Source: Burkholderiaceae bacterium (GTDB lineage: Bacteria > Pseudomonadota > Gammaproteobacteria > Burkholderiales > Burkholderiaceae_C). From it: a stretch of 64,000 nucleotides of DNA. The stretch is from contig SCQQ01000074.1 of the NCBI GenBank assembly GCA_004299095.1, forward strand, positions 62,001 to 126,000, read 5' to 3'. A model generated the notes under the pieces. That model was not told the DNA's origin. It saw nothing but the letters and a program-made list of their open reading frames with translations, and did not search any database. The position numbers were made by a program, and so were the translations under genes. This document shows positions 1 through 64,000 of this stretch, piece after piece; the stretch's first letter is position 1; the number at the start of each line of letters is the position of its first letter.

Positions 1-845
1 GATTTGATGTGGGCCTTGATCACCCATTCTTTTTAATTGCCGGCCCCTGCGTCATCGAGTCCGAGCAGCTCCAAATGGATGTCGCCGGTCAATTGAAGGA
101 AATCACGTCGGCATTGGGAATCCCGTTCATTTTCAAAAGCAGCTTCGACAAGGCCAACCGCAGTTCGGGTACAAGTTTTCGCGGGCTGGGCGAAGACAAA
201 GGCCTCCGGATCCTGGCCAAAGTAAAGCGCGAGATCGGCGTGCCGGTGCTGACCGATATCCACACCGAAGCGCAGGTTGCCGCCGTAGCACACGTCGTCG
301 ACGTGCTGCAAACACCGGCCTTCCTGTGCCGCCAGACCGACTTCATCCGCGCGGTGGCACAAAGCGGCCGGCCGGTGAACATCAAGAAAGGCCAGTTCCT
401 CGCGCCGCACGACATGAAGAACGTGATCGCCAAGGCGCGCGCAGCGGCAGCCGAAAAAGGCCTGGAAACCGACAACTTCATGGCCTGCGAGCGTGGCGCC
501 AGCTTCGGCTACAACAACCTGGTGAGCGACATGCGCGGCCTGGCGATCATGCGCGAAACGGGTGCGCCAGTGGTGTTCGACGCCACCCACAGCGTGCAAT
601 TGCCCGGCGGACAGGGCACCAGCAGCGGCGGCGATCGCGAAATGGTGCCGGTGCTGGCGCGCGCAGCGGTCGCAGCAGGCGTGGCCGGCGTCTTCATGGA
701 AACGCATCCCGACCCCCAGCACGCGCTGAGCGACGGCCCCAACGCGGTGCCGCTCAAGCACATGAAGGCACTGCTCGAAACCCTGATGGCGCTCGACCGC
801 GTGGTCAAGAGCCGGCCCCTGCTCGAAAACGATTTCTCTGCCTGA
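1..845 (+). CDS. kdsA: 3-deoxy-8-phosphooctulonate synthase (KDO-8-P synthase), 5' partial
   Basis: Condenses phosphoenolpyruvate with arabinose 5-phosphate to KDO-8-phosphate, the first committed step toward the KDO sugar of lipopolysaccharide; cytosolic. The reading frame is open to the left edge (Phe-Asp-Val-Gly-Leu-Asp-His), so the true start lies outside the window and the GTG at position 9 is probably internal. Family motifs are clear: AGPCVIES near the start, [11 protein letters not shown] for substrate binding, [27 protein letters not shown] and the C-terminal METHPDP and SDGPNAVPL. About 280 residues are visible, nearly the full family length. It is followed after 15 bases by the DUF1330 gene and then eno. 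In relatives pyrG lies upstream, which would be just outside this window (inference). Confidence 0.96.
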
Positions 846-860
846 CCCAAGGAACGCCTC

Positions 861-2544
<1,684 letters not shown>

Positions 2545-2589
2545 CCGCTCCAAGCGCATACTCCGTCCGATGACGCTGTCTCTGGCTCC

Positions 2590-2973
2590 ATGGCCCGCTT
2601 CCTGGTCCCCGCCATCCTGATCGCGCTGCTGGGCGTGGTCCATGGGCAAATGTGGTTCGGCCCAGGTGGCGTTCCGAAAGTGGCTCAATTGGAAAATGAG
2701 CTGGCGCAGCAGAACGCAGCCAACAAAGCCGCTGCGATCAAAAATCAGCAAATTGCATCGGAAATCGACGATCTGAAAAACGGGCTGGGCATGGTGGAAG
2801 GCAAGGCCCGCATGGAATTGGGCATGGTGCGGCCCAACGAAATCTTCGTGCAGCTCACGCCGCGCACGGATAACGCGTCGGCGGATCAAACAACGACCGC
2901 GCAAGCGCCCGCGGCAACCGAGCCCAAACCACAGGCCGCCGTCGCTAGTAATCGAGCGACCAATCGACGGTGA
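2590..2973 (+). CDS. ftsB: Cell division protein FtsB (DivIC family)
   Basis: Bitopic inner-membrane protein of the divisome FtsQBL complex, which activates septal peptidoglycan synthesis. The 127-residue product has one N-terminal transmembrane helix (about residues 4-20), a GQMWFGPGG juxtamembrane segment, then a heptad-like coiled coil (VAQLENELAQQNAAN and following). The conserved MVEGKARMELGMVRPNEIF element typical of FtsB follows. The tail after about residue 90 is Ala/Pro/Thr-rich and longer than in E. coli FtsB (103 residues). Placement after eno is conserved in proteobacteria. Its 3' end overlaps the convergent rimM by 29 bases. Confidence 0.92.
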   Translation: MARFLVPAILIALLGVVHGQMWFGPGGVPKVAQLENELAQQNAANKAAAIKNQQIASEIDDLKNGLGMVEGKARMELGMVRPNEIFVQLTPRTDNASADQTTTAQAPAATEPKPQAAVASNRATNRR

Positions 2974-3541
2974 TCCGCCGCACCGCCAAGTCGACGTCGT
3001 CCACGTACACGTCGACAAACGGGATCAGGCACTCTCGGGGTTGGCTGCTGCGGTGGTCGACCACCACCAGGACTTGGTGCGACCCGGTGGGCATCAAGTC
3101 GGTCACCTGACCAAGACGCTCACCGCTGCGGTTTACGACGTCAAGGCCGATCAGATCGACCCAGTAATACTCGGCACTTTCGAGCGACGGGAAAGCCGAG
3201 CGCGGAATCAGAATGGTGCTTTTGGCCAGCGCTTCGGCGGCGTTGCGATCGGCCACACCATCGAACGCCACCACCAGCGTGTTGCCATGGTTGCGCAATT
3301 CGGCAACGGCAACTTCAATGAGCTGATTCGAATCGACGCGGACCGGCTGTGTTTGCTTCTCACTCAGCAGCCAACAATTGGCATGAAAAAGCGCTTCGGC
3401 AGAAGCGCTGTAAGGCTGAACCTTGAGCCAGCCATGGACACCCCAGGCGCCCGTTAGCCGGCCGACCTCAACCGCATCCCCGGGCCGCGGCACCCGCTTG
3501 AGCGCGGGCAGGCAGCCGCCTTGGGACGGATCAGGCAGCAA
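2945..3541 (-). CDS. rimM: Ribosome maturation factor RimM
   Basis: Binds ribosomal protein S19 and assists maturation of the 30S head domain. N-terminal RimM beta-barrel: [26 protein letters not shown]-terminal PRC-barrel-like domain: [20 protein letters not shown], then HQVLVV and the [11 protein letters not shown] end. At 198 residues it is near family length. The chosen ATG overlaps the rpsP stop region by 11 bases. A later start nearer the conserved domain is possible because the first 20 residues do not look conserved. It follows rpsP as in the usual rpsP-rimM-trmD-rplS operon, but here the operon stops at rimM: ftsB converges and overlaps by 29 bases, so trmD and rplS are not adjacent. 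Confidence 0.92.
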
Positions 3542-3791
3542 CCGGAGCAGCGGCCTTGGTCTGGGCCACCAGGCGCTGCACCGTGGGCGATGCCTTGGCG
3601 CCCTTCTCCAGCCAGTAGGTCACGCGATCGAGCTGGATGCGCAGTCCTTCTTCACCTTCGACCGCACCGGGTTTGTAGAAGCCGACGCGCTCAATGAAGC
3701 TGCCGTCGCGGCGCACGCGCTTGTCGGCGACCACGAGGTTGTAGAACGGGCTGCCATTGGCGCCACCGCGGGAAAGACGAATTACGACCAT
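3531..3791 (-). CDS. rpsP: 30S ribosomal protein S16
   Basis: Structural protein of the small ribosomal subunit. The start is set at the ATG giving [20 protein letters not shown], the normal S16 N terminus; an upstream in-frame ATG would add ten residues foreign to the family. The 86-residue product contains the conserved [21 protein letters not shown] and [12 protein letters not shown] segments and ends in an Ala-rich tail. It is first in an rpsP-rimM pair. A perfect TATAAT on the minus strand at 3905-3910 is a likely -10 element, giving a leader of about 105 bases. Confidence 0.95.
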
Positions 3792-3904
3792 CTTGAATCG
3801 AGTTCTCTGGAAGTGAATCAACTGGCTGCCGCCCAGCAGGCACGTCGCTGAAACGAGTGCGCTTCAGCGTGATTGAGGCAAGTAGCGTCGATGAAAAGCT
3901 TATG

Positions 3905-3910
3905 ATTATA
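3905..3910 (-). promoter_or_regulatory. Candidate -10 element for rpsP-rimM
   Basis: Read on the minus strand, this hexamer is a perfect TATAAT in an AT-rich pocket of an otherwise GC-rich region, about 115 bases before the rpsP ATG. No good TTGACA-like hexamer is seen at 16-18 bases, so only the -10 is supported. Confidence 0.5.
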
Positions 3911-3959
3911 ACGATTCGTCTAGCTTCGCATCAGCCGTTACATTCACGCTGCGCTTTCC

Positions 3960-4508
3960 ATGAAGAACAAAACCGTCGCGACCTGGCTCACCTTCCTGGG
4001 TGGCTCGCTGGGCCTGCACCGCTTCTACCTCAAGGGCTTCAACGATCTACTCGGTTGGGCACTGCCGATTCCGACCGCCATCGGCCTTTACGGAATAGAT
4101 CGCATCCAGCAGTTCGGCGTGGACGATCACCTGAGTTGGATCCTGATTCCCTTCGTCGGCTTCACGTTCGCCGGCTGTGCGCTGCGTGCGATCCTTTACG
4201 GATTGATGACGCCCGAGCAATGGAACGCGCGCTTCAACCCGCAGCTCCCCCTGGATGCCAAGCCGGGTCGCAGCAACTGGGTCACCATCTTCGGTCTCGC
4301 CACCACATTGCTGGTCGGCGCCGGCGTCCTGATGGCGTCCATCGCCTTCAGCTTCCAGCATTATTTCGAATATCAGATCGAACAAGCCCGCAAGATCTCC
4401 CAGCAACATTCCTTGCTGGAACCCAACCGCTTCGACGTGGACAACAGAGCGCGCTTGTTCGGCCTTGCCGATACGGCCGCCACAACTTCTCATCGGGATC
4501 ACGCCTGA
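3960..4508 (+). CDS. TM2 domain membrane protein
   Basis: A 182-residue inner-membrane protein of unknown role. The N terminus (KNKTVATWLTFLGGSLGLHRFYL) is the hallmark of the TM2 domain: two helices with a short turn and a conserved Gly-x-x-Gly-x-His-x-Phe-Tyr pattern. Further hydrophobic segments fall at about residues 60-80 and 108-130. The C terminus is polar and looks cytoplasmic. It is divergent from rpsP and convergent with the phosphate transporter gene (27 bases between stops), so it is probably transcribed alone. TM2 proteins have no general assigned function. Confidence 0.82.
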   Translation: MKNKTVATWLTFLGGSLGLHRFYLKGFNDLLGWALPIPTAIGLYGIDRIQQFGVDDHLSWILIPFVGFTFAGCALRAILYGLMTPEQWNARFNPQLPLDAKPGRSNWVTIFGLATTLLVGAGVLMASIAFSFQHYFEYQIEQARKISQQHSLLEPNRFDVDNRARLFGLADTAATTSHRDHA

Positions 4509-4535
4509 CGAGAGCCGAGGCCATCGACGCTCAGG

Positions 4536-5546
4536 CTAAAACAGATAAACGCTGGCCCAATACGCCAGCGCGGCCATGATGGCGCTGGCCGGGATGGTGA
4601 GCACCCAGGCCCAGACGATGCTGCCCGCCACGCCCCAGCGCACGGCCGAGGGCCTCTGCGTGGAGCCGGCGCCGATGATGGCGCCCGTGATGGTGTGCGT
4701 GGTCGATACCGGAATCCCAAGTTCGGTCGACAAAAACAGCGTCATGGCGCCGCCCAGTTCGGCGCAAAAGCCGCCCACCGGCTTCAACTTGGTGATCTTC
4801 TGACCCATGGTCTTGATGATGCGCCAGCCGCCGAACATGGTGCCCATGCCCATCGCGAAATAGCAACCGGCCACCACCCAGACCGGTGGTTCGGCGGCGC
4901 TCACATCGCTGTAGCCAGTGGCAATCAGCAACAGCCAGATCAGGCCGATGGTTTTCTGCGCATCGTTGCCGCCGTGACCCAGACTGTAGGCGCCGGCCGA
5001 AATCAACTGCAGGTGGCGGAACGACCGATCCACGCGCCCGGGCCGCATGTGACGGCAAATCCACGCCACCCCAATCATCACGCAGGTGCCGAAGACAAAC
5101 CCGAGCAACGGCGCAACAAAAATGAAGGCCACGATCTTGGACAGCTCGCCGTACATCAGCACACCGGCGCCAGCCTTGACCAGCGCGGCGCCAACCAAGC
5201 CGCCGATCAGCGCGTGCGACGAACTGCTGGGAATGCCGTAGTACCAAGTGAGCGCATTCCACGCAATGGCGCCCACGAGCGCACCGAAAATCACGTGCAG
5301 ATCCACGATTCCGGGCAGCACGATGCCCTTGCCGACGGTGGCCGCCACGCTCAGGTGGAAAACGAACACCGCAACCACATTGAAAAAGGCGGCAAAAACG
5401 ACCGCCTGACCCGGCTTCAGAACACCGGTGGAAACAACCGTGGCAATCGAATTGGCGGCGTCATGAAAGCCGTTCATGAAGTCGAAGGCGAAGCCCAGGG
5501 CCACCAGCAGCGTGATGACCAACAACGCGGTGTGGGTGACTTCCAT
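4536..5546 (-). CDS. pit: Inorganic phosphate transporter, Pit family
   Basis: Low-affinity phosphate permease of the PiT family, probably moving metal-phosphate complexes with protons (family knowledge). The 336-residue protein has about ten hydrophobic segments. The duplicated family signature is visible: GFHDAANSIATVV at about residues 25-37 and a matching GGNDAQKTIGLIW in the second half, together with PSSSSHALIGG and PVSTTHTITGAIIG. It lies 18 bases downstream of the DUF47 gene, a PhoU-like partner commonly paired with Pit transporters, so the two form an operon. Confidence 0.93.
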   Translation of the reverse strand: MEVTHTALLVITLLVALGFAFDFMNGFHDAANSIATVVSTGVLKPGQAVVFAAFFNVVAVFVFHLSVAATVGKGIVLPGIVDLHVIFGALVGAIAWNALTWYYGIPSSSSHALIGGLVGAALVKAGAGVLMYGELSKIVAFIFVAPLLGFVFGTCVMIGVAWICRHMRPGRVDRSFRHLQLISAGAYSLGHGGNDAQKTIGLIWLLLIATGYSDVSAAEPPVWVVAGCYFAMGMGTMFGGWRIIKTMGQKITKLKPVGGFCAELGGAMTLFLSTELGIPVSTTHTITGAIIGAGSTQRPSAVRWGVAGSIVWAWVLTIPASAIMAALAYWASVYLF

Positions 5547-5564
5547 GTTGCGAACCGCAGGTGC

Positions 5565-6212
5565 TCAGGAATTCTCGAGCACCACGCCTTCGATCACATT
5601 GGCCACGTCCTCGCAACGGTCGGTGATGGTTTCCAGCAGGTCGTATATGGCGCGCAGCTTGATCAGTTCGCGCACGTCGGGTTCGTTGCGGAACAAGTGG
5701 CTCATCGAGCTGCGCAACACCCGGTCGGCGGCCGATTCGAGTTCGTCGATTTCCTCGCAGACCTTCAGCGCTTGCTCGGCCACTGCCGGCTCACCGATAC
5801 GCGCCAGCAGGCCGACCGCGGTTTGCACTTTGCCGCAGCAGCGCACCGACAAATCGGTGAGTTCCTTCATCTCGGCGGTCATGTGGCGCACGTCATAGAG
5901 CGACATGGTCTCGGCCGAGTCCTGCAGCAGATCGGCCACATCGTCCATCACGTCGATCAACGTGTGAATCTGTTCGCGGTCGATCGGCGTGATGAAGGTG
6001 GTGTGGATCAGCAGGTTGACCTTGCGCGTGACCTGGTCGGCGGCGCGCTCGGCATGGTCCACTTCGGCGTTGTATTGCTCTCGCAGCGCCGGATCGGCGT
6101 AATGCGCCACCAGGTTCTCGAACGCGTGAGCGGCCTCCATGATGTGCCCGGCGTGCTGGTCAAACAACTCGAAAAAGTTACCCTCTTTGGGCAACAGCTT
6201 ACTCAACCACAT
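5565..6212 (-). CDS. DUF47 (PhoU-like) phosphate transport accessory protein
   Basis: A 215-residue, mostly alpha-helical protein of the DUF47/PhoU-like family that accompanies Pit transporters and probably modulates them. The start is the ATG giving MWLSKLLPKEGNFFELFDQH, the usual family N terminus; it is preceded by a strong AGGAAGG ribosome site, so the 30-residue upstream extension of the frame is rejected. Conserved segments include AERAADQVTRKV, HTTFITPIDREQIHTLID, MDDVADLLQDSA and the C-terminal LRAIYDLLETITDRCEDVANV. It is the first gene of the pair with pit. Confidence 0.92.
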   Translation of the reverse strand: MWLSKLLPKEGNFFELFDQHAGHIMEAAHAFENLVAHYADPALREQYNAEVDHAERAADQVTRKVNLLIHTTFITPIDREQIHTLIDVMDDVADLLQDSAETMSLYDVRHMTAEMKELTDLSVRCCGKVQTAVGLLARIGEPAVAEQALKVCEEIDELESAADRVLRSSMSHLFRNEPDVRELIKLRAIYDLLETITDRCEDVANVIEGVVLENS

Positions 6213-6415
6213 CGTCTCTGACCTTCCTGCTGGGAGCGAACGTCCGGGGATTGCGCCACTCATCATCGCCGACATTGCATCGTGCGGGCGGACGGCGGCC
6301 AAGTGTAACGCGTGCCTGTGCGCATCTGGCTGGCAATCGACCGACTGCGACGCTGCCGCTTGCTGGCTGCGCGCAGTCCGCTTTTCCGTTCACGAGCCCC
6401 ATCGCCGTGGCCAAT

Positions 6416-6901
6416 TCAACAGGCACGACGGTCGTCACTTTCTTCCAGCGGCACACACATTTGATCGGCCACCGCGGCCAATGCGGCGGCGGGAACCCAC
6501 TCGGGTGCGATGTCGTGCAGCGGCGCGAGCACGAAAGCGCGCTCCAACATGCGCGGATGCGGCACCGTGAGCTCGGCGCTCCAGATCCGGCCTCGTCCGT
6601 ACAGCAGCAAATCCAGGTCCAGCGTCCGGGGCGCGTGCCAATAAGGCCGCGTGCGTCCGGCCGCATGCTCGATCGCTTGCAGGGCACGCAACAGAGCCGG
6701 CGCGGTCAGCGCCGTTTCAACCCGCGCCACCGCATTGACGTAATCGGGCCCATCCGCCTCCAGCGGCGCACTGCGGTAAAAACGCGAGCGCGCCGTGACC
6801 GTCGTTGAAGGCATGGCCGCCAACTGCCTCACGGCCCACGCAAGGGTGGCTCGCGCGTCGCCCAGATTGGCACCCAACCCGACGAACGCCGCGACCGTCA
6901 T
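6416..6901 (-). CDS. folK: HPPK (7,8-dihydro-6-hydroxymethylpterin pyrophosphokinase)
   Basis: Transfers pyrophosphate from ATP to 6-hydroxymethyl-7,8-dihydropterin in folate synthesis. The 161-residue product shows FVGLGANLGDARATL at the N terminus, a SRFYRSAPLEADGPDYVNAV substrate region and the catalytic PRTLDLDLLLYG with the two metal-binding aspartates, followed by VPHPRMLERAFVLAPL. The start codon overlaps the pcnB stop (ATGA), indicating translational coupling. It is the last gene of hda-HAD-pcnB-folK. The residues after about 145 are not typical and may be flexible. Confidence 0.95.
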   Translation of the reverse strand: MTVAAFVGLGANLGDARATLAWAVRQLAAMPSTTVTARSRFYRSAPLEADGPDYVNAVARVETALTAPALLRALQAIEHAAGRTRPYWHAPRTLDLDLLLYGRGRIWSAELTVPHPRMLERAFVLAPLHDIAPEWVPAAALAAVADQMCVPLEESDDRRAC

Positions 6902-8520
6902 TCGGATTCTGGGTGCGGATCCACGTCAGGGGCCGCTTCCGCTTCGCCCGACCCGGAGACGTTTCGACGCGCGCCGCCGCCCCGGTGCCGCCGGCGGCGC
7001 TTTCGGGGCATGGCAGCGCCTTCATCATCGGTTGCGGTGCGGCGCTCGGACTCGAGCGGCCCTTCATCGAATGCGCTCTCGGCTTGCGTGGCCGCGGCTT
7101 CGTCCAGGACAGGCTGCGGTGCGCGCCGGCGCGCGGACGATCCGCCCCGCGGCTGCTCGGCACGCGCCTGCGCGATCAGGTCTTCGCGCGCCGCTTCGTC
7201 GGCCAGGCTGAACGCTTGCCACCAATTCAGGTACTCGTCCTTCACCTCGTGCACTTCGGCGCGCAGGCGCAGGAAATCGAGCCCGGCACGGAAACGCAGT
7301 TGCCGCACCAGGCTGAACGGCGATTTGCCGCTGCGCTTCTCAAAACGCGGCTGCATCAGCCAGATCTCGCGCATTTCGGCACCGAGCTTGCCGCGGCCGG
7401 AAATCTCGCCCACGCGCGCGTTGAAAATCTCGTCGATGGCCTCGTTCAACGCCGGGAAGGTGTACATGCCGCGCGCCATGCGTTCCTGCCAACCGGCGCG
7501 CACGTCCTGCCACAGCAGGCACGCAAGGAGGAACGACGGCGCCACTGGTTTGCCCTCGGCAACGCGCCGATCGGTGTCGCGCAGTGCCGCCTTGACGAAC
7601 GGCTCGTGGGCGCGCTCGACGGCCAGGTCGAGCAGCGAATCGATGCCGCCCAGCCCCAAGGCCTTGACCTGCGCCACGCTGTCCAGCGCGTGCCCGGTCT
7701 GCAGGAACTTGAGCATCTCGTCGAACAGGCGGCTTTGCGGAATGTCCGAGAGCCACGCCTTCGCCATGGCCAGCGGCGCCGCGGTCTTGGCGTCGAGCCT
7801 GAAGCCGCGCTTGGCCAGTTTGGCGGCAAAGCGCACGGCACGCAGCACGCGCACCGGATCTTCGCGGTAGCGCTGCACCGGGTCGCCAATCATGCGGATC
7901 AGCTTGGCCTTGACGTCGGTCATGCCGCCGTGGTAGTCGACCAGCATGCGCGTTTCCGGGTCGTAATACATGGCGTTCAGCGTGAAATCGCGGCGCGCCG
8001 CATCCTCTTCCTGCGAGCCCCAGACGTTGTCGCGCAGCACCCGGCCGGTGGCACCCACGGCGTGCTTCATGCCTTGCAGCTCCTCCTTGGCGGTGCGTTC
8101 GTTGCCGGCCACCACGTCTTCGGACGTGTTGTCGAAAAACGCACGAAACGTCGACACTTCGATCACGTCGTGCTGACGGCCGCGGCCAAAGACCACGTGC
8201 ACGATGCGAAAGCGCCGCCCGACGATGAACGCGCGCCGGAACAGCGCCTTCACCTGTTCGGGCGTAGCGCTGGTGGCCACGTCGAAATCCTTGGGGCGCA
8301 AACCCAGCAACAGATCGCGCACGGCGCCGCCAACGACATACGCGTCATAGCCGGCGCTCTTCAGGGTGCGTACCACGGTCACGGCGCGTTCGTCGACCAG
8401 ATTGGGATCGATGCCGTGGGTCTGCGGGCCGTGCTCCACGCGCTTGCCAAAGCGCTGACGCGCATGCGCGGCGGCGCCACGGCCGCGGCCGATCAGGTTG
8501 TAAATCAGGGTTTTGATCAT
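6898..8520 (-). CDS. pcnB: Poly(A) polymerase I
   Basis: Adds 3' poly(A) tails to RNA, promoting decay. The ATG at 8520 is chosen because it overlaps the upstream HAD stop (ATGA) and gives the usual start; the open frame extends 61 residues further but that part is out of frame with the HAD gene on the same DNA. The 540-residue protein carries the nucleotidyltransferase motif GGAVRD at 64-69 with the metal-binding Asp pair in KDFDV at 78 and 80, then RRDFTLNAMYYDP and the RNA-binding LVDYHGG and REDPVRVLRAVRFAAKL segments. The last 70 residues form a low-complexity tail including an Arg-rich RKRRRRHRGGGARR cluster. Confidence 0.95.
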   Translation of the reverse strand: MIKTLIYNLIGRGRGAAAHARQRFGKRVEHGPQTHGIDPNLVDERAVTVVRTLKSAGYDAYVVGGAVRDLLLGLRPKDFDVATSATPEQVKALFRRAFIVGRRFRIVHVVFGRGRQHDVIEVSTFRAFFDNTSEDVVAGNERTAKEELQGMKHAVGATGRVLRDNVWGSQEEDAARRDFTLNAMYYDPETRMLVDYHGGMTDVKAKLIRMIGDPVQRYREDPVRVLRAVRFAAKLAKRGFRLDAKTAAPLAMAKAWLSDIPQSRLFDEMLKFLQTGHALDSVAQVKALGLGGIDSLLDLAVERAHEPFVKAALRDTDRRVAEGKPVAPSFLLACLLWQDVRAGWQERMARGMYTFPALNEAIDEIFNARVGEISGRGKLGAEMREIWLMQPRFEKRSGKSPFSLVRQLRFRAGLDFLRLRAEVHEVKDEYLNWWQAFSLADEAAREDLIAQARAEQPRGGSSARRRAPQPVLDEAAATQAESAFDEGPLESERRTATDDEGAAMPRKRRRRHRGGGARRNVSGSGEAEAAPDVDPHPESE

Positions 8521-9194
8521 GAGAGGGAATCGAACAAATCGAGAATGCGCCAGCCGCGGGCCAGCGCGATGGCCCGCAGGCGCGCGTCGGGGTTGGTCGC
8601 CACCGGCTGCTGCGCACGCAGCATCAGCGGCAAATCGTTGATGGAATCGGAATAAAAAGTGATGCGGGCGTCGGTCCAGCCCAGGCCCCGCATCCGCAGC
8701 CATTCGGCCACGCGCGTCACCTTGCCTTCGCGGAATGACGGCGTACCGTCGATTTCGCCGGTGATCCAGCCGTGCGCATCGCGCCGCAGGCGAATCGCGA
8801 TCAATTCACCCACCCCGAGACGCACGGCAATCGGCCGCGTCACCCATTCGTTGGTCGAGGTGACGATGGCCAGCGTGTCACCCGCCGCGCGGTGCGCCTG
8901 CAGCAATGCAAGCGCTTGCGGCGTGATGACCGGCTCCACCACCTCAGCCAGAAAACGCGCTTGCGCTGCCGCGGCCGCAACCGGCCCGTGCTCGCGCAGC
9001 GCCGCGGTGGCGAAGCGCACGTACTCGCGAATGTCGAGCGCGCCCGTGGCGTAGCGCCGGAAGAAAGCGTCGTTCTGCCGCTTGAAGGAATCAGCATCGG
9101 TCCAGCCGAGGTGCGTCGTGAAGTCGCCCCACGCATGATCCGAATCGATCGGAATCAGCGTGTCGTCCAGATCAAACAGGGCGAGATTCAGCAT
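8517..9194 (-). CDS. HAD-IB family phosphatase (SerB-like)
   Basis: A 225-residue haloacid-dehalogenase superfamily hydrolase of subfamily IB. Motif I is FDLDDTLIPIDSD at residues 6-18 with the nucleophile Asp; motif II is IVTST near 110; a Lys lies in REGKV near 157; motif IV is YSDSINDLPLM near 182. A helical cap separates motifs I and II. Related enzymes dephosphorylate phosphoserine or histidinol phosphate, but the substrate here cannot be read from sequence. It overlaps hda by 7 bases upstream and pcnB by 4 bases downstream. This hda-HAD-pcnB order is conserved in Burkholderiales. Confidence 0.88.
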   Translation of the reverse strand: MLNLALFDLDDTLIPIDSDHAWGDFTTHLGWTDADSFKRQNDAFFRRYATGALDIREYVRFATAALREHGPVAAAAAQARFLAEVVEPVITPQALALLQAHRAAGDTLAIVTSTNEWVTRPIAVRLGVGELIAIRLRRDAHGWITGEIDGTPSFREGKVTRVAEWLRMRGLGWTDARITFYSDSINDLPLMLRAQQPVATNPDARLRAIALARGWRILDLFDSLS

Positions 9195-9925
9195 GGTGCG
9201 TCCGCCGCGCGCGATTCGAGCCGTTGTTCTTCGAGCATCGCCTTGACCAGCGGCACGCTGGGCGTCCGCTGCGTTTGCAGCGCAAAGCGATCGAGCCGAT
9301 CCAGCAGCGCCATCAAATGGCTCAGATCACGATCGAAGCGCGTGACCAAGTAATGCATGACCTCGGCCGGCAACGCGATGCCGCGCTCGCATGCCGCGCG
9401 CTGCAAGGCCGCGATCCGGTCCGCTTCGGACAAGGGATGCAGCTCGAACACCAGTCCCCATGCCAGCCGCGTGCGCAAATCCGGGCGCAAGGGCAAATCG
9501 GCGGGCGGCAGCGCGCCGGCGGCCAGCACCGTGCAGGCGCGTTCGTCGCGGCGCGCCACGGCATTCACGAACCAGTTGAATGCCGTGTGCTGCTGCACGG
9601 CGCCATAGGCGTGCACGTCGTCCATCAGGATGGCATCCCAGTGGTCGTCGAAGGCAGCAAACGCCGTCGCCCGCGGGCCCAGCCACGCCACGGTGCAGCC
9701 CCGCTGTTCCAGCGCTTGACCGGCGGCTTCCAGCAAATGGGTTTTACCCGAGCCGGCGGGGCCCCAGAGATACGTGGGCGTCGCGCTCGCTTCGGGCGCT
9801 TCGGGCGCTTCGGGCGCTTCGCACAAGGCTTTCACGTGCTGAACCACTTCAACGTTCGGCCCGGCAATGAAGGTGGACAGCAGCGCGCGCGGCGCCATGT
9901 CCAGATCGAGAGCCAGTTGCTTCAT
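9188..9925 (-). CDS. hda: DnaA regulatory inactivator Hda
   Basis: AAA+ protein that, bound to the DNA-loaded sliding clamp, stimulates ATP hydrolysis by DnaA and so limits re-initiation. The N terminus MKQLALDLD contains a QLxLxL-type clamp-binding motif. Walker A is GPAGSGKT at 55-62, Walker B is AILMDDV at 98-104, and RPDLRTRLAWGLVFEL gives the sensor-2 or arginine-finger region. Between the N-terminal region and Walker A is an EAPEAPEAPEAS stretch encoded by a perfect 9-base tandem repeat (about 9788-9822). First gene of the hda-HAD-pcnB-folK operon. About 500 bases of apparently non-coding DNA lie upstream. Confidence 0.93.
   Translation of the reverse strand: MKQLALDLDMAPRALLSTFIAGPNVEVVQHVKALCEAPEAPEAPEASATPTYLWGPAGSGKTHLLEAAGQALEQRGCTVAWLGPRATAFAAFDDHWDAILMDDVHAYGAVQQHTAFNWFVNAVARRDERACTVLAAGALPPADLPLRPDLRTRLAWGLVFELHPLSEADRIAALQRAACERGIALPAEVMHYLVTRFDRDLSHLMALLDRLDRFALQTQRTPSVPLVKAMLEEQRLESRAADAPC
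9788..9822. repeat. 9-bp tandem repeat inside hda
   Basis: About three and a half to four copies of gcttcgggc (plus strand) lie in frame within hda and encode repeated Glu-Ala-Pro. Copy-number change would add or remove three residues without a frameshift, so the repeat could vary between strains. Confidence 0.85.
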
Positions 9926-10420
9926 GCCGCGCCAAATCGATGTCGAGCCGAGTCCAGCAAACGAGGATTGGTCGTGACGATGCCGGCTAGCCGTGGACCT
10001 TGGGGCCAGGCTCGCGGTGCGGCTCGCGCCACCCGAACGACAGATGATTTCGACAACACGTGATAGAGACGCAAGAGTGGCGGGCTACGCGCCTGCGGCG
10101 ATACCGAAAGATCGGCTTTGCGCCCGGCCAACGGCCCATGAGCGCCTAGAATGAACATACGATTTTAAGCCGCGCACCGGTCCGCCGGAAAACCGGGCGT
10201 GCGACTGCCGCCATTACGCTCGCAACCGGTCCCGCCGGCAACCTGGCTGTCGGCCATTCACCCAGAGGACGTCCCATGTATCCGAGCCGCAGCACGCTTC
10301 AGCCGACACGCGTCGTGCTTTGCTCGCGTGGGCCGTGCGCAAACGACTCATCGCAGACCCTGATCAAGTGCCGGTACAACACCAGGCACACGAACTGAGC
10401 TGCCCATCTCTGCGAAAAAA
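9926..10420. other. Intergenic region between hda and the AI-2E permease
   Basis: About 495 bases between two divergent genes. I see no conserved protein here. It contains an imperfect direct repeat: an accggtccgccgg-type block at about 10175-10187 is repeated as accggtcccgccgg at about 10225-10238. It also holds a TAGAAT hexamer at 10147-10152 and a 40-codon ORF with a good ribosome site, listed separately. Promoters for both flanking genes presumably lie here. Confidence 0.5.
10276..10398 (+). CDS. Possible 40-residue leader ORF
   Basis: An ATG 7 bases after a GAGGA ribosome site opens a 40-codon frame starting MYPSRSTLQPTRVVLC and ending at TGA 22 bases before the AI-2E permease start. 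I do not recognise the product. It has two cysteines in its first half, no membrane segment and no signal peptide. The strength of the ribosome site, compared with none before the permease ATG, makes a translated leader or coupling peptide conceivable. Chance occurrence in GC-rich DNA is equally possible. Confidence 0.25.
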   Translation: MYPSRSTLQPTRVVLCSRGPCANDSSQTLIKCRYNTRHTN

Positions 10421-11599
10421 ATGGCAACTACCCATCCGGTCGACCCCCACGGCGCGCGCACACCCGAACGCGGGCCGCACCCGGTAATCCGCGAGGTCGT
10501 GCCCGCCCCGCAAGCGCTCGACGTCGAGGCAAGCACACGGCACCCGAAACGGTCCGCCAGGCACTCCAGCGGTCATTCCTCATCCCCCATCAGCGCCGTG
10601 CGCCGACGGGCCACGCTGGTCAGCCACGTTCTGGTGGCCGGCACGCTCTTGCTGGTAATGCGCTACGGCCTACTGGCCGGGCTGCTGTGCCTGTGTCTCG
10701 GGTTCCTGGCGACGCGTGGATTGAGCCAGCCGATCGGCCGTCTGCTCGGCAGCAAGAAAAGCTACGCGCCCGTGATCGCGGGAACGCTCGTGGCGATCGC
10801 GCCGCTGGTGCTGCTGGCACTGACCGTCCCGCGCACGCGCCATCTCATCATCGACGCGCCGTCGCAGTACCGCGAGTTGCTGGCGTTCCTGGCGCAAACC
10901 GTGCTGGAGCTGCGCGACAAGCTGCCGCGCGACATCGCCGCCCAGTTGCCGGTCGGCGCAGCCGACGTGCAGCACGCCATCGCCACCTACCTCGCGAGCA
11001 AGGCGGGCAAGCTGGCCGACGCCGGCCGCACCTGGATCATGGGGCTGCTGCTGGCTTTCATCGGGCTTTTGATCGGCGTGCTCGCGGCTGCACGCAGCAA
11101 ACCCGTGCGCCGTCCACGGCCGCTGGCCGCCGCCCTGCGCGACCGGATTCGGCATTTCGGCCGCGTGTTCACGCAGATCATCGTGGCGCAGTTCTGGATT
11201 GCGCTCTTCAACACCAGCCTGACGGCCATTTTTCTGCTGGTCGTCATGCCGCTCTGGGAAGGGCGCCTGCCCTACACCACGGCGCTCTTGCTGCTGACGT
11301 TCATGGCCGGGCTGATTCCCATCGTCGGCAACCTGATCTGCAACACGGTCCTGACCCTGGTGGGCCTTTCGGTCTCGCTGCCGGTGGCGATCGCTTGCCT
11401 GATTTTCCTGATCGCCATCCACAAGACCGAATATTTCATCAATGCCAAGGTCGTCGGCCAGCGCGTGCATATGGGCGCTTGGGAGCTGCTCACGGTGATG
11501 TTCGCCATGGAAGCGATTTTTGGCGCCGCCGGCCTGGTGGCCGCACCGCTCTTCTACGCCTACGCCAAGCAGGAGCTGGAAGCGAGCGGCTGGGTGTAG
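10421..11599 (+). CDS. AI-2E family transporter (PerM/YdiK-like permease)
   Basis: A 392-residue inner-membrane protein of the AI-2E exporter superfamily. Members include the quorum-signal exporter TqsA, but most have unknown substrates. About eight hydrophobic helices lie from residue 68 onward. Family features include the central amphipathic stretch rich in AAQLPVGAADVQHA and the C-terminal helices with GLIPIVGNLICNT and GAAGLVAAPLFYAY. The first 65 residues are hydrophilic, rich in His, Pro, Arg and Ser, and not conserved. No convincing ribosome site precedes the ATG, so the start may lie further downstream. In relatives this gene lies between purM and hda; purM is not seen here. Confidence 0.82.
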   Translation: MATTHPVDPHGARTPERGPHPVIREVVPAPQALDVEASTRHPKRSARHSSGHSSSPISAVRRRATLVSHVLVAGTLLLVMRYGLLAGLLCLCLGFLATRGLSQPIGRLLGSKKSYAPVIAGTLVAIAPLVLLALTVPRTRHLIIDAPSQYRELLAFLAQTVLELRDKLPRDIAAQLPVGAADVQHAIATYLASKAGKLADAGRTWIMGLLLAFIGLLIGVLAAARSKPVRRPRPLAAALRDRIRHFGRVFTQIIVAQFWIALFNTSLTAIFLLVVMPLWEGRLPYTTALLLLTFMAGLIPIVGNLICNTVLTLVGLSVSLPVAIACLIFLIAIHKTEYFINAKVVGQRVHMGAWELLTVMFAMEAIFGAAGLVAAPLFYAYAKQELEASGWV

Positions 11600-11847
11600 C
11601 GGCCCGCCCGACGCCTGTCATTGGCTCGCACGAACGTGCTTTCCGTCCGACATCTGGCGGGACGACTGTCCTCGCTGCGCTGTGGCATGATCTCGCTGCA
11701 CTTCGATGACGACCGCCTGGCGGGGTCATGACAAAGCGTGGTGGCAAAGCCGTCGCGCAGCGGCAAAGTCATCTTTCATTGCGTCAATGAAACCGCTGGT
11801 CGCGCTTTCTTCCGGCGCACCAACTCCGCTGCGTGGGGTTGAGCCGC

Positions 11848-14133
11848 TCAGCGCGCCGCAGCCGCAGTACGCAACGCCTGCGCTGCCGCCACCATATGCG
11901 CGAGCGCCGGCACCACCTCCGACCACTGGCGCGTTTTCAGGCCGCAATCCGGATTCACCCACAGGCGCTTCGGCGGAATGCGCTTGGCGGCTTCGCGCAT
12001 CAAATGCACCATGTGATCTTCCGTCGGGATGTTGGGCGAGTGGATGTCATATACCCCTGGGCCGATGCCGTTCGGGTATTTGAAGTGATCGAACGCATCC
12101 AGCAGCTCCATGTCGGAGCGTGACGTTTCGATCGTAATCACGTCGGCGTCTAGCGCCGCGATCGACGCGATGATGTCGTTGAATTCCGAATAGCACATGT
12201 GCGTGTGGATTTGCGTTTCGTCACGCACGCCGCCCGCGGTGATGCGGAAGCACTCCACCGCCCAGTCCAAGTACGCCTGCCACTCGGCCTTGCGAAGCGG
12301 CAGCCCTTCGCGCAACGCCGGCTCGTCGATCTGGATCACGCGCACGCCGGCCTTTTCCAGGTCCAGCACCTCGGCCCGCATCGCCAGCGCGAGCTGTTTG
12401 CAGGTGGTGGAGCGCGGTTGGTCGTTGCGCACGAACGACCAGTTAAGCATCGTGACCGGCCCGGTCAACATGGCTTTCATGGGCCGTTGCGTGAGCGATT
12501 GCGCGTACTGCGTCCATGCCACCGTCATCGCCTTGGGGCGGTTGATGTCGCCAAAAATGATGGGGGGCTTGACGCAGCGTGAACCATAGGACTGCACCCA
12601 GCCGAACTGGCTGAACGCGTAGCCGCCCAACTGTTCGCCGAAGTATTCGACCATGTCGTTGCGCTCGGCCTCGCCGTGCACCAGCACGTCCAGGCCCAGC
12701 TTTTCCTGTTCGCGCACGCAATGCTCGATTTCCGCACGCATGGCGGCTTCATAGGCCGCGTCGGTCAGGCGGCCGGCCTTGTGCTCGCTGCGCGCATGGC
12801 GGATTTCCCTGGTTTGCGGGAAGGAGCCGATGGTGGTGGTCGGGTACGGCGGCAGTTTCAGAATCGCAGCCTGCTTGGCGGCACGGACCTCGTAGCCGCT
12901 CTGGCGCTGGCCCGACGCCGGGTTGATGGCGGCGATCGCGGCTTGAACGGCGGCGTTGTTCACGCGCGGCGAGCCCTTGCGCGCATCCAGCGCGGCGCGA
13001 TTGGTCTTGAGTTCGGCCGCAACCGCGCCCCGGCCTTCGTTCAGCGCCCGTGCCAGCAGCGTGATTTCATCCAGCTTCTGCAAGGCGAACGCGAGCCATG
13101 ATTTCACGTCAGCCGTCAGCTTCTGCTCGCTCTTCAAATCGACCGGCACATGCAGCAGCGAGCACGACGGCGCCAGCCACAGGCGATCACCCAGGCGCTT
13201 GGCGATGGGCTCCAACCAATCCAGCAACGCCTCCAAATCCTCTTTCCAGATGTTGCGGCCATCGACCACGCCCAGCGACAGGATCTTGGGCGCCGGCAGG
13301 TGCTGCACCAGCGCGTCCACGTCTTCGCGGCCGTTCAGCGCATCGATATGCACACCGGCCACGGGCAACGCCATCACCAGATCCCGATTGCCCTTGAGCG
13401 CGCCGAAATAGGTCGTCAGGAGCAGCTTGACCTTGCCCTTGGCGAGCGCGGCATAGGCGGTCTTGAACGCCTGCTGCCAGCGCAAGTCGAGTTCAGTCAC
13501 CAGGATTGGCTCGTCAATCTGTACCCATTCGACCCCCGCTGCGGCCAGGCGATCGAGCAGTTCCACGTACACCGGCAGCAGGCGCTCCAGCAGCGCCAGC
13601 TTGTCGGAATCGTCCTTGGCCTTGCCGAGCGCCAGATAGGTCACCGGCCCGATGAGCACCGGCTTGGCGTGAACCCCCTGAGCCTCCGCTTCCTGCAGTT
13701 GCTCAAGCAACCGGCTTGCATCCAGCGCAAACGCCGTATCCGCCTTGAACTCGGGCACGATGTAGTGGTAGTTGGTGTTGAACCACTTGGTCATCTCGCC
13801 TGCCGCGACCGGCGTGCTGTGGCTCGCCTTGGCGGAGCGGCCGCGCGCGACGCGAAAGTAGTTGTCGAGCGCGTCGCCCTGGAAACCCTGCACGCGCTCC
13901 GGCGGGTTGCCGAGCGTGAAACTCATGTCCAGCATTTGGTCGTAGAACGCAAAATCGCCCACCGGCGCCCAGGTGAGGTTTTTCTGGTCGGCCCAGTGCC
14001 GGCGGCGCAGGCGCGCGCCCGTGGCTTTCAGTTCATCCAGCGAAGACGCGTCTTTCCAATACGACTCGAGTGCGAACTTCAGCTCGCGCTGCGCGCCGAT
14101 GCGCGGGAAACCCAGATTGTGTGTACTGACCAT
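11848..14133 (-). CDS. metE: Cobalamin-independent methionine synthase
   Basis: Transfers the methyl group of 5-methyltetrahydropteroyl-triglutamate to homocysteine, the last step of methionine synthesis without B12. The start is the ATG giving [20 protein letters not shown], preceded by AAGG; the 26-residue upstream extension is rejected. At 761 residues it has the usual length. The C-terminal catalytic half carries [38 protein letters not shown] and the zinc ligands in HTHMCYSEF and NPDCGLKTR. The gene is divergent from metR, with MetR-type palindromes in the 103-base gap, matching the well-known metE-metR control circuit. Confidence 0.97.
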
Positions 14134-14197
14134 GAAAATGCCTTGAGATAACCCGAATGACAACCTTAGGGTACAAAGCCTGATGCGTGAAGTAAAG

Positions 14198-14210
14198 TGA
14201 TGTTTTCTCA
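14198..14210. promoter_or_regulatory. Degenerate MetR-type box
   Basis: TGAT-GTTTT-CTCA is a two-mismatch version of the MetR consensus TGAA-N5-TTCA and lies within a longer GTGA-N7-TCAC palindrome. It is 9 bases from the perfect box. Tandem sites of this kind are typical of metE-metR regions. Confidence 0.5.
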
Positions 14211-14218
14211 CAAATCAA

Positions 14219-14231
14219 TGAAATCCATTCA
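14219..14231. promoter_or_regulatory. Perfect MetR operator
   Basis: TGAA-ATCCA-TTCA matches exactly the MetR consensus TGAA-N5-TTCA. It lies in the metE-metR divergent gap and ends 5 bases before the metR ATG, so binding there would also block metR expression. Autorepression of metR and activation of metE are known for the family; both are inferred here. Confidence 0.75.
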
Positions 14232-14236
14232 CTCAT

Positions 14237-15142
14237 ATGCTCGAACGCTCGCACCTTGCCATCGTCCGTGAAGTCAGCCGGCAGGGCACGCTTACCGCGG
14301 CCGCCGACGCGCTGTGCGTGACGCAGTCGGCACTCAGCCATTCGATCCGGAAGCTGGAGCGGCAGCTCGGCATCACGCTGTGGCTGCGCGAAGGCCGCAC
14401 CTTGCGCCTCACGCAGGCCGGGCGCTATCTGCTCGGCGTGGCGCAACGCCTGCTGCCGCAACTGGAACTGGCCGAACAGCAGATGACCCAATTCGCACGC
14501 GGCGAGCGCGGCACGCTGCGCATCGGCATGGAATGCCACCCGTGCTACCAGTGGTTGCTGAAGGTCGTCGCGCCTTACCTGAAAACCTGGCCGACCGTGG
14601 ACGTGGATGTCAAGCAGGCGTTCCAGTTCGGCGGCATCGCCGCGCTGCTCGATCGGCAGATCGATTTGCTGGTGACCCCTGATCCCGTGAACGTGGCCGG
14701 CCTGCATTTCGAACCGGTGTTCGATTACGAGCAAGTGTTGGTCGTGGGACGCGAGCACCCGCTCGCGTCCGCGCGCGCCGTCCGGCCGGAGCAACTGGCG
14801 GGCGAAGTGTTGATCACTTATCCGGTCACGCTCGATCGGCTGGATATCTACACCCAGTTCCTCAATCCCGCGGGCATCGTCCCACGGCGCCACAAGACCA
14901 TCGAGACCACCGACATCATGTTGCAAATGGTGGCCAGCGGCCGCGGCGTCACCGCGTTGCCGCGCTGGCTGGTGGGCGAGTACGCGCAGCAACTCGGCCT
15001 GGTGGCCCTGCGGCTGGGCGCCAAGGGTGTTCCCAAGCAGATCCACTTGGGCGCGCGCATCGATGAACTGGACACCGACTATTTGCGCGCCTTCGTTGCG
15101 CAAGCGCAAACCACGCGACAAGCGAATGCCGCAGCGCCCTGA
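14237..15142 (+). CDS. metR: LysR-type regulator MetR
   Basis: Homocysteine-responsive LysR-family activator of metE and other methionine genes. The N-terminal winged helix is clear: LAIVREVSRQGTLTAAADAL, then TQSALSHSIRKLERQLG with the recognition helix, then LRLTQAGRYLLG. The effector domain follows from about residue 90 (LRIGMECHPCYQWLLKVV). Length 301 residues, as expected. There is no good ribosome site before the ATG because the operator occupies that position. Function is assigned from sequence and from its divergent position opposite metE. Confidence 0.92.
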   Translation: MLERSHLAIVREVSRQGTLTAAADALCVTQSALSHSIRKLERQLGITLWLREGRTLRLTQAGRYLLGVAQRLLPQLELAEQQMTQFARGERGTLRIGMECHPCYQWLLKVVAPYLKTWPTVDVDVKQAFQFGGIAALLDRQIDLLVTPDPVNVAGLHFEPVFDYEQVLVVGREHPLASARAVRPEQLAGEVLITYPVTLDRLDIYTQFLNPAGIVPRRHKTIETTDIMLQMVASGRGVTALPRWLVGEYAQQLGLVALRLGAKGVPKQIHLGARIDELDTDYLRAFVAQAQTTRQANAAAP

Positions 15143-15163
15143 AACGCCGCGCCCGCATCGCCG

Positions 15164-16018
15164 CTACTGCACCCAGCCGCCCAAATCTTCGAGCAGTTCC
15201 AGCATCGCGCCGCGGTCGTCGGCGTCGCCCACGTGGCTCAGGTAGCGCGACAGATCGGCGCGGGCACGCTGGCGTTCGCCCAGTTCCGCCAGCGCCAAGG
15301 CACGTTCGCGGTATTCGGCCCAGGCTCGCGGCAACAGCGTGATCATGCGGTCCTGCACCGCCACCAGCAATTCCCAGTGTGCTTCGGTGCGGTGGATGGC
15401 CTGCAGGTTGCGCAACATGCGCGCCAGAATCTCGCGCGGCGTGGCCGGGCTGAGGTAGCCCGCGAGCAGCGTGCCCTCGTCGCGGCTGGCGATCATGCGC
15501 TGCTCGGACCAGGCTTCCAGGCGCGCCACCAGGTCGCGTTCGCTCAGCGACTGCCCGGTAAACGGATCGATTACGACCCGGCCCATGCCGATGTCGGTCT
15601 GCACCAGGAAGTGTCCTGGGAAATTCACGCCGCTGGATTTCAGCTCCAGGCTGCGCGCCAGCTCGAGCCACAACACGCCGAGCGTTATCGGGATGCCGCG
15701 GCGCTTGTTCAGCACCACGTGCAGGTAACTGTTGTCGGCGTTGTAGTAGTCGTTGACGTTGCCGGAAAAACCCAGTTCGGAGAAGAAAAACTGGCCGAGC
15801 AGATGCAGGCGCTCGAGCGCGCTCGATTCCACTTTCATGCGGCGCTTGAGGCGCCGCTCCAACCGGTCCAGGTCACCCAGGACTTGCTGCAGGTCGAGCG
15901 CTGGCTCCTCGTCCTGTGCCAGGCTGGCGGCGGCTTCGAGCAACGGCAGTTCATCATCGCTTTGCACCAGCATGGCGAAGTATTCCAGCGGGGACGGAGC
16001 GGACCAGTTCGTATCCAT
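15164..16018 (-). CDS. SirB1-like transglutaminase-fold/TPR protein
   Basis: A 284-residue cytosolic protein of the SirB1 family: a transglutaminase-like core followed by short tetratricopeptide-like helices. Visible motifs are YYNADNSYLHVVLNKRRGIP and ITLGVLWLELAR, then NFPGHFLVQTD with the conserved His, and VVIDPFTGQSLSERDL. The C-terminal LLPRAWAEYRERALALAELG region resembles TPR repeats. The fold is known, but the biochemical activity of the family is not settled. It follows murJ on the same strand with an 80-base gap. Confidence 0.85.
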   Translation of the reverse strand: MDTNWSAPSPLEYFAMLVQSDDELPLLEAAASLAQDEEPALDLQQVLGDLDRLERRLKRRMKVESSALERLHLLGQFFFSELGFSGNVNDYYNADNSYLHVVLNKRRGIPITLGVLWLELARSLELKSSGVNFPGHFLVQTDIGMGRVVIDPFTGQSLSERDLVARLEAWSEQRMIASRDEGTLLAGYLSPATPREILARMLRNLQAIHRTEAHWELLVAVQDRMITLLPRAWAEYRERALALAELGERQRARADLSRYLSHVGDADDRGAMLELLEDLGGWVQ

Positions 16019-16098
16019 GATGAGGTTTTAGGCGGATGGGATCGTGCCGTCAACTCGGGCGCTGCGCAGCAAACTCTGGCCCCGAATTCCGGCCATTG

Positions 16099-17652
16099 TT
16101 ACAGGCGCAGCAGCTGGCGCGGACGCATGCCGAACGCCGCCAGCGATCCGAAATAAACCAGCGCGGCGCCCAGCAGCGCAAGCACCAGAAAGCCGGCGCG
16201 CTGGGCGCCCGGGAGCGCCACCCAGTTGACGGCGCGCGCGGCCCAACCCAGGAACAGGCAAAGCAGCAACGTCGCCGCGATGACTTTGGCGCCAAACGCT
16301 TTCCAGCCCTTTTCCGGGCGGTAGCTGCCGCGTCGAATCAGGCCGCGCAACAGCCAGCCGGCGTTGAGCAGCGCGCCCAGGCTGATGGAGAGCGTGAGCG
16401 CCGCGTGCTGCAGGAACGGCACGAAGATCGCATTGAACATCTGCGTGACGACCAGCACGACGATGGCGATGCGCACCGGCGTCCGGATATCAAGCTTGGC
16501 GTAATACCCCGGTGCCAGCACCTTGACGCCGACCAGGCCAACAAGCCCGACGCCGTAAAACACCAACGCAAACGCCGTGCGCTCGACGTCGTGCACGGAA
16601 AAACGGCCGTAGTAAAAGAGTGTGGCCACCAGCGGCGTGGCAAACATCAGGAGTCCGGCCGCGCACGGCAAGGTCAGCAGCAACACCAACCGCAAACCCC
16701 AGTCGAGCATCTTCGAGTAACGCACGTGGTCGCCACTGGCATAAGCACCCGCCAGTTGCGGCGTGAGCACCACGCCAAGCGCCACGCCCAGCAGCGCCGT
16801 CGGAAATTCCATCAGCCGGTCGGCATAAAAAAGCCAGGTCACGCTGCCCACCGCCAGGTAGGACGCAATCTGGGTGTTGATCAGAAGCGAGAGCTGCGCC
16901 ACGCCCACGCCGAGCAGCGCGGGCAACATCAGCTTGAGCACCTGCTGCACGCCAGCGTCGCCCCAAGCCGCGCGCACTTGGCGCCAACCCAGGCGAATGC
17001 GCGGCAACACGCCGACATGGGCCAGCGCCGGAATTTGCACGGCCAGTTGCAGCACGCCGCCCGCCATCACGCCCACGGCCATGACATAAATCGGCTCGAT
17101 CCCCATGCGCTGAAACCATGGCGCGCCGAACCACGCCGCCACGATCATCGACAGATTCAGCAGAATCGGCGTGGCTGCCGGCACGGCGAAATGGCGCCAC
17201 GTATTGAGAACGCCCGCGGACAGCGCCACCAGCGACATGCAGGCGATGTAGGGCACCATCACCCGCGTCATGAGCACGCCCGCGGCGAACTCCGATTCCT
17301 TCAGGCCGCTGGCCAAAACCCACATCAAGACCGGTGCGCCAATCACGCCCGCGATACTGACCAGAATCAGCGCGGCCACCAGAACGGTGGCCACGGCATC
17401 GATCAGGACCTGGGTGGCGGCGTCGCCACGGCGCGCCTTGCTGCTGGCGAGCACCGGGACGAAAGCCTGGCTGAAAGCGCCTTCGGCGAACAGGCGGCGC
17501 ATCAGGTTGGGAATGCGAAACGCCACGTTGAAGGCGTCGGTAAGGCCGCTTACGCCGAACACCGCAGCCATCAGCAAATCGCGTGCCAGGCCCGTGATGC
17601 GCGAAGCCAGAGTCAGGAGAGAAACGATGGAGGCGGATCGGATCAGGCTCAC
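16099..17652 (-). CDS. murJ: Lipid II flippase MurJ
   Basis: Inner-membrane flippase that moves lipid II across the cytoplasmic membrane for peptidoglycan synthesis. The 517-residue protein has about 14 hydrophobic segments. MOP-superfamily and MurJ motifs are present: SRITGLARDLLMAAVFG, DAFNVAFRIPNLMRRLFAEG and AFSQAFVPVLA at the N terminus, with arginines in the first helices that line the cavity. It is divergent from rpsT, a conserved pairing in betaproteobacteria, with a SirB1-like gene downstream. Confidence 0.96.
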   Translation of the reverse strand: MSLIRSASIVSLLTLASRITGLARDLLMAAVFGVSGLTDAFNVAFRIPNLMRRLFAEGAFSQAFVPVLASSKARRGDAATQVLIDAVATVLVAALILVSIAGVIGAPVLMWVLASGLKESEFAAGVLMTRVMVPYIACMSLVALSAGVLNTWRHFAVPAATPILLNLSMIVAAWFGAPWFQRMGIEPIYVMAVGVMAGGVLQLAVQIPALAHVGVLPRIRLGWRQVRAAWGDAGVQQVLKLMLPALLGVGVAQLSLLINTQIASYLAVGSVTWLFYADRLMEFPTALLGVALGVVLTPQLAGAYASGDHVRYSKMLDWGLRLVLLLTLPCAAGLLMFATPLVATLFYYGRFSVHDVERTAFALVFYGVGLVGLVGVKVLAPGYYAKLDIRTPVRIAIVVLVVTQMFNAIFVPFLQHAALTLSISLGALLNAGWLLRGLIRRGSYRPEKGWKAFGAKVIAATLLLCLFLGWAARAVNWVALPGAQRAGFLVLALLGAALVYFGSLAAFGMRPRQLLRL

Positions 17653-17733
17653 GGGAGCGTCTCAGGCAATTGCGGGCGTGCCGCACCAAAGCGCGTGAAG
17701 TGTAGTCGCTCAGTCCTCGGCGCCCATATTCGC

Positions 17734-17739
17734 TAAAAT
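17734..17739 (+). promoter_or_regulatory. Candidate -10 element for rpsT
   Basis: TAAAAT lies about 46 bases before the rpsT ATG in the murJ-rpsT divergent gap. No clear -35 hexamer is visible at 16-18 bases. Confidence 0.4.
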
Positions 17740-17785
17740 GCGCGGTTCTGTCACATCATCAGCAAGCTCGAAAAGGAATATTTCA

Positions 17786-18088
17786 ATGGCGACTGAAAAG
17801 CCGAAAAAGAAAAACCCGCGCCTGGCCTCCGGCCGCAAGCGCGCGCGTCAGGATATCAGGCTCAACGCGCACAACACGTCGTTGCGCTCGAAATACCGCA
17901 CCGCGGTGAAGAACGTCGAAAAAGCCGTCCTCGCGGGCGATCAGGACAAGGCCAAGGCGGCGTTCACGATCATGCAATCGGTGGTGGACAGCGTCGCGGA
18001 CAAGAACATCTTTCACAAGAACAAGGCGGCGCGCGACAAACATCGCCTGGCCGTCAGGGTGAAGGCGCTCGCGAAGAGCGCCGCGTAA
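17786..18088 (+). CDS. rpsT: 30S ribosomal protein S20
   Basis: Helical protein of the small ribosomal subunit. The start is the ATG giving [19 protein letters not shown], preceded by AAAAGGA; the 16-residue upstream extension is rejected. The 100-residue, Lys/Arg/Ala-rich product contains the conserved [19 protein letters not shown] and [19 protein letters not shown] segments, and is slightly longer than E. coli S20 (87) through extra N-terminal residues. It is transcribed alone and followed by a strong terminator. Confidence 0.95.
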
Positions 18089-18160
18089 CCCGCACGAAGT
18101 GCAGCCCGGGCGGCGCCCACGCAACGCCGCCTGCCGTTTGAATCGGTGCGCTGTGACAGA

Positions 18161-18186
18161 AAAAAACCGCCTTCGGGCGGTTTTTT
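18161..18186. terminator. Rho-independent terminator after rpsT, bidirectional
   Basis: CCGCC-TTCG-GGCGG stem-loop flanked by six A residues on the left and six T residues on the right. The UUCG tetraloop is very stable. Because both flanks are homopolymeric, it can terminate rpsT and also the convergent cytochrome gene. Confidence 0.92.
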
Positions 18187-18226
18187 GATGGATGCCTCGC
18201 TGTCGTTCCCGGGTATCGACGCACGT

Positions 18227-18679
18227 CTACCCCCCATAGAAGTGGTCGATGAACTTCTGCCGGAACTGTTCGTGGCACCCGAGGCAGCTCTGCTGGATTT
18301 TTGCGTAGTCGGCCACCACGGCCTGGCCGTCGCCTTTCTTCGCGGCGTCTCCCATCGCTGCCGCGTCATCCTTGGCTTTCACGTCGAAGCCGCGAAACTT
18401 GGGCGCGTCGATGTTCAACCACGCCAGGATTTTCACTTTCTCGAGAATAGGCGGCTCGGCGTGGTTGGCGATCCTGGGCGCAAGTTCAGCCACCGTCTGC
18501 CAGTCCTTCTGCGAAATGGCGCCGTTCACCGCGTTCATGTCGCTGTCCAGTTGCAGCATGATGCCGCGCAACGCCATGGGCTTGGGCTGATCGGCGCTCT
18601 GCGCCATGGCGCAGATTGGCCCCAGCGCCAGCGCAAAGACCAGGGCCCTGGCCAAAGACCAGTCGATCGAACACTGCAT
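18227..18679 (-). CDS. Cytochrome c'-like periplasmic monoheme protein
   Basis: A 150-residue secreted protein. The ATG at 18679 follows a GAAGGG ribosome site and opens a signal peptide with hydrophobic core ALVFALALGPICAMA and likely cleavage after AMA. The single heme site CLGCH lies about 15 residues from the C terminus in a SCLGCHEQFRQKF context, as in cytochromes c', with a mostly helical body before it. Cytochromes c' bind NO and are linked to nitrosative stress resistance in some bacteria. Whether this one does is unknown; it could also be a small electron carrier. It is transcribed convergently with rpsT. Confidence 0.75.
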   Translation of the reverse strand: MQCSIDWSLARALVFALALGPICAMAQSADQPKPMALRGIMLQLDSDMNAVNGAISQKDWQTVAELAPRIANHAEPPILEKVKILAWLNIDAPKFRGFDVKAKDDAAAMGDAAKKGDGQAVVADYAKIQQSCLGCHEQFRQKFIDHFYGG

Positions 18680-19033
18680 GGATGAACCCTTCAAAATCAA
18701 GTGCCGGTTCGGTTGGGACTTTCGGCGCGCGCGGTCAATCGATCCACCGCGCACCGCGCCCGGCAATGCAGGCCGCGGACATCAGCCCCAACACGACACG
18801 TCCAAGTGTGCTCCCACGCCCGGCGCGAGCCAACCGGAGCCCGCATCCCCGTGCGGGTTATTGGTCCGCACATCCGGCGTCGATTCCAATCCACAACTCC
18901 GTGCGCGTCGTGCTGCACGGGCGACAAGCCGGAGGCGTCCCGCCGGCACCGCCGATCCACTCCATCTGCCTAAAATGACCCTCCCGCGGGCCTCGTTGGC
19001 CCGTTTCTTGTTTGCTTTCGAGGGAAACCGACC
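18680..19033. other. Divergent intergenic region before argD
   Basis: About 354 bases between the cytochrome c'-like gene and argD. No conserved coding sequence is seen. A TAAAAT hexamer at about 18971-18976 could be the argD -10 element, 58 bases before the GTG, but no good -35 partner is visible and no ARG-box-like palindrome was recognised. Confidence 0.4.
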
Positions 19034-20233
19034 GTGGACGCTGCTGCCGAACTCCAGGAACCGCACTTGATGAACACCTACGGCCGCCTGCCGGTCGCGA
19101 TTGCGTACGGGCGCGGCTGCCGCCTGTGGGACGTGAACGGCAAGAGCTATCTGGACGGTTTCGGCGGGATCGCGGTGAATACCCTGGGCCACGCGCACCC
19201 CAAGCTGGTGCCGGCGCTGCAGGACCAGATCGGCAAGGTGATCCACACCAGCAATTACTTCTACGTCCCGAACGCGGAAAAGCTCGCCGCCCGGCTGGCC
19301 GAGCTGTCCCGCATGCGCAACGTGTTTTTCTGCAATTCGGGCATGGAAGCGAATGAAGCCGCGATCAAGCTGGCGCGCAAGTTCGGCCACGGCCGTGGCA
19401 TCGACAGACCGGAAATCGTGGTGTACGACGATGCCTTCCACGGCCGCAGCATCGCGACCTTGAGCGCAACCGCCAATCCCAAGGTGCGTGAAGGTTTCGG
19501 CCCCTACGTCGAAGGTTTCATCCGCGCGCCGCGCAACGACATCAATGCGCTGAAGGCCGCGACCGCCGACCACCCCAACGTGACCGCGGTGTTCTTCGAA
19601 ACCATCCAGGGCGAAGGCGGCATCCGCCCGATGGAAGCGGAATACCTGCGCCAGGTGCGCGCGCTCTGCGACCAGAAGAACTGGCTCATGATGATCGACG
19701 AAGTGCAGTGCGGCATGGGCCGCACCGGCAAGTGGTTCGCGCACCAGTGGGCCGGCATCGTGCCGGATGTGATGGCGCTCGCCAAAGGACTGGCTTCGGG
19801 TGTGCCCATCGGCGCGGTCGTCGCCGGGCCGAGAGCGGCCGACATTTTCCAGCCGGGAAACCACGGCACCACGTTCGGCGGCAACCCGCTCGCCATGCGC
19901 GCCGGGGTCGAGACGCTGCGCATCATGGAAGAGGAAAAGCTGCTGGAAAACGCCGCCGACGTCGGCGCTTACCTGAAAGTCACATTGGAGCAAAAGCTCG
20001 GCGCCAACCCGGGCGTGCGCGAAATCCGCGGCCAGGGCTTGATGATCGGCGTCGAACTGATCAAGCCCTGCGCCATCCTCGCGCAGCGCGCGGTTAAAGC
20101 CGGCTTGTTGATCAGCGTGACCGCGGGCAACGTGATCCGTCTGGTACCGCCGCTCATCTTCACCCGGGCCGATGCGGACGAACTGGTGGCCATCCTGGTG
20201 CCGCTGGTCGAAGCGTTCCTGCAAGAGCCATAA
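19034..20233 (+). CDS. argD: Acetylornithine aminotransferase
   Basis: PLP-dependent class III aminotransferase that converts N-acetylglutamate semialdehyde to N-acetylornithine in arginine synthesis. At 399 residues it has normal length. Motifs: HTSNYFYVPN, FFCNSGMEANEAAIKLAR, DAFHGRSIATLSAT, MIDEVQCGMGRTGKWF, the PLP lysine in MALAKGLASGVPIGA, and GTTFGGNPLAMRAG. The GTG start follows GAGGGA; an ATG 12 codons later (MNTYGRLPVA) is an alternative that matches many homologs equally well. argF follows after 11 bases. Confidence 0.94.
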   Translation: MDAAAELQEPHLMNTYGRLPVAIAYGRGCRLWDVNGKSYLDGFGGIAVNTLGHAHPKLVPALQDQIGKVIHTSNYFYVPNAEKLAARLAELSRMRNVFFCNSGMEANEAAIKLARKFGHGRGIDRPEIVVYDDAFHGRSIATLSATANPKVREGFGPYVEGFIRAPRNDINALKAATADHPNVTAVFFETIQGEGGIRPMEAEYLRQVRALCDQKNWLMMIDEVQCGMGRTGKWFAHQWAGIVPDVMALAKGLASGVPIGAVVAGPRAADIFQPGNHGTTFGGNPLAMRAGVETLRIMEEEKLLENAADVGAYLKVTLEQKLGANPGVREIRGQGLMIGVELIKPCAILAQRAVKAGLLISVTAGNVIRLVPPLIFTRADADELVAILVPLVEAFLQEP

Positions 20234-20244
20234 AGAGGTTCCCC

Positions 20245-21186
20245 ATGACCGCACCCACCGCCCTCAAGCACTACCTGCAATTCGCGGATTTCAGCGCCGA
20301 CGAGTACGCCTACCTGCTCGATCGTGCGGCGCTCATCAAGCGCAAATTCAAGGCGTACGAAAAGCACCACACGTTGCACGACCGCACGCTGGCGATGATT
20401 TTCGAGAAAGCCAGCACGCGCACGCGCGTGAGCTTCGAAGCCGGCATGTACCAACTGGGCGGATCGGTGGTTTATCTGACCAGCGGCGACAGCCAACTGG
20501 GGCGGAACGAGCCGATCGAAGACACGGCGCGCGTGATCAGTCGCATGACCGACATCGTGATGATCCGCACTTTCGAGCAGGCGCGGATCGAGCGCTTTGC
20601 TGAATATTCGCGCGTGCCGGTGATCAACGGCCTGACCAACGAATACCACCCGTGCCAGATCCTGGCCGACCTCTTCACGTACCGCGAACACCGTGGGGAC
20701 ATCCGCGGCAAGACGGTGGCGTGGGTGGGCGACGGCAACAACATGGCCAACACTTGGGCGCAAGCCGCCACGCTGCTCGGCTTCAACCTGCACGTGAGCG
20801 CGCCGCAAGGCTATGAAGTGAACGAACAGTTGGCCGCGATCAAGGGGCATCGCCACGGCGCACCCGCATGGAAGAACTTCGCCAATCCGCGCGCGGCCTG
20901 CGAAGGCGCTGACCTGGTCACGACCGACGTCTGGACGTCGATGGGCTACGAAGCGGAAAACAAGGTACGCAAGGAAGCATTCGCCAGTTGGTGCGTGGAT
21001 ACCGACATGATGCAGGCAGCCAAGCCCGACGCGCTCTTCATGCACTGCCTGCCCGCGCACCGCGGCGAGGAAGTGGCCGCTGACGTGATCGACGGCCCGC
21101 AGTCCGTCGTCTGGGACGAAGCCGAGAACCGCATGCACGTGCAGAAGGCGCTGCTGGAATACCTGCTGCTCGGCCGCCTGAGTTAA
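20245..21186 (+). CDS. argF: Ornithine carbamoyltransferase
   Basis: Makes citrulline from ornithine and carbamoyl phosphate. The 313-residue protein shows the carbamoyl-phosphate loop KASTRTRVSFEAGMYQLGG, the HPCQILAD motif, and the ornithine-binding DVWTSMGYE and MHCLPAHRGEEV segments. AAGAGG precedes the ATG. It forms an operon with argD, the enzyme preceding it by two steps, an arrangement common in Burkholderiales. Confidence 0.97.
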   Translation: MTAPTALKHYLQFADFSADEYAYLLDRAALIKRKFKAYEKHHTLHDRTLAMIFEKASTRTRVSFEAGMYQLGGSVVYLTSGDSQLGRNEPIEDTARVISRMTDIVMIRTFEQARIERFAEYSRVPVINGLTNEYHPCQILADLFTYREHRGDIRGKTVAWVGDGNNMANTWAQAATLLGFNLHVSAPQGYEVNEQLAAIKGHRHGAPAWKNFANPRAACEGADLVTTDVWTSMGYEAENKVRKEAFASWCVDTDMMQAAKPDALFMHCLPAHRGEEVAADVIDGPQSVVWDEAENRMHVQKALLEYLLLGRLS

Positions 21187-21247
21187 AGCCCGATTCGCGA
21201 CCGCGTTGTGGTCACGGACCCACGCCGCGCGGCCGCGTCGCTCGTAT

Positions 21248-22702
21248 TCAGAAAAACAGCCAGGTCTCGATCAGGAAAAGCGGCACCAGGATGCCCACGC
21301 TCCACGCCATGTAGCCAAAGAAGCTCGGCATCCGGACTCCGCGTTCCACGGCGATAGACTTGACCATCAGGTTGGGCGCGTTGCCAATGTAGGTGATGGC
21401 GCCCATGAAGACCGCGCCAGCGCTGATGGCCGCCAGCGTATCGGCCAGCGGCCCCATCAGGTGGATCGCGTCGCCGCCCGCGGTATTGAAGAACACCAGA
21501 TACGTGGGCGCGTTGTCCAGCAGCGAACTCAAGGCACCCGTGGCCCAGAAGAACGCCGCCGGATTGGGCGTCCCGTCGGCGTTCGTGACAGCGCGCACGA
21601 CGGGCGCAAATGCGCCGTGGACTCCCGCCTGCAACATGGCGATCACGGGAATGATGGTGAGAAAGATGCCGGCAAACAGCATCGCCACTTCTTTCATCGG
21701 TCCCCAGCTGAATTGGTTGGCCCGGTGCACCGGCGCCGGCGTGACCACGAGGGAAGCGATCGTGACCAACGCCATGCCGACGTCACGCACCAGCCCGGGC
21801 AAGCCGACCGAAGTCCCATAAACGTCGAACGCGACCGGCGATTTCCACAGACCGCTCATCAGTACCAGGCCGACGACGATTGCCAGCAGGACGAAATTGA
21901 CGGCGCCGTCGAAACCAAACGAATGCGTGTCGGGCGTTGGATCGCGCGGCATGACGCCCTCTTTCTTGTACAGATAGCTGTCAAGCAAGAAAAAGATCAC
22001 CAGCAAAGCGCCGATCAGAAACACGGTATCGAGAATGACGTGTTCCACGGTCCAGAAGAAAGTCACGCCCTTCAGGAACCCGAGGAACAGCGGCGGATCG
22101 CCCAGCGGCGTCAGCGAGCCGCCGATGTTGCTCACGATGAAAATGAAAAAGATCACGACATGAGCACAATTGCGCCGGTTGTCGTTGGCGCGGATCAGCG
22201 GCCGGATCAACAACATGGAAGCGCCGGTGGTGCCCATGAAGCTCGCCAGAGCGCCGCCGATCAGCAGAAAAGCCACATTCACCAGCGGCTTGCCATGCAG
22301 ATTGCCGCGCACGTAAATGCCGCCCGACACCACGAACAGCGCGGTCAAAAGAACGATGAACGGGATGTACTCGTCCAGCAGCGCATGCACCAGCCCCGCC
22401 GCCGCCGCCCCGGAGCCGAAAACCGTCGCAAAAGGCAGGAAGAACGCCAACGACCACGCCGCGGTGATTTTTCCGAAGTGGCGTTCCCAGACCGTCGGGA
22501 CGAGCAGCGGGCACACCGCAATCGACAACAGCACGCCGATGAACGGCAGACCCCACCAGAACGCCAGCGCGCTGCCGTCGACAGTGGCGGCGTGCACCGA
22601 AGTCGAACCGAACGACAACACCCACAGCAGCGCCAGGCGGCCCGCCGGCCCGATTCGGACTTCCCTCCGCCGAGCGGGCGCGCGCATTGGCCGGCCCTTC
22701 AC
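21248..22702 (-). CDS. Sodium:proton antiporter-like membrane protein
   Basis: A 484-residue polytopic membrane protein of the ion-transporter (arsenite/citrate/NhaD-like) superfamily, with about 12 helices. Supporting segments are [45 protein letters not shown] and the second-half [18 protein letters not shown] and [16 protein letters not shown]. These Asn/Gly-rich re-entrant regions are typical of NhaD-type transporters, so Na+/H+ exchange is likely but a carboxylate substrate is possible. The ATG overlaps the pncB stop (ATGA), suggesting translational coupling with NAD salvage, an unusual pairing. It is convergent with argF. Confidence 0.8.
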
Positions 22703-23928
22703 CCGGCGGCTTTGTTGGCCGCGTCATCGCGCTTGGCGGAAGACTCCGGCGCCGACCCCAAGCCAAACACCTGGCGCAAGTAAGTCAGGTAGCCATCGTC
22801 TTCGACCATGGTCTTGCCGGGCGTGTCGGAAATTTTCGCAACAGGCTGATCGTTGCAGCGCACCATCTTCAGCACCAGTTGCAGCGCTTCGGGGCCCAGG
22901 TCGTTGGTCAGATTGGTGCCTACCCCAAACGAGACGCCCACGCGCTTGTGGAAACGCTTGAACAGCTCGATGCAGCGCGGGATGGTGAGGCCGTCGCTGA
23001 ACACCAGCGTCTTGTTGCGCGGGTCGCAGCGGTTGGCGGTGTAGTGTTCGATCATGCGCTCACCCCAGACGAACGGATCGCCCGAATCGTGGCGCGCGCC
23101 ATCGAAGAGTTTGCAGAAATACATGTCGAAATCGCGCAGGAAAGCGTTCATGCCGTACACGTCCGAGAGCGCAATCCCGAGGTCGCCGCGGTATTCCTGC
23201 GCCCACTTTTCAAAGGCGAACACCTGGCTGTCGCGCAGCCGCGGCCCGAGCGCCTGGCAGGCCTGCAAATACTCGTGCGCCATGGTGCCCACCGGCCGTA
23301 AGCCAAGCTCCTTGGCAAACAGCACGTTGCTGGTGCCCGACAACTGCCCGTCATCGCCCGTTCCGAGCCCACGTGCCAGCGTTTGCAGTACCTCCTGGTG
23401 CCACGCGCGCGAGAAGCGGCGACGCGTGCCGAAATCGGCCAGTTTCAGCGCCGCCAGATGTGGATTCTTCAAGAGGCCGATTTTTTCCTGCAGGCGCCGC
23501 CGGCCCTCAGCATGGCTCAAATGCGGCGCGGTGTTGCGGAAATAAACCTCGCTGATGATCGCGAGCAGCGGCACCTCGAACAGGATGGTGTGCAACCACG
23601 GTCCACGAATCCGGATCGCAATTTCGCCGTCGTCCTGCGCGCTCAACGCCACGTGCTTGACGTTGAGCTTGAACAGCCCGAGAAAGTCGATGAAATCGCT
23701 CTTGATGAAACGCAGGCTGCGCATGTACGCCAGTTCACCCTCGGTGAACTGCAAGCTGCACAAATGCGCGATCTCGTCCTGGACCTCCTTCAGGTACGGC
23801 GCCAACGCAACCCCTTCCGTGCGGCACTTGAACTTGTATTCGACCTGGGCGCCGGGAAACTGGTGCAGCACGGCCTGCATCATGGTGAATTTGTAGAGAT
23901 CGGTGTCGAGCAAACTGTCGATGATCAT
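22699..23928 (-). CDS. pncB: Nicotinate phosphoribosyltransferase
   Basis: Makes nicotinate mononucleotide from nicotinate and PRPP with ATP hydrolysis, the entry step of the Preiss-Handler NAD salvage route. The 409-residue protein starts [20 protein letters not shown], as expected. It carries [22 protein letters not shown], the phospho-histidine region [30 protein letters not shown] and [15 protein letters not shown]. The last 40 residues are variable. It lies upstream of, and overlaps by 4 bases, the antiporter gene. Confidence 0.96.
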
Positions 23929-23989
23929 GTCAGCTACCTTTTCTCATCGCGCTTGAACGCGACCGTCTGGATTTCTTGGGTGAGTTGAG

Positions 23990-24736
23990 TCAACACGCGC
24001 TTTGCGGCGCGTCCGCATCGCCTACCCACCGGGTGAACGACTCGACCGGAGCGCGCGCGTTGGCAAACGTGTTCACCGGCGCCGATTCGTCGGGCCAGCC
24101 GAGCGACATGCCGCACACCAGCTTCTCGTCGGCACTGGCGCCCACGAACGGCATGATGATCGAGTGGAACCGATTCCAAGCCGCCTGCGGACAGGTGTGC
24201 AGTCCCCGGGCGCGCGCCGCCACCATGATGTTTTGCAGGAACATGCCGTAGTCGATCAGGCTGCCTGCGCCCATGATTCGGTCCACGGTAAAAATCAATC
24301 CGACCGGCGCGTCGAAAAACTCGAAATTGCGCCGGTGTTGCGCGTGCATCTTGTCTTTCTCGCCGCGCGCAATGCCCAGCAACCCATACAGGCCCCAACC
24401 ATTGGTGCGCCGACGCCCGAGATAAGGCTCCAGCCAGTGGCTTGGGTAGTAGTCGTACTCTTCCTGGTACCGGGCAGCCAGATCGGGTCGGTCGCGAATC
24501 GCGTCGTAGGCGGCGCACACTTGCGTGACCAACGCTTCTCTCGCCCGACCCTGCAGCACATACACCCGCCAGGGCTGGGCGTTGCTGCCCGATGGCGCGT
24601 AGCGCGCCACCTGCAGGATTTCATTCACCGAGGCGCGCGGCACCGGTTGCGCTGAAAACGCACGCACGCAGTAACGGTTCAGGATCGCCGCATCGACGCT
24701 GGCTGGATCCGCGATGCGGGCGTTGAGTTGTGTCAT
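23990..24736 (-). CDS. Nitroreductase family flavoprotein
   Basis: A 248-residue FMN-dependent oxidoreductase of the nitroreductase superfamily, probably using NAD(P)H on nitroaromatics or quinones. The N-terminal FMN-binding helix and loop (YCVRAFSAQPVPRASVNEIL, then RYAPSGSNAQPWRVYVL) are typical. Conserved DYGMFLQNIMVAARARGLHT and CPQAAWNRFH fall in the middle, and a GMSLGWPDESAPVN motif near the end forms the phosphate-binding turn. Its physiological substrate is unknown. It is transcribed divergently from the phasin gene. Confidence 0.88.
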   Translation of the reverse strand: MTQLNARIADPASVDAAILNRYCVRAFSAQPVPRASVNEILQVARYAPSGSNAQPWRVYVLQGRAREALVTQVCAAYDAIRDRPDLAARYQEEYDYYPSHWLEPYLGRRRTNGWGLYGLLGIARGEKDKMHAQHRRNFEFFDAPVGLIFTVDRIMGAGSLIDYGMFLQNIMVAARARGLHTCPQAAWNRFHSIIMPFVGASADEKLVCGMSLGWPDESAPVNTFANARAPVESFTRWVGDADAPQSAC

Positions 24737-24887
24737 GAAAGTGTTTCGGGGGCAGAACGGAACCGTGTCGAGACTGGGGCCGATCAGGACGCGAGTCTAC
24801 GCAAGCGGACGGCCCCGCGGCGGCAAAGCCCCTGACGCGCGCTTCTAGACTGCCGTGTCTAAACAAGCCAGGATCAGGGAAAACCCC

Positions 24888-24915
24888 TTGATTTGCCCGG
24901 CGAATACCGTAACAT
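24888..24915 (+). promoter_or_regulatory. Candidate sigma-70 promoter for the phasin gene
   Basis: TTGATT (24888-24893) and TAACAT (24910-24915) are separated by 16 bases, about 90 bases before the phasin ATG. An imperfect CTGC-N8-GCAG palindrome follows at 24931-24946 and could be an operator. PhaR-type repressors recognise TGC-rich sequences in some bacteria, but the match here is only suggestive. Confidence 0.4.
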
Positions 24916-25004
24916 TCATCCCATGCTGCGCTGCAACATAAAGCAGTGGTTCAGAGCAGCACTCACGAGTGTATTTGCCCACCATTGCCACGGAGATATT
25001 CCAC

Positions 25005-25556
25005 ATGTTCACGCCCGACCAATTCATTGAATCGCAAAAAACCAGCCTGAGAACCCTGAACGACCTGAGCGTCAAGGCGTTCGAAGGCGTCGAAAAGCTG
25101 ATCGACCTCAACGTCCAAGCCGCCAAGTCGGCCATGGTCGAATCGAACGAGCACACCCAAGCGCTGTTGTCCGTCAAGGACGTGCAAGAGTTCCTGGCGC
25201 TGCAAAGCAGCGTGGTCGAGCCTCTGGCCGAAAAAGTGGCCGCCTACAACCGCCACCTGTATGACATCGCTTCTGGCGTGAATGGCGAATTCAGCAGGGC
25301 TTTCGAAGCCAAGCTCGCCGAAAACCAGGCGCAATTCGCCGCCTTCATTGAAGACGCCGCAAAAAATGCCCCGGCCGGCTCGGAATCGGCTGTTGCCCTG
25401 TTCAAGAGCGCCGTCTCCGCTGCCAACAATGCGTTTGATTCAGTTCAAAAAGCGGCCAAGCAAGCGTCCGACATCGCCGAAGCCAACATCAATGCGGCTG
25501 CCGCGAATGCCACCAAGATCGCCAAGAGCGCTGCAGTCGGCGGCAAGAAACGCTAA
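25005..25556 (+). CDS. Phasin family protein (PHA granule-associated)
   Basis: A 183-residue, Ala-rich, helical protein coating polyhydroxyalkanoate granules. The start is the ATG giving MFTPDQFIESQKTSLRTLND, preceded by GGAGA; the 12-residue upstream extension is rejected. The family pattern of amphipathic helices is clear: VEKLIDLNVQAAKSAM, FLALQSSVVEPLAEKVAAYNRH and NAFDSVQKAAKQA, with a short basic C terminus (GGKKR). It is a single-gene unit with its own putative promoter and a perfect terminator. It implies that the host makes PHA. Confidence 0.93.
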   Translation: MFTPDQFIESQKTSLRTLNDLSVKAFEGVEKLIDLNVQAAKSAMVESNEHTQALLSVKDVQEFLALQSSVVEPLAEKVAAYNRHLYDIASGVNGEFSRAFEAKLAENQAQFAAFIEDAAKNAPAGSESAVALFKSAVSAANNAFDSVQKAAKQASDIAEANINAAAANATKIAKSAAVGGKKR

Positions 25557-25674
25557 TTGAGCGCTGAGCTAAGCCACTTAGGGTTTTATTGAATGCAAGA
25601 AGTCAGGCAGTGCCTGACGCAAGAGTTGTCTCCTCGGATCCTTTCGAAACTCTCCGAGTTCAGGGATCCCTTCA

Positions 25675-25703
25675 GGGCTGATCGCAAGATCAGCCCTTTT
25701 TTT
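25675..25703 (+). terminator. Rho-independent terminator after the phasin gene
   Basis: GGGCTGATC-GCAA-GATCAGCCC, a perfect 9-bp stem with a GNRA tetraloop, followed by seven T residues. It lies about 120 bases after the phasin stop. Confidence 0.93.
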
Positions 25704-25904
25704 GCCTTTTTTTGTCGCCTTCGCGCCCGGACGCTGCTTCCCTGGGCGGCGTGCGGCATGAACAGCGTGCGACCACTTGAAACTCGGTCGGCGGTCGAGA
25801 ACGCCGGGCGCGACATACGGACGGGTCCGGGCTCCACCGTCAAATCGGAGTGGTCAGACATGGTCGTCATGACTTCTGAGAACGTCGCGAGTTACCCCGC
25901 GTGA

Positions 25905-26172
25905 AGGAAACCAAGGGGACAGGCATTTGGCTTGGCGGTGCGCAGCCGCGGGCTGGGCGGCGACATCATGGCGGGTCTGCGGTCGCTCAAGGGCAGCGAG
26001 ATCACCGAGTACACGCAAATATTGGAAAAAGCTCGCCGCCACGCCGTCGATCGCTTGGTGCGGAACGCCACGGCCATGGGCGCCGACGGCATCGTGACAA
26101 TGCGTTGCGATTCCTCCGAAATCGGTCACCATGAGCGAGATCCCGGCCTACGGCACGGCTGTCGCGCTGTGA
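25905..26172 (+). pseudogene. Broken YbjQ/DUF74 family remnant
   Basis: The frame entered after the TGA at 25902 reads GLAVRSRGLGGDIMAGLRSL, then a SEITEYTQILEKARRHAVDR segment and NATAMGADGIV and SSEIG, a good match to the C-terminal part of the YbjQ (DUF74, heavy-metal-binding-like) family. After the SSEIG codons one extra base shifts the frame. The expected ending (MSEIPAYGTAVAL, stop at 26170-26172) is intact in the next frame. The N-terminal third of the family is missing and the only usable start is a TTG at 25932. This looks like a decayed gene. A single-base sequencing error could explain the frameshift but not the missing N terminus. Confidence 0.7.
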
Positions 26173-26185
26173 AAGACAGGCCGAC

Positions 26186-26758
26186 ATGCGGAAGCGTTTG
26201 GTCATTGCGCTCGGTATCGCAGGCCTGGCGACCGCTGTCTTGTTTCTGGCGTTCAGACTCTACACACCGGCCATTCACTTGTTCACCTGGAGCATCACCG
26301 TCATCGTTGCCACGGTGTTCGAACCTTGGCGCTATTCACCCAAGGTAAACCGCAGCAGCGGTCGCTGGCAGGCGACGCGCGAGCGCTTCAACGACCCCGT
26401 GCCGGGCGACCGGGTCAAGGTGTTCTACAACCTCGGAGCCGGCGAGCGTGACAATCACGGCGCGGAACATCCCCAGTGCAGATCAGGCGACGTGACGGCG
26501 TTTTCCGTCTTGGTGGACGCCGCGACGTCGAGTGCCGTCTTGAATCATTGGAACGGCCGCTCGCGTGTTGTAAACTCCCCGCCGAAACCAAGTAAACGAA
26601 CAACCAAAAACGCCTTTGAGACGCGTCGCATTCGCCGGCAAACGGTACCCGCTTCGACGCGCACCTTCCACGATGAACCATCAACTGCTGGCCGCCGTTT
26701 TCGTTTTGTTTTTCGTCCCTGCTGTCTACGCACAGCAAGCATCTCACGCCCCGATTGA
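26186..26758 (+). CDS. Uncertain small membrane protein
   Basis: An ATG 13 bases after the YbjQ remnant opens a frame whose first 85 or so residues look coding: MRKRLVIALGIAGLATAVLF starts one or two hydrophobic helices, followed by a polar RWQATRERFNDPVPGDRVKV segment. Beyond about residue 95 the composition degrades and the frame runs over the start of the NlpC/P60 gene in another phase, so the true gene is probably shorter or frameshifted. I do not recognise the family. It may have been coupled to the broken YbjQ gene. Confidence 0.35.
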   Translation: MRKRLVIALGIAGLATAVLFLAFRLYTPAIHLFTWSITVIVATVFEPWRYSPKVNRSSGRWQATRERFNDPVPGDRVKVFYNLGAGERDNHGAEHPQCRSGDVTAFSVLVDAATSSAVLNHWNGRSRVVNSPPKPSKRTTKNAFETRRIRRQTVPASTRTFHDEPSTAGRRFRFVFRPCCLRTASISRPD

Positions 26759-27248
26759 AGCGCATGGCGCCGCCGCAGACGACGCATCGACGAGCGATCC
26801 GTTGCATCAAGTCTTGGTGAAAAGAGGGTTCTTCGAGAACATCCAGAATTCGGTCCAGCAAGGCGCAACCCTTGCGCACGACATGGTGGAGAACGCGCTG
26901 GACCTGATCGGAACGCGCTACCGCCGAGGCGGCACTTCCGCCGTCACCGGGTTCGACTGCAGCGGCTTCGTCCGCGCGATTTACGAAGAAACCACCGGTC
27001 GGCTCCTGCCGCACAACGCTGCCGCCCAAGCACGCACCACCGAAAAAATCGACAAGTCGCAGCTCAAACCGGGCGACCTGGTGTTTTTCAATACGCTGCG
27101 ACGCGCCTATAGCCACGTCGGCATCTACATCGGCGACGGCAAGTTCATCCACTCTCCACGCGCCGGCCAAGACGTGCGCATCGAAGAGTTGAGCATGAGC
27201 TACTGGGCCAAACGCTTCGACGGCGCGCGCCGGCTGACTTTCCACTAA
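26673..27248 (+). CDS. NlpC/P60 family peptidoglycan hydrolase
   Basis: A 191-residue exported cysteine peptidase, probably a D,L-endopeptidase cutting peptidoglycan stem peptides. The ATG gives a signal peptide with core LLAAVFVLFFVPAVYA and likely cleavage after AYA-type residues near 20. The NlpC/P60 domain fills residues 70-191: catalytic Cys96 in FDCSGFVRAIYEE, His148 in SHVGIYIGDGKFIHSP and a third polar residue, His160. No lipobox is present, so it is periplasmic rather than anchored. The upstream in-frame TTG extension is rejected because it precedes the signal peptide. Confidence 0.92.
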   Translation: MNHQLLAAVFVLFFVPAVYAQQASHAPIEAHGAAADDASTSDPLHQVLVKRGFFENIQNSVQQGATLAHDMVENALDLIGTRYRRGGTSAVTGFDCSGFVRAIYEETTGRLLPHNAAAQARTTEKIDKSQLKPGDLVFFNTLRRAYSHVGIYIGDGKFIHSPRAGQDVRIEELSMSYWAKRFDGARRLTFH

Positions 27249-27371
27249 AAGTCAAACGGCCGCCTGACAGACGCGGCCCGCGAGCACGTCCAATGAAGCC
27301 TTCCCTTGATTCCCGGTGCGCGTGGCTGGGGCGGCACGGACACGCGGCGCCAGACGCCGCAGCGGATCGAA

Positions 27372-27680
27372 CTAACGCCGCCAGCCGCCGCGGTGGCCCC
27401 AACCACCATGGCCCCATCCGCCTCGGTGGCCGCCACCCCAGTAGCCGTGGCCGAAAGTCCCATAAAGCCCAATCGACACGGCTGGCCAGCCATAGCCGTA
27501 GTACGGTGCAGGCGCATAGACGGGCGCCGCGTAGACGGGCGTGGCCGAATATGCCACCGGTGCGCCAATCGCATACGGCCCCGCGGGCGCGACGACACAG
27601 CCACCCAGCAAGCACGCACCCAGGGCTACAGCGCACAACGCCCAACGGCGCCGGCTGCAAGCAGGAATGAAGGGGGTCAT
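27372..27680 (-). CDS. Gly/His/Tyr-rich lipoprotein
   Basis: A 102-residue predicted lipoprotein. Basic residues and a hydrophobic core (RRRWALCAVALGACLLGGC) lead to a lipobox with the modifiable Cys near residue 28. The mature part is rich in Pro, Tyr and Ala and ends in GGGHRGGWGHGGWGHRGGWR, a Gly/His/Trp tail that could bind metals (inference). Small envelope lipoproteins with such tails are frequent in betaproteobacteria, but no function is established. It is convergent with the NlpC/P60 gene. Confidence 0.72.
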   Translation of the reverse strand: MTPFIPACSRRRWALCAVALGACLLGGCVVAPAGPYAIGAPVAYSATPVYAAPVYAPAPYYGYGWPAVSIGLYGTFGHGYWGGGHRGGWGHGGWGHRGGWRR

Positions 27681-27841
27681 GATTTCAACGTAACGAACGC
27701 GTAATCCGCTCGGAGTCAGTATGGCACTGAACCTGATTCGAGGTTGCGCGCCGAGTGCTCAGACCGCGGCCGTCGTTTCTGCGTTCATACCGTGGCATCG
27801 GGTATCTGGTAGCCCAAAAAATCCGGCGCTTTGGGCAAAAT

Positions 27842-30025
<2,184 letters not shown>

Positions 30026-30048
30026 TCAAGACCACGGCGGCGCGCACA

Positions 30049-31059
30049 TCAACTGAAAAGTCGTTGCGCCTGGGGCGAACCCGCCGGCAATCCGTGCTCA
30101 TCCAGCGCTGCATACAAGCGCTGCAGGTCGGCAGCAATCCCGGTCATCGCGTCCGCGCCCAGCGCGCGCCCGGTCTCATCGGTCACGGTGCCATTCATGG
30201 CTTCCGCCAACGCCCAAGTGTGCTGCCCCAAGTGTTCAAGCGGCCGATCCTCCGGCGCGATCAGCGGCACGTCGAATCCGAGGGCAACCTCGCCGAGCGG
30301 CGCTTCGGCGAAATTCTCCGGCGCCGCGGCCCCCGGGTCCATCCTCAGTTCGAGGATCGTATGCCCCACCCCGCTACCGGCCGGCAGCACCATCCGACCC
30401 GGAACGGCGGTTGCCTGGAACCCCCGCTTCATCGCCTGCTGCATGACGAAACCGGCGCTCCAGGCCGCCGCGTTCGCTCGCACAAGCAGCCCCAGGTGCG
30501 CGTCGTATCCGCGGGCAAATTGATCCAACTCCCGTGCCCGCGCGGTCTCGTGCGCCATTTCAGGAAACTCGGCACTTGCGCCCAATGCATCCGCCATACG
30601 TTCGACTTTGACCACGAACTCGGAAAACTCGATGTCGTTCAGCGCCCCCATGCGTCCGGCCAACTGGACCCCTGCCTGCACGGCGTCGTAGCGCTGGCCG
30701 GCTCGGGGAAATTCCCAGGCGCCCGCGGCGGTGCGCGCCTCGACAGCAAACGGCTTGGTGCCCACCCGGCGGGTCGGTGGCAGAACGCCCAACAGCGCTT
30801 CAGCGGCAATCGGCGTGCGCTCCAGGGCCAGCGGAACGATCGAGTCGATCAATCCGTCCAGCGACGAAAGCGGCTCGGCAGCGCCGGGCACGCCCAGCAG
30901 CGGTTCAACGCGCGAGCCCTCGCCGTCGCCTTCGGCGGGCGCGCCCGCCGGCGCTGCTTCGCGCGGCGCGCTGCGGCGCTCTTTCCAGGAGTTGTAGCGC
31001 ATCACCACGACCAGCACCACGATGCCCCCGGCCGTCAAACCGATTTGCAAAGGAGTCAT
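30049..31059 (-). CDS. zipA: ZipA-like cell division protein
   Basis: Inner-membrane anchor proposed to tether FtsZ at the septum. The 336-residue product has a single N-terminal membrane helix (LQIGLTAGGIVVLVVVMRYN), then a charged, Pro/Ala/Glu-rich linker to about residue 90, then a C-terminal domain whose end (AEAMNGTVTDETGRALGADA) fits the ZipA C-terminal FtsZ-binding fold. Sequence conservation to E. coli ZipA is low; the assignment rests on architecture and on the conserved smc-zipA-ligA order. Gaps are 24 bases to smc and about 70 to ligA. Confidence 0.8.
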   Translation of the reverse strand: MTPLQIGLTAGGIVVLVVVMRYNSWKERRSAPREAAPAGAPAEGDGEGSRVEPLLGVPGAAEPLSSLDGLIDSIVPLALERTPIAAEALLGVLPPTRRVGTKPFAVEARTAAGAWEFPRAGQRYDAVQAGVQLAGRMGALNDIEFSEFVVKVERMADALGASAEFPEMAHETARARELDQFARGYDAHLGLLVRANAAAWSAGFVMQQAMKRGFQATAVPGRMVLPAGSGVGHTILELRMDPGAAAPENFAEAPLGEVALGFDVPLIAPEDRPLEHLGQHTWALAEAMNGTVTDETGRALGADAMTGIAADLQRLYAALDEHGLPAGSPQAQRLFS

Positions 31060-31083
31060 ACGTCCACACGTTCTTTCTGAAAA

Positions 31084-34000
31084 TTACACACCCGCCTGCG
31101 CCCATCCCAGCGCGCGCTCCAGATCGACGCTGACCAAGTGCGAAACACCCTCTTCCGCCATGGTCACGCCAATCAGTTGCTCGGCCTTTTCCATGGCGAT
31201 GCGGTTGTGGCTGATGAACAGAAACTGCGTCCCCTGCTGGCTCATTCGGGCCACCAGGTTGGCATAGCGCTCGGTGTTGGCGTCGTCCAGCGGCGCATCG
31301 ACCTCATCCAACAGACAGAAAGGCGCAGGGTTGAGTTCAAAAATGGCAAACACGAGGGCGATCGCCGTCAGTGCCTTTTCGCCGCCGGAAAGCAGGTGAA
31401 TGGTCTGGTTCTTCTTGCCCGGCGGTTGCGCCATGACCTGGATGCCGGCATCCAGCACTTCTTCACCGGTCATGAGCAATCGCGCCTGGCCGCCGCCGAA
31501 CAACGCGGGAAACAACTGGCCGAAGTGGTGGTTCACCGCGCTGAACGTATCCGACAGCAAGGCCCGCGTCTCGTGGTCGATTTGCCGGATGGCGCCTTCC
31601 AGCGTGGTCATGGCGTCGAGCAAATCGGCCGATTGCTCGGCCAGCAACGTCTTGCGTTCGCGCGCGCCGGTCAATTCGTCGAGCGCCGCGAGGTTGACCG
31701 CGCCGAGGGCGGTCAACGACCGTTGCAAGCGCTCGATTTCTTCCTGCAATCCGTCCAATTCGACCGCTTCGCTTCCAATCGACTGCGCCAGCACACCCAG
31801 ATCGACTTCGGCGCCCGCCAGTTGCCCGGTGTATTGCTCAACACTCAAGCGTGCGGCCTGCTCCTCCAGGCGCAAATCGACCACGCGCTGCTGCAGCGAC
31901 GGCAGATCCCGCTCGAGCGCCAGGCGCTGCTCGTCGGCCGCACGCAGCCGGACGCCGCTCGCATCTGCCGCGGCGCGCCGGGCCGCTAGAAGCTGCTCGC
32001 GCTCGGCTTTCGTCGCTTTCGCTCGCTCCAGATCGGTTTGTGCCGTCGGGTTGGCAAGATCTTGCAGTTCGGTTTGCGCGCGCGCCTGCTCGGCGCGCAG
32101 GGTGTCGATTTGCTCGAGCGCGCCTTGAACCGTACGCTCCAATTCGGCACGGCGCGCCTCGGTACTGCGCAGGTCGAAGCGGATTTCTGCGAGCTGCTGC
32201 TCAGCCTCGCGTACCCGTGCCTGGGCTTCGGCGAATTCACGCTCCAGTTGCTGCGTCCCCACGCGCATCGCGTCGCGGCTCGCTTCTATCGGCTGCAACT
32301 GGACGTGCGCTTCCGCCAGACGCACGGCAATGGGTTCGCGGCGCTGCACCAGAGCTGCAAGAGCTGCCGACAACTCGGTCAGATCCGCGTCCAGCCGGGC
32401 GGCGCGCATCCGGGTTTGCTCGACCTGCTGCAAACAGCGCAACGCGTCCACCTGGAGCTGCTGCGCGCGCTGCCGAGCTTGCGATTCGTCCTGGCGCGCC
32501 TGCGTCATCCGCGCACTGACATCGGCGTGGCCCTGCTCGGCTTTCGCCAAGGCCGTATTGGCCTGGTCACGCACGATGCTCTGCGCTTGCAGACGCTGCT
32601 CCAGCGCCTCGATCTCATGCGCGCGAACGAATACGCCGGCGCCTTCCGCGTCGGGCGCATAAAAGGTCACGTCGCGGCGACGCACACAGTGCCCATCGGC
32701 CACGAACACCGCTTCGCCCGCCGACAGCTCGCGGCGCATCGCCAGCGCCTGATCCAGGGTTTCGGCGGCAAAGCAACCGGCCAACCATTCGCCCAGCAAC
32801 GCCTGCACGCGCGCATCAGTCTCGGGTTGCAAGAAACGTGCGAGCTGCGGCAACCGTCCGCTCACAGGGTTGGACGCACTCTCCGGCCAAGCAAAAAGCG
32901 TGAGTCGCGCGGGCGGCGGTTCGCCCGTCCAGGAACGCACCTGATCGAGATCACCCAAAGCCAACGCCTGCACGCGTTCGCGCAGCGCCGACTCCAGCGC
33001 CAGTTCCCATCCGGGCTGCACGCGAACACGGCTCCATAACCGTTCTTCGCGGTCCAGCCCGTGCTTTTTCAGCCACGGCTGCAGCTTCTCGTTGGTTTGC
33101 AGGCGCTGTTGCAACGATTTCAGGGCATCAAGCTGTGCCGACAGCGTGGCGCCGCGGGCGCCTTCGTCGCTGGCAACCCCGCGGCGGCGCTTGCGCTCTT
33201 GCTCCAGGCAATCGACCTCGGCCTGCAACGCCTGCAGCACACTTCCGGCCGCCTGCGCATCCGCTTGCGCTTTCCGCCACTCGACTTGCACCTCTTCCAA
33301 GCGATCCGCATCCGCCGCCGGCAACGCCGCCCGCTCGCTTTGCAACCGTTGCTGCCGCTCGGAAAGCAAGCGCCGTTGCGCTTCAATTCCCCGCTCTTCC
33401 GCGACCAGCAATTCAATGCGCTGCTGCAGTTGAACGCCCAGGTCGCGCTGCCGTTGCTGCGCTGCGCGCGCGTCGCGCAGAGCGGCTTCACGCTGTGTTG
33501 CCGCTGTCCGCAATTCAGTCAGTTGGGCGCCCAGCCCCTGCGCAGCCGACTGTGCTTCGCCTGCATGACGCTCGAGCGCCTGCAGCGCCTGCGCGGCCTC
33601 TGCACGCCGCGCGTCCCAGCGCGCAACCTGGTCGCTCACCTCCGCCACACGACCCGTGATGCGAGCGCGGCTCGCACCCACCAAGCGAATCTCGGCCTCC
33701 AGGCGCGCCACTTCCGCCGTCGCCTCGTAGAGCGTGCCCTGCGCTTGTTGCAACGCTTCACTCGCGGCAGCAAGGGCGGAACGCTCTCCTGCCACGCTTT
33801 GCACTGCCCGCTGCAACGCGGCCGTGCGGGCTTCAAGTTGGGTGGCGGATTGCGCCATCTCCGATTGAACGCGGGCTTGCTCCCCTTCTGCCGCGCGCCG
33901 CTTCAGAAACCACAACTGGTTCTGCTTCAGCGTCGCGCGCGCTTGCAGGTCGCGATAGCGCCTGGCGACGTCGGCCTGCTTCTCGAGCTTGGCCAGGTTG

Positions 34001-34608
34001 CTGCCCAGTTCGCGCAAAACATCGTCCACGCGGTTCAGATTTTCGCGGGTGTCCACCAGGCGGCTTTCCGTCTCGCGCCGCCGCTCTTTGTACTTGCTGA
34101 CGCCCGCCGCCTCTTCCAGAAAAAGACGCAACTCTTCCGGGCGCGACTCGATGATGCGGCCGATCGTGCCCTGACCGATGATGGCGTAGGCGCGCGGCCC
34201 GAGCCCGGTGCCCAGGAAAACGTCGTGTACGTCGCGCCGACGCACGACCTGGTTGTTAATGTGGTAGCTGGATACGCCGTCCCGCGTCAGGACGCGCTTC
34301 ACCGCGATTTCGTTGAAACGGCTCCACTGCCCGCCCGCCCGCTGGTCGCTGTTGTCGAACACCAGTTCCACCGACGCCCGCGACGCCGGCTTGCGTGCCA
34401 CGGTGCCGTTGAAGATGACGTCCTGCATGGACTCGCCGCGCAACTCGCTGGCCTTGGACTCGCCCAGCACCCAACGCACCGCGTCGATGATGTTGGACTT
34501 GCCGCAGCCGTTGGGGCCCACCACGCCCACCAGTCGCCCAGGGAGAGAAAAAGTGGTGGGCTCAGCGAACGATTTGAAAGCCGAGAGCTTGATCGAATTC
34601 AGGCGCAC
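31084..34608 (-). CDS. smc: Chromosome segregation ATPase SMC
   Basis: Condensin-type protein that compacts and separates chromosomes. The 1174-residue protein has an N-terminal ATPase half with Walker A GPNGCGKSN at 31-39, then FIDAVRW-like helices and long coiled coils rich in Gln, Ala, Arg and Glu. A globular hinge lies in the middle (about 500-650) and a second coiled coil follows. The C-terminal half carries the signature HLLSGGEKALTAIALVFAIF and Walker B FCLLDEVDAPLDDAN. It heads the smc-zipA-ligA operon and is divergent from pilU. No scpA or scpB gene is visible in the window. Confidence 0.96.
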   Translation of the reverse strand: MRLNSIKLSAFKSFAEPTTFSLPGRLVGVVGPNGCGKSNIIDAVRWVLGESKASELRGESMQDVIFNGTVARKPASRASVELVFDNSDQRAGGQWSRFNEIAVKRVLTRDGVSSYHINNQVVRRRDVHDVFLGTGLGPRAYAIIGQGTIGRIIESRPEELRLFLEEAAGVSKYKERRRETESRLVDTRENLNRVDDVLRELGSNLAKLEKQADVARRYRDLQARATLKQNQLWFLKRRAAEGEQARVQSEMAQSATQLEARTAALQRAVQSVAGERSALAAASEALQQAQGTLYEATAEVARLEAEIRLVGASRARITGRVAEVSDQVARWDARRAEAAQALQALERHAGEAQSAAQGLGAQLTELRTAATQREAALRDARAAQQRQRDLGVQLQQRIELLVAEERGIEAQRRLLSERQQRLQSERAALPAADADRLEEVQVEWRKAQADAQAAGSVLQALQAEVDCLEQERKRRRGVASDEGARGATLSAQLDALKSLQQRLQTNEKLQPWLKKHGLDREERLWSRVRVQPGWELALESALRERVQALALGDLDQVRSWTGEPPPARLTLFAWPESASNPVSGRLPQLARFLQPETDARVQALLGEWLAGCFAAETLDQALAMRRELSAGEAVFVADGHCVRRRDVTFYAPDAEGAGVFVRAHEIEALEQRLQAQSIVRDQANTALAKAEQGHADVSARMTQARQDESQARQRAQQLQVDALRCLQQVEQTRMRAARLDADLTELSAALAALVQRREPIAVRLAEAHVQLQPIEASRDAMRVGTQQLEREFAEAQARVREAEQQLAEIRFDLRSTEARRAELERTVQGALEQIDTLRAEQARAQTELQDLANPTAQTDLERAKATKAEREQLLAARRAAADASGVRLRAADEQRLALERDLPSLQQRVVDLRLEEQAARLSVEQYTGQLAGAEVDLGVLAQSIGSEAVELDGLQEEIERLQRSLTALGAVNLAALDELTGARERKTLLAEQSADLLDAMTTLEGAIRQIDHETRALLSDTFSAVNHHFGQLFPALFGGGQARLLMTGEEVLDAGIQVMAQPPGKKNQTIHLLSGGEKALTAIALVFAIFELNPAPFCLLDEVDAPLDDANTERYANLVARMSQQGTQFLFISHNRIAMEKAEQLIGVTMAEEGVSHLVSVDLERALGWAQAGV

Positions 34609-34888
34609 GAACGCTGACGACGAAGGGAATCTGGAGGGACGAAAAGCAACCTGTCATCATAGCGGCGCAGTCTTGGCGCCCGAGGATTCAAGCGCCCGGA
34701 AATGGGACGGGTGGACTCGATTCGACCCTGCCTTTCGAGCCGAGCGAAAAAGTGATGTAAAAACAACAACATCGGCTCGACAACGCACGTATGCGCCGCG
34801 GAAGCGAGTAGGCTATGCTTCCAAGACCGCACGAGCGCGCGCACGACGTGCCTGTATCGCGTCCGCTATCCCAATCAAGCACCGAGCC

Positions 34889-36115
34889 ATGTCTGAACCC
34901 GAATCACCCATGTCGACCATGGAGCGCGTGATGCGCCTGATGGCGCAGAAAAACGCGTCGGACGTTTACTTGTCCACGCAGGCGCCGATCACGATCCGCG
35001 TCAATGGCGAGTGCACGCCGGTCAACCCGCAGCCGCTGCCGCCGGGCGCCATCCTCAATCTGCTGCTCGAAGTGCTGCCGGCGGCGGCGGTGGACGAACT
35101 GAAAACCACCGGGGAACTGAACACGGCAACCAGGCTTCAGGGCATCGGCAACTACCGCATCTCCGCGCTGCGCCAGCGAGGAACGTACGCCGCGGTCATC
35201 CGTTTCATCAGTTCGGACATCCCCGAGCTCAGCACGCTCAACGTGCCACCGGTGCTGTCCAAGCTGATCATGGAAAAGCGCGGCCTGATCCTCGTCACGG
35301 GCGCCACCGGCACGGGAAAATCGACCACGCTCGCGGCGATGCTCGACTACCGCAACGAACGCAGGCACGGCCACATCCTCACGATCGAGAACCCGATCGA
35401 ATACACGTTCGTCAACAAATTGTCCATCGTGAACCAGCGTGAAGTGGGCACGGACACGGCGTCACTCGAAATCGGGTTGAAGAACGCGCTCCGGCAAGCA
35501 GCCGACGTCATCATGATCGGCGAGATCCGCGATCAACCCACGATGACCGCGGCCATCGCCTACGCCCAGTCGGGCCACTTGTGCGTCGGCACGATGCACG
35601 CCAACAACAGCTACCGCGCGCTCAACCGCATCCTGAGCTTCTATCCGGTCGAAGTCCGCCCCACCTTGCTGGGCGACCTGGCGGCATCGCTGAAATCCAT
35701 CGTGTCGCAACGCCTGATCCCGACCGCCGATGGCGCCGGGCGCGTTCCCGCCGTCGAGATTTTGCTGAACAGTTCGCTGGTCTCGGAATTGATCGAAAAA
35801 GGCGACTTCAGCGGCATCAAGGAAGCGATGGAAAACTCCATCGTAGAAGGAACGCAGACGTTCGAAGCCGACATCGGCCGCCTGATCCGAGAGAAATGCA
35901 TCACGCGCGAAGACGGGCTGGCGTTCGCCGATTCCCCCACCAACCTGATGTGGCAACTGCAAAACGGCGCCGCACCCAAGCTCAAACCCGTGCTCATGCC
36001 GAAGCCTGCGAGCAAGGTGGAAGCGCCGTCGTTCACGGCGATTTCGTTGGAAATGCCGGCGATCAAAAACAAGGTGGGGAACGGCGCGCCGTTCCATTCG
36101 GGTCCCGCGAACTGA
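34889..36115 (+). CDS. pilU: Type IV pilus retraction ATPase PilU
   Basis: PilT/PilU-family hexameric ATPase that drives pilus retraction, usually as an accessory to PilT. The ATG at 34889 begins MSEPESPMSTMERVMRLMAQ; the open frame extends far upstream into the divergent smc region and is rejected. Walker A is GATGTGKST at 138-146, Walker B is VIMIGEIRD, the His box is GHLCVGTMHANN, and the PilU-like C terminus (LLNSSLVSELIEKGDF and GTQTFEADIGRLIREK) follows. At 408 residues it is slightly longer than P. aeruginosa PilU. It is an orphan here: no pilT is adjacent. Confidence 0.9.
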   Translation: MSEPESPMSTMERVMRLMAQKNASDVYLSTQAPITIRVNGECTPVNPQPLPPGAILNLLLEVLPAAAVDELKTTGELNTATRLQGIGNYRISALRQRGTYAAVIRFISSDIPELSTLNVPPVLSKLIMEKRGLILVTGATGTGKSTTLAAMLDYRNERRHGHILTIENPIEYTFVNKLSIVNQREVGTDTASLEIGLKNALRQAADVIMIGEIRDQPTMTAAIAYAQSGHLCVGTMHANNSYRALNRILSFYPVEVRPTLLGDLAASLKSIVSQRLIPTADGAGRVPAVEILLNSSLVSELIEKGDFSGIKEAMENSIVEGTQTFEADIGRLIREKCITREDGLAFADSPTNLMWQLQNGAAPKLKPVLMPKPASKVEAPSFTAISLEMPAIKNKVGNGAPFHSGPAN

Positions 36116-36355
36116 GGGGCCGCACCCGGCAGTCACTTCGCTCAGGGCAAACACCAGTGACCCGGAACGCGGCAGGACGCGGTTGTTTTCCGGAACTCCG
36201 AAATCGACAGAGACAGCCGTGCGCTCGTTTGCACAGTAGCGTGCGGAGCGCGCGCCGTACAAATCGCGGCCACAAGCCAGCAACGCGATCCCCCGAGCCG
36301 ATGCAGCGATCGCAGGTTACCTAGAATTCGCTGATTCCTGAGGACGATTCGACCC

Positions 36356-37810
36356 ATGCCCGCACGCACGCTTTACGACAAGATCTGGGACGACCACGTC
36401 GTCCGCACCGAAGACGACGGCACGACCACGCTCTACATCGATCGGCACTTGGTGCACGAAGTCACCAGCCCGCAAGCGTTCGAGGGCCTGCGCCAGGCGC
36501 GCCGCAAGGTGTGGCGCGCAAGCAGCATCGTTGCCACCGCCGACCACAACACGCCCACCACCGGTTGGGAGCACGGCTACGCGGGCATCGCAGATCCGAT
36601 CAGCAAGGAGCAGATCGAGACCCTGGACAAAAATATCGACACCATCCAGCCGGCCGCGTACTTCCCGTTCCTGAGCGATCATCAGGGCATCGTGCACGTG
36701 ATCGGTCCGGAAAACGGCGCCACCCTGCCCGGCATGACGGTGGTCTGCGGCGACAGCCACACCAGCACGCACGGCGCGTTTGCGGCCTTGGCGCATGGCA
36801 TCGGCACGAGTGAAGTCGAACACGTGCTGGCCACGCAAACGCTGATTGCCAAGAAGTCCAAGAACATGCTGGTGCGCGTGGGCGGCCAGTTGGCGCGCGG
36901 CATGACGGCCAAGGACATTGCGCTCTCAATCATCGGCAAGATCGGCACCGCTGGCGGCACCGGCTACACCATCGAGTACGCCGGCGACGCCATCCGCGCG
37001 CTCAGCATGGAAGGCCGCATGACGGTGTGCAACATGACGATCGAGGCCGGCGCGCGCGCCGGCCTGATTGCCGTGGACGACAAGACCATCGCCTACTTGA
37101 AGGGCCGTCGGCTCGCGCCTGGAACCGATCCGGTCACGCACAAATTCGTGGGCGGCGCCGAATGGGATCAGGCCGTCACCTATTGGAAAACGCTGCATTC
37201 CGACGAAGGCGCGCAGTTCGACCGCGTGGTCGACCTGAACGCCAGCGACATCGTGCCGCAAGTCACTTGGGGCACGAACCCGGAAATGGTCACCGGGATC
37301 GACGGCCGCGTGCCGGACCCGGAAAAGGAGAAAGACGAAAGCCGGCGCAAGGCGATGGAGCGCGCGCTGGTGTACATGAACCTGAAGCCGGGCACGGCGA
37401 TGGCCGACATCGTGATCGACAAGGTGTTCTTCGGCAGTTGTACCAACAGCCGCATCGAAGACATGCGCGACGCCGCGGCTCTGCTCAGGAAAATCGGCCG
37501 CAAGGTCGCGCCCAACGTCAAGCTCGCGATGGTGGTGCCAGGCTCCGGCCTGGTGAAGAAGCAGGCCGAAGCCGAGGGGCTTGACAAGGTATTCCTGGCA
37601 GCAGGTTTCGAGTGGCGCGAGCCAGGCTGCAGCATGTGCCTCGGCATGAACCCGGACCACCTGATGCCGGGTGAACGCTGCGCCTCCACCAGCAATCGCA
37701 ACTTCGAGGGCCGGCAAGGCGCCGGCGGCCGCACGCACTTGGTGAGTCCGGCGATGGCCGTGGCCGCCGGCGTTTTCGGTCACTTCGTCGATATTCGAAA
37801 ATTCGCTTGA
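36356..37810 (+). CDS. leuC: 3-isopropylmalate dehydratase large subunit
   Basis: With LeuD, isomerises 2-isopropylmalate to 3-isopropylmalate in leucine synthesis; aconitase family with a [4Fe-4S] cluster. The 484-residue protein starts [14 protein letters not shown] and shows [20 protein letters not shown], then cluster cysteines in [15 protein letters not shown] (near 361) and [11 protein letters not shown] (near 424 and 427). It opens a long plus-strand run: leuC, an entericidin-like gene, leuD, leuB. A TAGAAT at 36322-36327 could be its -10, but no -35 is clear. Confidence 0.97.
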
Positions 37811-37829
37811 ACCCGCACCGAAGATCGAC

Positions 37830-37958
37830 ATGCGCACCACCTCCGCCCTCTTCGCCCTGGCACTCGCCCTGCTGCTTGCGGGCTGCAACACCGTGCGCGG
37901 CATGGGCCAGGACGTCCAGCAAGCCGGCGGCGCCATCGAGCGCGCGGCCAACAAATAA
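37830..37958 (+). CDS. Entericidin-like small lipoprotein
   Basis: A 42-residue frame between leuC and leuD, starting [20 protein letters not shown]. It has a signal peptide, a lipobox LLAGC with the lipidated Cys near residue 18, and a short amphipathic mature part ([20 protein letters not shown]). This fits the entericidin A/B family, small envelope lipoproteins first described as an antidote-toxin pair in E. coli. Only one member is present here, so a toxin-antitoxin role cannot be claimed. The 19-base gap to leuC and 11-base gap to leuD imply co-transcription, an arrangement recurrent in Burkholderiales. Confidence 0.85.
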
Positions 37959-37969
37959 GGCAAGTCGTG

Positions 37970-38620
37970 ATGGAAAAATTTACCGTGCACAAGGGATTGG
38001 TCGCGCTGATCGACCGCGAAAACGTCGATACCGACGCCATCATCCCCAAGCAGTTCCTCAAGTCCATCAAGAAAACGGGGTTCGGCCCGAATCTGTTCGA
38101 CGAATGGCGCTATCTGGACCACGGCGAACCCGGCATGGACCCGGCAACTCGCAAGCCGAATCCTGATTTCATCCTGAACCAGCCGCGCTACCAAGGCGCC
38201 AGCGTTCTGCTCACCCGCAAGAATTTCGGCTGCGGCTCGAGCCGCGAGCACGCGCCTTGGGCGCTGCAGCAATACGGCTTTCGTGCGCTCATCGGCCCAA
38301 GCTATGCCGACATTTTCTTCAACAACTGCTTCAAGAACGGGCTGCTGCCGGTGGTCCTGCCGGAGAGTGCCGTGGCCAAGCTATTCGACGAAGTGCAAGC
38401 GTTCGTCGGCTACCAGCTCACCGTGGACTTGGTGCGGCAGGTGGTCGTCAAACCGGACGGCAGCGAACTGCTCTTCGACGTGCAGCCATTCCGCAAGCAT
38501 TGCCTCTTGAACGGCCTGGACGACATCGGCCTCACGCTCGATCACAAAAGCGAAATCCAGGCGTTCGAAGCGCGGCGCCTCGCCGCCAAGCCGTGGCTCG
38601 CGCACACGCTGAACGGCTGA
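37970..38620 (+). CDS. leuD: 3-isopropylmalate dehydratase small subunit
   Basis: Small subunit of isopropylmalate isomerase, carrying the substrate-specificity loop. The ATG at 37970 gives [20 protein letters not shown]; a GTG one codon earlier is also in frame. Family motifs: [35 protein letters not shown] with the conserved Ser-Arg-Glu-His, and [11 protein letters not shown]. At 216 residues it has standard length. It follows the entericidin-like gene and precedes leuB by about 48 bases. Confidence 0.97.
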
Positions 38621-38668
38621 TCGCAATCCGTCCGAACGCTCAACCCTCTTTTCCCTAGACGCAGCACC

Positions 38669-39739
38669 ATGAAAATCGCAGTTTTGCCCGGCGACGGCAT
38701 TGGCCCCGAAATCACCGCCGAAGCTGTCAAGGTGCTGCGTGCGCTCGATTTGAAACTGGAAATCGAGCAGGCGCCCGTGGGTGGTGCCGCGTATGACATA
38801 AGCGGCCACCCGCTGCCGGAAGCCACGCTCAAACTGGCGCAATCCGCCGACGCGATTCTTTTTGGCGCGGTGGGCAACTGGAAGTACGACCAGCTCGATC
38901 GCGCACTGCGGCCGGAACAGGCCATCCTGGGCTTGCGCAAGCACCTGGGGCTGTTCGCAAATTTGCGACCGGCCCTCTGCTACGCCGAACTGCAGGAGGC
39001 GTCGCGCCTGAAACCGGAAGCGATCGCCGGACTCGACATCCTGATCGTGCGCGAGCTCACCGGCGGCATTTATTTCGGCCAGCCACGCGGTCGGCGCAGC
39101 AGTCCGGACGGCGCGTTCAAGGGCGCGGACGAAGCGTACGACACCATGCGCTACGCCCGCCCCGAAATCGAGCGCATCGCCCGCGTGGCGTTCGAAGCGG
39201 CGCGCAAGCGCCACAAGAAGGTGACCAGCGTCGACAAGGCCAATGTGCTGGAGACCTCGCAGTTCTGGCGCGACGTGGTGATCGCGGTGCACCAGGACTA
39301 CGCGGACATCGAGCTGCAGCACATGTACGTCGACAACGCCGCCATGCAACTGGTGCGCGAACCCAAGGCGTTCGACGTGGTCGTCACCGGCAACCTGTTC
39401 GGCGACGTGCTGAGCGACGAGGCGTCGATGCTCACCGGCTCCATCGGCATGCTGCCTTCGGCCAGCCTGAACGACAAAAAACAGGGGCTGTACGAACCGA
39501 TCCACGGCAGCGCGCCTGACATCGCCGGCAAAGGCGTGGCCAACCCGCTCGCCACCATCCTGAGCGCGGCCATGCTGCTGCGCCATTCGCTCGATCAGGC
39601 CGAAGCGGCCGACCGGATCGAAGGCGCGGTCAAGGCCGTGCTCAAACAGGGCCTGCGTACGCCCGACATTGCGAGCGATGGGACCACGCGCGTCGGCACG
39701 GCCGAAATGGGCGACGCGGTACGGAGAGCACTCGCCTGA
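38669..39739 (+). CDS. leuB: 3-isopropylmalate dehydrogenase
   Basis: Oxidatively decarboxylates 3-isopropylmalate with NAD+, the third leucine-specific step. The 356-residue protein begins [20 protein letters not shown] and includes [15 protein letters not shown], the substrate-binding [14 protein letters not shown], the metal-site [20 protein letters not shown] and the NAD-binding [20 protein letters not shown]. It completes the leuC-leuD-leuB set in pathway-relevant order. A 17-bp perfect hairpin lies about 120 bases after its stop. Confidence 0.97.
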
Positions 39740-40268
39740 CGCGCTTCGGCGCACCCACCGCTTCCTACGCAATCGATGCCAAGTGCGCCTGCTTGGGCAA
39801 CGCCCGCCGCAACTGGATGCCAAGCATCGCAAGCGTGTTCCAGCCTGGCACGACGGGCGCCAGAAACGCGGTCGCCAGCACAGCGACCGCGTTTCTGGCC
39901 GATGAGCGCGATGGAAAGCGGCGGCAATGTAATCAGCGCAAGCTGGGCGAGCTCGATCGACAGCCCCGGCCATCGGAGCGCGCGTACCCGCGCAACACCC
40001 GGTTTCGCGCCAGCCAGATCGGCGTGCCGCTTTATCGGCGCATCCCCCGGCGGCAAGCGCGCAGTTACAATCGAGGCCATGTTTGCTGCACGCCAGTTCA
40101 ATCGGAACATCGCCGCCGTCCCGCGGATCGGCGGGAGTGAGTGCGCAGCCATCATCAAAAAGACGACCGGCTGATCCAGCCCTGGCTCGTCGTGTGCCCC
40201 ATCCGGCAGGCGAGCCGGGCGAGAGCGGTGCAGCCGTTTCACGGACTTTCACTTGTAAGGGGCCCAAA
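39740..40268. other. Intergenic region between leuB and asd
   Basis: About 530 bases with no intact gene that I recognise. It holds a strong hairpin (listed separately). On the minus strand, an 11-codon hydrophobic stretch, [14 protein letters not shown], and, in another frame ending at a TAG at 39765-39767, AVAVLATAFLAPVVPGWNTL look like two pieces of a membrane protein tail split by a frameshift near the hairpin. This may be a decayed gene but the evidence is thin. Confidence 0.35.
39859..39899. repeat. Perfect 17-bp inverted repeat (hairpin)
   Basis: GCCAGAAACGCGGTCGC at 39859-39875 pairs perfectly with 39883-39899 around a 7-base loop. No T-run follows on either strand, so it is not a standard Rho-independent terminator. 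It could stabilise the leu transcript's 3' end, bind a protein, or mark a past insertion. Confidence 0.85.
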
Positions 40269-41399
40269 ATGAGCAGTGTGGTAGGTTTTGTCGGCTGGCG
40301 CGGCATGGTCGGCTCGGTGCTGATGGCGCGCATGCAGGCCGAGAAAGACTTCGACTTGATCGAGCCGGTCTTTTTCTCGACTTCCGATGCGGGCGGCGCG
40401 GCGCCTGCCATGGCGAAAAACGAGAGGCGCCTGCAAGACGCGAGCGACGTGAATGCGTTGGGGCGCTGCGACATCATCATCACCTGCCAGGGCGGCGACT
40501 ACACCCACGGCGTCTTTCCCAAGCTGCGCGCCGCGGGCTGGAAAGGCCACTGGATCGACGCTTCATCCGCGCTGCGCATGGAAAACGACGCGGTAATCGT
40601 GCTGGATCCAGTAAACATGAGCGTCATCAAGGACGCCATGCACCGAGGCAACACCAACTGGATCGGCGGCAACTGCACCGTGAGTTGCATGCTGATGGGC
40701 GTGGGCGCCCTCTTCAAGGCCGGGCTGGTCGAGTGGATGAGCACCGAAACCTACCAGGCCGCGAGCGGCGGCGGTGCCAAGCACATGCGCGAACTGGTCA
40801 CGCAGTACGGCACCCTGTACGCCGAAGTGAAGGACTTGCTCGCGGACCCCAGCAGCGCCATTCTGGAAATCGACCGCAAGGTGATCGCCAAACAGCGCGC
40901 GCTCACGGCCGAAGAAACCGCGAATTTCGGCGTACCGCTGGCCGGCAGCCTGATTCCGTGGATCGACAAGGACCTGGACGGCGGCTTCTCGCGCGAAGAG
41001 TGGAAAGGCATGGCCGAGACCAACAAGATCCTGGGCCGAGGCGACGGTTTTTCGCTTCCTGCAATCCCGGTCGATGGCATTTGCGTGCGCGTGGGTTCGA
41101 TGCGCTGCCACAGCCAGGCGCTCACCATCAAGCTGACCCAGGACGTGCCACTCGCCGACATCGAAGCCCTGATCGCGGCCGACAACGCGTGGGTCAAGGT
41201 CATCCCGAACAACCGCGAAGCGACGATGCGCGGTCTCACGCCAGTCGCCGTGACCGGAACGCTGGAGATCCCGGTTGGCCGCCTGCGCAAAATGAAAATG
41301 GGGCCGGAATATCTGAGTGCGTTTACGGTCGGCGACCAGTTGCTCTGGGGCGCTGCGGAACCGTTGCGCCGCATGCTGCGCATCCTGCTGGAACGATAA
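40269..41399 (+). CDS. asd: Aspartate-semialdehyde dehydrogenase
   Basis: Reduces aspartyl-4-phosphate to aspartate semialdehyde with NADPH, feeding lysine, diaminopimelate, threonine and methionine synthesis. The ATG at 40269 follows AAGGGG and gives [20 protein letters not shown], the normal start with the NADPH-binding glycine motif. Catalytic Cys136 lies in [11 protein letters not shown], and the proton-acceptor His in [17 protein letters not shown]. At 376 residues it is of the usual gram-negative type. The open frame extends 62 codons upstream, which is rejected. Confidence 0.96.
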
Positions 41400-41576
41400 T
41401 CCGCCGAACCCGGTCGCGGCGCTGGAAACTGGCTGTATCATCGCCGCAGCCCGTCGGGCGGACGGGGGCCGGCAGGTTGCGCGGCGTGTCATGCAAGCCT
41501 GGCCCAAGTGCAACGGAATTTCAGGCTCCCGTCCATCTGCGGCGTCTGCTACCTGCTCTTGGGGAAACCCGGCGTT

Positions 41577-43985
41577 ATGCGAACAAACAGATTCTCAACA
41601 CGTGAAGACAAACGGGTGCACAAGGCATCCGGCGCGATGCCGATGACTTGGCTCAGACATACGGTTCTGGCGTCGGTGGCCGCGCTGTCGCTGTTGGGTG
41701 TCAGCGTTGATGCCCAGGCACTGGCATTGGGCGCGATCAGCGTTCAGTCCGCGCTGGGCGAACCGTTGCACGCGGAGATCGAAATCCCCGAAATGACGTC
41801 GGAGCAGGCCTCCTCGCTGTCGGCCAGCATCGCGACGCAAAAGGAATTCCAGGCGAGCGGTGTCGACTACAGCGCCGCGCTCAAAGGAGCGCAGGTCAGC
41901 CTGCAGCATCGCGCCAACGGGCAGCCCTATCTGCGCATCACGGGGCGCCAGGCGATCAACGAGCCATTCGTCAACATCGTGATCAACGCGACGTGGGCCA
42001 ACGGTCATTTGCGACGCGACTACACCGCGCTGCTGAACCCGCCCGGCCGCGCTGCCATACCCGCCGTGACGCCCGCAGAGAGCGCAGCAACGGCGACCAT
42101 GCCGGCACAAACCGCAGCAGCGCCCATCATCCCGAGCGCTGCAGAGCAGGTCAGACCTGCGGCGCCACGAAAAGCTCCGTTAAGGCGAGAGCGCGCGAGC
42201 ATCGCGGCGCCGGCTGCAGAAACACCTGAACGCCGCAAAGTCACCGTCCGACGCGGCGACACGGCCAGCGGAATCGTGCACTCGGCCAGGACACGCGGCG
42301 TATCGCTCGACCAGCAATTGATCGCCCTGCTGCACGCGAACCCACGCGCATTCATTGATGGCAACGTCAATCTGGTGAAAGCCGGCGCGGTCGTTCGCAT
42401 TCCGACCGCCGCCGAGGCCCGCGCCACATCCCGGACAGAGGCGCGCAAGCTGGTGCTGGCGCAAACGCAGGACTTCCACACCTACCGGCAGCGCCTCGCT
42501 AGCAACACCCCGACCAAGGCGCCCGCGAGTACAGTCGTCGCGCACGCGGCCGAAGGAGCCGTTCAGCCAGCCCACGTCAAAGACGAGCACGCCGCCGCGG
42601 AATCCCCGGATCAGCTGAAAGTCTCCAAGGCGGAGGCAAAAGACTCGAGTGCCACACAAGTGGCTCAATCCCGGGAAGAACACGCGCAAAGCGATCGCGT
42701 GGCCGAGTTGAACAAGAACATTCAAGACTTGTCGCAACTCGAAAAGCAGACCCAGGCGGCTGATAGCGGCGCGGCCCCGGGCAACGGCACGCAACCGGCC
42801 GAAGCGGCGGCCAATCAGGACACGAAAGCGAGCGCCGGACCAGCAGCGACCGAATCTAAGTCGGGTGATGCTTCGTCGGCCGCGCCAGCCGGCACGAGCA
42901 AAGCCGGTACCGAACCGCAGAACGCGGCCGCGCCGCAATCCGCTGGTGGCGAACAGGCACCCGCCACAGCAACGCCACCGGCTGCAAGCCAGCCCCAAAC
43001 GGCATCACCGAGCGTGGCCGTCAAGGCGAACCCGCCCCCCACACCTGCTGCCGCGCCAGCTTGGTACGACGATTTGACCGATAGCCCCAGCACGCTGGGC
43101 CTCCTGGCTGCACTGATCGTCTTACTCGTGGGTTACGGCCTCTACCGCAAGCGCCGCCACAAGAGCGGGGACGCCGCGGGTTTCGGTGGCATGGATGGTG
43201 ATGCGGACGCCCCAAAGGCGGGCGGGACATCAACGCCGACACGCACGCAAACCCCGGTCAAGACAAGTGAGCCATCACAACCTACGGCGGCACACGAACT
43301 TGCGGGTGCGGCGGCAGCCACGGCCGCTGACGGCGCAGCAACCTTCCACACGGTCGAAACCCAGGCCGACGCGACTGCGTCAGCCGTCGACCTGAATCTG
43401 GATTTGAATGAACACGATGGCCACGCCCCCGGGATATCTGCCTCCGACGATTCCGATGTCACCGATTTTCAACCGACGACGCTGTCGATGCGACTCCCGG
43501 AACTGGAAACCAAACAGGACGCACCCCAGGCGCCGACACAGCCACACCACCTGATGGACGACGCGGCCGGCGATCCTGACGTGACCGATTTCCAGGAAAC
43601 CACGATGGCGCTGCACGCCCCGAGTTCGGGAACAACGGCGAGCACCCCGCAGGGACAGTCCGGCGCGATCAGCCGCCCGGTTCTGGACGATCTCACATTG
43701 CCTGATCTGAGCTTCTCTCCGCCCAAGGCGGCGCCTGCGCCTGTGCCTGACCGTGGAACGATCGACTTCGATCCCGACACGCTGACTGTAGAACCCGCTT
43801 CTCACGGCAGTCCGGCCACCTCGATCGCAGACGCAGCCGGTGCCCTGATGACCAAGTTGACGCTGGCGCAGGAGTTCCTCAACATCGGTGATACCGACGG
43901 CGCGCGCAGTCTCGCGCAAGAGGTGATCGCCGGCGCCAGCGGCGATCTGAAGCAACGCGCGGAAAAATTCCTGACCAACCTTTGA
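41577..43985 (+). CDS. fimV: FimV-like peptidoglycan-binding pilus assembly protein
   Basis: Inner-membrane LysM protein linked to type IV pilus secretin assembly and cell polarity in Pseudomonas. With the ATG at 41577 (after GGGGAAA) the protein has 802 residues; the ATG at 41637 or 41643 is also possible. Order: signal region ending near VDAQALA; FimV N-terminal domain ([20 protein letters not shown]); LysM at about 219-280 ([11 protein letters not shown], then [20 protein letters not shown]); a long Ala/Pro/Thr/Gln linker; one membrane helix at about 507-525 ([15 protein letters not shown]); an acidic cytoplasmic part with two DVTDFQ-x-TT repeats; and the conserved FimV C-terminal helix pair ([20 protein letters not shown]). 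It lies next to truA, as in relatives. Confidence 0.9.
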
Positions 43986-44025
43986 GAAAGCGGGTGCCGC
44001 AGCATCCGCGGCGGCGGTACCTCGC

Positions 44026-44808
44026 GTGAGAATTGCGCTCGGCCTGAGCTACGACGGCACCCGTTACCAGGGCTGGCAGAGCCAGCCTTCGGGCTTGACG
44101 GTCCAGGACCGACTGGAGGCGGCACTCGCGAAATTCGCGACCTGCCCGGTTCGGGTGCATTGCGCCGGTCGAACGGATGCGGGCGTCCATGCGCTGATGC
44201 AAGTCGTGCACTTCGACACCGACATCGATCGGGTTCCGTTTTCCTGGGTGCGCGGAACCAATCGCTTCCTGCCCACAGACATTGCAGTTCAATGGGCGCA
44301 GCATGTGCCGGAGGTGTTCGGCGCCCGCGCCAGCGCGCTCGCACGCCGCTACAGCTACGTCGTGCTGGAATCGCCCGTGCGGCCCAGCCTGGATGCGCAT
44401 CGCGTGGGCTGGAGTTTCCGTGCGCTGGACGTCGATGCGATGCGCGTCGCCGCACGACACCTGCTGGGTGAACACGACTTCACATCGTTCCGCGCCAGCG
44501 CCTGCCAGGCACCCTCGCCCATCAAGCAAATGGAAACCATCGAAATCTCGCGGCGCGGCGCCTACCTGCGCTTTGACTTCCGCGCCAATGCGTTTCTCTA
44601 CCACATGATTCGCAACATCATGGGATGCCTGATCGCGGTCGGCCAGGGGCTCCAGCCGCCGGGCTGGATGAAGGCTGTCTTGCAGGCGCGTGATCGCAAC
44701 GCGGCGGCGCCCACTTTCAACCCCGATGGCCTCTACTTCTGCGCACCGGTTTATGCGCCGAAGTGGGATCTGCCGGATCGGACCGCCGCCTATGATTGGC
44801 TGCCATGA
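44026..44808 (+). CDS. truA: tRNA pseudouridine(38-40) synthase
   Basis: Isomerises uridines 38-40 in the tRNA anticodon stem. The GTG start gives [20 protein letters not shown]. Catalytic Asp51 lies in [23 protein letters not shown] and [18 protein letters not shown] are further family motifs. 260 residues, normal length. The stop overlaps the trpF start (ATGA), placing truA in a fimV-truA-trpF-trpB-trpA-accD run that is conserved in betaproteobacteria. Confidence 0.96.
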
Positions 44809-45545
44809 TCACTGGCGCCCCACCCTCTGCAACCGGCGTTGACACGGTTCCGACCCGATTCGCGCACACCTGCGTCAAGATCTGCGGCCTGACGCGCGCA
44901 GTCGATGTGGACGCCGCCGTGGCCTCTGGCGCGAATGCCGTCGGGTTCGTGCTCTACCCCGAGAGCCCGCGCTACGTTCCCCCAGAGGTGGCGGCCGGGC
45001 TGGCACGGCGCCTGCCGCCGCTCGTCACGCCGGTACTCCTGTTTGTGAATGCGACGCTGACACAGATTCGCGACGCCTGTGGCCGCTTCGACCGCTGCAT
45101 CCTTCAGTTTCACGGCGATGAATCGGCGGCGGACTGCGTGGCCATCGCCACCAGCGTCGGGCGCCCCTTTTGGCGCGCCGCGCGCGTCCCGGCGAATCGG
45201 CCATTCGACTTGCTAAAATTTGCCGCTGAATACCGCGCGGCGCAAGCGCTGTTGCTGGATGCTGAAGTCGCCGGCTATGGCGGTGGCGGCCGCAGTTTTG
45301 ACTGGTCGTTGTTGCCGGCGAAAATTCCGGCGCACGTGGTGCTGTCAGGCGGGCTCACGGCGGAGAACGTCCGCGCGGGCATCCGGGCGTTGCGCGGGCG
45401 TGGTGCGTCACTCACCGTCGACGTCTCGTCTGGCGTCGAAGCCACCGATGCCGCCGGACGGCCGCTGAAAGGCGTGAAGGACGCTGACAAAATGCGGCAC
45501 TTCATCGCCGCGGTTCGCGCTGCCGATGACTCCTGTTCTGGATAA
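44805..45545 (+). CDS. trpF: Phosphoribosylanthranilate isomerase
   Basis: Isomerises N-(5'-phosphoribosyl)anthranilate to CdRP in tryptophan synthesis; beta-alpha barrel. The ATG overlaps the truA stop; the TTG three codons earlier is less likely. The catalytic Cys lies in [16 protein letters not shown], and the catalytic Asp in [18 protein letters not shown] and [12 protein letters not shown] are also typical. The 246-residue protein has an N-terminal extension of about 22 residues before the barrel and a short C-terminal tail. It overlaps the open trpB frame by 20 bases. Confidence 0.95.
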
Positions 45546-45552
45546 CTCCCTC

Positions 45553-46824
45553 ATGAACTACCACCAACCCGATGAAAGCGGTCACTTCGGCCGTTATGGC
45601 GGCAGCTTCGTCAGCGAAACGCTGACCTATGCCGTCGACGAACTGAAGAACGCCTACGCCAAGTATCAGCACGATCCGGATTTCGAGCGCGAATTCCAGG
45701 ACGAGCTCACGCATTACGTCGGCCGGCCCTCGGCGCTCTATCACGCGGCACGCACCAGCCGCGAATTGGGCGGTGCGCAGATTTACTTGAAGCGCGAGGA
45801 TCTGAACCACACCGGTGCGCACAAGATCAACAACGTGATCGGCCAGGCCATGCTGGCGCGGCGCATGGGCAAGACCCGCATCATTGCGGAGACCGGCGCC
45901 GGCCAGCATGGCGTAGCCACGGCCACCATCTGCGCGCGCTACGGGCTGGAATGCATCGTTTACATGGGCAGCGAGGACGTGGCGCGCCAGCGACCCAACG
46001 TCTATCGCATGGAGCTGCTGGGCGCCACGGTCGTTCCTGTGGAATCGGGCAGCAAAACGCTGAAAGATGCGCTCAACGAAGCCATGCGCGACTGGGTGGC
46101 CAACGTCGACAACACGTTCTACATCATCGGCACCGTGGCCGGACCACACCCCTACCCGATGATGGTGCGCAATTTCCAAAGCGTGATCGGGCAGGAGTGC
46201 CTGGTGCAGATGCCGGCCATGTTGGCGGCCGACGGCATCAAGGCGGAACAGCCCGACGCGGTGGTGGCGTGCGTGGGCGGCGGCAGCAATTCGATGGGTA
46301 TCTTTTACCCGTATATCCCCTATGAAAAGACGCGCCTGATCGGCGTGGAAGCGGCGGGACTCGGACTCGACAGCGACCAGCATTCGGCCAGCCTGGAGCG
46401 CGGGTCGGTGGGCGTGCTGCACGGCAACCGCACCTACATCCTGCAGGACGAACACGGCCAGATCACGCCCACGCACAGCATTTCCGCCGGCCTCGACTAC
46501 CCGGGCGTGGGACCGGAGCACGCGTGGCTGAAAGACACCGGGCGCGCCGAATACGTCAGTGCGACGGACGATGAGGCGCTCGACGCGTTCCATTACCTGT
46601 GTCACGTCGAAGGCATCATTCCGGCACTCGAATCGAGCCACGCGTTTGCTTACGCCATGAAGCTGGCGCCGACCCTGCGGTCCGACCAGTCCGTTCTGGT
46701 GTGTCTCTCGGGTCGCGGCGACAAGGACATCGAGACCGTGGCCGAACTGGACCGTCAACGGGCTGTCAAGCAGGCCGAAAAATCCACCGGCCGCGGAAAA
46801 GCGGAAGCGCAGTTGAAGTCATGA
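45553..46824 (+). CDS. trpB: Tryptophan synthase beta chain
   Basis: Condenses indole, channelled from TrpA, with serine to make tryptophan; PLP enzyme. The ATG at 45553, seven bases after the trpF stop, gives [20 protein letters not shown], which matches neisserial and other beta-type starts. An upstream ATG at 45526 would overlap trpF by 20 bases and is less likely. The PLP Lys91 lies in [32 protein letters not shown] and [13 protein letters not shown] follow. 423 residues with a short basic tail ([12 protein letters not shown]). Its stop overlaps the trpA start. Confidence 0.96.
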
Positions 46825-47645
46825 GCCGTATTCAAACCACTTTCGCCGCGCTGCGCGAGCACGGTCGCACCGCGCTCATCCCCTACGTGACCGCCGGATT
46901 TCCGTACGCCGACATCACGCCCGCGCTGATGCACGGCATGGTCAAGGCGGGGGCCGACCTGATCGAGCTGGGCGTACCGTTTTCCGACCCGAGCGCCGAC
47001 GGCCCCACCATCCAGAAAGCCAACGATCGCGCGCTGCAGCTCGGCATCGGCCTGGAACACGTGTTGGCCATGGTGAAGGCCTTCCGCACCAAGAATAAAA
47101 CCACGCCGGTCGTGCTGATGGGCTACGCCAACCCGATCGAGCGCTACGACCTGGCGCGCGGAACCGATGCGTTTGCCGCGGATGCCGCGAGTGCCGGGGT
47201 CGATGGCGTTCTGGTCGTCGACTATCCGCCGGAAGAAAGCACGGAACTCGCAGCCGCGCTCAAGCTGCACGGCCTCGATCTCATTTTCCTGCTGGCGCCC
47301 ACGTCCACGCCAGAGCGCATGGATCAAATCGCCAAAACCGCGAGCGGCTATGTGTATTACGTGTCGCTGCGCGGGGTGACCGGCTCGGGCGCCATCGACA
47401 CCGCGGAAGTGCAGGCCATGCTTCCTAAAATCCGCGGGCACGTCCAGCTGCCCGTGGGCGTGGGTTTCGGCATCCGCGATGCCAAGACCGCGCAAGCCGT
47501 GGGCGCCGTGGCCGACGCCGTGATCATCGGCAGCCGCGTGATCCAGCAGATCGAACAGCAGCCGTACGAAAACGTCGCGGCCGCTGCCATCGACTTCCTG
47601 CGCCCGATCCGGGTGGCCTTGGACGCGCAACGCAAACCTGTGTAA
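46821..47645 (+). CDS. trpA: Tryptophan synthase alpha chain
   Basis: Cleaves indole-3-glycerol phosphate to indole and glyceraldehyde 3-phosphate; indole passes to TrpB. The ATG overlaps the trpB stop. The catalytic residues are Glu49 in [16 protein letters not shown] and Asp60 in the same segment, the E. coli numbering. Phosphate-binding [10 protein letters not shown] and [13 protein letters not shown] complete the barrel. 274 residues. Translational coupling to trpB fits assembly of the alpha2-beta2 complex. Confidence 0.97.
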
Positions 47646-47655
47646 GGACATTCAC

Positions 47656-48522
47656 TTGAGTTGGCTTGAAAAACTGCTTCCCCCCAAGATCCAGCACGCG
47701 GTCGGGCACCGCCAGGTGCCGGAAGGCCTGTGGATCAAATGCCCGGGCTGCGATACCGTCCTCTACAACTCCGACCTCGAGCAGAATCTGTTCGTTTGCC
47801 CGCACTGCGGCCACCATCACCGCATGCGCGCGCGCGACCGCCTGAACGCTTTCCTGGATGCGGATGGCCGCAAGGAAATCGGCCAGGACGTGGTGCCCAC
47901 CGACGCGCTCAAGTTCAAGGACAGCAAGAAATACACCAAGCGCATCAAGGAGGCCATGGAAGCCACCGGTGAAACCGATGCGCTGGTGGTGATGAGCGGC
48001 GCGGTTCAGTCGCAGGGCGTGGTGGCCGCGGCATTCGAATTCGAATTCATGGGCGGTTCCATGGGCTCGGTCGTAGGCGAGCGCTTCGTGCGCGGCGTGG
48101 AAGTCGCGGTCAAGCAGAAAGTGCCGTTCATCTCCTTTACCGCGACCGGCGGCGCGCGCATGCAGGAGGGCCTCTTGAGCCTGATGCAAATGGCCAAGAC
48201 CAACGCAGCGCTCACGCGCCTGGCGAAAAAAGGCCTGCCCTACATCAGCGTGCTCACCGACCCCACCATGGGCGGCGTGTCGGCCGGGTTCGCCTTCATG
48301 GGCGACGTGGTGATTGCCGAGCCCAAGGCGCTGATTGGCTTTGCCGGGCCGCGCGTGATCGAAAACACGGTGCACGTGAAATTGCCCGACGGGTTCCAGC
48401 ACGCCGAGTTCCTGCAAGACAAGGGCGCGATCGACTTCATTTGCGACCGGCGCGAACTGCGCGCCAAAGTGGCTCGCATCCTGGCACTGCTGCAGAACGA
48501 ACCGACGGAATCGGTCCAATAG
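47656..48522 (+). CDS. accD: Acetyl-CoA carboxylase carboxyltransferase beta subunit
   Basis: Part of the carboxyltransferase that makes malonyl-CoA for fatty acid synthesis, with AccA. The TTG start follows AAGGA and gives [20 protein letters not shown]. The zinc ribbon has Cys29, Cys32, Cys48 and Cys51 (CPGC and CPHC). The carboxyltransferase domain carries [20 protein letters not shown] and [17 protein letters not shown]. 288 residues. It ends the leu-asd-fimV-trp plus-strand run. In most relatives folC follows accD; here a YggT gene converges instead. Confidence 0.96.
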
Positions 48523-48551
48523 ACGGATCGATCAGGCCCGACGCGGGCGGG

Positions 48552-49115
48552 TCAGCCCAGCAACGTGGGCGTGCCCAGCAATGCGACCTGCCACGATCCG
48601 AGCACGATTCCGATCACTTGCAAAACCAGCACCGCGACCAGCGGTGACAGGTCGATGCCACGCAGCGTCGGCAGCGCCCGCCGAATCGGCGCGAGAAGCG
48701 GGTCCGCCAGGTGGTCCAGCACGTTCTGGATCAGCGTCGAACTGCCGGTCCACGACAGGATGGCGGCCAGGATGATGAGCGCCGTGGCAATCGATATCGC
48801 CAGTTGCACCACGCCAAACAAGGCCAGCACCGGCAATATTCCCCAGGCGCGCGAACCGAGCGCCGCCATCAACAGTGCGAACTGTGCCAACTCCAGCAAC
48901 CAGGCCGCCAGCAAGCTGGCGGCATCAATGCGATGGCTCGCCGGCAACAAGCGCGACAGGGGCGCCACGATCCAATCCGAGAACAGCAGCACGATCTGCC
49001 CCACGGGGTTGACGAACGACATGCGCCGCCAGCGCATGAGCACGCGCACCAGGCACGCACCCCCCACCAGGGTGACGCCCGCGCGGAGCAGAAACATGAA
49101 CACGTCAAACAGCAT
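48552..49115 (-). CDS. YggT family membrane protein
   Basis: A 187-residue inner-membrane protein of the YggT family, with two repeats of a two-helix unit. Conserved features are [21 protein letters not shown] near the first repeat and [20 protein letters not shown] near the end, which is the duplicated YggT signature. The start at the ATG giving [13 protein letters not shown] is preferred over a GTG four codons upstream. Family members are linked loosely to cell division, osmotic shock or K+ transport; the role is not settled. It is convergent with accD and divergent from lysS. Confidence 0.88.
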
Positions 49116-49263
49116 GGCGACGGCCACCCCAAGTAGTCAGCGGAAGCGGCAAGCTTAGCCGTTCGCGCGGGACGCTCGTCGAAAAGGCGCCGCTGGGACC
49201 CGTCAGTGCGGAAAAATCGGAAGCCGGCGCCCTTCCCCCGGAAAGATGCCTGAACGCGCTCCG

Positions 49264-49269
49264 TAAAAT
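49264..49269 (+). promoter_or_regulatory. Candidate -10 element for lysS
   Basis: TAAAAT about 85 bases before the lysS ATG, in the gap divergent from the YggT gene. No good -35 hexamer is visible, so this is a weak call. Confidence 0.3.
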
Positions 49270-49354
49270 CAGCGGTTTGCGAACCGCGCACCGCGGACGC
49301 CCTCGTCCGAGCATTTCACTTCGACCAGCCCCGCGCCAGACATCACTCCATACC

Positions 49355-50917
49355 ATGAACCAACCGACCGAAAGCGCCGTCGCGTCCAGCACGCCAGGAC
49401 AGGATGAAAACCGGCTGATCGCCGAACGGCGGGCCAAACTGCAGGCGCTGCGCGACATTCAAAAAGCCGGTGGGCCGGTTGCCTTTCCCAACGATTTCAA
49501 GCCCAAGGATCGCGCCGCTCTGCTCCACCAGGCGCACGATGCGGCCGACGGCGCCGAGCTGGAACGCTGCGTGGTCGATGGCAAAGCCATTCAGGCCGGC
49601 ATCGCTGGCCGCATGATGCTGCGGCGCGTGATGGGCAAGGCGAGCTTTGCGACGATTCAGGACGGCACCGGCCGGATCCAGCTCTACGTCACGCGCGATG
49701 CCATCGGCGCCGAGGCCTACGACGCGTTCAAGCGCTGGGACCTGGGCGACATCGTCGCGGCCGAAGGCCACCTGTTCAAGACCCGGACCGGCGAGCTCTC
49801 GGTGCACGTCACGCACCTGCGCCTGCTGACCAAGAGCCTGCGGCCGTTGCCGGACAAATTCCACGGCATCGAAGACCAAGAGCTGAAATACCGGCAGCGC
49901 TACGTTGACCTCATCATGGACTCCGCCACGCGCGCGCGCTTCACGCTGCGCAGCAAAACGCTGACGGCGGTCCGCAACTACATGCTGGCGCACGACTTCA
50001 TGGAAGTGGAAACGCCCATGCTGCACCCGATCCCGGGCGGCGCCAACGCCAAGCCATTCATCACGCACCACAACGCGCTCGACCAGGATATGTACTTGCG
50101 CATCGCACCCGAGCTCTATCTGAAGCGCCTGATCGTGGGCGGCTTCGAGCGCGTGTTCGAAATCAACCGCAGCTTCCGCAACGAAGGCATCAGCGTGCGT
50201 CACAACCCCGAGTTCACGATGATGGAGTTCTACGCCGCGTACTGGAACTATCGCGACCAAATGAACTTCACCGAGCAACTGCTGCGCCACACGGCACAGG
50301 CGGCGACCGGGACGCTGCAACTGAGCTACGGCGGCCAGGCCGTGGACCTGGCGCAACCGTTCCGGCGGCTCACGATCCGCGACGCGATCGCGACGCACAC
50401 CGATATCGGTGCCCAGCTCGACGATGCCGCCGCGCTGGTCGACAGGCTGCTGAAGCGTCACGTGCGCGAATCGCGCGAAAAGCTCGAGCGCATGAGCCTC
50501 GCGCGGCTGCAAGTGATGTACTTCGAGGAAACGGTCGAAGAACAGCTCTGGCAGCCCACGTTCATCATGAACCACCCCACCGAAATCAGCCCGCTCGCGC
50601 GCGCGAGCGACACCGAACCGGAAATCACCGAGCGCTTCGAGCTCTACATCACGGGGCGCGAGATGGCCAACGGTTTCTCGGAGCTGAACGACGCCGAAGA
50701 TCAGGCTGCGCGCTTTCGCGCCCAAGCCACCGCCAAAGAGGCGGGCGACGACGAAGCCATGTACTACGACGCCGACTTCGTGCGCGCGCTCGAATACGGC
50801 ATGCCGCCCACCTCGGGCTGCGGCGTGGGCTTGGACCGGCTGATGATGCTGCTCACCGACAGCCCCAGCATTCGCGACGTGATCCTGTTCCCGACGCTCC
50901 GGCGCGAAGCCGATTGA
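49355..50917 (+). CDS. lysS: Lysyl-tRNA synthetase, class II
   Basis: Charges tRNA-Lys. The ATG at 49355 gives [20 protein letters not shown]; the 26-codon upstream extension is rejected. The N-terminal OB-fold anticodon domain ([30 protein letters not shown]) is followed by class II motif 1 near [11 protein letters not shown], motif 2 [19 protein letters not shown] and motif 3 [14 protein letters not shown]. 520 residues. It is monocistronic here; in many betaproteobacteria prfB lies upstream, but a YggT gene does here. Confidence 0.97.
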
Positions 50918-50976
50918 GCAAACCCGCCGCGCGCCCGGCCTGCGGCGCGGGAGCGGGAGCGAACCGGTAGAGCCGT

Positions 50977-51357
50977 TCAGGAATTCTCTTTGTCGGACAC
51001 GTCGCGCCAGTTCACGTCTTGCACCGAGTCATCGGCGGTGGTGGCCTGAACCGCATCGGCGCGCGGCGTGGTCGAGCGCTTTTTCCCCGGCGTCTGCGGC
51101 CAGCGGCCGCGCATCAAATCGCGGTAATGGCGCCAGAGCAGCGCCACGGTCGAAGGCCGGCCCGTGATCCAACCCCGGATCAGGCTGAAAGCAATCAAGA
51201 CCACGAGCCAGATCAGCACGCTGGCGATGAAGACCAGGCCAACCAGCGCCACCAGCATCCATCCCATCCAGGCGACGATCCAGCCCACGATCCCGCCCAG
51301 CGGCGCAGCGGAAAAGCCCGATGGCTGCGGTAACGAAGGACGACGTGGATCAGTCAT
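50977..51357 (-). CDS. Small membrane protein of unknown function
   Basis: A 126-residue protein, not recognised. The ATG at 51357 gives MTDPRRPSLPQPSGFSAAPL. Two hydrophobic helices span about residues 22-40 and 42-62 (VGWIVAWMGWMLVALVGLVF and VLIWLVVLIAFSLI). The C-terminal half is basic and polar, with Arg/Lys/Thr clusters and an acidic end, and looks cytoplasmic. It precedes nagZ's 3' end on the same strand with a gap of about 30 bases, so it may be transcribed with nagZ-acpS-pdxJ. The 28-codon upstream extension of the frame is rejected. Confidence 0.65.
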   Translation of the reverse strand: MTDPRRPSLPQPSGFSAAPLGGIVGWIVAWMGWMLVALVGLVFIASVLIWLVVLIAFSLIRGWITGRPSTVALLWRHYRDLMRGRWPQTPGKKRSTTPRADAVQATTADDSVQDVNWRDVSDKENS

Positions 51358-51388
51358 AACGGGTGGGATTCCGAGGTCGACGCAGAGT

Positions 51389-52444
51389 TCAGGGCAAGTG
51401 CCGCAGTGCGCGCTGGTAGGTCGGTGCCGCGTGCAGCGCATCCCAGTTCAAACCAGGGAAACGCGGTAGCAAGGCGCGCCGGCGCCGTTCGCTCGGGTCA
51501 CTGGCAATCCAGCGGCCCTGGCGCTGCGCTTCCGACAAATCCGCCAGCACACCGTCGATCACGTCGCCTGGCTCCAGCGACTGGTTGCACAACAGCGCCA
51601 GGTCGCAGCCCGCCCCGAGTGCGGCCAAGATGGATTGCACGCGCGTCATGGTGCGGCCCTGCACGGTGCGCGCTCCCGCCATGCTCAAGTCGTCGCTGAT
51701 GATGGCGCCATCAAAACCCAACTCATCTCGAAGCACCTGTTGCAGCCAGCGCGCCGAGAAGCCCGCCGGCAGCGCATCCACCCGCGGGTACACCACGTGT
51801 GCCGGCATCACGGCCGAAAGCACCGACCCGAGCCAGCGGTAAGGAGCAGCATCGGATTTCAGGATCGTTGCCAGCGCGCGCGCGTCGTGCGGGATGGTGG
51901 TGTGCGAATCGGCGGCGGCGTAGCCATGGCCCGGAAAGTGCTTGGCGCAGTGGGCCAATCCGGCCTGCAACAGCCCGTGCAGCACGCTTTTGGCGAGCAT
52001 GGCGACCACCTTCGGGTTGCGGTGAAACGCGCGATCACCGATCACCGCGGAGTGACCCCAATCCAGATCGAGCACCGGCGCAAAACTTAGGTCCACGCCG
52101 CAGGCGCGCAGCTCAGCGGCCAGGACGTAACCACAGGCCGTAGCAGCATCCTGCGCCCGCATTGCGTCCCGCGACCACAAAGCGCCCAGCGTCCGCATGG
52201 CCGGCAGGCGCGTGAATCCGTCATCCTGGAAGCGCTGCACCCGGCCGCCTTCCTGATCGACGCCAATCAGCACGTCGGGGCGCACCTGCTTGATCGCGGC
52301 ACACAGGCGCGTCAGTTGCCGGCGGTCTCGCCAGTTGCGCCGGAACAGGATCAGGCCGCCGACCAGTGGATGCGCCAGCCGCCGGCGATCGGTTTCCGTG
52401 AGCTCCGGCCCGGCAATGTCGATGATGAGAGGGGCTTGGGTCAT
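51389..52444 (-). CDS. nagZ: Beta-N-acetylhexosaminidase
   Basis: Cytosolic glycoside hydrolase family 3 enzyme that removes N-acetylglucosamine from anhydromuropeptides during peptidoglycan recycling, influencing ampC-type regulation. The 351-residue protein shows VGGLILFRRN, GVDQEGGRVQRF, the loop with the catalytic His (KHFPGHGYAAADSHTTIP), PAHVVYPRVD and the nucleophile Asp in DGAIISDDLSMAGA. It lies downstream of acpS-pdxJ on the same strand after a gap of about 115 bases. Confidence 0.95.
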   Translation of the reverse strand: MTQAPLIIDIAGPELTETDRRRLAHPLVGGLILFRRNWRDRRQLTRLCAAIKQVRPDVLIGVDQEGGRVQRFQDDGFTRLPAMRTLGALWSRDAMRAQDAATACGYVLAAELRACGVDLSFAPVLDLDWGHSAVIGDRAFHRNPKVVAMLAKSVLHGLLQAGLAHCAKHFPGHGYAAADSHTTIPHDARALATILKSDAAPYRWLGSVLSAVMPAHVVYPRVDALPAGFSARWLQQVLRDELGFDGAIISDDLSMAGARTVQGRTMTRVQSILAALGAGCDLALLCNQSLEPGDVIDGVLADLSEAQRQGRWIASDPSERRRRALLPRFPGLNWDALHAAPTYQRALRHLP

Positions 52445-52559
52445 AAAAAAGAGAACGGGATCACCCGATGCAGCAGCGGATCGCCGATTGCGCCCGAATC
52501 ACATGACGACGCGGCGCATCGAAATCAAGCACTGCGTTGATCACCTGCCGAACATTCGG

Positions 52560-52970
52560 TCACCCGTGGACAACGCCGTCGACACGCTCCACCACGCAAA
52601 AGCTGCTGACGTAGTCGGTTTCATCGCTCAAACTGACGTGCGCGACCAGGTGGCGTTGTCCGAACCAGGATTCGAGCGCGCCGCTCAAAACGATTTCCGG
52701 CTGGCCGCCTGGCCGGTTGACGATGGCGCACCAACGCCAGCGCATCGGCTCGTGCAGCCCGAGCCCAATCGCCTTGCTGAACGCCTCCTTGGCGGAAAAG
52801 CGCGTCGCCACGTATCGCGTGCCGCGCTCCGGCCAGCGCGCCGCGCGCTGCTGCCAGATTTCGATTTCACGATCGCTCAGGATTCTTTCGACGAAACGCC
52901 GGCCGCGGCGCTCCAGGTTGGCGCGGATGCGGCGGACGTCGCAAATGTCGGTGCCAATGCCGTAGATCAT
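52560..52970 (-). CDS. acpS: Holo-[acyl-carrier-protein] synthase
   Basis: Transfers phosphopantetheine from CoA to apo-ACP. The ATG at 52970 overlaps the pdxJ stop (ATGA) and gives [20 protein letters not shown], the family start with the metal-binding Asp8. The second metal site lies in [16 protein letters not shown]. 136 residues, slightly longer than E. coli AcpS (126). The long frame continuing upstream is an overlapping shadow of pdxJ and is rejected. Confidence 0.95.
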
Positions 52971-53776
52971 GCGTGGCCTTCCGCCGCCCGGTCCGTTGCG
53001 CCCCGGCGCCCATCGAGCGCCCCGTTCACCGTGCTGTCCCCCTGCCCGTCGATGCAACGCAAGTACGCCGCAACCGCCGTCGCGTAGCCCATCTCCAGGG
53101 CGTCCGACACAAAGGCGTGGCCGATAGAGACTTCCAGCAGCCCCGGCACGCGGGCCACGAACGCCGTCAGGTTGTCCAGATTCAGGTCGTGCCCGGCGTT
53201 GATTCCAAGGCCCGCGCGCAGCGCCGCATCGGCGGCGCGGACGTAGCGCGCCATCTGCTGCTCCTGCGCCGCGGTTCCCCACGCCGCAGCATAGGGTTCG
53301 GTATAGAGCTCGACCCGGTCGGCGCCGACGGCAGCGGCGGCTTCCATCAATGCCGGCTCGGCATCCATGAACAGGCTCACGCGCACGCCCAGGGCCTTGC
53401 ACTCCGCGATCAGCGGCCGCAGGCGTGCGGCATCCTGCGGAAAAGCCCAGCCGTGATCGCTGGTGAACTGGTTCACGCCATCGGGCACGAACGTGGCCTG
53501 CTGCGGGCGCACTGCGCGCACGAACGCCATCAGGTTCTGCGCGGGGTTGCCCTCAATGTTGAATTCGGCGTGCGGCCAGTGCACCAGCAGGGCGTGCAAA
53601 TCGTTCACATCGGACGCCCGGATGTGGCGCTCGTCCGGCCGCGGATGGACCGTGATTCCATGCGCGCCCGCACGCAGGCAAATCTCCGCTGCCCGCGTCA
53701 CGCTGGGAATGCCGAGGTGGCGCGTGTTGCGCACCAGGGCGACTTTGTTCAGATTGACCGAAAGCTGTGTTTTCAT
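52967..53776 (-). CDS. pdxJ: Pyridoxine 5'-phosphate synthase
   Basis: Closes the ring of vitamin B6, joining 1-deoxyxylulose 5-phosphate and 3-amino-1-hydroxyacetone 1-phosphate. The ATG at 53776 gives [20 protein letters not shown]; the 31-codon upstream extension is rejected. Motifs: [36 protein letters not shown] and NAGHDLN, and the final [10 protein letters not shown]. 269 residues. Coupled to acpS by a 4-base overlap. In many relatives recO lies just upstream; it is absent here. Confidence 0.96.
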
Positions 53777-53890
53777 GAGAGGGGTGTCCTGGACCCCGCG
53801 GGTCGACGCGGCGTGTCGCGCCGTTACACAACCGCCCACCCGCACGAAGCGGCCATCACGCGGCACCACCGGGCAACCTGTCCGATCATC

Positions 53891-54784
53891 TCATTGCTCA
53901 AGCATCGCGCGCAGCGCGGAAACCGACTGCGGACGCGCTGCGGCATCGAGGGCCATGCAGCGGCGCACGGCATCGACCAACGGCGCCGAATAGACCGCAC
54001 CGAGCCGCGCCAGTGACCGCTCCAGAAGATCTTCCTTGAGGCGTTGCGGAACGTCGCGCGGCGGGTAGCCGCGCATGCAAGAGAACAGGCACGCCCCCGC
54101 CGCGTAGATATCGGTCCAGGCGCCAAGCGTCGCGCCGCGGCGATAGACCTCGGGTGCCGCGAATCCGGGCGTGTACACCACGTGCGAAAGCACTGGCAGG
54201 CCCGCGCCGTTGTGGCCGCCGACGCGGGCAGCGCCGAAATCGAGCAAAACAATGCGGTTGTCGTTCGTGATGAAGAAATTGCTCGGCTTCAGGTCGAGAT
54301 GGATCACGCCGCGTTCATGCAGCCGTTGCAGGCCGAGCAAGGCGTCCGCGAACAGCGAGCGGATCGTCGTTTCCTGAAAAACCTCCGGTCGCTTGCGGGT
54401 GCGCGCCGTGACAATGAAATTCTGCAGGGTCTCGCCGTGCAGGTACTCCATCACCAGGTAGGCGGTCTGATATTCCTCGAAAACGGCCGATACGCCCACC
54501 ACCGCCGGGTGGGAAAACTGCAGCGCATACCGGCCGATTTCGAGAAAATCTTTCACGCCTTGGGAATAAGTCTCGGCCCTACCGGGGAGAACCTGCGGCA
54601 CGAGCGTTCCTGGGGCACGCGCAGTCAATCCAATGGGCAAGTATTCTTTCAGCGCGACCTTGTTGCCGGATGAATCCAGCGCAACGTAAACAATGCCGAA
54701 GCCGCCGTCCCAGAGCTCGCTGACGATTCGGTACCCGCCCACGAAGGTATCAGCGGGCAATGGCGCGCGCGGAGTTTCAGACAT
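53891..54784 (-). CDS. Serine/threonine protein kinase
   Basis: A 297-residue soluble Hanks-type kinase with no membrane segment or extra domain. Gly-rich loop LWDGGFGIVYVA (Asp replaces the usual Gly at the first position), ATP-binding Lys46 in VALKEY, and a catalytic loop with Asp164 in VIHLDLKPSNFF. The HRD Arg is Leu, a non-RD kinase. DFG is at 182-184 (LLDFGAAR). Activation-segment end: GFAAPEVY. Substrate unknown. It is divergent from yicC; a partner PP2C phosphatase is often adjacent in Burkholderiales but is not seen here. Confidence 0.9.
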   Translation of the reverse strand: MSETPRAPLPADTFVGGYRIVSELWDGGFGIVYVALDSSGNKVALKEYLPIGLTARAPGTLVPQVLPGRAETYSQGVKDFLEIGRYALQFSHPAVVGVSAVFEEYQTAYLVMEYLHGETLQNFIVTARTRKRPEVFQETTIRSLFADALLGLQRLHERGVIHLDLKPSNFFITNDNRIVLLDFGAARVGGHNGAGLPVLSHVVYTPGFAAPEVYRRGATLGAWTDIYAAGACLFSCMRGYPPRDVPQRLKEDLLERSLARLGAVYSAPLVDAVRRCMALDAAARPQSVSALRAMLEQ

Positions 54785-54872
54785 GCAAACGATAGGAAAA
54801 CCGAGAAAATAAAAGCGATGCCCAACGATCGGTGCTTGCTTTCAGCCTCCGGCCCGCGTCCAATCAACCGGC

Positions 54873-55775
54873 ATGTCAGTCTACAGCATGACCGGGTACG
54901 CGACAGCCACCCAAGACCTCTCCGGAAATCAAACGCGCGCCGCGGTACGGCTCGTGGTCGACGCCCGTTCCGTGAACAACCGTTTCCTCGACCTGGCGCT
55001 GCGCCTGCCCGACGACTTGCGCACGCTGGAGCCGCCGCTGCGCGAGCTGGTCGGCCAAGCGCTGCATCGGGGCAAAGTCGAACTCCGGGTCAGCGTCACG
55101 CGGACCGAAGGTGCGACAGGCGGTCAGGTCGACGGCGCCGCATTGCAGCAGGTGACGGCACTCCAGCAAGCGGTTCAGCGCTCGCTGCCCGAAGCCAGGC
55201 CGCTCAGCGTCTACGAAATCCTGCAATTCACCCGTGATCCCGCGCCGGCGTTGCGTGACGACCTGACCGTGCCGCTGCGTGCGCTGGCGCAATCCGTGGT
55301 TGCCGATCTTGTCGCGGCGCGCCAACGCGAAGGCGGCCGGTTGCGCGTCCTGTTGGAAGAGCGCATCGGCGCGCTGCGGCAATTGGTGACGCAAGCAGTC
55401 CCGCGGGTGCCGGTTGCCGTCCAGGAACAGCAAAAGCGCTTCCTGACCCGCTGGAACGATGCGCTCTCGGGGATTGACAGCGAAGTCCCCGCCAGCGCGG
55501 TTCAAGAGCGCGCGCTGGCCGAAGCGGCGGCCTTCGCGCTGCGCATCGACGTCGCGGAAGAGCTGGAACGGCTGGGCGCGCACCTCGCCGAAATCACCGA
55601 CGTGTTGCAGCGCGGCGGCGTGATCGGCAAGCGGCTTGATTTCCTGATCCAGGAACTGCACCGGGAAGCCAACACGCTCGGATCCAAGGCGGCCACGCTC
55701 GCGCTCGCGCGCATCAGCGTCGATATGAAGGTGCTGATCGAGCAGATGCGCGAGCAGGTGCAGAACATCGAATAG
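54873..55775 (+). CDS. yicC: YicC family endoribonuclease
   Basis: RNA-cleaving protein of the YicC/YloC family; members act on small RNAs such as RyhB in E. coli. The 300-residue product starts with the family hallmark SVYSMTGYATATQDLSGN and contains DARSVNNRFLDLALRLP, LVGQALHRGKVELRVSV and the C-terminal RLDFLIQELHREANTLGSKA. The ATG follows the divergent gap with the kinase gene. In many relatives gmk and rpoZ follow yicC; here the convergent ABC operon ends instead. Confidence 0.93.
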   Translation: MSVYSMTGYATATQDLSGNQTRAAVRLVVDARSVNNRFLDLALRLPDDLRTLEPPLRELVGQALHRGKVELRVSVTRTEGATGGQVDGAALQQVTALQQAVQRSLPEARPLSVYEILQFTRDPAPALRDDLTVPLRALAQSVVADLVAARQREGGRLRVLLEERIGALRQLVTQAVPRVPVAVQEQQKRFLTRWNDALSGIDSEVPASAVQERALAEAAAFALRIDVAEELERLGAHLAEITDVLQRGGVIGKRLDFLIQELHREANTLGSKAATLALARISVDMKVLIEQMREQVQNIE

Positions 55776-55813
55776 TGCGCGGACCGACGGGTCCGAAGTC
55801 GCCTGCGCGGCGC

Positions 55814-56557
55814 TCAACCCGGGTTCGGCGCTGGCGCTGCATGGCGCGCATGCAGGCCGAAATAAGCGCGCTGCAGCGCCGCGTCGGCGTGCATTTCGGG
55901 CACCGTGCCGACAAAGCCGATGCGGCCGCCTTCCAGCGTGTAGACGCGCTCGGCGATGTCCAGGAACTTCACGTTCTGCGCGGCCACCAGGAGCGCGAGA
56001 CCCGCTTCACGCGAAGTCTGCAGCGCCCGGATCACGTCGTTCACGAACACCGGCGAGAGGCCCGCCGAAGGCTCGTCCATCACCAGCAGCCTGGGCTTGC
56101 TCGCGAGCGCCTTGGCCACGCCCAGAATCTTGCGCTGTCCGCCCGACAAACTGCCGCCCAGCGCCTTGCGCTTTTCCTGCAGCGTGGGAAAGCGCTGGTA
56201 CAACTCATCGACCTGGCGCTTGGATTCACTGCGCGGCAGGAACTGCGCGCCGATCAGCAAGTTGTCGTCCACGCTCATGTCCGGGAAGCAGCCCACTTCG
56301 GACATGTAGGCAATGCCGGCGCGCACGCGCTGGTCGGTGCGCCGGTGCGCAATCGACTCACCGGCAAAAACCAGATCGCCGTGCCACTGGCGAAGCAACC
56401 CCATCAGCGTGCGGATGAGCGTGGTCTTGCCGGCGCCGTTGGGTCCCACCAGCACCACGGTTTCGCGCTCGTGCACCGCCAAGTCGATGCCCCAGAGCGC
56501 CTGGATCTTGCCGTAGCCGGCGTCGAGGCCCTGGATGTGCAGCAGTTCAGTGGCCAT
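55814..56557 (-). CDS. livF: Branched-chain amino acid ABC transporter ATPase LivF
   Basis: Second ATPase of a HAAT-family importer. The 247-residue protein has Walker A VGPNGAGKTTLIRTLMGLL, the LivF-type VGCFPDMSVDDNLLIGA, the signature LSGGQRKILGVAKALAS and Walker B LLVMDEPSAGLSP. The H-loop region reads LLVAAQNVKFL, with Ala where the common VEQN has Glu, a small oddity. It is last in the livK-livH-livM-livG-livF order, overlapping livG by 11 bases. Amino-acid specificity cannot be read from sequence. Confidence 0.92.
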   Translation of the reverse strand: MATELLHIQGLDAGYGKIQALWGIDLAVHERETVVLVGPNGAGKTTLIRTLMGLLRQWHGDLVFAGESIAHRRTDQRVRAGIAYMSEVGCFPDMSVDDNLLIGAQFLPRSESKRQVDELYQRFPTLQEKRKALGGSLSGGQRKILGVAKALASKPRLLVMDEPSAGLSPVFVNDVIRALQTSREAGLALLVAAQNVKFLDIAERVYTLEGGRIGFVGTVPEMHADAALQRAYFGLHARHAAPAPNPG

Positions 56558-57302
56558 CGGCAGTGCCCAGGAAAACCTCGACCACTTGCGGGTCCTGCGC
56601 CGCCTCGGCGAGCAGCCCGGAAAAAATGTCCTTGCCGGCGCTCAGCACAATCAGGCGGTCCGTCACCTGATCGACGAAATCCATCAAGTGCTCGACCACC
56701 AGCAGCGCGAGGCCACTGCCAGCCAGTTGGCGCAAGCGGGTCGCGACTTGGCTCAGTTCCTCCGGGTTCAGGCCGGCACCGAGCTCGTCCACGCACAGCA
56801 GCTTGGGGCGCGTGGCGAGAGCCCGCGCGAGATCGAGCATCTTCTGCTGCGCGCTGGTGAGCTCCGCCGCCGAATGCTCGGCGCGCTGGTCGAGTTCAAG
56901 GAATTCCAGCAGCTCCTGCACGTCGGCGCGGCCCAGATCGGCACCGCCGTAGCGCGCCGCCACCTCGACGTTTTGCCGCACCGTGAGCGACTTGAACGGC
57001 TTGGGCACCTGGAACGTCCGGTTGACACCCAGCCGCGCCAGCTCGTCCGGCCGCTGCCGGCCGATGGCGTGGCCGCGGTATTCGATCTTCCCGCCATCTG
57101 GCCGGTACAGGCCCGTGACGACGTTGATGCAGGTCGTCTTGCCGGAGCCATTGGGGCCGATCAACCCCAGCACTTCGCCCGCGCGTACCGCGAGGTTCAC
57201 GTCCTTCAGCGCCTGGAAGCTGCCGAATTTCTTGGCCAGGTGCGAAATCACGAGGATGGGCTCGGCGCTCTGCGCGGCGGCAGCTTGCTGCACTTCAGAC
57301 AA
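56547..57302 (-). CDS. livG: Branched-chain amino acid ABC transporter ATPase LivG
   Basis: First ATPase of the importer. The 251-residue protein shows Walker A GLIGPNGSGKTTCINVVTGL, the LivG insert RLGVNRTFQVPKPFKSLTVR, and Walker B LLCVDELGAGLNPEE, where the usual LLLLDE is LCVDE. The signature is degenerate: ELTSAQQKMLDLARAL instead of LSGGQ, a change shared by some LivG subfamilies. It overlaps livM and livF by 8 and 11 bases, so the cluster is one operon. Confidence 0.92.
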   Translation of the reverse strand: MSEVQQAAAAQSAEPILVISHLAKKFGSFQALKDVNLAVRAGEVLGLIGPNGSGKTTCINVVTGLYRPDGGKIEYRGHAIGRQRPDELARLGVNRTFQVPKPFKSLTVRQNVEVAARYGGADLGRADVQELLEFLELDQRAEHSAAELTSAQQKMLDLARALATRPKLLCVDELGAGLNPEELSQVATRLRQLAGSGLALLVVEHLMDFVDQVTDRLIVLSAGKDIFSGLLAEAAQDPQVVEVFLGTADGH

Positions 57303-58215
57303 CGCGCACTCCCCAGCGCCGCAGCAGCGATGTGAGACCGTTGGGCAGAAACAGCACCAAGACCACGATCAGCAGGCCGAAAATCAACTGGAAGTATTGC
57401 GGCGTGGACACGCCGATGTAGTTGTACAGGCCGTACAGCAGCAGCACGCCCAGGATCGGGCCGATGACCGTGCCGACGCCGCCAAAGAGCGCAAACACCA
57501 GCGCGAAAATCGTGAAGTTGGTGCCGAACACGTTGTCGGGGAAAAAGACCGTCACGTACCACGCGAAATCGGCGCCGATCAGCCCGCCGATCAGCGCCGA
57601 CAGCAGCCAGGCGATGGTGCGCGCTCGGCCGATATTGATGCCGGCGGTGGCGGCGCTGATCGGGTCGTCGCGTACCGCCTGCAGCGCCAGGCCGAAGCGC
57701 GAATAGCGCAGGTACAGAACGATGGCGGTCGCCAACACCATGATGCCGATGGCGGCCGCGTAGCTCAAGGTCGGGTTGAACACGTTGGAAATCGACACGC
57801 CATAGGGCCCCTTGGTGAGATCGGTCAACGCCGGGTTGGACACGATCTGCTCGATCGCCAGCGCCGCCGCCAGGTTGGCGATGGCGAAGTAGGCACCCGA
57901 GAGGCGCAAGGTGGGCGTGAGGATGGCGCCGAAGCCGACGGATATCAGCGCCCCGATCGCCAGCGCCAGCGCCGGATCGGCGTTCAGATGCATCACCGCG
58001 ATGGCAAAGCCATACGCGCCGGCGCCGAAGAAGCCGACGTAACCGAACGGCAAATAGCCGGTGAAGCCGTAGAGCACGTTCACACCCTGCGCCAGCGTGA
58101 TGAAGACGATGAAATTGAACAGCAGCAGGTGGTTCTGGTAGCCCAGCGGCGCGAGCGCCGCCACGGCGATCAGCGGCAACAGGATCGCGATGGAATTGCA
58201 CATCGATTTAGACAT
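57295..58215 (-). CDS. livM: Branched-chain amino acid ABC transporter permease LivM
   Basis: One of the two permeases of the importer. The 306-residue protein has about nine hydrophobic helices. Typical segments are FITLAQGVNVLYGFTGYLPF, GFFGAGAYGFAIAVM, the coupling-helix motif LALQAVRDDPISAATAGINI and LFGGVGTVIGPILGVLLLYG. It overlaps livH by 8 bases and livG by 8 bases. Confidence 0.92.
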   Translation of the reverse strand: MSKSMCNSIAILLPLIAVAALAPLGYQNHLLLFNFIVFITLAQGVNVLYGFTGYLPFGYVGFFGAGAYGFAIAVMHLNADPALALAIGALISVGFGAILTPTLRLSGAYFAIANLAAALAIEQIVSNPALTDLTKGPYGVSISNVFNPTLSYAAAIGIMVLATAIVLYLRYSRFGLALQAVRDDPISAATAGINIGRARTIAWLLSALIGGLIGADFAWYVTVFFPDNVFGTNFTIFALVFALFGGVGTVIGPILGVLLLYGLYNYIGVSTPQYFQLIFGLLIVVLVLFLPNGLTSLLRRWGVRVV

Positions 58216-59083
58216 GGCGCACCGTCCGTCCGAGCAGGCCGCTGGGTCGCACCAGCAGAATCGCGATCAGCAGTACGTAGGGCAGCAAGCCCGACCAGGC
58301 GCTCAGATACGTCTGCATCACCATCAGCGCAACGCCGTAAATCAGGCCACCGAGCACGGTGCCAAGCGGACTGCCCAATGAACCGATGATGATGACGGTG
58401 AACGACACGACGGTGAGACTCACGCCGATCGCGGGCGTGACGCTGCCGAGCATCAACGGCGCAAAGACGCCGGCCACTGCCGCCACGCCGAGACCGATGC
58501 CGAACGCCAGGGCAGAGACGCGCGCCACGTTGATGCCGGCCGCCAGCGCCTCGTCGCGCTGCGACATGACGGCGCGCGTCAAGCGGCCGATGCGCGTGCG
58601 GTAGAGGTACAGGAATACCAGCGCGACCACGATCACGCTGCCGATTGCGCTGCCCAGCCAAGCGGCCGGGAAGGTGTTGTCGCCGATATGGAACGGGTGG
58701 CGACCGAACACGCTGCCCGGAATCGAGCGCGCGCTCGGGCCGACGACGATGGTGGTCACCGCCTCGATGAATTGCGACAGGCCGAAAAACAGGATGATGG
58801 AGAGCATCTCCGGATCGGCCGACTTGAGCAGGCGCGGCACCAGCGCGAAATACAGCGGGATACCAACGGCGATGAAGATGAACAGGCTGGCGATGGCCGC
58901 CCAGACCGGGTTGAGCTGGAACGCGCTATACAGGCCGATGGCCACCATCGCACCCAGCATGATGAAGTCGCCGTGCGCCAGGTTCACGATGCGCATCACG
59001 CCGAAGATCAGATTCAGGCCCAGCCCCACCAGGCCAAAGTAAAGGCCGAACAACAGTCCGGCCAGGATCGCATAAGTCAGCAT
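58208..59083 (-). CDS. livH: Branched-chain amino acid ABC transporter permease LivH
   Basis: Second permease of the importer. The 291-residue protein has about eight helices, starting LTYAILAGLLFGLYFGLVGL and continuing FGVMRIVNLAHGDFIMLGAM, a LivH hallmark. The coupling-helix region GRLTRAVMSQRDEALAAGIN and the end GSLGSPLGTVLGGLIYGVAL are also typical. First permease after the binding protein gene, from which it is separated by about 120 bases. Confidence 0.92.
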   Translation of the reverse strand: MLTYAILAGLLFGLYFGLVGLGLNLIFGVMRIVNLAHGDFIMLGAMVAIGLYSAFQLNPVWAAIASLFIFIAVGIPLYFALVPRLLKSADPEMLSIILFFGLSQFIEAVTTIVVGPSARSIPGSVFGRHPFHIGDNTFPAAWLGSAIGSVIVVALVFLYLYRTRIGRLTRAVMSQRDEALAAGINVARVSALAFGIGLGVAAVAGVFAPLMLGSVTPAIGVSLTVVSFTVIIIGSLGSPLGTVLGGLIYGVALMVMQTYLSAWSGLLPYVLLIAILLVRPSGLLGRTVRHV

Positions 59084-59205
59084 GCGTGCGCCACTTCTGG
59101 TGAGCTATTGCCCCCGCCCATCCGGTTCCACGTGTGTTGATCGCACAGTTTCCTCCCGTTCGGCGCCGAAGCTTCAGCGCCGAGGTGCCTCTTCATCACG
59201 TGCCT

Positions 59206-60465
59206 TTAGTTTTCCGGCGCCGGATACAGCGGTTTCGCGTTGGCTTGAGACGGCGGATAAACGACGGCGAATTTCAACTTGCCCTTGCCATCGGGCACCA
59301 GTTGCGCGAGCGGCATGACTTCGCCGATCTGCGCGCCTTCCTTGTTCAGCTCGAACGCGCCGCCCAGCGTCTTGAGCTTGCCCGACAAGCCGAATATCGC
59401 CTTGCGCAAATCGTCCTGGCTCATGCTGTCGGTTGCGGCGAGCGCGTTCTGGATCACCTGGCCGGTGGTGTAGCCCGCGGTGGAGTTGAAGCCGAACGCC
59501 ACTTTGGTGTCGGGGTAGGCCTTGTCCCACGCCGCCTTGAATTCCGGCAGCGTCATGCCCGAGTTCACCTTGTTTTCCATGACGGAAGGCGGCGCATACG
59601 TGTAGACGTATTGCATGCCGGAGGCGCCCACGGTTTTCATCAAATCGTCGAATTCCAGCCCCGGGTACATCGCAAACAGCCACTTGAAGTGCATACCCGA
59701 CGCCTCGAGATTGCGCAGGAACGCCGCATCGTTGTCGGGGTAGCCCAACTGCACCACCGCGTCCGGCTTGTGCGCGTTGATGTCGTTGATCAGCACCGTG
59801 TAGTTCGACGTGTTGGTGGGCACGCCCTGGTCATAAACGATGTCCAGCGGCGCTTTCGAATCCTTGATCATCTGGCGGAACGTCTTGGCCTGCGTACCGG
59901 TGAATTCGTTGGTCGCGTAAATGATCGCCAGGCGCTTGATGCCGAGCTTCTGGCCTTCTTCCGTCAGGAACTTGGCGACGTCTTGCGGCCACACGGTGGA
60001 CAGCGGCGTCGAGGTGAGCACGATATACGGATTGCCTGACGTGAAGAAACCACCGCCCGTGCCAGACTGGTCGATCAGCAGCATTTTGTGTTCGCGCGCG
60101 ATCGGCACCGCCATGGACGTCAGCACCGAGCCGCCATCGGCCACCAGGATGTCGACCTTGTCCTGCGTGATGAGCTGGTTGTAGAGCGTGGCCGCCGTGG
60201 CGGTGTCGCTCTGGTCATCGTAGGCAATCAGCTTGACCGGAATGCGCTTGCCGAAGGGCTTGACCATCACGCCGCCCTGCGCGTTTTCTTGCGCAGCCCA
60301 GATCTTCAACCCCATGTAATCCGGCATGCCGAGCGCCGCAAACGGCCCGGACGATGCGTACAAGGTGCCGATCCTGATTTCCGCGGGCGCAGTCGCGGCC
60401 GTTGCGGTCGCGGAAAACGCGGCCAGTGCTGCCATAAAGAGGCAGGAAACAAGTTTTCGCCACAT
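59206..60465 (-). CDS. livK: ABC transporter periplasmic amino-acid-binding protein
   Basis: Periplasmic solute-binding protein that delivers ligand to the LivHMGF complex. The 419-residue precursor has a signal peptide (core LVSCLFMAALAAFSATATA) and begins its mature part AEIRIGTLYASSGPFAALG, the start of type I periplasmic-binding folds. Further features are AQENAQGGVMVKPFGKRIPV, ADGGSVLTSMAVPIAREHKM and NEFTGTQAKTF. AAGGGGAC precedes the ATG. Ligand is unknown; such proteins bind branched amino acids, but also aromatics or amides in betaproteobacteria. It leads the operon, and an AraC gene lies about 190 bases upstream on the same strand. Confidence 0.88.
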   Translation of the reverse strand: MWRKLVSCLFMAALAAFSATATAATAPAEIRIGTLYASSGPFAALGMPDYMGLKIWAAQENAQGGVMVKPFGKRIPVKLIAYDDQSDTATAATLYNQLITQDKVDILVADGGSVLTSMAVPIAREHKMLLIDQSGTGGGFFTSGNPYIVLTSTPLSTVWPQDVAKFLTEEGQKLGIKRLAIIYATNEFTGTQAKTFRQMIKDSKAPLDIVYDQGVPTNTSNYTVLINDINAHKPDAVVQLGYPDNDAAFLRNLEASGMHFKWLFAMYPGLEFDDLMKTVGASGMQYVYTYAPPSVMENKVNSGMTLPEFKAAWDKAYPDTKVAFGFNSTAGYTTGQVIQNALAATDSMSQDDLRKAIFGLSGKLKTLGGAFELNKEGAQIGEVMPLAQLVPDGKGKLKFAVVYPPSQANAKPLYPAPEN

Positions 60466-60654
60466 GCAAAGTCCCCTTTGTGTTTGTTTGAGCGCCTTTG
60501 GTTATACGTCAATCCGTGGTGCGTGAACAGCCGGCGCAGCGTCCACCATCGACTGAAGCCTGGGCCCCGAGGGTTGTGCGACGCATCCCCACAGCCAATG
60601 GCGATGCGTTTATCCGTGGCGGGGAAGGCCACGATTGAATCCTGCTCCAGCGCA

Positions 60655-61638
60655 TCACCGCGAATCCACGGATCTCTGGGCGCCGCCCGCGGCGTTCTTG
60701 CGCCACGCGGCCGGCGGCATGTTGAAGTCACGCCTGAAGGCGTGCTGGAACGCGGCCGGTGAGCCATAGCCGACTTCATCGGCGATCGCCGCGATGCTTT
60801 TGTGGCTGTCGGTGAGCTGGCGTGCCGCCAGCGACATGCGCAGGCGCGTCAGGTAGTGCATAGGCGTTTCGCCCAGCATTTGGGCAAAACGCGCCGCGAT
60901 CACGGAGCGCGAGCTGGCGGCGACGGCGGCCAGGTCGCCCACGCTCCAGTGTCGCGCCGGTTGCGCGTGCAGCGCCTGCAACGCGCGCCCGATCGCCGGA
61001 TCGCGCAGCCCGGCTAGCCAACCCGAGGCGTCCTGCGGCAGGCCCCGCATGTAGAGCCGCACCGCGCCGAGGTAGAGCAGTTCCGCCACGTGCCCACGCA
61101 GGGCCGCGGCCCCGGGACTGTCGTCCAGCGCATTGGCAATCGCGTAGGGCAACAGGGTCTGCATGCGCTCGCCCAAGTCCACTTGGAAAAGCGCGGGCAG
61201 CGACGCGCACAGGGGATCGAAGGCGCGGCGGTCGCAACCCAGAAAGCCACATAGCAACCGCGTGGTACCGCCGTCGCCGAGATCGAAGCGGACACGCCGC
61301 ACGTCTTGTAGAGAACACTCGCCCAGAACGGTTTCGAACGGCACCGCCTTTCGACCAGGACGATCGCAGAGTTCGTGCGGCTGGTTGTGCGTGATGACGA
61401 CCGCGTGCCCCATGGGCACGGCCGTCCAGTCGGCCGAAGGGAAACGGACCCAGCATTCGCCTTCGAGCACGACGTGAAACGTGATCACGTTGGTGGTTCC
61501 AGGCCGCAACAACGGCGCGAACTTCTCGATCGTCGGGTTGCTCGCGATGCTCCACCCGCCGGTGATGTCCAGCTCGAAAATCAGGGCGCCCGTCAGGTGC
61601 ACGAGATCCAGGACATCCGATAGCAGGTCGTTGCTCAC
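60655..61638 (-). CDS. AraC family transcriptional regulator
   Basis: A 327-residue regulator. The GTG at 61638, eight bases after a GGAG ribosome site, is preferred to a GTG five codons upstream. N-terminal cupin-like sensor (ALIFELDITGGWSI, then HVVLEGECWVRF and AVVITHNQPHELCDRPG), then a long helical linker. The C-terminal AraC domain has two helix-turn-helix units: WSVGDLAAVAASSRSVIAAR and KSIAAIADEVGYGSPAAFQH. It is divergent from the DUF4242 gene and on the same strand as the ABC operon, so it could regulate either or both; neither link is proven. Cupin-type AraC members often sense small aromatics or metabolites. Confidence 0.9.
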   Translation of the reverse strand: MSNDLLSDVLDLVHLTGALIFELDITGGWSIASNPTIEKFAPLLRPGTTNVITFHVVLEGECWVRFPSADWTAVPMGHAVVITHNQPHELCDRPGRKAVPFETVLGECSLQDVRRVRFDLGDGGTTRLLCGFLGCDRRAFDPLCASLPALFQVDLGERMQTLLPYAIANALDDSPGAAALRGHVAELLYLGAVRLYMRGLPQDASGWLAGLRDPAIGRALQALHAQPARHWSVGDLAAVAASSRSVIAARFAQMLGETPMHYLTRLRMSLAARQLTDSHKSIAAIADEVGYGSPAAFQHAFRRDFNMPPAAWRKNAAGGAQRSVDSR

Positions 61639-61772
61639 GCGTCGTCTCCGCACGATTTCGGCGTTTCCCGCATATACGGCGAAGTTTCGATCATTGTCAA
61701 GCGCGCCGCCGAGGCGGAGAGTTCAGCTTGCGGCATCGCCGTCTGTGGCTGCCGATACGGGGAGAGACCCAC

Positions 61773-62045
61773 ATGCCGAAATTCATCATCGAACGCGAGG
61801 CCCCAGGAGTTGGGAGCCTGTCCCTTCAGGAGTTGCAAGACATGTCACGCAAGTCCTGCGACGTCATTCGAGAAATGGGACCGCAGATTCAATGGGTGCA
61901 CAGCTACCTGACGGACGACAAGCTCTACTGCGTGTACATCGCGCCAGACGAAGCAGCCGTGCGCCAACACGCAGAGAAAGGTGGCTTTCCAGTGAACAAA
62001 ATCTCGCGCGTCAAAACGCTGATTGACCCCGCCTTGGTTGCCTGA
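61773..62045 (+). CDS. DUF4242 family protein (SCO4226-like)
   Basis: A 90-residue cytosolic protein. The ATG follows GGGGAGAG and gives MPKFIIEREAPGVGSLSLQE. The family pattern DMSRKSCDVIREMGPQIQWV, then HSYLTDDKLYCVYIAPDEAA and FPVNKISRVKTLIDP matches DUF4242 closely; the Streptomyces homolog SCO4226 binds nickel. Metal binding here would rest on the His in VHSYL and the Cys in YCVY and is inferred. It is the first gene facing the AraC regulator, followed by a rhodanese after about 130 bases. Confidence 0.88.
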   Translation: MPKFIIEREAPGVGSLSLQELQDMSRKSCDVIREMGPQIQWVHSYLTDDKLYCVYIAPDEAAVRQHAEKGGFPVNKISRVKTLIDPALVA

Positions 62046-62056
62046 TCGCAGGCCCC

Positions 62057-62083
62057 GCCGCCCGCCGGCTCTGCGCGGGCGGC
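62057..62083. repeat. 9-bp perfect inverted repeat
   Basis: GCCGCCCGC and GCGGGCGGC around a 9-base loop, 11 bases after the DUF4242 stop. No T-run follows, so it may be a pause or partial terminator separating DUF4242 from the rhodanese gene, or chance in GC-rich DNA. Confidence 0.4.
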
Positions 62084-62176
62084 ACAACCGCTGCGCGAAC
62101 CTGCCCAGGCATGCTTGAACGCGTTTGTTGCGCCGGAGAGCAGAACCCATCCACCACACAGAACAGGAGTTGAATC

Positions 62177-62554
62177 ATGACAACCGTAGCGCAACTGGTT
62201 CAAGCCGCGAAGAGCCAGATCGACAACCTCACGCCGGATCAGGTCGAAGCGGAAATGGCCGCAGCCGGCATCACGCTGGTCGATGTTCGGGACGCGCCGG
62301 AGTTGGCTGACGGCACCATTCGAGGCGCCGTGCATGCTTCCCGCGGAATGCTGGAGTTCTACGCGGATCCCGCGAGCCCCTATCACAAGGCCGAACTCGC
62401 ACCGCAGAACCGCGTGATTCTGTATTGCGCCTCGGGCGGGCGCTCCGCGCTGGCCGCGCAGTCATTGCGTGAGCTTGGCTATGTCAACGTCGCGCACCTC
62501 GACGGCGGGTTCAAGTCCTGGAAGGCTGCGGGCAAACCCTTCCTGAGTCAGTAA
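62177..62554 (+). CDS. Rhodanese domain protein
   Basis: A single-domain rhodanese of 125 residues, which typically carries a persulfide on its catalytic Cys for sulfur transfer. Cys84 lies in ILYCASGGRSALAAQ, the active-site loop. The N-terminal half begins LTPDQVEAEMAAAGITLVDV and has DVRDAPELADGTIRGAVHA. No signal peptide is seen, so it is cytosolic. Donor and acceptor are unknown. The ATG follows ACAGGAG. It is the second gene of the right-end cluster and 45 bases before DUF1326. Confidence 0.93.
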   Translation: MTTVAQLVQAAKSQIDNLTPDQVEAEMAAAGITLVDVRDAPELADGTIRGAVHASRGMLEFYADPASPYHKAELAPQNRVILYCASGGRSALAAQSLRELGYVNVAHLDGGFKSWKAAGKPFLSQ

Positions 62555-62599
62555 CGTCCAGGCGTCTGATCAACCCCAAACACACAAGGAGACACAATC

Positions 62600-63202
62600 A
62601 TGGCCGAGTGGAAATTGGTTGGAACGTATTTCGAAACCTGCAACTGCGAAGCCGCATGCCCATGCGTCTTCCTCAGTCCGCCAACGCAGGGCCACTGCAC
62701 GGTGCTGGTGGCCTGGCATATCGAGCGCGGCCGCTACGGCGACGTGGCACTGGACGGGCTGAACGTGGCGCTTGCCGTGCACGCGCCCGGGAACATGACC
62801 CAGACCACGTGGACGGCGGCGGCCTATCTGGACGACAAAGCCGACGGCGCGCAGGACGCGGCGCTGCACGCCATCTTCGGCGGCAAGGCGGGCGGCCACC
62901 CTGCGATGCTGGCTTCCTTCATCGGCAAGATGCTGGGCGCAAAAAGCGTGCCCATGCGTTTTCGCAGCGAGGGCAAACGCAGCAGTCTCACGATTCCGGG
63001 AATCACCGATGCCGAGATCGAACTGCTCGAAGGCCAGGGCGGCGCGCCGATCACGATCACCGGCCATCCGCTGGCGATTGCTCCCGGCGAACCGGCAAAG
63101 GTGGCGCGCTCGACGCATTTCGGCTTCAGCGATTACGACTGGCAATGGGAGCTCTCGGGGCGCACTGGCTTCGTCAGCCCTTTCACCTACGCCTCGGGCT
63201 GA
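62600..63202 (+). CDS. DUF1326 domain protein with Cys-rich N terminus
   Basis: A 200-residue cytosolic protein of the DUF1326 family, whose function is not known. Its N terminus carries a compact Cys cluster, FETCNCEAACPCVF (Cys14, 16, 20 and 22), and another Cys at 33, a candidate metal or Fe-S site. The central part (DGLNVALAVHAPGNMTQTTW) and the C-terminal HFGFSDYDWQWELSGRTGF are also family-typical. AAGGAG precedes the ATG. It is directly followed, after 5 bases, by DUF2182, and the two families are commonly adjacent. Confidence 0.88.
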   Translation: MAEWKLVGTYFETCNCEAACPCVFLSPPTQGHCTVLVAWHIERGRYGDVALDGLNVALAVHAPGNMTQTTWTAAAYLDDKADGAQDAALHAIFGGKAGGHPAMLASFIGKMLGAKSVPMRFRSEGKRSSLTIPGITDAEIELLEGQGGAPITITGHPLAIAPGEPAKVARSTHFGFSDYDWQWELSGRTGFVSPFTYASG

Positions 63203-63207
63203 TCGCC

Positions 63208-63990
63208 ATGGCCACGTCGGCGCAACTGCGGCGCGACCGCGCGATCCTGCTGGGAGGACTCGCGTGCGTCAGCGCGACCGGCTGGTTCGTGCTGGCGCAC
63301 ATGAGCGCTGTCTCGGCCGGGCTGCATCCCGTCGCCATGTCCGGAATGCTGATGACGGACCCGACGAATGCACCGAATCCCGGCTACGGCATGGCGCTGG
63401 CGATGTGGGCGGCTATGACGGTGGCGATGATGGCGCCAGCCACCGCGCCGGGTTTGTCGGCGTACCTCGTACTGGCGCACCGACGCCATCCGGATCGCAG
63501 CGCCATGCTTGCCGCCGCCGGCTTCCTCGCGGGCTACTTCGGGGCTTGGCTGGGCTACGCGGCACTTGCCGCCGCAGCGCAATCGGCGCTCGCGACGGCC
63601 ATGCGGCTGACCCCGATAGGTGCCCTCGCCAGCCCCTATCTCGCTGCCGGCGTCCTGATCGCGGCGGGCGTCTATCAACTCACGCCGCTGAAACGGGTTT
63701 GCGTCACGCGCTGCCGCAGCCCGTTGCTGCAGCTCATGGGCATGTGGCGCGATGGCGGCTCCGGCGCGCTGCGGCTCGGCGTCGGCCACGGCAGTTGGTG
63801 CGTGGTGTGCTGCTGGGCGCTCATGGCCCTGATGTTCGTGGTAGGCGTCATGAATCTGTTCTGGATGGCAGTCATCGCGATATTCATCCTGGCCGAAAGG
63901 CTCGCGCCAGCACGCTGGCGCATTGACTGCATCGCCGGAGTCCTGCTGATCGGCGTCGGCGCATGGGTGGCGCTGGCCGTGGCAGGGTAG
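63208..63990 (+). CDS. DUF2182 family membrane protein (putative metal-binding)
   Basis: A 260-residue inner-membrane protein with about seven helices. The ATG at 63208 gives MATSAQLRRDRAILLGG, and the family hallmarks are present: MWAAMTVAMMAPATAP at about 66-81, a loop ending YQLTPLKRVCVTRCRSPLLQ, and the cysteine-rich GSWCVVCCWALMALMFVVG. The Met/Cys-rich pattern has led to predictions of metal handling, including copper, for DUF2182, but no activity is established. It is the last gene of the cluster and stops 10 bases before the window ends; anything further is not visible. Confidence 0.88.
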   Translation: MATSAQLRRDRAILLGGLACVSATGWFVLAHMSAVSAGLHPVAMSGMLMTDPTNAPNPGYGMALAMWAAMTVAMMAPATAPGLSAYLVLAHRRHPDRSAMLAAAGFLAGYFGAWLGYAALAAAAQSALATAMRLTPIGALASPYLAAGVLIAAGVYQLTPLKRVCVTRCRSPLLQLMGMWRDGGSGALRLGVGHGSWCVVCCWALMALMFVVGVMNLFWMAVIAIFILAERLAPARWRIDCIAGVLLIGVGAWVALAVAG

Positions 63991-64000
63991 CCCGAAATCG

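Follow-up and report, generated by a model that had tools for sequence, protein, structure and literature searches.

An AraC-family regulator that faces a row of four small genes on the opposite strand raises the question of whether the row forms a single functional module and, if so, what that module handles. The locus lies in the window, which is the whole 64,000-nucleotide stretch of contig SCQQ01000074.1 that was analysed, and its four plus-strand genes encode a DUF4242 protein, a rhodanese, a DUF1326 protein and a member of the former family DUF2182, which is now the Pfam family PF09948, PpoB2, described as "Copper chaperone". The initial annotation proposed a metal- or sulfur-handling module. 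The best reading of the evidence presented here is that the cluster consists of two joined units, between which regulators of the same families seem to alternate as targets elsewhere, rather than a conserved four-protein machine.

Layout of the locus

All five genes were confirmed in the window by a profile scan, each above its Pfam cut-off, and the arrangement described in the initial annotation stands. The features are as follows.

59206-60465, minus strand: Peripla_BP_6 substrate-binding protein of a branched-chain-type ABC transporter (Pfam)
60655-61653, minus strand: AraC-family one-component regulator with N-terminal Cupin_6 (Cupin_6 5.2e-32, 111.5 bits; HTH_18 2.4e-20, 73 bits)
61654-61772, no strand: divergent intergenic region of 119 bp, presumed site of both promoters (sequence)
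61773-62045, plus strand: DUF4242 / SCO4226-like protein, 90 aa (PF14026 6.5e-26, 90.8 bits against a cut-off of 28.5)
62046-62176, no strand: 131-bp gap between DUF4242 and rhodanese, with a GC-rich hairpin lacking a T run (sequence, folding)
62177-62554, plus strand: single-domain rhodanese with an active-site-type loop, CASGGRS (PF00581 7.7e-23, 81.3 bits against a cut-off of 22.2)
62600-63202, plus strand: DUF1326 protein, predicted acetoacetate-decarboxylase-like barrel, CNCEAACPC...C33 (Pfam, 192 bits)
63208-63990, plus strand: PpoB2 (old DUF2182, COG5486), helical membrane protein (PF09948 "PpoB2, Copper chaperone", 194.1 bits against a cut-off of 28.7)

The gaps along the plus-strand row are 131, 45 and 5 bp, the last of these running from the DUF1326 stop to the PpoB2 start, and no regulator gene lies between the four genes. 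A sigma-70 consensus scan of the divergent region that separates the AraC and DUF4242 genes found no promoter-like site. The reading of the 131-bp gap as a terminator was dropped because its hairpin has no T run and folds no better than shuffled sequence (z -0.65, with 51 of 200 shuffles folding at least as well). A defence system was also rejected as a description of the locus, as PADLOC gave no match for any of the five proteins.

The branched-chain-type ABC transporter is an alternative target of the AraC protein, because its substrate-binding gene follows the AraC gene on the same strand at a distance of 189 bp. If the regulator mainly controlled this transporter, the four plus-strand genes would be incidental. 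This is quite unlikely given that 4 of 28 other loci (the closest subgroup, picked by eye out of 61 DUF4242 loci) also have an AraC gene with Cupin_6 at DUF4242, two of the four being from one genus, and that inspection by eye of the wider stretches of these four loci recognised no such transporter beside AraC. One of them, L212, has a substrate-binding gene of another type past the rhodanese.

Recurrence of the row and of its parts

The initial annotation described DUF1326 and DUF2182 as commonly adjacent, and their adjacency is clearly beyond chance: PpoB2 follows DUF1326 in 51 of 60 loci, and it lies beside DUF1326 in 13 of the 14 other carriers in the family sample. The initial annotation also called for a search of genomes for recurrent four-gene neighbourhoods, and here the outcome was the opposite, since for the full row there was no co-occurrence past this pair. 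The row DUF4242-rhodanese-DUF1326-PpoB2 was found in the window only and in none of the 60 loci, and no other carrier in either the family sample (0 of 14) or the phylum sample (0 of 47) had DUF4242 within 10 kb of DUF1326, counts from which draft contigs may hide cases. A conserved four-gene module was rejected on these grounds. What recurs are the pieces: DUF1326-PpoB2, AraC (Cupin_6) facing DUF4242, and, in a single genome of the genus, a rhodanese 81% identical to that of the window that adjoins DUF4242.

DUF1326 was carried by 27 of 100 genomes of a Nitrosomonadaceae-like family (the name is inferred) against 48 of 397 in the phylum sample, so that its enrichment in this family is modest. 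A link to organisms with copper monooxygenases was also considered and set aside: methanotrophs and ammonia oxidisers account for many of the DUF1326 loci, but the scan behind them was pattern-biased. A DUF1326 match was present in 121 plasmid records, every one below 60% identity; the one such place inspected is in a record without annotation.

The rarity of the whole raises the possibility that the AraC-DUF4242(-rhodanese) genes and the DUF1326-PpoB2 pair are independent units which have come to lie side by side in this lineage by chance. Besides the carrier counts given above, this is favoured by the width of the gap 3' of DUF4242, by the lack of a DUF4242 match in 27 of the 28 other genomes of the genus that were searched, and by the finding that, among the matches listed for the phylum sample, the rhodanese of the window is the only one within 10 kb of either DUF4242 or DUF1326. 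It is opposed by the single strand shared by all four genes, by the short gaps past the rhodanese with no regulator intervening, and by the partner families that the two halves have in common elsewhere. Chance neighbourhood is on balance improbable, though it retains appreciable weight.

The families common to the surroundings of DUF4242 and of DUF1326-PpoB2 are wHTH regulators, a methyltransferase subfamily, OsmC and DUF3422, with most of these links resting on few loci. Profiles built solely from DUF4242 neighbours match wHTH-type regulators beside DUF1326 at distances of 61-186 bp in six loci and at 2.1 kb in one more. The methyltransferase that adjoins DUF4242 in L192 shares 60% identity with the one that adjoins DUF1326 in L055, the single locus on which the methyltransferase-DUF1326 link stands. 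In L006, DUF1326 is faced by a regulator with 68-72% identity to those that face this methyltransferase in five genomes belonging to a single genus; in L147, the regulator that faces DUF4242 has 64% identity to one that faces the methyltransferase in the same genome. Twelve close copies of the methyltransferase were found in 74 genomes; three adjoin DUF4242 (one being the query itself and the other two coming from one genus) and none adjoins DUF1326. When neighbour sharing was counted by hand, family by family, it was borderline only, and the classes compared had been chosen after inspection. These partner families are neighbours of DUF4242 in certain genomes and of DUF1326-PpoB2 in different ones. 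The two halves are best viewed as joined units, and the four-gene set is rare as a whole, although its pieces seem to have regulators and partners in common elsewhere.

The rhodanese itself has both the PF00581 profile and the active-site cysteine loop (YCASGGRS), and a sequence search of the structure database found solved relatives of it. At DUF4242, genes for OsmC, rhodanese, DsrE or SoxYZ are adjacent in 7 of the 28 selected loci, a sulfur/thiol class that was defined post hoc, after inspection. With the window rhodanese and an OsmC protein from its own genome as queries, neither of them taken from the compared loci, five matches were obtained in 61 DUF4242 loci (192 kb; two of the five, L189 and L194, being from one genus) and none in 74 long DUF1326 loci (801 kb), a skew with a binomial p of 2.7e-4. 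A further rhodanese match lies in L149, a plasmid locus that also carries DUF1326; it was excluded from this count because L149 was itself retrieved via that rhodanese. Six places with a plasmid rhodanese were inspected: two are in ArsR-YeeE-TauE-MBL-fold clusters, three are among other genes, and one is in an unannotated record.

Copper and sulfur chemistry at the locus

PpoB2 bears a Met-rich motif, MWAAMTVAMMAP, and a cysteine-rich one, HGSWCVVCCW, and an alignment of 42 sequences that includes the window protein shows M74, M75, C169, C198, C201, C202, M206 and M215 to be invariant. The statement in the initial annotation that no member of the row has a firm biochemical role overlooks this family: PMC2855505 assigns the PpoB2 of Marinomonas a role in copper transfer to tyrosinase. 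No tyrosinase was found among the six window proteins scanned with Pfam, and a profile search for PF00264 gave no match in the window's own genome, but likewise none in 14 control genomes. The predicted fold of PpoB2 has no convincing PDB match (best Foldseek E 0.69, best VIA-align Z 6.8), an absence that is evidence neither of a new nor of a known fold.

The cysteine motif of DUF1326 reads CNCEAACPC, as had been claimed, and C14, C16, C20, C22, C33 and H40 are invariant in an alignment of 42 sequences including that of the window. The strict CxCx3CxC...C pattern is kept in 84 of 94 proteins of a wider set, and eight of nine misses that were looked at have CxCx3CxC with a longer spacer. Inspection by eye found no apparent signal peptide on DUF1326, and the literature searched yielded no paper on DUF1326 or DUF2182 by name. 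A sequence search found no solved structural relative of DUF1326. Its predicted model (pLDDT 90.2) aligns with 4jmd_B at Z 11.8, with an rmsd of 3.8 A over 159 residues and 9% identity (VIA-align), and matches 4jmd_A with a Foldseek E of 2.1e-06, but with TM-scores of just 0.44/0.35; its identity to 4zbo_B is 16%. The fold is a confident predicted acetoacetate-decarboxylase-like barrel.

The initial annotation suggested that persulfide might load a cluster onto the DUF1326 cysteines while DUF2182 moves the metal; in such a mechanism the rhodanese would provide the persulfide, and DUF2182 the metal, for an Fe-S or sulfide-bridged assembly at those residues. The five invariant cysteines and the position of the rhodanese gene directly upstream of DUF1326 would suit such a step. 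Nevertheless, a relative of the window rhodanese lies beside DUF1326 in none of the 60 loci, and in the phylum sample the matches listed include no other within 10 kb; among the plasmid records inspected, that of Microvirga VF16 has such a relative 1.5 kb from DUF1326, with a MerR gene and a transposase between. No supporting evidence was found for this step, which is highly improbable.

A broader alternative is that the locus responds to thiol, reactive-sulfur or electrophile stress with metal in a secondary role: the AraC protein would sense an oxidant or a sulfur species, the rhodanese and DUF4242 would act on sulfane sulfur, and DUF1326-PpoB2 would move reducing equivalents or sulfur instead of copper. 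The sulfur/thiol genes that adjoin DUF4242 agree with this, as do the OsmC and NAD-binding oxidoreductase genes that adjoin a second PpoB2-DUF1326 pair in the window's own genome. Among NCBIfam models the AraC protein also scores best against RclR, a reactive-chlorine regulator, though its 100.3 bits are far below the equivalog cut-off of 400, and RclR orthology was rejected. On the other side, a role has been assigned to a single PpoB2, which according to PMC2855505 is a copper protein, and the invariant Met residues of the family would fit Cu(I) better than sulfur chemistry. The stress alternative is rather unlikely.

The account preferred here, tentatively and with somewhat less than an even chance of being right, is an inducible locus for a thiophilic metal, most probably Cu(I), and for the accompanying thiol and sulfane-sulfur chemistry: Cu(I) would be moved or held by PpoB2 and DUF1326, while the rhodanese and DUF4242 would make up the sulfur side. 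The Cupin_6 AraC protein would sense an effector and switch on the plus-strand genes; PpoB2, in the membrane, would move or present Cu(I) via a Met/Cys ladder; DUF1326, as its partner on the cytoplasmic side, would hold Cu(I) at the CxCx3CxC...C thiolate site; and the rhodanese and DUF4242 may balance sulfane sulfur or thiols under the same signal. We infer the identity of the metal, the single transcript and any persulfide step. Against this account stand the uniqueness of the full row, the few loci behind the methyltransferase link, the borderline neighbour sharing, the lack of a promoter-like site, the loss of the checkable SCO4226 nickel ligands and the absence of a tyrosinase match in the genome, a match that the control genomes lacked as well. 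The proposed metal- or sulfur-handling role is indirectly supported by the copper-chaperone family, the invariant Cys, Met and His residues, the sulfur/thiol genes at DUF4242 loci and the shared regulators and methyltransferase, while the conservation of the row as one module is not upheld.

It is conceivable, though doubtful, that DUF4242, DUF1326-PpoB2, a subfamily of UbiE-like methyltransferases and OsmC/rhodanese/DsrE proteins can replace one another as outputs of a single, hitherto undescribed stress response, which one-component regulators encoded nearby (wHTH-TPR, BTAD, AraC/Cupin_6, TetR) would control in Proteobacteria that include methane and ammonia oxidisers. Its core would be a two-protein Cu(I) system, consisting of the PpoB2 membrane Met/Cys ladder and a DUF1326 decarboxylase-like barrel turned five-thiolate copper carrier, and the window would be a rare joining of two outputs.

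For the two widespread families DUF1326 and PpoB2, a predicted decarboxylase-type barrel that has an invariant five-cysteine site but no invariant lysine, next to a copper-chaperone family, would provide a concrete, testable role, and the shared-regulator links indicate which genes should respond together.

Comparison with known systems

In acetoacetate decarboxylase, a catalytic lysine forms a Schiff base. The predicted DUF1326 barrel has the fold of acetoacetate decarboxylase-like proteins such as MppR and the Streptomyces bingchenggensis enzyme, but it has an invariant five-cysteine site instead of the lysine. A decarboxylase role was rejected because, in the alignment of 42 DUF1326 sequences, lysine occupies no column that is invariant or nearly so.

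The DUF4242 protein belongs to the same Pfam family (PF14026) as SCO4226 of Streptomyces coelicolor (PDB 4oi3, 4oi6), the nickel-binding homolog noted initially. The family membership stands; the profile match to SCO4226 is weak (E 0.0018), and the window protein as a single-sequence query gave no match at 0.01. Using the nickel ligands given in PMC4186839, the weak profile alignment covers seven, with His3 and Ser46 left out, and none of the seven is kept (His12 to G14, His20 to Q22, His23 to S25, Glu38 to V42, Asp43 to T47, Glu74 to K76, His76 to S78). Because these checkable ligands are absent, the hint of nickel is weak, and a nickel role by homology was rejected.

The DUF938-SDR-DUF1326-PpoB2 cassette of methanotrophs and nitrifiers resembles the window in that PpoB2 directly follows DUF1326, which is about 44-52% identical to the window protein. 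It differs in what lies upstream, namely genes for a DUF938 protein and for a short-chain dehydrogenase, a single instance of each being named by Pfam. It also has no DUF4242, no rhodanese of the window type and no relative of the window AraC protein.

The PpoB2 of Marinomonas mediterranea (COG5486 / PF09948) is a known counterpart at the level of the family, at which likeness was judged: the window protein is well over the cut-off of the same Pfam family and is likewise a membrane protein with Met/Cys motifs. PMC2855505 places the Marinomonas gene in one operon with its tyrosinase, whereas in the window it is DUF1326 that adjoins PpoB2.

Gene layout at the window end

In the last 3.3 kb of the window an AraC-family gene stands opposite four genes on the other strand, as the initial annotation had observed from the sequence, and Pfam names all five products:

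(-) AraC-family regulator, Pfam Cupin_6 and HTH_18
(+) DUF4242 protein, Pfam SCO4226-like
(+) rhodanese, Pfam Rhodanese
(+) DUF1326 protein, Pfam DUF1326
(+) PpoB2 (the former DUF2182), PF09948, whose present Pfam name is "PpoB2, Copper chaperone"

The divergent AraC and DUF4242 genes are separated by 119 bp, and the gaps along the (+) genes are then 131, 45 and 5 bp. The substrate-binding gene of an ABC transporter lies 189 bp past AraC on AraC's strand; it belongs to branched-chain-type transporter genes at window 56547-60465 (-), of which the substrate-binding protein is named by Pfam and the ATPase and permeases by reading of the sequence. Past the window edge, the 3.14-Mb genome continues with frames read as cupin-like and RelA/SpoT-like.

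Conservation of the row and recurring arrangements

The four-gene row is conserved in no sample examined. Relatives of DUF1326 (34-72% identity over the best segment) were examined in 60 genome loci: 51 have PpoB2 following DUF1326, a contig edge cuts off at least four of the remaining nine, and neither DUF4242 nor the window's type of rhodanese occurs in any. In the same family DUF1326 is found in 15 of 250 genomes, counting the window's own; PpoB2 adjoins it in 13 of the 14 others and DUF4242 lies near it in none, five of these genomes carrying DUF4242 elsewhere. DUF4242 is matched in 2 of 29 genus members searched, the window's genome included, and the second (G260) has an 81%-identical rhodanese upstream of DUF4242, with no DUF1326 found in the 13 kb read around it.

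In a phylum sample of 397 genomes, many of them drafts in which a neighbouring gene may be lost beyond the end of a contig, DUF1326 occurs in 48, DUF4242 in 44 and both in 18 (Fisher p 1.5e-7, relatedness ignored). When coordinates were compared by eye, the closest DUF4242-DUF1326 pair besides the window's was 21 kb apart (G700). Rhodanese relatives (E <= 1e-10) are present in 132 of the 397; among the places listed, again by eye, none but the window's has DUF1326 or DUF4242 within 10 kb, and the next closest to DUF1326 is at 15-19 kb.

Three arrangements do recur. The first is the DUF1326-PpoB2 pair. The second, an AraC regulator with Cupin_6 at DUF4242, appears in 4 of 28 DUF4242-subgroup loci picked by eye out of 61: it is directly divergent from DUF4242 in L193 and L201, and in L189 and L194, which represent a single genus, an OsmC gene on AraC's strand lies between the two. 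The third, sulfur or thiol genes beside DUF4242, appears in 7 of the 28:

rhodanese, L120 and L193 (more distant sequence)
DsrE, L201
SoxY-SoxZ fusion gene directly adjoining DUF4242, L127 1764-2558
OsmC, L147, L189 and L194

A cassette of DUF938 protein, short-chain dehydrogenase, DUF1326 and PpoB2 was also seen in L016-L056, L157 and L169. Its dehydrogenase cluster counts 40 loci and its DUF938 cluster 38; judging by record names, most come from methanotrophs or ammonia oxidisers. A second such pair in the window's own genome is divergent and has the two genes the other way round: OsmC - PpoB2 - DUF1326 - NAD-binding oxidoreductase (L004 1325-4452, G000:C21). The order TetR - DUF4242 - TPR protein occurs in L122, L123, L124, L126 and L128, all from one genus of a Nitrosomonadaceae-like family.

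Partners common to the two halves

Profiles built from DUF4242-adjacent genes only were searched in 1.2 Mb around DUF1326 and DUF4242, part of this DNA being present twice. Six loci have a relative of the wHTH regulators 61-186 bp from DUF1326, and one more has it 2.1 kb away. TetR relatives lie no more than 34 bp from DUF1326 in three loci, while in a fourth 13 bp separate one from PpoB2; TPR protein relatives lie about 0.65 kb from DUF1326 in two, of which the one scanned (L164) was given no family by Pfam. DUF3422, named by Pfam in L022 and L190, adjoins DUF4242 in L190 and lies 3' of PpoB2 in three Nitrosomonas-type loci. A methyltransferase, of a UbiE-like subfamily, lies 226 bp from DUF1326 in one locus (L055, E 3e-118), with two further weak matches 5 kb from DUF1326, and is 60% identical to that on the DUF4242 side in L192.

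Over 71 loci, 35 DUF1326-locus ORFs match DUF4242-adjacent ORFs, and 19 of them are close to DUF1326, in a zone that makes up 26% of the bases (binomial p 2.7e-4). The 35 take in generic families, ORFs of related loci and an antisense artefact; hand-grouped by family, they number about 8 near against 10 far, which is borderline only. The strongest single items linking the halves are the regulator-methyltransferase identities. Five methyltransferase-facing regulators of one genus (g355) share 68-72% identity, over 357-448 residues, with the L006 regulator that faces DUF1326, and in G114 the regulator facing DUF4242 (L147) and the one facing the methyltransferase share 64% identity across 453 residues. 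Twelve close methyltransferase copies (>=60%) were found in 74 genomes; three adjoin DUF4242, the query's own locus included, and none adjoins DUF1326. Seven of the nine others were inspected (L236, L239-L244), and six face a wHTH-type regulator, five of these six belonging to g355. The methyltransferase looks like a hub.

The module proposed initially for metal or sulfur handling does not survive as a fixed four-protein machine, since the row recurs nowhere examined, an outcome that the initial annotation had itself named as refuting it; it is retained, with fair indirect support, as a joining of two units with common regulator families and partners.

Protein models and characterized relatives

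The AlphaFold2 model of DUF1326 (pLDDT 90.2, pTM 0.88) is less confident in its cysteine loop, where blocks 11-30 score 76 and 60. Its predicted fold matches acetoacetate-decarboxylase-like barrels: VIA-align gives Z 11.8 against 4jmd_B (rmsd 3.8 A, 159 residues aligned), and Foldseek gives E 2e-6, yet its TM-scores reach only 0.44/0.35 and its rmsd is 11 A. Across 42 DUF1326 sequences the invariant residues include C14, C16, C20, C22, C33 and H40 but no lysine. Of 94 DUF1326 proteins, 84 contain CxCx3CxC followed 9-15 residues later by a fifth cysteine; nine of the ten misses were inspected (L165 left out), eight having CxCx3CxC with a longer spacer and the ninth (L118) a frame that begins downstream of the motif. 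The PpoB2 model (pLDDT 89.1) has about seven long helices and no convincing fold match; its invariant residues are M74, M75, C169, C198, C201, C202, M206, M215 and E230.

The best-supported reading assigns copper to PpoB2-DUF1326 and sulfur or thiol chemistry to DUF4242-rhodanese; we infer the metal and the transcript, and likewise any persulfide step. In the paper collection searched none names DUF1326 or DUF2182, and PF07040, PF09948, COG5486 and COG5588 together led to PMC2855505 alone. SCO4226 is described as binding nickel with low affinity and as nickel-induced (PMC4186839). The window's DUF4242 protein differs from it in that none of the nickel ligands His12, His20, His23, Glu38, Asp43, Glu74 and His76, all covered by the alignment, is kept.
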